Below are positions 1 to 23,631 of a DNA stretch of 23,631 bases, piece by piece. The translations under genes and the position numbers were made by a program. The notes under the pieces are model-generated. The model was not told the origin of the DNA. It saw only the letters and a list, made by a program, of their open reading frames with translations, and ran no database searches. Origin of the DNA: a virus; the IMG/VR virus record IMGVR_UViG_3300040807_000333, positions 1-23,631 of that record, one strand, 5' to 3'. Position 1 is the first letter of the stretch; every line of letters begins with the position of its first letter.

Positions 1-272
1 AAGTTCACGTGGCTGTCAACTCCTTGGTCGCACGTGAGCTTAACCTTGAGGTTTCTCCTTCGTTGGATAAACTTCGTAAGGCTACTATTAACTGGATTAT
101 GCAGCCACTCAAGGCTAACAATCCTAATAAATATCTAAACAAAAAATTTTGGCTGGATTCCAGTGATCGCCTGATGTACGAAGGTAAAGCGCCTGAGCTT
201 GCTGACACCCGACGAGCACGTATGCCAGCGTTCTTTGAACATGCAAACCCCAACCTACCCCAATACGCCTAA
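1..272 (+). CDS. C-terminal end of an unidentified phage protein (5' end outside the window)
   Basis: The reading frame is open from base 3 and stops at 272, giving about 89 residues of a longer protein. The visible tail is soluble, rich in Leu, Lys, Asn and Pro, and contains aromatic-rich stretches (WIMQPLKANNPNKYLNKKFW). It shows no membrane segment and no motif I can assign. In related T7-like cyanophages the genes before the portal block are DNA metabolism genes such as exonuclease and ribonucleotide reductase, so a replication or nucleotide-metabolism protein is possible. That is inference from position only. The GTG at base 9 is probably an internal codon and not the true start, because the frame continues to the window edge. 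The next small gene overlaps its end. Confidence 0.6.
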   Translation, partial: VHVAVNSLVARELNLEVSPSLDKLRKATINWIMQPLKANNPNKYLNKKFWLDSSDRLMYEGKAPELADTRRARMPAFFEHANPNLPQYA

Positions 273-429
273 CTTAAGGTTAGACGTGAGGCGTCTTCTT
301 GAAGAACTTGAAGATGTCTTTCCACCCGTCAATCCCACTCCCGACACAAGCGTTGGTCACATCATGTATCGTGCTGGTCAACGTAGTGTTGTGGAGTGGA
401 TCGAAAACCGACTTGATGAGGACACTTAA
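241..429 (+). CDS. Small hypothetical phage protein upstream of the gp7.3-like gene
   Basis: A 62-residue protein if started at the ATG at 241. An in-frame TTG at 199 would add 14 residues but lies deep inside the upstream gene, so the ATG is preferred. No clear Shine-Dalgarno sequence precedes either start. The product has a Pro/Thr-rich N-terminus, an acidic Leu/Glu helix (LLEELEDVF) and a C-terminal amphipathic helix (YRAGQRSVVEWIENRL). I do not know its function, but this C-terminal pattern is of a kind seen in small proteins next to the portal in podoviruses. It overlaps the preceding gene by 32 bases and ends 2 bases before the next ATG, consistent with a translationally coupled late operon. 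Confidence 0.7.
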   Translation: MQTPTYPNTPNLRLDVRRLLEELEDVFPPVNPTPDTSVGHIMYRAGQRSVVEWIENRLDEDT

Positions 430-431
430 TC

Positions 432-746
432 ATGGGCGCATCACGCAAAAAACATCATAGACAACAAGAGGCGATGCGAGCAGCAACAGCTGAGCGGAAT
501 ATTTTTGAAGCTCAGCAACGTGCTTATGAAGAACAAATGCGTCGTCAAACTGAAGCACTGCTAAAACAGCAAGAGATGTATGAAGCACCTAGAACTCTTG
601 CTAGTACAGTTGGTACCGATGGTACTGGCGTTCGTACTGCTCGTTCTCAACGAGGTACTACCACTGGTCTTTCTAAAGGTGTAGCTTCGCTTCGTATTCC
701 ACTTAATGTCGGAGGTGTCTCCGGCTCTGGTCTTAACATTGGTTAA
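432..746 (+). CDS. T7 gp7.3-like tail/virion assembly protein
   Basis: The product has 104 residues. The N-terminal half is a very basic, Gln/Glu/Ala-rich helix (about residues 5-50) that would form a coiled coil. The C-terminal half is low-complexity Thr/Ser/Gly and ends in SLRIPLNVGGVSGSGLNIG. T7 gp7.3, a virion protein required for tail assembly, is about the same size, also has a Lys/Gln-rich start, and ends in a similar Ser/Gly-rich Ile-Asn-Ile tail. It also sits immediately before the portal gene. The assignment rests on position, size and this C-terminal likeness, not on a clear domain match. It is followed 4 bases later by the portal start. Confidence 0.6.
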   Translation: MGASRKKHHRQQEAMRAATAERNIFEAQQRAYEEQMRRQTEALLKQQEMYEAPRTLASTVGTDGTGVRTARSQRGTTTGLSKGVASLRIPLNVGGVSGSGLNIG

Positions 747-750
747 TTAA

Positions 751-2328
751 ATGAACGCTAAAAGCAGGTACGATCATCTATCTAGCTACCGTTCTCAATT
801 TCTAGACACAGCGGTTGAGTGTTCAAAGCTCACCATTCCTTACCTCATCCAACGTGATGAGTTCCGTGTTACCCATCAAACCCTGACTCAACCTTGGCAA
901 TCCGTAGGTGCTAAGGGTGTAGTGACACTTGCATCCAAGCTGATGCTGTCCCTCCTGCCCCCTCAAACTACGTTCTTCAAGCTCCAGGTACGTGATGATA
1001 AGCTAGGCACCGAACTGCCTGCTGAGATCCGTTCTGAGCTTGACCTTAGCTTTGCCAAGATGGAGCGTATGGTGATGGATTCGGTTGCTGCTTCCAGCGA
1101 TCGTGTCGTTGTTCACCAGGCTCTCAAGCATCTGGTGGTTGGTGGTAATGCACTGATCTTTATGGGTGAGGATGGGTTGAAACACTACCCACTGAATCGC
1201 TACGTTGTCGATAGAGATGGTAATGGTAACGTAATTGAGATCGTAACCAAAGAACTTATTAACAAAAACCTTCTGCCGAAAGAACTTATTGAAAAACCTC
1301 GTCCTGTTATGGATGAGAGTTTCTCACATGAGAATGACGTAGAGGTATATACTCATGTACGTCTAGACAACAACCGTTGGCTGTGGCACCAGGAAGTCTA
1401 TGGTGAAAAGATTCCTAAATCAGACAGCAAAGCTCCAAAGGATGCTAGTCCTTGGCTTGTACTGCGCTTCAATTCTGTCGATGGCGAAAACTATGGACGG
1501 GGTAGAGTTGAGGAATTCTTGGGAGATCTTAAGTCGCTTGATGCACTCTCCCAGGCACTCGTAGAAGGCTCTGCAGCAGCCTCTAAAGTCGTCTTCGTGG
1601 TATCACCCTCAAGCACGACTAAAGCACAGACGCTGGCGAAGGCAGGCAACGGTGCGATCGTTCAAGGCAGACCCGAAGACATCGGTGTTATCCAAGTGGG
1701 TAAGACTGCTGACTTCAACACTGCCATGACAATGATGCAACAACTTGAGCGTCGTTTGTCTGATGCATTCCTTATTCTTACTGTACGTCAATCAGAACGT
1801 ACTACTGCTGAAGAGGTTCGCCTTACTCAGCTTGAACTTGAACAACAGCTTGGCGGACTATTCTCCTTGCTGACTGTTGAGTTTCTACTTCCCTATCTGA
1901 ACCGCAAGATGCTGGTTCTTCAACGTAGTGGACAACTACCACGTATTCCTAAGGATTTGGTTAATCCTACTATTGTTGCAGGAATCAATGCTCTTGGTCG
2001 TGGTCAAGATCGTGAGTCTCTCACTGCATTCATCATGACCATAGCTCAGACGCTTGGACCACAGGCACTGATGCAATATATTAATACTGATGAAGCTATC
2101 AAGCGTTTGGCAGCTGCACAAGGTATTGATGTACTTAATCTTGTTAAGTCTATGGAGCAAAGACAGCAAGAGAAAGCAGAAGCTATGCAACAACAAGAAG
2201 ACATGGCTATGATGCAACAAGCTGGTCAACTTCTTAAAGCTCCTTTGGCGGATCCTTCTAAGAATCCGATGGCAAGTGAAACTGTCAACGCGATGATTGG
2301 AGAGAACGTCGTTCCACCAATGCAATAA
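751..2328 (+). CDS. Portal (head-tail connector) protein, T7 gp8-like
   Basis: The product has 525 residues, close to T7 gp8 (536). It forms the dodecameric ring at the capsid vertex through which DNA is packaged and ejected, and to which the gp11/gp12 tail attaches. The N-terminal helix (residues 1-35), the central region containing NYGRGRVEEFLGDLKSLDAL and the Gln/Met-rich helical C-terminus (about 465-500, QQQEKAEAMQQQEDMAMMQQ) fit the family. Its neighbours confirm the call: a gp7.3-like gene before it and an acidic scaffold gene 2 bases after it, as in T7. No frameshift or internal stop is seen. Confidence 0.93.
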   Translation: MNAKSRYDHLSSYRSQFLDTAVECSKLTIPYLIQRDEFRVTHQTLTQPWQSVGAKGVVTLASKLMLSLLPPQTTFFKLQVRDDKLGTELPAEIRSELDLSFAKMERMVMDSVAASSDRVVVHQALKHLVVGGNALIFMGEDGLKHYPLNRYVVDRDGNGNVIEIVTKELINKNLLPKELIEKPRPVMDESFSHENDVEVYTHVRLDNNRWLWHQEVYGEKIPKSDSKAPKDASPWLVLRFNSVDGENYGRGRVEEFLGDLKSLDALSQALVEGSAAASKVVFVVSPSSTTKAQTLAKAGNGAIVQGRPEDIGVIQVGKTADFNTAMTMMQQLERRLSDAFLILTVRQSERTTAEEVRLTQLELEQQLGGLFSLLTVEFLLPYLNRKMLVLQRSGQLPRIPKDLVNPTIVAGINALGRGQDRESLTAFIMTIAQTLGPQALMQYINTDEAIKRLAAAQGIDVLNLVKSMEQRQQEKAEAMQQQEDMAMMQQAGQLLKAPLADPSKNPMASETVNAMIGENVVPPMQ

Positions 2329-2330
2329 TT

Positions 2331-3125
2331 ATGGCAGAAATTCTATCCTACGATCCAGCTGGTGATCCTGAAGTTGTCGGTGCCATGGAAGCCGACCAAG
2401 CTGAGTCTCTGGCTATTGGAGAAGAGATGATCAACCAAGCTAACGCTCGGTTGGCTGGAAAGTACAAAGATGCACAAGAGCTTGAAAAAGCTTATATTGA
2501 ACTTGAAAAGAAACTTGGTTCACGTGATACCTCAGAAGAAGGTGAAGCGGAAGAAGTAGAGTACGAAGATGATTCAGAAGAGTATTCTGAATATTCTTCT
2601 CAAATTGAAGCTATTAGTAAAGCTGCTGAAGAGTTCAACTCAAACGGTGAACTGAGTGAGGAAACTCTTGCTGAGTTTGAGCAGATGTCTAGCAAGGAAC
2701 TGATTCAAGCGTACTTTGAGTATGAAGCGAGTCTTCCTGCAATGGATGCTCCTCAAGCCGTTGAGCTTTCATCTGCTGACATCAATAGCATTCAAAACTC
2801 TGTGGGTGGTGAGGCTGCTTATCAACAACTTGTTGGTTGGGCAGCACAGAACTTCACCCAATCTGAGATCCAAGCCTTTGACAATGTTGTCGATTCAGGT
2901 AACATTGATGCAATCAACCTTGCTCTTGCTGGTCTCAAAGCACGTTACACCGATGCCAATGGCTACGAGGGACAAATGATTCAAGGTAAAGCTGCCGCCC
3001 CTGCTGACACATTTAAGAGTCAAGCAGAGGTGGTACGGGCAATGTCTGATTCTCGTTATGATCGAGACCCTGCATATCGTGATGCGATCATGCAGAAACT
3101 TGCTCGTTCTGATCTTAAATTCTAA
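2331..3125 (+). CDS. Capsid assembly scaffolding protein, T7 gp9-like
   Basis: The product has 264 residues (T7 gp9 has 307). It is strongly acidic and helical, with an Ala/Glu-rich N-terminus, a run of Glu/Asp around residues 66-85 (EEGEAEEVEYEDDSEEY) and a basic C-terminus (YDRDPAYRDAIMQKLARSDLKF). This matches the scaffold pattern in which a basic C-terminal helix binds the capsid shell while the acidic body is expelled during maturation. It lies directly after the portal gene, as in T7. Unlike T7, the major capsid gene is not next: about 2.6 kb of accessory genes (hli, tiny genes, psbA) separate the two. Confidence 0.9.
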   Translation: MAEILSYDPAGDPEVVGAMEADQAESLAIGEEMINQANARLAGKYKDAQELEKAYIELEKKLGSRDTSEEGEAEEVEYEDDSEEYSEYSSQIEAISKAAEEFNSNGELSEETLAEFEQMSSKELIQAYFEYEASLPAMDAPQAVELSSADINSIQNSVGGEAAYQQLVGWAAQNFTQSEIQAFDNVVDSGNIDAINLALAGLKARYTDANGYEGQMIQGKAAAPADTFKSQAEVVRAMSDSRYDRDPAYRDAIMQKLARSDLKF

Positions 3126-3127
3126 TT

Positions 3128-3262
3128 ATGACTGATCATCCCTACGGTGTCCCACATAACGAACGAGCTGAGCAGCTTAACGGTCGCTTGGCTATGCTTG
3201 GTATCGTGGCTGCTCTTGGCGCTTATGCGCTGACTGGACAAATTATTCCTGGTATCTGGTAA
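3128..3262 (+). CDS. hli: High-light-inducible protein (Hli/HLIP), single-helix chlorophyll-binding protein
   Basis: A 44-residue protein. It carries the HLIP signature: Glu-Arg near the N-terminus, then [20 protein letters not shown] in one transmembrane helix (the ExxNGRxAMxG chlorophyll-binding motif), ending in TGQIIPGIW. HLIPs sit in the thylakoid membrane and bind chlorophyll and carotenoid. They protect or help assemble photosystem II under light stress. Cyanophage copies are thought to work alongside phage psbA to keep photosynthesis running during infection. Here hli lies 1 kb upstream of psbA in the same late transcription unit. Its stop overlaps the next start (TAATG). Confidence 0.95.
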
Positions 3263-3399
3263 TGCCGCTTAAAAAGGGTAAGTCTCAAAAGGCAGTCTCA
3301 TCTAACATTAAACAACTGAAGATTGAAGGCTACCCTCAAAAGCAGGCAGTAGCTATTGCACTCAGCAAAGCTGGTAAATCTAGAAAAAAGAAGAAGTAG
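3262..3399 (+). CDS. Small basic conserved phage protein (45 aa)
   Basis: The product starts [19 protein letters not shown] and ends in a Lys-rich tail. The middle ([20 protein letters not shown]) forms a predicted amphipathic helix. I recognise the pattern of Lys-rich ends around [13 protein letters not shown] as common in small phage proteins of unknown function. Strong positive charge suggests binding to DNA, RNA or an acidic partner; that is inference. Its ATG overlaps the hli stop (TAATG), indicating translational coupling. Confidence 0.8.
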
Positions 3400-3401
3400 T
3401 C

Positions 3402-3470
3402 ATGCCACAAGGTAAAGGAACTTACGGTTCACAAAAAGGTCGTCCACCTAAGAAAGGGACGAAAAAGTAA
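3402..3470 (+). CDS. Micro-protein of 22 aa, very basic
   Basis: A 22-residue ORF (MPQGKGTYGSQKGRPPKKGT plus two Lys) placed 2 bases after the preceding stop and overlapping the next start by one base (TAATG). The GTYGSxxGRPPKK pattern recurs in tiny proteins of tailed phages that I have seen, and the tight overlaps on both sides support it as a real gene. Function is unknown. The Arg-Pro-Pro-Lys-Lys end resembles minor-groove AT-hook-like basic motifs, but this is speculative. Confidence 0.65.
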   Translation: MPQGKGTYGSQKGRPPKKGTKK

Positions 3471-3670
3471 TGGCTATTAAAAAAAAGCCAAAAACTAAAA
3501 AGAATAAATCCCTTAAAATCTCTCAAATGAGTCAACAAGATTTTCGTGATCTGGTTGAACAACGAATGGATAAAAAGAAGCTAGACAAGATGTTTCCCAA
3601 ACAAGGCGACTTTCTTCGTTGGCTTCGAGAATCTGGTAATGCTAATGGACCGCGAGTACGCGGAGTTTAA
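3470..3670 (+). CDS. Small basic hypothetical protein (66 aa)
   Basis: The protein has a Lys-rich N-terminus (MAIKKKPKTKKNKSLK) followed by a predicted helical pair around MSQQDFRDLVEQRMDKKKLD and a short C-terminal helix ending WLRESGNANG. No family is recognised. It is part of the TAATG-linked chain of tiny genes between hli and psbA and overlaps the following reading frame if that gene starts upstream of 3675. Confidence 0.7.
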   Translation: MAIKKKPKTKKNKSLKISQMSQQDFRDLVEQRMDKKKLDKMFPKQGDFLRWLRESGNANGPRVRGV

Positions 3671-3674
3671 AGTT

Positions 3675-3842
3675 ATGGCTAAGCCTGGTCTCTATGCAAA
3701 CATCCACGCCAAACGCAAACGTATCGCTGCTGGCAGTGGTGAAAAAATGAGAAAGCCTGGGGCTAAAGGCGCACCCACGGCTGCACAATTTAAACGCGCT
3801 GCTAAAACTGCTAAACGTAACAAACTCAAAATCAACAAATGA
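3675..3842 (+). CDS. Small basic conserved phage protein (55 aa)
   Basis: Started at the ATG at 3675 the product begins MAKPGLYANIHAKRKRIAAG, a recognisable start of a small phage protein family of unknown function whose members continue with SGEKMRKPGAKGAPTAxxF. In-frame ATGs at 3639 and 3645 would add 12 or 10 residues but overlap the upstream gene. The family-like start and minimal overlap favour 3675. The protein is strongly basic and ends in KRNKLKINK. Its stop overlaps the next start (ATGA at 3839). Function is unknown. Confidence 0.75.
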   Translation: MAKPGLYANIHAKRKRIAAGSGEKMRKPGAKGAPTAAQFKRAAKTAKRNKLKINK

Positions 3843-4189
3843 AATTCCTCGCTATCCTCCCTGCAACTCTGATCGCTGCTGCTCCTGCAATGGCTGGTCC
3901 TTATGCCAACATTGAAGCTAACTCTGGTTTCACTGGCTCTAATTACACTGGCACTTCTACTGACTTCCACGTCGGTGTTGAAGGTGAAGTCGGTGCTGCC
4001 AGCTGGTACATCCAAGGTGGTCCCACTGTGGTCTCTCCTGATGGTGGTGCAGCTGAAACCATTGCTACTGGTAAGCTTGGCGGTTCTGTTGCTGCTGGCG
4101 AGAAGCTTTCCGTTTATGGTGAGATCTCTGCTGCCTTTGACAGCGTTAACAGCTACGGCACTAAAGCCGGTGTGAAGTATAAGTTCTAA
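3839..4189 (+). CDS. Secreted outer-membrane beta-barrel (porin-like) protein
   Basis: The product has 116 residues. Residues 1-19 form a classic Sec signal peptide (MKFLAILPATLIAAAPAMA, cleavage after AMA). The mature part alternates polar and hydrophobic residues with Gly and aromatics (for example FHVGVEGEVGAASWYIQGGP and EKLSVYGEISAAF). It ends in GVKYKF, with the C-terminal Phe that marks the last strand of bacterial outer-membrane barrels. At about 97 mature residues it could form a small barrel or part of one. A phage-made outer-membrane protein could alter permeability or block superinfection; both are inference. It closes the ATGA/TAATG-coupled cassette before psbA. Confidence 0.75.
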   Translation: MKFLAILPATLIAAAPAMAGPYANIEANSGFTGSNYTGTSTDFHVGVEGEVGAASWYIQGGPTVVSPDGGAAETIATGKLGGSVAAGEKLSVYGEISAAFDSVNSYGTKAGVKYKF

Positions 4190-4239
4190 TTCCTACTGTG
4201 TGGTGGGAGGGAGGCAACTTGTACTTTTAAATTAAACTA

Positions 4240-5316
4240 ATGACCGCAACTATTGCACTTAAAAGGGAGTCATCCTGGGATCAGTTTTGTGACTGGGTGA
4301 CTTCTACTAACAACCGTTTGTATGTGGGTTGGTTTGGAGTGCTGATGATTCCGTGTCTCCTAGCCGCCACCATTTGTTTTATCTTGGCATTCGTTGCCGC
4401 TCCACCTGTTGACATTGATGGAATCCGCGAACCCGTCGCAGGCTCCTTGTTGTACGGGAACAACATTATTTCGGGAGCCGTCGTTCCGAGCAGCAATGCC
4501 ATCGGACTTCACTTCTACCCAATTTGGGAAGCTGCTTCACTTGATGAATGGCTGTACAACGGGGGTCCATTCCAACTCACCGTATTCCACTTCCTCATTG
4601 GCATCTATGCTTACATGGGACGCGAGTGGGAACTTAGCTATCGACTAGGAATGCGACCCTGGATCTTTGTTGCTTACTCTGCTCCAGTTGCTGCAGCTAC
4701 CGCAGTCTTCCTCGTCTACCCCTTCGGTCAAGGATCTTTCTCTGATGCAATGCCCCTCGGTATCTCCGGCACGTTTAATTACATGCTGGTCTTCCAAGCT
4801 GAACACAACATTCTCATGCACCCGTTCCATATGTTGGGAGTTGCTGGTGTATTTGGGGGTAGCCTGTTTAGTGCTATGCACGGTAGCCTTGTCACGTCTT
4901 CTCTTGTTAGGGAGACGACTGAGGACATGTCTCAAAACTATGGCTATAAGTTTGGACAAGAAGAAGAAACTTACAACATCGTAGCAGCACATGGCTACTT
5001 CGGACGTCTCATCTTCCAATACGCGAGTTTTAACAACAGCAGAAGTCTGCACTTTTTTCTGGCTGCTTGGCCTGTTGTTGGTATTTGGTTCGCTGCCCTT
5101 GGTGTTAGCACGATGGCTTTTAATCTTAACGGCTTTAATTTTAACCAGTCCCTTCTTGATAGTCAGGGACGTGTTGTTCGTTCTTGGGCAGACATTCTTA
5201 ACCAAGCCAACCTTGGATTCGAAGTCATGCACGAACGCAACGCTCACAACTTCCCTCTGGACCTTGCTTCTGTTGAGGCAACTCCGGTGGCTCTATCCGC
5301 CCCTGCCGTAGGCTGA
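4240..5316 (+). CDS. psbA: Photosystem II D1 reaction-centre protein
   Basis: Full-length D1 of 358 residues with five transmembrane helices. It binds P680 chlorophyll, pheophytin, QB and the Mn4Ca cluster in the thylakoid membrane. The numbering is one behind the standard. Visible key residues include Tyr160 (YZ, standard 161), Asp169, Glu188/His189, His197 (P680 ligand), His214 and His271 (iron), Ser263 (QB), and His331, Glu332, His336 and Asp341. The CtpA cleavage site is after Ala343, leaving a 15-residue extension. Residue 129 (standard 130) is Glu, as in the high-light D1:2 form of cyanobacteria, not the Gln of D1:1. The gene has no intron. Phage D1 replaces rapidly turned-over host D1 during infection. 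A 50-base non-coding gap with a GGGAGGGAGG tract precedes it. Confidence 0.99.
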
Positions 5317-5331
5317 TATACTGGATGCCGT

Positions 5332-5386
5332 CCGTTCATCCCACTTGTGGGACGCATGTCACCTAATCATGGAACGGGGGTTAGGT
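5332..5386 (+). promoter_or_regulatory. Putative glutamine riboswitch (glnA / Downstream-peptide type) pseudoknot
   Basis: The 86-base gap after psbA contains a compact nested fold. P1 is CCGTTC (5332-5337) with GAACGG (5372-5377). A hairpin, TCCCA (5339-5343) CTTG TGGGA (5348-5352), lies inside it. A pseudoknot forms between ACCTAA (5361-5366) in the P1 loop and TTAGGT (5381-5386) downstream. The CGTTCA-hairpin-GACGCA arrangement, the pseudoknot ending in TAGGT, and a tiny peptide gene starting 17 bases later match, from memory, the glutamine-binding glnA/DP RNA class of cyanobacteria and marine phages. The 3' pseudoknot strand lies near the ATG at 5403, which has no other clear ribosome binding site, so translational control is plausible. 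The pairing is seen; the class and ligand are recognition and inference. Confidence 0.7.
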
Positions 5387-5402
5387 ACTTTCATCTAAGA
5401 TC

Positions 5403-5513
5403 ATGACTCAAGTCGAATTGGATGCCCGTATTCGGGAGCAACAGGCAGCACAAAAGGCAGCTAAGCTTAAGTATCGCGGCATTGCTTACAAATCTCACGC
5501 TACTAAATTCTGA
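5403..5513 (+). CDS. Riboswitch-linked small peptide (36 aa), possibly PirA/DUF4278-like
   Basis: The peptide starts MTQVELDARIREQQAAQKAA, a charged amphipathic helix, and continues KLKYRGIAYKSHATKF. The L-x-YRG-x-xY pattern resembles the short YRGVxY motif of small cyanobacterial proteins (DUF4278-type). In cyanobacteria, glutamine riboswitches precede genes for small regulators of nitrogen assimilation, such as glutamine synthetase inactivating factors and PII-interacting peptides. By that logic this peptide may tune host nitrogen or arginine metabolism during infection. The link is inference from motif and position. Its stop overlaps the next ATG (TGATG). Confidence 0.75.
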   Translation: MTQVELDARIREQQAAQKAAKLKYRGIAYKSHATKF

Positions 5514-5629
5514 TGTTTCACACCTTTGGTGGCAAGGCTAATCCCGTCAAGTACGGTATTCCTGCCGCACCCACTCCTACACCTGAACCAGAACCGGAAC
5601 CTACAGAACCTGTAGAGTCTGAAGAATAG
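5513..5629 (+). CDS. Pro/Glu-rich small hypothetical protein (38 aa)
   Basis: The product begins MFHTFGGKANPVKYGIPAAP and ends in a Pro-Glu repeat tract (PTPTPEPEPEPTEPVESEE), strongly acidic and probably disordered. The start is chosen because its ATG overlaps the upstream stop (TGATG), implying coupling to the riboswitch-linked peptide gene. No family is recognised. The last 164 bases before the capsid gene follow it. Confidence 0.6.
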   Translation: MFHTFGGKANPVKYGIPAAPTPTPEPEPEPTEPVESEE

Positions 5630-5793
5630 TAAACGGGAGTCAGGCACCTCAGAGTCGGACCTGGCTCCTCTTGGCGTTGGCCTCTACGGAGATACCCTTC
5701 GCCGTCTAGACGGTGGGATAGACCACAACATATCGCTACAAAATTTTCCAAACGTTTGGGAGCAAGTCTATTTAATTTCTTACTCCTTTAAAA
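5630..5793 (+). promoter_or_regulatory. Structured non-coding leader of the major capsid gene
   Basis: This is the longest gene-free stretch in the window (164 bases, apart from the intron). It holds three inverted repeats: (1) GGGAGTCAGG (5635-5644) pairs with CCTGGCTCCT (5660-5669) over 10 bp with two G-T wobbles and a 15-base loop; (2) the perfect palindrome CCGTCTAGACGG (5702-5713); (3) the perfect palindrome CCAAACGTTTGG (5748-5759), 34 bases before the capsid ATG. In T7 the equivalent place holds a phage promoter and an RNase III site. I find no match to the T7 promoter or to the Syn5 promoter as I remember it. The hairpin could be an RNA-processing site and a palindrome could be an operator; neither is proven. 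Confidence 0.5.
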
Positions 5794-7147
5794 ATGGCAC
5801 ATCAAAACTCTGCTGAGCCTCTTGCTGATCTTACGCAACTTGGCTCTTCTAACTTTGGCGCGGATACCCGTGCTCTGTATCTCAAGCTTTTTAGCGGTGA
5901 GATGTTCAAAGGTTTCCAGCAAAATACCATTGCTCGTGACCTGATCATGAAGCGGACTCTCCGTAACGGTAAGTCCCTGCAATTCATCTACACTGGTCGC
6001 ACGACTGCTGAGTACCACACTCCTGGTAACAGCATCCTCGGTAACAGCGACGGTGCACCTCCCGTGGCTGAGAAGACCATCACCTGTGATGACCTGCTGA
6101 TCAGCTCGGCTTTCGTGTATGAACTGGACGAAGTTCTGGCTTAAAGTAATGGGTCAGAATAAAATAAATTGGAAGAATTGCTGGAACCCTAAGTCCTTTT
6201 GGATATGGCAATCAGCAGCCGAGCTCTTCACGCTTGAAGAGAAGGTTCAGAGACTAGGTGGTTTGGGAAGCGTCCCATGTAATACACCATTAGCATCCAA
6301 CACCTTCGGGTGAAGATATAGTCCGATCCTACTAGAAATAGTAGATAAATTGCATTACGATCTGCGTTCGGAGATCAGCCGTAAAATCGGCTACGCTCTC
6401 GCAGAAAAATATGACCGTCTGATCTTCCGTGCTATCGCTAACGGTGCTCGTAAGGCTTCTCCTGTGTCTGCCACCTCCTTCGCTGAGCCTGGTGGTACTC
6501 AGGTCCGTGTTGGCGCCACTGCTAACTTCTCGGATGCTTATGATGACGCTGCTCTGGTCGCCGCCTTCTATGACGCCGCTGCTGCGCTGGACGAGAAGGG
6601 TGTGAGCCAAGAGGGTCGTGTTGCTGTCCTGACTCCTCGTCAGTATTATGCACTGCTGCAAGGCATCAACTCCAATATCCTTGTCAACCGTGACGTTCAG
6701 GGCGATGCTCTGCAGTCCGGTAAGGGTATCATGAGCATTGCTGGTATTGAGATCTTCAAGTCTACCAACATTCCTTTCTTCAGCAACTACGGTACCAAGT
6801 TCGGTTCGACCGGCGGTACTACCGACACTGGTGTTGCTTCTCCTGGTAACCTGGGTGACTTCATCGACACCAGCATGGAAGATGCTGACGCTGCTGCTAC
6901 CGGCATCAACAACGAGTATGGTCTGGGTACTGAGTTCAGCAAGTCCTGCGGTCTGATCTTCCAACGTGAAGCTGCCGGCGCTGTTGAAGCTATTGGTCCT
7001 CAGGTCCAAGTCACCAGCGGTGACGCTTCCATCATCTACCAAGGTGATGTGATCGTTGGTCGTCTCGCCATGGGCGCTGACTACCTGAATCCTGCTGCTT
7101 GTGTGGAACTGTTTGCTGGCGCTGCCTCTGGCGACGCTGCTTTCTGA
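5794..7147 (+). CDS. Major capsid protein, T7 gp10-like; split by a group I intron (exons 5794-6141 and 6353-7147)
   Basis: Joining 5794-6141 (116 codons) with 6353-7147 (264 codons and stop) gives a 380-residue protein of the size expected for the cyanophage relative of T7 gp10A (345). It is the HK97-fold shell subunit. Exon 1 ends in VYELDEVLA followed by an immediate TAA. Exon 2 opens HYDLRSEISRKIGYALAEKY. The join restores ELDEVLAHYDLRSEI, which reads as the family's continuous sequence. Without splicing, translation would stop after residue 116 and no shell protein would form. The ATG is preceded by AT-rich sequence with no strong Shine-Dalgarno. A strong terminator follows 20 bases after the stop. 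A frameshift or pseudogene reading is excluded by the complete intron structure. Confidence 0.95.
6142..6352 (+). ncRNA. Group I self-splicing intron (subgroup IA-like), 211 nt, no ORF
   Basis: The elements can be paired by eye. P1: exon GTTCTGGCT (6133-6141) pairs with guide GGTCAGAAT (6152-6160), 9 bp with the conserved U-G at the 5' splice site. P10: GTAATG (6146-6151) pairs with exon 2 CATTAC (6353-6358). P3: TTGGAT (6199-6204) with ATCCAA (6295-6300). P4-P6 domain hairpin: CTCTTCA (6224-6230) with TGAAGAG (6235-6241). P7: GACTA (6252-6256) with TAGTC (6319-6323), inside the conserved R (GTTCAGAGACTA) and S (AAGATATAGTCC) elements. P8: CACC-TTCG-GGTG just before S. P9: CTACTA-GAAA-TAGTAG (6329-6344). 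The last base is the conserved G (6352). About 38 bases between P7 and P3' can form the extra P7.1/P7.2 stems typical of subgroup IA. No homing endonuclease is encoded. Confidence 0.96.
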
Positions 7148-7167
7148 TCTTTAATTCGATCAATACT

Positions 7168-7194
7168 GGGGGTCCTTCGGGACCCCTTTTTTTT
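7168..7194 (+). terminator. Strong intrinsic terminator after the capsid gene
   Basis: GGGGTCC (7169-7175), a TTCG tetraloop and GGACCCC (7180-7186) form a 7-bp GC-rich stem followed by eight T (7187-7194). It sits 20 bases after the capsid stop and 18 bases before the gp11-like start, the same place as T-phi between T7 genes 10 and 11. The downstream tail genes would then depend on readthrough, as in T7, which sets a high capsid to tail ratio. Confidence 0.95.
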
Positions 7195-7212
7195 ATCTTT
7201 CGATAGGTAACT

Positions 7213-7830
7213 ATGCCCTTTCCTACTTATGCTGCGTCCACCGAACTGGATGCTGTAAATCAAATACTTAGCTCAGTGGGACAGGCTCCTGTCACCACAC
7301 TAGATCTGCAGAACCCTGAAGTATCTATTGTACTCAACACTCTCCGGGAAGTTAATCGTCAAGTTCAATCTGAAGGTTGGATCTTCAACACTGAACGTGA
7401 GTATGAGATGACTCCCGACAGCTCTACTAATCAGATTGCATATCCATATAATATGCTGCAGATTGATACTAATACTGAGTATCATAAGAACAAGTATGAT
7501 GTAGTTCGCCGTAACGGTAAACTATATGATCGTCTGCATCATACCTTTACTTTTACTGATTCTATTAAAGCAGACGTTGTTTGGTTCTTTGACTTTACCG
7601 ACGTTCCTCCTGCTATTCAAACCTATATTACTGCCCGAGCTGCTCGCATGTGTGCTACCAAGATGATTGGTGACCGTGAGCTTAATGCACTTCTCCAAGA
7701 ACAAGAATTTAACACTAGAGCTTCTGCTCTTGAATACGATTGTAATCAAGGCGATTACTCTATGTTCGGGTTCAGAGATGGTGAAAATTATTACAATAGC
7801 TATCAACCCTTCCAAGCATTGATGCGATGA
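7213..7830 (+). CDS. Tail tubular protein A (nozzle adaptor), T7 gp11-like
   Basis: The product has 205 residues (T7 gp11 has 196). It forms the dodecameric ring joining portal and tail nozzle and gives the fibres an attachment site. The N-terminal motif LDAVNQILSSVGQAPV is characteristic of the family, followed by VNRQVQSEGWIFNTE and a C-terminal helical region. The ATG at 7213 has AGGT 6 bases upstream. Its end overlaps the next gene (ATGA at 7827), so gp11 and gp12 would be translationally coupled. It lies directly after the terminator. Confidence 0.93.
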   Translation: MPFPTYAASTELDAVNQILSSVGQAPVTTLDLQNPEVSIVLNTLREVNRQVQSEGWIFNTEREYEMTPDSSTNQIAYPYNMLQIDTNTEYHKNKYDVVRRNGKLYDRLHHTFTFTDSIKADVVWFFDFTDVPPAIQTYITARAARMCATKMIGDRELNALLQEQEFNTRASALEYDCNQGDYSMFGFRDGENYYNSYQPFQALMR

Positions 7831-10763
7831 GTACTGTAACCCAAAGGATTCCCAATCTTCTATCTGGCATTTCACAACAACCTGATAACCGTAAGTTTCC
7901 TGGACAACTGCGGGATTCTGTGAATGCTTTTCCTGACTATACTCTTGGTCTTCTCAAGCGTCCTGGTGGTCAATTTACATCTAAACTATACGGCGCTACT
8001 CCTGAAGGTAAGTGGTTTTCAATCCTTAGGGATCAACAAGAAAAGTACGTCGCTCAATATGATGACAACACTTTCCGTGTGTGGAGCCTTATTGATAGTA
8101 CATTAGGAGAAGCTGGTTCTCCTCGTGCTGTTGATATGGGAACTAATACAGGTGTTCCAGGTACCTGTAATCTCACCAATCTCAAGGCTGACCTTACTGC
8201 TTACAATGATGCAGTAGAAGACACTGCCGCTAAACTGGCTTTGCTTCATGCTGCTCAAGCTGACTATGCAGAGATTCTTGCAGGTCAGGATGAGACTCAA
8301 GAGGCACTGTTTGAAGTCTCTTACACCTATCCTTCTGGTGAAGTAGATCAAGCACTAAAGTCAGGTATTCTAAAGAATGCAAGTGGTGTCTACACTGTTA
8401 AAAACAACGACACTGTTGTAAGCGTCAGCACGACTCTTCCTGCTAACTACGCACTGGGTTCTGAGTACACTGATGAATACCCGCTGCTAGCTGCTGAAGG
8501 TTATCGTGTCTACCAAGCTATTCTGACTGTTGCTGCTGCTAACACTGCTGCTGAACTGACTGCAGCTGAGACAGCAATGAACACTGCTCAGACTAACTAC
8601 AACAACGCAGTCACCGCAGAAGCTACAGCTAAAACCAACTATGATGCAGAAGTAACTAATTGCAATATTACTGCTACTCCATCTAACGGTTACCTGTACG
8701 GCGCTACCGCTGATGACATTGAACTTCTAACTCTTAACGACTACACCTTTGTCCTTAACAAAGCCAAGACTGTAGCGTTGAAGACTGCTACGTCTGCTGC
8801 TCAACCACATCAAGCATTTGTCACCATTAAAGTTGTTGGTACTGGTCATTACCGAATCTATCTTGATGGTACTGAACGTGCTACTCACAACGCTGGTAGT
8901 GGTGGTGACGTAGATGGTATCCTTACAGACCTTGCTAGTGATATTGATGGTAATACCTTTGGTGGTACTACCTTCTCTGCTACTGTAGTTGGTCCTGGTA
9001 TCTACATCAGTGCTACTGCAGCTTTTACAATTAGAGTAGTTGGTGGACCGTCTGACACAGCAATGACTGTTTTCCAGGATACTGCACCGACTGTTGCTGA
9101 TCTTCCTCTTCAATGTAAAGATGGTTATGTTGTAAAGATTGTCAACAGCACCGACATTGATGTTGATGACATGTACGTCAAGTTTGTAGCAGATGGTACT
9201 GCTACTTACGGTACTGGTGTCTGGGAAGAGACGATTGCTCCTGGTATTAAGTATGAGTTTGATGAGCTGACTATGCCTCATCAGCTTGTTCGTAATGCTG
9301 ATGGTTCATTTACCTTTGGTCCTATTAACTGGGAAGATCGTCTTGTTGGTGATGAAACCACTAACCCTGATCCTAGTTTTGTTGGACAGAAGATCAATAA
9401 CCTTTTCTTCTATCGTAACCGCCTAGGGTTCTTGTCAAATGAAGCAGTAGTCATGAGCCGTGCTGGTGATTACTTTAACTTCTGGGTAACGACAGCATTG
9501 ACGGTTACTGACGATGATCCGATTGATGTAACTGCTTCATCGGTTAGACCAGTTAACTACCGCTTTGTCCTTCCGACTAGTGTTGGTTTGGTCCTGTTTA
9601 GCGACACCGAACAATTCATCCTGACTACTGACGCTGACATTTTGAGTCCTAGGACAGCTAAGATTAATCAAATGTCAAGTTATGATTGTGACCCGGATGT
9701 TGCTGCTGTAGGCATGGGTACTAACGTTGGTTTCATTTCTAAGACTCCTTTGTATTCTAGGTTCTATGAAATTGCTAGGATCAGTAAGGATAACCCACCA
9801 GAAATGTTTGAACAAACTAAAGTTGTTCCTGAACTTATCCCAGCCACTGTTGATAGCATGATAGCATCTCCTGCTATGTCGGTTGTCTCTATGGCAACGA
9901 CTGGTAGCAGCACGGTCTATCAATACCGCTTCCTTGATCTTCAAGGCGGTCAACGCCTGTCTTCGTGGTATAAGTGGGATTTGACTGGTACATTTCTTGA
10001 CCAGTTCTTCGACAGTAATGAGTACTATGCCGTTGTTAAGAACGGTACTGATGTTTACGTTCAATCCTATGACCTGACTCAAGCAAGTGAGGAAGGGTTC
10101 TTAACTCTACCTACTGGAGAAAAGACTGATGTTTGTCTCGATCTTTGGAACGTTAATCCTTATCGAACCTACGACTCTTCTGCTGACACAACTCGTATCT
10201 TCTTACCGTATGATGAAGTCACTGATGGTACGCTCGCTGTAATCATCCTAGGAGGCTACATAGGCGACGATGAAGGCACAGGTAGTCAATCGGTAGGACG
10301 AGTGCTTTACCCCACCGTAGAGGGCACTGCAGGTGCCTATTACGTGGATGTAGACGAGGACTTCAGAGGACGTGATCTAATCATTGGTTATAACTACACG
10401 ATGACCGTTGAACTTCCTGAGTTTTACGTTATCTCTTCTGAAGGTTCAACTGCTTCTTCTGACTTTACCTCTGATCTTATCATCCACCGAGTTAAAGTGT
10501 CTACTGGTCTTAGCGGTCCTGTGAAGTATCAAGTGACTATCACTGGTCGTCCTGAGTGGAGTAATACTATTGAAGCTGTTGCTCCTTACGATTATACTTT
10601 GAACAATGTGAACATGGCAGCTGATGCTATTCACACTGTACCGATTTATCAACGTAACGAGAATCTTAACTTTAAGATTATTGGTGATACACCATTCCCA
10701 GTTAGCCTTCGTAGCTTGAATTGGGAAGGTAAATATAACCCACGTTTCTATAGGCGTTCCTAA
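7827..10763 (+). CDS. Tail tubular protein B (nozzle), T7 gp12-like, enlarged
   Basis: The product has 978 residues against 794 in T7. The N-terminus (STVTQRIPNLLSGISQQPDN, then RKFPGQLRDSVNAFPD) and LNDYTFVLNKAKTV are family hallmarks. RNRLGFLSNEAVVMSRAGDY and NFWVTTALTVTDDDPIDVTA mark the core beta-propeller part. The protein forms the hexameric tail nozzle. The extra length comes mainly from roughly residues 105-280, an Ala/Thr/Asn-rich segment with two predicted long helices (LTAYNDAVEDTAAKLALLHA and AELTAAETAMNTAQTNYNNA) inserted before the conserved DYTFVLN block. That insertion may form a coiled-coil projection on the tail. The stop overlaps the next ATG (TAATG). Confidence 0.93.
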   Translation: MSTVTQRIPNLLSGISQQPDNRKFPGQLRDSVNAFPDYTLGLLKRPGGQFTSKLYGATPEGKWFSILRDQQEKYVAQYDDNTFRVWSLIDSTLGEAGSPRAVDMGTNTGVPGTCNLTNLKADLTAYNDAVEDTAAKLALLHAAQADYAEILAGQDETQEALFEVSYTYPSGEVDQALKSGILKNASGVYTVKNNDTVVSVSTTLPANYALGSEYTDEYPLLAAEGYRVYQAILTVAAANTAAELTAAETAMNTAQTNYNNAVTAEATAKTNYDAEVTNCNITATPSNGYLYGATADDIELLTLNDYTFVLNKAKTVALKTATSAAQPHQAFVTIKVVGTGHYRIYLDGTERATHNAGSGGDVDGILTDLASDIDGNTFGGTTFSATVVGPGIYISATAAFTIRVVGGPSDTAMTVFQDTAPTVADLPLQCKDGYVVKIVNSTDIDVDDMYVKFVADGTATYGTGVWEETIAPGIKYEFDELTMPHQLVRNADGSFTFGPINWEDRLVGDETTNPDPSFVGQKINNLFFYRNRLGFLSNEAVVMSRAGDYFNFWVTTALTVTDDDPIDVTASSVRPVNYRFVLPTSVGLVLFSDTEQFILTTDADILSPRTAKINQMSSYDCDPDVAAVGMGTNVGFISKTPLYSRFYEIARISKDNPPEMFEQTKVVPELIPATVDSMIASPAMSVVSMATTGSSTVYQYRFLDLQGGQRLSSWYKWDLTGTFLDQFFDSNEYYAVVKNGTDVYVQSYDLTQASEEGFLTLPTGEKTDVCLDLWNVNPYRTYDSSADTTRIFLPYDEVTDGTLAVIILGGYIGDDEGTGSQSVGRVLYPTVEGTAGAYYVDVDEDFRGRDLIIGYNYTMTVELPEFYVISSEGSTASSDFTSDLIIHRVKVSTGLSGPVKYQVTITGRPEWSNTIEAVAPYDYTLNNVNMAADAIHTVPIYQRNENLNFKIIGDTPFPVSLRSLNWEGKYNPRFYRRS

Positions 10764-11209
10764 TGACTACATCCACCCGTGGTTTTACCTTTAAACCAGC
10801 TACCATTAACGATGTACCTGAACTAACCAGTCAAATGCTGGATAGAGGTTTGTTAGACTTTGAAAGAGTAGGACAACACCCAGTCTTATCTCTTGCTATG
10901 TATATCCATGAAGATGACTCCTATCTTATCTACGGACCTGATGGGAGTCTCTATGGAGCTTACGGTGTGTCGGAAGATAATGCCGTTTGGATACAGATGA
11001 CGAAGCAAGTTAAGAAGAATCCACGCACTACTGTAAGGTTCGGTAAGGCGTTAATGGAACATATAAACCGTCCTTATCTATGGACGACTATTGATATAAA
11101 AAATACTGATCTAATTAACTTAGCTAGGTATTTAGGTTTTAAGGTTCTGCGGGTATTCCCAGATGGACCTGACAATGTTTACTCTATAGAAATTGTACGA
11201 TTATGGTAG
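10763..11209 (+). CDS. T7 gp13-like internal/assembly protein with GNAT-like fold
   Basis: The product has 148 residues (T7 gp13 has 138). FKPATINDVPELTSQMLDRG at the start and LARYLGFKVLRVFPDG near the end resemble the beginning and the late helix-strand of GCN5-type acetyltransferases. The phage gp13 family has this general look without known activity. No clear acetyl-CoA R/QxxGxG/A loop is seen; VRFGKALMEHI is the nearest match, so enzymatic activity is doubtful. In T7, gp13 is needed for assembly of the internal core. It lies between the nozzle gene and the gp14-like gene, as in T7, and overlaps the latter by 7 bases. Confidence 0.78.
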   Translation: MTTSTRGFTFKPATINDVPELTSQMLDRGLLDFERVGQHPVLSLAMYIHEDDSYLIYGPDGSLYGAYGVSEDNAVWIQMTKQVKKNPRTTVRFGKALMEHINRPYLWTTIDIKNTDLINLARYLGFKVLRVFPDGPDNVYSIEIVRLW

Positions 11210-11862
11210 TACTAAATCCCGTATCAGCCGCATTGGGTGTAGCTCAACTCGGTATGGGTATTGCTGGAGCTTTTGGTAAGCAACAGCAGCATCTAGATCA
11301 GGTTTATCAATCCACTTATTCAAACTACATGTCTCGGTATAAAACCGAGATGATGAATGCATATCGGCAACGAGCTTTTGGTCGTCAAATTGAGTTTGCT
11401 AAACAGCAGCAAGAGTTTAATGCTGATGCTGCTAACCGTGCTTACATCACGGAACAAGCAAGGTTTAACGAACAAGTAGCTCAGTTTGCTTTTAATCAAG
11501 TTAACTTTGAAAAAGATTTAGCTAAGCAACAAGGTGTTTACGCAGCTTCCGAACGTTATGGGCGTAGTGCTCAACGAATGGCTCAGCTTGAAACCCTTGG
11601 TCAGTTTGGACGTAACCAAGCTATCTTAGCTAAAAGTTTGTCTAGTGCTGCAGAACAATCTCAACGTAATCTTGAGGACATCGGTAGAAACTGGCGTTCA
11701 GCAGATTATCAAGTGTACGGCTCTGTTATGGAAGCTCCTATGATGGAAATGGCTGAACCATTGTATCGTCCTGGTGCTGGTCCAAATATGGCGTTGTCTA
11801 TTGGTGGTTCGCTGATGGGTGCAACTCAAACTTTCTTTACTGGCGCTAAATTTGATAACTAA
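11203..11862 (+). CDS. Internal virion protein, T7 gp14-like
   Basis: The product has 219 residues (T7 gp14 has 196). A hydrophobic Gly/Ala-rich N-terminus (VSAALGVAQLGMGIAGAFG) is followed by a long Gln/Ala-rich helical region (about residues 25-165, for example FAKQQQEFNADAANRAYITE) and a Gly/Met-rich C-terminus. In T7, gp14 is ejected first and forms a pore in the host outer membrane, and the N-terminal segment suits such a role. The assignment comes from composition, size and order (13-14-15-16). Confidence 0.82.
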   Translation: MVVLNPVSAALGVAQLGMGIAGAFGKQQQHLDQVYQSTYSNYMSRYKTEMMNAYRQRAFGRQIEFAKQQQEFNADAANRAYITEQARFNEQVAQFAFNQVNFEKDLAKQQGVYAASERYGRSAQRMAQLETLGQFGRNQAILAKSLSSAAEQSQRNLEDIGRNWRSADYQVYGSVMEAPMMEMAEPLYRPGAGPNMALSIGGSLMGATQTFFTGAKFDN

Positions 11863-11867
11863 CTAAA

Positions 11868-14570
11868 ATGGCTATTGATCCTATTCAGTTTCAGGGTTTT
11901 ACCGAACGCCAAGGCTTCGATCCTATTAAAGTCCCTGATCCTAATCCTTTCCTACGGGAAAATCTCAATACAATTGAAGCTAGCCTAAGAAATCTAGAGC
12001 GTGGTAACCTTGCTAACATGAAGGCAAAGGCTGATGCTTACAGCCGTAACCTTGCTCAACTTTCTGATTTCTCTCAAACTCTTTCTGGGTTCTTAGGTAC
12101 TGCTGCTCAGATCTACGATAAGAAACAAGAAGCAGCAGCTAATGCTCTGTATTATGAAGATCTAGCTTCTCAAGAAAATGACATCACTGCTCTTGAAGAA
12201 GGCGAAATAGCTCTTCAAGCTGGTGATGGCGTGACTTCTAAAGCAGCAGTCGCAGCTAACCGTAATGGTGCTCCTTACAGCGTCAGTAAGCGTATTGCTG
12301 AGCTTGGTGGTCTCAAAGGTTATTACTATCGAGTTAAAGCTACTCAAGACATTGCTTCTAAATATGCTGATTACTATGATGAAGCACGTCGAACTGATGT
12401 CCGTGAGATCAGCTTTGGTCCCAATGGTCAATTCAAAGTAAACATCAACGAAGCTGAACCGACTGAAATTGAAGAGTCTGCTATTCGTGCTTACTTGCGG
12501 GAAGAGTATCTTGAACAGTTCTCCGGTATTAGTCGGGGTATGCTGGCTAAGTATGCTTTTCCTACCATGAAGCAGGTAGACGAAACTCGTGCAACTGCTA
12601 ATGCAGATCGTATTGCTCTTCGTGATTCTGAGCGTGAACGCTATGAAGCTATGGAAGTTTTCCAGCAAACTGTTAATACAGATCCTGGAGCTTTACAAAA
12701 GCTGCTAGACACTGTTTCACGTACTGTTGTACAAGATCGTAACGGTAAAGTCACTAGCCTTCAATATGGAGGTGCTTGGAAGCAACTTCAAAATCAATTC
12801 CTTGAACTAGCTACAGCTGGGCAATATGTTGATCTAGAAGGTTTGATTGGTGATCAGATTAATCCTGACACTGGTAAGAAGTACATGGAAGATCCGATGT
12901 ACTCTACTAAGATCAAAGCTATTCAAGTTGAAATTAGAAAGGCTGAGACTGGTGCTTACCGCGATAGCCAAGTCAACGGTCAAGTACAGTTCCAAAAAAC
13001 TTTGGATGAGATGATTGGATCTTTGCCTGAAATTCCGACTGATAGTGATTATCAAGCGGTTTATGATGCAGCAGGTGAAGTGGCTAGAGAATACAACATT
13101 GAACCTGACTTCTCTAAACTGAATCATCACCGAGCTAATTACGGTCAATCAGCTCTTCAAGTTAAGCATAAAATGCAGATCTACAGGCAGCAACAACAAG
13201 CTGGCTTGTTAGACCCTGCAGATCTTTTGTTGGAACCACCTGAGGTTCAAAAGGAGTTCCTTAAAATAGCTGAAGCGCAAAAAGAATTGCGTGAAAACAC
13301 TAATGGTTTCAAAAGTATTGATACCCAGCTTAAAGCGTTGATCACTAACAATGATCGTATTAAGTCAGTTCCTGGTCAAACAGGTGCTACTGGTGGGATG
13401 TCTGCTCCTATGCTTGAGCATGTTACTGCTCTACATCGTCAACGTACTAATGAGTTGATGGGCACTGAGGAGTATAATAATAGACCTTTGGCTGCTGCAT
13501 TGGTTGCTTATCAAGAACTTGAAAGAGAAGTACTTGCTGGTAGAGAAAACAGCGGTAGTATCTATTACATTGATGAGAATGGTTATTCAAACTTTTTGAA
13601 AGAAAAGATTGGACTTAATCCAGCAATCGCTGCAAACCAACGACTTCAGCGCATCAATAAAATAGCGCAAACTGAAGGTAAAGCTGTCTTAGAAAATCAA
13701 AAGTCTTTGTCAACCTTGATTGATCGTGAAACTCTTGTTAAAGCGGCTGAAGGTTGGGGCAGACCCGGTTACAGAATGGATCCTGCTATTTCTTATTTAG
13801 CAAAGAAATTAGGACTTTCTGAATTAAACGTTATCCACAGAGCACGAGATACTTTTGATATGACTGAATTACCTGCTCTTGTTGAGTACGCCGCTAGGGC
13901 TGAAAATGCTAGCCCTGATTTAAAACGTGCTTTGTCACGTATTTCAGAAGGTGCTATCAGCAAGAACCAACTGCGCCGTGTTAGCAGTACTATTGATTTG
14001 CCTCTTCGCCAAACCTTTGTTGCTGCTCAACCAGCTAAAGGTGTGCTTGGTCCTATCAATTCCCCTAATCACCCCTTCTTTATATCCATTGGTGTCAATG
14101 AAGGTACTCGCACCGCTAACGGTGGTTATACAAAGAACTGGGAAGGTCATACCGATCCTGGTGACGGTCACTACAACCGTGGTACTGTAAGCGGTGGTCG
14201 TGGTAATAAAAACACACCCCAACAAGTTGACAGCAACTGGATGCGTTTGTTGTCTCAAACTCAAATGAAATACGATCATCAGGTAAGTAAGTATGCATCA
14301 CCTGGCACTGATCTCTATAATCATATTATGTTTAACATTATAGATCTCCGTGTTCAAGCACCTGCAGCTGTGCCTGATTTTGTCAAACGTATTCCTCAAA
14401 TTATTGCTGAAGGTGCAAGTCCTCAAGTGATTGGTAGGTTACGTGCTGAATCATTTATTAACCCTCGTACTGGACGGCTAGAAGCTTCTGGTTTTAACAA
14501 CAACATGCAACGTTTACAAGCAGACCAGACTCGCCGTGCTGGTAACTTTAGAATTGCAGGAGGTTCGTGA
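11868..14570 (+). CDS. Internal virion protein, T7 gp15-like, with a lysozyme-like C-terminal region
   Basis: The product has 900 residues (T7 gp15 has 747). Most of it is long helices rich in Ala, Gln and Glu, fitting the tubular core protein that spans the periplasm during ejection. From about residue 735 the composition changes to Gly/Asn/Thr-rich sequence: FFISIGVNEGTRTANGGYTK, then NWEGHTDPGDGHYNRGTVSG. This EGTRT-x(4)-Y and GHTDPG pattern resembles lysozyme-like domains in cyanobacterial and cyanophage proteins, with Glu745 the candidate catalytic acid. In T7 the cell-wall-cutting domain is instead at the N-terminus of gp16. The last 7 residues overlap a strong Shine-Dalgarno for the next gene. 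Confidence 0.85.
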   Translation: MAIDPIQFQGFTERQGFDPIKVPDPNPFLRENLNTIEASLRNLERGNLANMKAKADAYSRNLAQLSDFSQTLSGFLGTAAQIYDKKQEAAANALYYEDLASQENDITALEEGEIALQAGDGVTSKAAVAANRNGAPYSVSKRIAELGGLKGYYYRVKATQDIASKYADYYDEARRTDVREISFGPNGQFKVNINEAEPTEIEESAIRAYLREEYLEQFSGISRGMLAKYAFPTMKQVDETRATANADRIALRDSERERYEAMEVFQQTVNTDPGALQKLLDTVSRTVVQDRNGKVTSLQYGGAWKQLQNQFLELATAGQYVDLEGLIGDQINPDTGKKYMEDPMYSTKIKAIQVEIRKAETGAYRDSQVNGQVQFQKTLDEMIGSLPEIPTDSDYQAVYDAAGEVAREYNIEPDFSKLNHHRANYGQSALQVKHKMQIYRQQQQAGLLDPADLLLEPPEVQKEFLKIAEAQKELRENTNGFKSIDTQLKALITNNDRIKSVPGQTGATGGMSAPMLEHVTALHRQRTNELMGTEEYNNRPLAAALVAYQELEREVLAGRENSGSIYYIDENGYSNFLKEKIGLNPAIAANQRLQRINKIAQTEGKAVLENQKSLSTLIDRETLVKAAEGWGRPGYRMDPAISYLAKKLGLSELNVIHRARDTFDMTELPALVEYAARAENASPDLKRALSRISEGAISKNQLRRVSSTIDLPLRQTFVAAQPAKGVLGPINSPNHPFFISIGVNEGTRTANGGYTKNWEGHTDPGDGHYNRGTVSGGRGNKNTPQQVDSNWMRLLSQTQMKYDHQVSKYASPGTDLYNHIMFNIIDLRVQAPAAVPDFVKRIPQIIAEGASPQVIGRLRAESFINPRTGRLEASGFNNNMQRLQADQTRRAGNFRIAGGS
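14558..14563 (+). promoter_or_regulatory. Strong Shine-Dalgarno (AGGAGG) for the gp16-like gene
   Basis: AGGAGG lies within the last codons of the gp15-like gene, 6 bases before the ATG at 14570. It decides that start over the in-frame GTG at 14567. It is the clearest ribosome binding site in the window; most genes here show weak or no Shine-Dalgarno. Confidence 0.85.
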
Positions 14571-17500
14571 TGTATCAAGACTTTTATGAAGAAGATACAA
14601 AAGCAAAAGATAATAGTCCATTTACTGCTGAGCATAAAAAGATGCTAGCAGATGATGAGGCTAGATTTGCTAACTTTCCTGTTAAATTGGAAGAAGAACC
14701 AGCGGCTACACCACAAGCTGCTGAGCCTACTCAAGTTCAACCTGAAGAACCAAAGGAACAAAGTTTCCCTTGGGAAGCAGGTTATGATGCAGGAGATGCT
14801 GCACGTAACTTTGCTGAAGTAACACTTGCTGCTCCTACTGCTCTTGTTGACTTTGGCACTGATGTTCTTAATATGATTCCAGGGGTTGATATTCCTGAAA
14901 TTCCTGAGTTTAAGAATGAAGTAGTCCAAGGTGGTCGTGAGCTAGCTTCTATTATCCTGCCTAACTTTATTGGTGTTGGTGCAGCTACTAGGGGCATCCA
15001 AGCTCTGATGAAAGGTTCTCAGTTTGTTAGTAAAGCTGCAAAACTGGGTGCTACACAAAAGACTATTGTTAAACTCACTGGTGAAGCTGCATTGGCAGCG
15101 GGTGTCGGTGCTGGTGTTGATGCTATTAGTCGGACTAGCGAAGATCACAACGCTCTTGGTCAGCTCAAGGAAATGTTTCCACAGCACATGCAGTGGATTC
15201 CTGATAACATCGCTACCTTAAGTTCTGATGATTCTAACACTAAACGTGTTAAGAATGTTCTTGAAGGTATTGGTTTAGGTTTGTTTGCTGACCTACTGCT
15301 TGGTGCTGGCAAAGTCTTCAGGTCTGCAGCCAGGGTTCGTAAGTACGTCCCAGAAAATGAGATGGCAGAACCGTGGAAAGATATTGAAAAGATTCAACCC
15401 GGTACCGCAGAAGAAGCCGTTATTAACTCAGCTAATGCCCGTGAAAAGACCTTAGATGAGCTTGGTGCTGTTAATGCCTACATCAAAAACATGGATGATG
15501 ACCTAGACACTCCTGTGTTTGGTGCTGAAGATGTGTTTAATCTTGATGAATCTGGTGTACGTTCTGCCGACAACGCTGGTGTTCTCGGTGCTGCAGTTGA
15601 CCAAGTTGCTGCTACTAAGAACCTTGAGGGTCCTTATAGCCGTCTTGGTTCTGTTGCAACTGAAGGTGCCATTAAGTATGGTTTGAATGCAGGAGAGATG
15701 ACTAAGCGTACCTTGGTCAAAGCTATTGCAGATCAAATCAAAAAAGGTGGTAAGTACAGCGCAGAACTTGCTAGTGGACGTAAAGTAACCTTTGAAGAGA
15801 TTGATGAGGCTGGTACTCGTCTGTCTGAAATCATGATGGATCCTCGTATGGATCCTGGGTTCCTTAAAGCCACACTTGATGAGTTCAAGGACGAGTACAA
15901 TAAGCTTGGTGAAAAAGTTCAAGCTTTAGGTGACGTTGGTTACAACGCTGCCATGAAAACGATTAAGGGCTTGTTAGATGAATATCTAAACATGGATACG
16001 ATTAAGGCACAAGCTTATATGACTACTTCTATGGGTGGTCAAATTGCTGACTTGGCTGAAGGTGCTCGCCTTATGGAAGGCACTGATGCTGTTGCTCGTG
16101 CTCAAGAACAGATCCTTGATCGTGTTGAATATTTGATGGTTGAAAAAGGTTTGGCTGCTCACCTCAAAGGTCAATCGCTTAACTTCCTTAATACTTGGAA
16201 GCGTATGCGTAATGATCCTAAAGGATTGAAGGCTGCTGCTCAAGCGACTAAAGATGCTACTGATGAGCGTCTTGCACAAATCGTTGACAGTGCTAAAACC
16301 TTTAGGCAGTCCATGACTACCATTTCTAAAGAACGTCCTGAGTTCTTGTCTCCGCTTACCCATGCGTATGAGTACACTGATGGAGACATCAATACTCTGG
16401 CTAAACTGCATGAGTTTGCAAGCCAAAGCTTGGATCGTATTGATAAAGCATTCTACGATAACAAACCTGAGATTCCTAACCAAATTGTTCAAGGTGCTTG
16501 GGCAAACATCTATAACTCTGTGTTGACCAGTTTCGGTACCCCATTACGTGCTGCTCTGGGTAACTCTGTGTTGATGTTGACTAAACCTATTTCTGTGTTT
16601 GCTGGTGCTGCAACTTTTGGAGACACCAAAACATTGCAACGTGGTTGGTATCAATACTCTGCCTTTATGGATACGTTCCAAAAGGGATTCAAGCACATGG
16701 GTGATGTCTTTAAAAAAGCATCAACTGATCCTAACTCTGTTGGGTACATCATGCGTGATGACCTTGTGCTGAAGAACGAGCAGACTATGGAAACTCTTCG
16801 TGAGTATGCCTTGGCTGCTGAGAAAGGCGGTGAGTCTGGACCTTTGGCTTTGTATCACATGGCTGAAACCCTACAGGACATTGGTAATAACCCTGTTCTT
16901 AGGTTTGGTGCTAACGCCATGACAGCTCTTGACGGTTTTACCCGTGCTGTTGTAGCTAACGCAGAAGCTCGTGGTCGTGCCTTTGATCAATTCCAAAAGA
17001 GCGGTAAGACACTGACTGGTGATGAACTGAAGCGTATTTCGGACAATCTTTACAATGATATGTTCGACGCTACTGGCATGATTACTGATGAAGCAGTTGA
17101 ATACGCAAGCCGTGAGATTGCTTTGAACCTTGATAATCCTGCTGTTAAATCTATTAGCAGTTTTATTGAACGTAATAAGTTTATGAAACCCTTCCTGATG
17201 TTCCCGAGAACGTCAGCAAACATGATTACGATGACTAACAAGTTTAGTCCGATTTCATTGTTCTTGGAGGATTACAATAAACTGGCACTGCCTGGTCAAC
17301 GTTTTACTGCTGATGAAATCGAACGTATTTTAAAAAGCAAAGGTCTTCCTGTAACTCAAGAAGCGTTTAATAACCTTCGTGCTGAAATTCGTGGACGTAA
17401 GGCTATCGGCACGGCAACCATTATGGGTGCTGCTTGGTTGTTCATGAATGATCGTCTGCATGGTAATGGTCACTTTGACAAAGAACGTCAACGTGTTCGT

Positions 17501-18439
17501 CGTCAGCTTAACTGGCAACCTCGCAGCTACAAAGGTTGGGACGGTAACTGGTACAGCTATGACGGTCTTGGACCTATGGCTGATTTCTTGGCATTGACTG
17601 CCGACATGATGGATAACTTCGATTCTGTCGCTGACAATGATCTGGAAACTAGCCTCAATAAGATGGGATTCCTGCTGGCTGCTAACTTGACTAACAAGTC
17701 AATGCTTGCCGGTTTGGAGCCGATGAACGATGTGTTGACTGGTAACCCTGCAGCTATGAGCCGTTGGGCAGCTAGTTTTGCAAGTTCGTTGGTACCTTTG
17801 TCTGGTTTCCGTAATGAGCTGGGTAAAGTTATTGCTCCTCAACTTCGTGAGCTTGATCAAGACTTTTTCCAACTGCTGCGTAACCGTAACAAGTATTTGG
17901 ATGTTGTGGATCCCAAAGGTGCACTTCCCAATGCTTATGACTGGATTGACGGTGAACCCATTGGTTTTGCTGAAAACTTCTTCACTAGAGGTTGGAACGC
18001 TATTATGCCAATGAAAGTGTCTGATAGCATTACACCTGAACGTCAATTCTTGATTGATATTGAGTTTGATTCACGTCCTACTTTCCAGACTAATGGTAAG
18101 GGTATTAAATATACGCCTAAAGAACGGTCTGAATTGTTTAGTGAGATGGGCAGACAAAAATACTTTAAGAGAGAAGTTCAGCGTATTATGAAGTCTAATC
18201 CTGCTAAAGAATGGCGTAAAGCTCTTAATGAACAGCGTCAAAGCGGTCGTCCTGTTAAAGCTGAGCTTTGGGATGATGTGTACAACCAGCTGGATCGTGC
18301 TCTTCGTGGTGCTAAAAAGATGGCAGAAATTCAGCTTAGTAATTATCAAGAGATTCGTCGTCGTCAATTTGAAACTAGAGCTGGTGAAGTACAACAGCGT
18401 CGTGGTGAGGCACCTACCTTCCCACTTACTAACAAATAA
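14570..18439 (+). CDS. Internal virion protein, T7 gp16-like, lacking an N-terminal transglycosylase
   Basis: The product has 1289 residues (T7 gp16 has 1318). The first 80 residues are acidic and Pro/Glu/Gln-rich (EEEPAATPQAAEPTQVQPEE) and look disordered. They are followed by Ala/Gly-rich hydrophobic stretches (GEAALAAGVGAGVDAI; GIGLGLFADLLLGAGKV) and a long helical body. A conserved-looking central block contains LRFGANAMTALDGFTRAVVA and FLMFPRTSANMITMTNKFSP. In T7, gp16 is the largest ejected core protein and leads DNA into the cell. The Glu-Ser soluble lytic transglycosylase domain of T7 gp16 is not visible here. The start is set by AGGAGG; the stop of the upstream gene overlaps it (TGATG). 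Confidence 0.87.
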   Translation: MYQDFYEEDTKAKDNSPFTAEHKKMLADDEARFANFPVKLEEEPAATPQAAEPTQVQPEEPKEQSFPWEAGYDAGDAARNFAEVTLAAPTALVDFGTDVLNMIPGVDIPEIPEFKNEVVQGGRELASIILPNFIGVGAATRGIQALMKGSQFVSKAAKLGATQKTIVKLTGEAALAAGVGAGVDAISRTSEDHNALGQLKEMFPQHMQWIPDNIATLSSDDSNTKRVKNVLEGIGLGLFADLLLGAGKVFRSAARVRKYVPENEMAEPWKDIEKIQPGTAEEAVINSANAREKTLDELGAVNAYIKNMDDDLDTPVFGAEDVFNLDESGVRSADNAGVLGAAVDQVAATKNLEGPYSRLGSVATEGAIKYGLNAGEMTKRTLVKAIADQIKKGGKYSAELASGRKVTFEEIDEAGTRLSEIMMDPRMDPGFLKATLDEFKDEYNKLGEKVQALGDVGYNAAMKTIKGLLDEYLNMDTIKAQAYMTTSMGGQIADLAEGARLMEGTDAVARAQEQILDRVEYLMVEKGLAAHLKGQSLNFLNTWKRMRNDPKGLKAAAQATKDATDERLAQIVDSAKTFRQSMTTISKERPEFLSPLTHAYEYTDGDINTLAKLHEFASQSLDRIDKAFYDNKPEIPNQIVQGAWANIYNSVLTSFGTPLRAALGNSVLMLTKPISVFAGAATFGDTKTLQRGWYQYSAFMDTFQKGFKHMGDVFKKASTDPNSVGYIMRDDLVLKNEQTMETLREYALAAEKGGESGPLALYHMAETLQDIGNNPVLRFGANAMTALDGFTRAVVANAEARGRAFDQFQKSGKTLTGDELKRISDNLYNDMFDATGMITDEAVEYASREIALNLDNPAVKSISSFIERNKFMKPFLMFPRTSANMITMTNKFSPISLFLEDYNKLALPGQRFTADEIERILKSKGLPVTQEAFNNLRAEIRGRKAIGTATIMGAAWLFMNDRLHGNGHFDKERQRVRRQLNWQPRSYKGWDGNWYSYDGLGPMADFLALTADMMDNFDSVADNDLETSLNKMGFLLAANLTNKSMLAGLEPMNDVLTGNPAAMSRWAASFASSLVPLSGFRNELGKVIAPQLRELDQDFFQLLRNRNKYLDVVDPKGALPNAYDWIDGEPIGFAENFFTRGWNAIMPMKVSDSITPERQFLIDIEFDSRPTFQTNGKGIKYTPKERSELFSEMGRQKYFKREVQRIMKSNPAKEWRKALNEQRQSGRPVKAELWDDVYNQLDRALRGAKKMAEIQLSNYQEIRRRQFETRAGEVQQRRGEAPTFPLTNK

Positions 18440-18467
18440 TCCACCCATTCCTTTTTGTTAAAGCGTA

Positions 18468-21347
18468 ATGGCAACTACACAAAACACATACACTGGAGAT
18501 AACTCAACTGTTAGTTACTCCTTTACATTTCCATATCTTGAAGAGACGGACATTAAGGTAAGCCTTGATGGAGTCGTTACAACTGCATATACCCTGTCTA
18601 ACGCTACAACGGTTACCTTTAATACGGCTCCTGGTTCTGGAGTTGCTATTCGTATTTATCGGGACACAAACAACGATGCACTGGCGGCGACCTTCTTTGC
18701 GGGTTCCGCTATTCGTGCACAGGATTTGAATGATGACTTCCTGCAGAACGCTTATGTTACTCAGGAAGTTAAGAATCGGTATCTTGATAAAAATACTGGT
18801 GGTACGGTCACTGGTGACGTAACTATTACTGGTGACTTTGATGTCACTGGTGATACTGATCTTACTGGTGCATTTGATGTCACTGGTGCTAGCAGCTTTA
18901 CTGGTAACGTCGGTATTACAGGCACCCTTGACATGAATGCCAACCGCATTCTTGATGTCGGGACTCCTACCGCTGGTACTGATGCTACCAACAAAACTTA
19001 TGTTGATGCTTACATCCTAACTGTTTACCAAGGACCACAAGCTTCTGATCCTACTACCCGTTCTGGTGGTTCAGCTTTGCAAGAGGGTGACCTTTACTTT
19101 AATACCGTTGAGGATGTCCTTAAGGCTTACACTGGCACTGAATGGGTTGTTTCAGCTTCGGCTGGACAGATTATTCGCTGGCGTAAAACCGCTGCTGGTG
19201 GTGAGACTAGCCTGAGTGGTAACGATGATGGTGGTTCGTCACTGTCTTACGTTGTCGGTAATGAACAAGTCTTCCTGAACGGTGTTCTACAGCAACGTGG
19301 TGTTGATTATACCGCTTCTACTGGTACTAGCATCACTGGTCTTACTGCATTGACTGCTGGTGACATTGTTGAACTTCATGCTGTTCAAGGCTATACCTCT
19401 GGTATTGTTTCGGATGGGTCGATCACTTCGGCTAAGATTGCTAACGATACCATTGTTAATGAGGATATAAACAGCTCTGCTGCTATTGCGTACAGCAAAC
19501 TTAACCTTACTGGTAGTGTTGATAACGATGATGTTGCTACCAGTGCTAGCATCGTTGCTACTAAACTGAGCTTTACTCAATCTGGTACTGGCGCTACTGC
19601 TAGAACTATTGACAGCAAGTTAAAGGATGTTGTCTCCGTTAAGGACTTTGGTGCGGTTGGAGACGGTACTACTAATGATACGGCAGCTATTCAGGCGGCT
19701 ATTGATGCAACTCCAGATGGAGGAACTCTTGTATTTCCTCCTGGAACCTATGCGTTGACTGAAACTGCAACAACTGGTAATGCCGTTATTCTTAGTGAAA
19801 CTGGCACAGCGGCTGATGCTCCAGACTTCGTTATTTTGCAGCTTGTTGAACGGCATAATATCAAGATTAGTGGTTACGGTGCAACTCTAACTTTTGATAG
19901 AGGTTATGTACTGTTCTTGCTGCTTTGCGAAACTATCTTTATTGAAGGACTAAGTTTCGTCTGCAATAATGATCCTCACAGCACTGGATTCACGCCACCG
20001 GCCAACTGGGAAACAGCAGCAGTTCAAGTCCATTATTCAATGGATTGTCACGTTAACAGCTGTACTGTTAAACAAGTTCATCGCGGATTAGATTTTAGAC
20101 GTACTGCTGAGTGTTCTGCTACCAATAATAAAATCTCCAAAAACAATTACATAGGAATTGCTTCTTATGGTGATTTCTTTCAACCAGCTGGTTGGACTGG
20201 AGATTCACTGGTTTCTAGGTTTACTTCTCCTGGTCACAGCACTGATTCAGGTATTTTGATTGATAATAACCTTGTTAGTGACTATAAATATTTTGGACTT
20301 TATTCTAACGGTCCAGCAATGTTTAGCAATAACCGAGTTGATCATCCTATTGAAAGTGGTGCAACTCCTGGTCCTGGTGTTGGTGGTCTTGGTGGTATTA
20401 CATCCTCCTCTGGTAAAACTACTATCATAGGAAACAGATTCTTTGCACCACTATTAACTGATATTAGGGATGATACCCGTAAATACACTGCTATTAGCTT
20501 AAAACTTGAAGATGTTGCTAGTGGAGCTACCGCTGATAATGTTATTATTAGTAATAACTGGATTGATGGCTGCTCGTCTGGTATCTCTGCTACTGAAACT
20601 GCTAATTGCACTATCACAAGTAACCTAGTCACTAACTACACAGCCAATGCTATTAACCTGATTGGCAACTCTGGTATTGGTTCAAACATTTTCAACACTA
20701 TTGTTACTGATAACATTATTGGTACGGTTGATCCTTCAACAACGGTTGCTCCAACGACTTATAACATGGTTGGTGGTATTGTTACCAGTGTAAGCAGTTC
20801 GGGATATTTTATCAATAAACTTGTCATTACTAATAACGTTTTTAATCGTAATTACGATGACATTACAGATGGTACTGCTTTGACAAATCACCAGTACGCA
20901 ATTTTTGTTGTTAGTACAGATGCTACTGGTGAATTAGTCATTCAAACCAATAAACTTGTTGAAGCCAGCGATGGTTTAGTTTATGCTCCTAATAATTCTG
21001 TTTGGGAGGCTACTTTTAACGGTGTGCAGTTTGTTACTGGTAACCATACTATAACCGAAGGCCACCAAGATCAAACTATTGTTTGTGATGTTTCAGCTAA
21101 TGCAACCATTTCTACACCAGCTAAAACAGTGCCAGGAACAAAAATAACTATTATTAACCGCAGTACTTATAATGTAACGTTTGATCCTCCGGTTGGTTCA
21201 ACCATCAGCGGTTCGGGTTCTTTGCGGTTAGCTAGTTATGGTTCTGTAACGCTGGTCTTGCTGACTATGGGTATTAATGGTACAAGTCAAACCTGGGATA
21301 TTACTGGATCAGACACCACTCGTGGCGGTACACTTACCCTTATCTAA
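18468..21347 (+). CDS. Tail fibre with T7 gp17-type N-terminus and beta-helix (pectate-lyase-like) domain
   Basis: The product has 959 residues. Residues 1-110 match the T7 tail-fibre virion-attachment domain: YTGDNSTVSYSFTFPYLEET, then AIRAQDLNDDFLQNAYVTQE. Residues about 109-153 are a Thr-Gly repeat stalk. A collar-like region follows, then from about residue 385 VVSVKDFGAVGDGTTNDTAA starts a right-handed beta-helix of the pectate-lyase/tailspike kind, rich in Asn and Gly turns to about residue 870, and a small C-terminal beta domain ending in DTTRGGTLTLI. It recognises the host surface and may cleave polysaccharide; no catalytic residues can be assigned by eye. The Ile-Gln-Ala-Ala-Ile-Asp stretch is duplicated in the next gene. 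Confidence 0.92.
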   Translation: MATTQNTYTGDNSTVSYSFTFPYLEETDIKVSLDGVVTTAYTLSNATTVTFNTAPGSGVAIRIYRDTNNDALAATFFAGSAIRAQDLNDDFLQNAYVTQEVKNRYLDKNTGGTVTGDVTITGDFDVTGDTDLTGAFDVTGASSFTGNVGITGTLDMNANRILDVGTPTAGTDATNKTYVDAYILTVYQGPQASDPTTRSGGSALQEGDLYFNTVEDVLKAYTGTEWVVSASAGQIIRWRKTAAGGETSLSGNDDGGSSLSYVVGNEQVFLNGVLQQRGVDYTASTGTSITGLTALTAGDIVELHAVQGYTSGIVSDGSITSAKIANDTIVNEDINSSAAIAYSKLNLTGSVDNDDVATSASIVATKLSFTQSGTGATARTIDSKLKDVVSVKDFGAVGDGTTNDTAAIQAAIDATPDGGTLVFPPGTYALTETATTGNAVILSETGTAADAPDFVILQLVERHNIKISGYGATLTFDRGYVLFLLLCETIFIEGLSFVCNNDPHSTGFTPPANWETAAVQVHYSMDCHVNSCTVKQVHRGLDFRRTAECSATNNKISKNNYIGIASYGDFFQPAGWTGDSLVSRFTSPGHSTDSGILIDNNLVSDYKYFGLYSNGPAMFSNNRVDHPIESGATPGPGVGGLGGITSSSGKTTIIGNRFFAPLLTDIRDDTRKYTAISLKLEDVASGATADNVIISNNWIDGCSSGISATETANCTITSNLVTNYTANAINLIGNSGIGSNIFNTIVTDNIIGTVDPSTTVAPTTYNMVGGIVTSVSSSGYFINKLVITNNVFNRNYDDITDGTALTNHQYAIFVVSTDATGELVIQTNKLVEASDGLVYAPNNSVWEATFNGVQFVTGNHTITEGHQDQTIVCDVSANATISTPAKTVPGTKITIINRSTYNVTFDPPVGSTISGSGSLRLASYGSVTLVLLTMGINGTSQTWDITGSDTTRGGTLTLI
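18793..18928 (+). repeat. Thr-Gly tandem repeat encoding the fibre stalk
   Basis: Degenerate in-frame units built on ACTGGT (Thr-Gly) recur every 6-8 codons: TGGTVTGDVTITGDFDVTGD, then TDLTGAFDVTGASSFTG. GATGTCACTGGTG occurs twice exactly. Such short beta repeats form triple-stranded stalks in phage fibres. Repeat number could vary between strains. Confidence 0.75.
19680..19708 (+). repeat. 29-bp perfect direct repeat, copy 1 (in the first fibre gene)
   Basis: The stretch starting ACGGCAGCTATTCAGGCGG and ending ATTGATGC is identical to 21498-21526 in the second fibre gene. It encodes the start of the beta-helix domain (TAAIQAAIDA). Identity at the DNA level in otherwise divergent genes suggests recent module exchange or selection for recombination. 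Confidence 0.95.
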
Positions 21348-21350
21348 CCT

Positions 21351-21378
21351 ATGACTAAAACACGCGACTTAGCCGACC
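21351..21378 (+). repeat. 28-bp direct repeat, copy 1: start of the second fibre gene
   Basis: The stretch starting ATGACTAAAACACGCGACTT and ending AGCCGACC recurs exactly at 23081-23108; with the preceding CT the identity is 30 bases. It flanks the whole second fibre gene, as expected after duplication and loss, or swapping, of a fibre module. Confidence 0.97.
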
Positions 21379-23072
21379 TGGGTGGAGGTTTCATCCAGGC
21401 CGGTACTGGTGCTGTGCAGCGCACCGTTGAATCAAAGCTGCAAGATGTGGTGAGCGTTAAAGACTTCGGAGCTGTTGGTGACGGGGTTGCTGATGACACG
21501 GCAGCTATTCAGGCGGCTATTGATGCTTCCACTGCTGTGTACGTACCTGCCGGAAATTATGCAATAAGCACTCCTTTAATAGTCCCAGCAAACAAAACTA
21601 TCTTCGGAGAAGGTGTAATTCAAGCGGAAAGTGGTTACACTTCTAACTATCTGATGGTTGTCGGTGCAGAATCTACTATCCGTTGTCTTTCGTTTGATGG
21701 TACTAACATGCCATCTCCAACTGGAGCATGGACTGGAGCAGGTGTAGGAACAGCACGAGCTCCGGTAGGGTCTGCTGTCTTTGTTAATGGCAGCTCCGGT
21801 AGCGTAGTTGTAAACGTAACTCTTGATGGATTAACATTCTCCAACTTTAGTAGTGGACCAGTTTGCGCTTTTTATGCTGACTATTTTCAGATTAAAAACT
21901 GTAAAGCTGCTACCGTGCAGACCTATACTTCCAATGAGACAAATGCTGTATATCATGTAGATAACAGCGTTTCACCTAGTTATGTCAATTGCTCAATAAA
22001 TGGGTTTAATTGGAAAGGTTTTTATTTTGCCTATGCAACACAAGGTAAAATGCTCAACTGTTCGGCAACAGGTGGAGTTGCTGGACATGCAGCACACTAT
22101 GTAACCTATGGTACTGGCAATACTCTTTCGGCATGTTCGCAGACAGGAGGTTTTGGGTTTAAGGGTACCAACACGCAAGATTTAATTGTTGATGGGTATC
22201 TTAGCCGCAATTCCAGTGGATCAGGTCTTTTTGCATATTGCTCAAAAAACGTCGTATTTAGCAACTGCATTGTCAAACAGCCTGCTGCTGGAGGTATTTA
22301 TGTAACCGCCGATAGTTCTTACGGTCCCTGCCAAAATATTTTGGTATCTGGCTGCGAAGTTATCTATGAAACAGCAGCAACTGGAGTCAACGAAATTGGT
22401 ATCTACATCAGCGGTGACGCCACTTATGGCATTGAAGATGTAACGATCATTGGTTGTAAGTTCTGGCAACCATTCTTCGGTATTCGTGTCTTGAATACAG
22501 CTTCTGCTATAATTTCTAAAATAAACATTATTAACAGTACGTTTTACCGTCCAATTCAGTACGCCATTCTTGCCTACGTCAAATCAGTTTTTATTTCCGA
22601 TTGCAACTTTGATTTAAATACCTTATTCCCGTGTGGATACCTTGTATCACAAACTTCCGTAAATGGTGATGAATTAGTAATTACTAACAATCGTTCATTT
22701 ACTTCATCCGGCTCCGGTGTTCACTGGGATGTTGCCACTGGCTCGGGTGCTGGTAGCTGCGTATTTTCTAGCATTGCGTTTTCAAATAACATCGCTAACG
22801 GAGGAAACGAGTTTATCAAAATTGCCGGAAACAATGCAGCAACTGACGTGGTAAACAACATTACTTTGACGGGCAATGTCGGTAACAACTTGGGTGCAGC
22901 TGATGTAATTATAATTACTGCAAACGCTACTACGACTATTAACTGCACGACGTTGACAGGAAATGTTCTATCTACTGGAACAAATCGCAAAAACATTAAA
23001 GTAGTTAATTCATCAAATGTAACTAATAAAGTTGATTCTGGGAATAATGTTAATGCTGTTACTTACGCTTAA
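21351..23072 (+). CDS. Second tail fibre / tailspike-like beta-helix protein
   Basis: The product has 573 residues and no T7-type attachment domain. Its first 40 residues (MTKTRDLADLGGGFIQAGTG, then AVQRTVESKLQDVVSVKDFG) run straight into the pectate-lyase-like entry motif AVGDGVADDTAAIQAAIDA. A right-handed beta-helix with many Asn, Gly and Cys follows, ending in NNVNAVTYA. It likely associates with the preceding fibre or the tail to give a second host-surface specificity; this is inference. Cys is more frequent than in neighbouring genes, which may hint at a different origin. The gene starts 3 bases after the first fibre gene ends, and its first 28 bases recur directly after its own stop. 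Confidence 0.85.
   Translation: MTKTRDLADLGGGFIQAGTGAVQRTVESKLQDVVSVKDFGAVGDGVADDTAAIQAAIDASTAVYVPAGNYAISTPLIVPANKTIFGEGVIQAESGYTSNYLMVVGAESTIRCLSFDGTNMPSPTGAWTGAGVGTARAPVGSAVFVNGSSGSVVVNVTLDGLTFSNFSSGPVCAFYADYFQIKNCKAATVQTYTSNETNAVYHVDNSVSPSYVNCSINGFNWKGFYFAYATQGKMLNCSATGGVAGHAAHYVTYGTGNTLSACSQTGGFGFKGTNTQDLIVDGYLSRNSSGSGLFAYCSKNVVFSNCIVKQPAAGGIYVTADSSYGPCQNILVSGCEVIYETAATGVNEIGIYISGDATYGIEDVTIIGCKFWQPFFGIRVLNTASAIISKINIINSTFYRPIQYAILAYVKSVFISDCNFDLNTLFPCGYLVSQTSVNGDELVITNNRSFTSSGSGVHWDVATGSGAGSCVFSSIAFSNNIANGGNEFIKIAGNNAATDVVNNITLTGNVGNNLGAADVIIITANATTTINCTTLTGNVLSTGTNRKNIKVVNSSNVTNKVDSGNNVNAVTYA
21498..21526 (+). repeat. 29-bp perfect direct repeat, copy 2 (in the second fibre gene)
   Basis: Identical to 19680-19708 in the first fibre gene. 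It encodes the same beta-helix entry motif in the same reading frame. Confidence 0.95.
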
Positions 23073-23080
23073 TTGGATCT

Positions 23081-23113
23081 ATGACTAAAACACGCGACTT
23101 AGCCGACCACTAA
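23081..23113 (+). pseudogene. Truncated remnant of a duplicated tail-fibre gene start
   Basis: ATG at 23081 begins the same 28 bases as the second fibre gene but meets a stop after ten residues (MTKTRDLADH). It lies 8 bases after the stop of the intact gene. The simplest reading is the scar of a tandem fibre gene lost by deletion, or of cassette replacement by recombination at the conserved gene start. It is probably not functional. Confidence 0.85.
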
Positions 23114-23135
23114 ACCCTTTACCCCTTTTAGAACA

Positions 23136-23294
23136 ATGATCGCACTTATCCGTCCTATCCTTTTCTCCTTTCTTAACAGCGAGAAAGTAAAGCGCCTTAT
23201 TGTTGATCTGCTCCGTAAACTTGCTGAGCAAACCGACAACTCTGTCGATGACCAAGCTGTTGATTTCATCGAGCGTGGTCTCTTCGGCGGCTGA
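23136..23294 (+). CDS. Small hypothetical protein (52 aa) after the fibre genes
   Basis: The product starts MIALIRPILFSFLNSEKVKR with a hydrophobic N-terminal segment (residues 1-13). A basic/hydrophobic helix (LIVDLLRKLAEQTDN) and an acidic end (DDQAVDFIERGLFGG) follow. In T7 the holin gene 17.5 sits just after the fibre gene, and a short hydrophobic helix would allow a membrane role. The segment is short for a holin, so I leave the function open. I have the impression this is a common cyanophage gene. Its stop overlaps the next ATG (TGATG). Confidence 0.75.
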   Translation: MIALIRPILFSFLNSEKVKRLIVDLLRKLAEQTDNSVDDQAVDFIERGLFGG

Positions 23295-23631
23295 TGGACT
23301 TGGGAGCACCACCGGTACTGCCGGTTCTAAGGCTCCCTGAGCCGCCTTTACTACCCCGTCCGGTACTGGAGGTACCACGAGCTACTTTACCCTCGTACAA
23401 GCCGCTTGTAGTGCCTCCTAACGACCTTCGTCCACCTCCCGGTGTGAAGGGTACGACACAATCGGACAAAAGGAGGGAGGAGAAACCAGCACCTAAACCT
23501 GTACCTCCTCCACCTCCTAAACCACCCCCAGTCCCGGCACAAGTCCGTTACGTCGATATTCCTGGTACTGATATTACTGTACCTTTACCGAGTAACGAGA
23601 TCTTGGCTACGGCTACAACGACAGCTACTGT
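23294..23631 (+). CDS. Proline-rich protein, 3' end outside the window
   Basis: An open frame of 112 complete codons from an ATG overlapping the upstream stop. The first 80 residues are extremely Pro-rich with alternating Leu/Val/Arg (MDLGAPPVLPVLRLPEPPLL), a basic/acidic patch (SDKRREEKPAPKP) and a poly-Pro run. The visible end (YVDIPGTDITVPLPSNEILA, then TATTTATV) looks like a folded segment running into an Ala/Thr helix that may be membrane-spanning. Function is unknown. A Pro-rich spacer followed by a membrane segment near the end of the structural block could suit a virion or lysis (spanin-like) role, which is speculation. An opposite-strand frame in the same region is treated as a shadow. 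Confidence 0.75.
   Translation, partial: MDLGAPPVLPVLRLPEPPLLPRPVLEVPRATLPSYKPLVVPPNDLRPPPGVKGTTQSDKRREEKPAPKPVPPPPPKPPPVPAQVRYVDIPGTDITVPLPSNEILATATTTAT

Follow-up and report, generated by a model that had tools for sequence, protein, structure and literature searches.

The gp15-like internal core protein encoded in the 23,631-nt stretch of marine cyanophage DNA analyzed here (IMGVR_UViG_3300040807_000333, the whole of which is called the window) very probably ends in a domain of the lysozyme superfamily which would cut the glycan strands of peptidoglycan at ejection, with Glu745 as the general acid, the end of gp15 serving as an exchangeable socket. The C-terminal ~170 residues of this protein are a separate domain, and the swap of such domains on homologous gp15 bodies was seen directly in related phages. 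We infer that the domain is an enzyme, that it uses Glu745 for catalysis and that it acts at DNA entry, as well as which bond it would cut. As a lysozyme-shaped module is placed where relatives carry unrelated wall-cutters, it probably bores the entry hole in the host wall. With less assurance, we also think that the balance favors a novel family within the lysozyme superfamily, of glycoside hydrolases or lytic transglycosylases, which is common to cyanobacteria, Myxococcus, Acidobacteria and phages; in cyanopodoviruses it would be among the five or more unrelated wall-cutters plugged into the C-terminus of gp15.

The gp15-like protein and its ejection cassette

The window holds a T7-like structural block of a cyanopodovirus, which contains the portal, scaffold, psbA, capsid, tail proteins, gp14-like, gp15-like and gp16-like proteins and tail fibers (Table 1). 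The phage psbA, which encodes the D1 protein of photosystem II, marks a cyanobacterial host. As the fragment is only 23.6 kb, the phage's own endolysin is not seen in it, and this was counted against our explanation.

The domain-bearing protein was assigned as gp15-like from the order of the genes, its size and its resemblance to proteins of other cyanopodoviruses. Its gene lies between the gp14-like gene, which is the first of the ejection cassette, and the gp16-like gene, the location to be expected for a virion-associated lysin of a T7-like ejection cassette. Residues 3-215 share 27% identity with the protein found at the same position in Synechococcus phage S-SBP1. No blastp match to T7 gp15 was obtained at E ≤ 1e-3, as expected since gp15 changes fast (PMC8954989). 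The gp16-like ORF comes directly after the domain-bearing ORF in the window and in loci L005, L045, L060, L062, L152 and L153, and some Krakvirus-like loci present a weak gp16-like match about one gene further along.

Table 1. Features of the window, with positions, strand and supporting evidence.
Feature	Position	Strand	Evidence
psbA (photosystem II D1)	4240..5316	+	phrog_182 4e-196
Glutamine-II riboswitch	5330..5386	+	RF01704, 58 bits
Major capsid gene, exons	5794..6141 and 6353..7147		
Group I intron	6132..6345	+	RF00028, 83 bits
gp14-like internal virion protein, 219 aa	11203..11862	+	phrog_29086 9e-34; phrog_15746 "internal virion protein" 8e-9
gp15-like core protein, 900 aa, domain-bearing	11868..14570	+	gene order; S-SBP1 likeness; phrog_37911 5e-8
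gp15-like body, residues 1-725	11868..14042	+	common to relatives with differing C-terminal domains
C-terminal lysozyme-like domain (predicted), residues ~726-896	14043..14555	+	AlphaFold2 model; lysozyme superfamily ranks first; 52-member family
Glu745, proposed catalytic acid	14100..14102	+	Glu in 52/52 homologues; at the end of helix 1, where the aligned ranges pair it with T4 lysozyme Glu11
His761 and Asp763; Asp763 a candidate second active-site residue	14148..14156	+	invariant 52/52
Asn770, Gly772, Ser775, region following Asp763	14175..14192	+	invariant 52/52
Asp826, Gln830 of the DLxxQ(A/S)P motif	14343..14357	+	invariant 52/52
Arg859, just beyond the end first proposed for the domain	14442..14444	+	invariant 52/52
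Asp886, Gln887, Arg890 of the DQxxR motif, outside the range first proposed	14523..14537	+	invariant 52/52
gp16-like internal virion protein, 1290 aa, GTG start, without transglycosylase domain	14567..18439	+	phrog_6651 "internal virion protein" E = 0
Tail gene, possible depolymerase	18468..21347	+	PF12708; T7 tail fiber N-terminus
Tail gene, possible depolymerase	21351..23072	+	PF12708

Elsewhere in the block, a group I intron interrupts the major capsid gene, and the capsid protein match breaks exactly between two adjacent residues at this point; the gene is unbroken at the intron position in S-SBP1 and in L005, the 5' end of which is incomplete. The Glutamine-II riboswitch is located just downstream of psbA. 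The two tail genes are successive, and their common feature is a pectate-lyase-like beta-helix domain.

A separate domain family at the C-terminus

The two strings EGTRTANGGYTK and GHTDPGDGHYNRG, on which the sequence-only reading had based a wall-cutting domain of the gp15-like protein, are indeed located at residues 745-772 of this ORF. The domain had been placed at 14074-14440; it is real, but this range is shorter than the modelled fold, and an end at 14440 leaves out the conserved Arg859, Asp886, Gln887 and Arg890.

Searching annotated phages by tblastn with the whole gp15-like protein gave two classes of match. Residues 3-215 matched the proteins found at this position in S-SBP1, S45-C4, S-RIP2 and KBS-P-1A. 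The other class consisted of residues 681-894, which matched an otherwise unrelated protein of 990 aa in Krakvirus S39-C11 (BAQ94500.1). The C-terminal 173 residues of the latter are a true homologue of the C-terminal piece taken alone (51% identity, E = 2e-50), whereas the remainder is unrelated to the gp15 of the window by blastp. The same piece matched a stand-alone protein of 195 aa in the Microcoleus phage My-WqHQDG (30% identity, E = 3e-7). With these E-values, the similarity of the domain is far above chance.

An HMM built from 52 homologues recognized the gp15-like ORF at E = 2e-66, and every other ORF of the window at no better than E = 2.9. Alignment of these phage and bacterial copies gave 16 invariant residues, namely Glu745 and 15 others, and the family motif reads EGTR...GHxDPGxG..N.G..S ... 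DLxxQxP ... DQxxR. Similarity across the whole domain and presence of the invariant residues, by which membership of the family was judged, were both found in the window copy. Neither Pfam, NCBIfam nor PHROGs gave an informative match on the domain; the family has no name so far in domain databases and is new.

The domain is under purifying selection, with dN/dS of 0.12 and 0.16 against two relatives. A lysozyme fold might nevertheless have decayed or been repurposed in this protein, and serve only virion assembly or the folding of gp15. The protein is structural and has no known activity, and the window copy shows WEGH where YYGH is common, both of which would agree with such a loss. However, all 16 invariant residues are retained under the selection just mentioned, and the replacement of the domain by other wall-cutters in relatives, described below, speaks for an enzyme function, so that we find decay highly improbable.

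Outside the window, an alignment-based search found the domain at 34 bacterial loci, mostly in filamentous cyanobacteria but also in Myxococcus and in one Acidobacterium, and at 21 viral loci. In a drawn sample of cyanobacterial genomes, it was present in 16 out of 194. In Myxococcus, the copies follow an N-terminal LysM domain, the Acidobacterium copy is fused to PG_binding_1 domains, and several cyanobacterial copies start with an apparent signal sequence, as judged by eye from the sequences. The stand-alone copy of phage My-WqHQDG is flanked by an N-acetylmuramoyl-L-alanine amidase and a peptidoglycan LD-endopeptidase, in an endolysin cluster. These neighbors and fusions are the company of a peptidoglycan-cutting domain.

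Two of the loci call for a separate remark. A second copy in My-WqHQDG (L004:9797-11144) is divided between two reading frames, by a frameshift or a sequencing error, and continues into an M23 peptidase. Also, a protein of 970 aa in which the domain is C-terminal, as in the phage proteins (L011:2065-4977), is encoded on a contig assigned by binning to Planctomycetia TMED53, which is probably a mis-binned phage contig.

The same surroundings could be read in another way, namely that the domain is a non-cutting binder of peptidoglycan or of some other glycan of the envelope, by which the ejected gp15 conduit would be anchored in the wall, given that binding domains adjoin the bacterial copies and that the Krakvirus homologue (L001:2200-5172) was deposited as a "LysM domain-containing protein". 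Pfam, however, detects no LysM in the Krakvirus protein, and this identity was dropped. Moreover, separate LysM and PG_binding_1 modules are in bacteria the usual partner layout for a catalytic domain, the relatives fill the same gp15 position with unrelated enzymes, and Glu, Asp and His are invariant. Binding without cutting is thus unlikely, and we keep the reading of a cutting domain in what follows.

Predicted fold and candidate active site

No Pfam match of the domain to GH24 (Phage_lysozyme, PF00959) was obtained at E ≤ 1. The profile-profile search which had been recommended along with the first description of the domain gave no sequence link to GH24, GH108 or SLT: the probability was 1.5-2.5% for GH24, against 99% for the positive control (two GH24 subsets compared with each other), and below 3% for GH108 and SLT. 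The alignments of GH24, SLT and GH108 used in this comparison were built from fetched genomes, and that of GH24 comprised 26 rows, one of which (L090) was read from the wrong strand. Searches among PDB sequences, with a single sequence or a profile, returned only chance matches, and no SLT profile of the T7 gp16 type was found in the gp15-like protein of the window. The DPG..N.G motif had prompted the idea of GH108 (PF05838; EGG...D.GG.TN.GIT motif), which was rejected for lack of a Pfam match and a profile-profile probability below 1%. That no known wall hydrolase could be linked to the domain by significant sequence similarity counts against our explanation.

The prediction of the structure, likewise recommended, gave confident models for two distant members of the family. 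The AlphaFold2 model of the window domain, based on 52 sequences, reached a pLDDT of 90.5 and a pTM of 0.87, and a second model, made from a Myxococcus copy ~33% identical to that of the window, a pLDDT of 95.4. Foldseek against the PDB gave nothing at E ≤ 0.001 with either model. When Foldseek's own list, in which the PDB heavily over-represents T4 lysozyme, was given a second look by VIA-align, GH24 endolysins led for the window model, with 7m5i (Z 8.0, rmsd 4.0, 140 aligned) and 3hde (Z 7.9, rmsd 4.4, 145 aligned); a Z of about 8 can be fortuitous and is often reached by models without a clear match. For the Myxococcus model, GH24 enzymes were again at the top, tied with the transglycosylases MltE (Z 7.7, rmsd 3.3, 129 aligned), MltC and MltF and with a leech lysozyme (i-type).

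The GH24 endolysins (R21, FAHEc1, T4 lysozyme) are thus the best structural matches, at a Z of just ~8, although they have no sequence or profile similarity to the domain. Glu745 sits at the end of the first helix of the model. Residue 21 of the window model pairs with residue 1 of T4 lysozyme, and Glu31 of the model, which is Glu745, stands opposite Glu11 of the T4 enzyme if helix 1 is ungapped. In the Myxococcus model it is residue 12 that pairs with T4 residue 1, and Glu22 is again opposite Glu11. The Glu-to-Asp spacing is 18 residues in the window domain and 9 in T4 lysozyme. Despite the Z near 8, a fold of the lysozyme superfamily is likely in view of this consistent family of matches and of the register in which the Glu falls, the structural match being a support and not a proof.

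A variant of our explanation is that the domain acts as a lytic transglycosylase, with one catalytic Glu and anhydro-muropeptide products, instead of a hydrolytic lysozyme. The tie of MltE, MltC and MltF with GH24 for the Myxococcus model is consistent with it, and T7 gp16 performs the same step, the opening of the wall, by a transglycosylase (PMC5380687). However, the invariant Asp763 after Glu745 would suit a two-residue lysozyme site, and GH24 rows come first for the window's own model. We regard this variant as possible, if rather doubtful.

T7 ejects gp14, gp15 and gp16, which together form a conduit spanning the envelope; it is gp16 that cuts the wall (PMC8954989). In the phage of the window, following our main explanation, the core proteins would be ejected into the periplasm, with gp15 carrying the cutter at its C-terminus. 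Glu745 would donate a proton to the oxygen of the glycosidic bond joining MurNAc to GlcNAc, and the reaction might be finished either by water, as in a lysozyme, or by the C6 hydroxyl, as in a transglycosylase. A local hole in the cyanobacterial wall would let the gp14/gp15/gp16 conduit pass and the viral DNA enter, which is the same presumed step as that of the SLT of T7 gp16. The sequence-only reading, which had proposed a peptidoglycan-cutting domain with Glu745 as catalytic acid, is very probably right on the kind of domain: the separate domain, the predicted lysozyme-like fold, the Glu at the catalytic position and the wall-related company agree with a putative peptidoglycan-cutting enzyme.

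Domain exchange at the end of gp15

The C-terminus of gp15 carries a Hydrolase_2 (cell wall hydrolase) domain in S-SBP1 and S-RIP2, above the Pfam cut-off, and in S45-C4 (27.1 vs 27); the match of S-B28 is weaker, but this protein is 55% identical there to that of S-SBP1. In these four phages, Hydrolase_2 occupies the same place as the Glu745 domain on homologous bodies, and belongs to an unrelated sequence family; the segment of S-SBP1 is related to the endolysins of cyanomyoviruses. Other gp15-like proteins end with SLT and M23 (S-CBP4), with glucosaminidase and M23 (S-SRP01), with glucosaminidase (S-CBP1), with Phage_lysozyme2 (L135 at 4.8e-15; Syn5 at just 0.013), or with a part of phrog_90, annotated as endolysin (L131, L149, L158, S-RIP1). 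The S-CBP4 protein (L066:1680-4784) is annotated as hypothetical though it bears both SLT and M23.

Two comparisons display the exchange itself. Over residues 1-793, the gp15-like proteins of L152 and S-SBP1 share 45% identity, and their ends differ, with the Glu745 domain in the former and Hydrolase_2 in the latter. Similarly, L152 and L149 are 50% identical over residues 1-760, after which L149 has the phrog_90 segment and L152 the Glu745 domain. No Pfam-recognized wall-cutter was found at the gp15 C-terminus of five surveyed phages (P-SSP3, P-GSP1, 9515-10a, S-TIP37 and S28-C3), so that a wall-cutter at this end is frequent, not universal. We consider with good confidence that the end of gp15 is in cyanopodoviruses a socket repeatedly fitted with unrelated wall-cutting enzymes.

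In phiKMV, the lysozyme domain is C-terminal. The virion-associated muramidase of phiKMV (gp36), SP6 (gp36) and K1-5/K1E is carried by an internal core protein which is not the homologue of T7 gp16 (PMC8954989, PMC5380687). Lysozymes are listed in SP6 gp36, K1-5 and phiKMV gp36 (PMC5380687), and a review reports lysozyme on the gp15-like proteins of K1E and K1-5 and terms domain swapping across ejection proteins thematic (PMC8954989). The hosts of these phages are Enterobacteriaceae or Pseudomonas, and their lysozyme activity is listed (PMC5380687), whereas that of the window domain is predicted only. What is new, together with the domain family, is the breadth of the swapping at the gp15 end; the placement of a lysozyme on gp15 was already known from phiKMV, SP6 and K1-5, and the surprise is limited by this known principle.

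Little is known about how short-tailed cyanophages cross the host wall, and most of their gp15-like proteins carry a hypothetical label. With a candidate active site named in a lysozyme-like family that itself has no name, and with a recurrent swap of wall-cutters on a single core protein, functions would be assigned to many proteins, from marine phages as well as cyanobacteria, that are so far hypothetical, and one could test whether the choice of wall-cutter depends on the host. On the new-family reading given at the outset, the ejection machine would be a modular drill, the bit of which is exchanged to fit the host wall.

The cutter of T7 is an SLT at the N-terminus of gp16, whereas the predicted cutter of the window is at the C-terminus of gp15 and has no similarity to SLT. 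A transglycosylase of the T7 type had been described as missing from gp16, and this was borne out: neither Pfam nor a separate SLT HMM detected SLT in the gp16-like protein of the window, with T7 gp16 found at 1.7e-31 as positive control. From there, it had been proposed that gp15 took over the wall-cutting step from gp16 in the lineage of this phage, a direction which would be compatible with our explanation and agrees with the presence of SLT in T7 gp16 and its absence here. As stated, this is unsupported, and we judge it improbable, since none of the other cyanopodovirus gp16-like proteins scanned has an SLT, cutters at the gp15 end are frequent in relatives, and phiKMV, SP6 and K1-5/K1E also have gp15-placed lysozymes (PMC8954989, PMC5380687). 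In view of the SLT-less gp16 proteins of cyanopodoviruses and of the gp15-placed lysozymes outside this group, the T7 arrangement may equally be the derived one.
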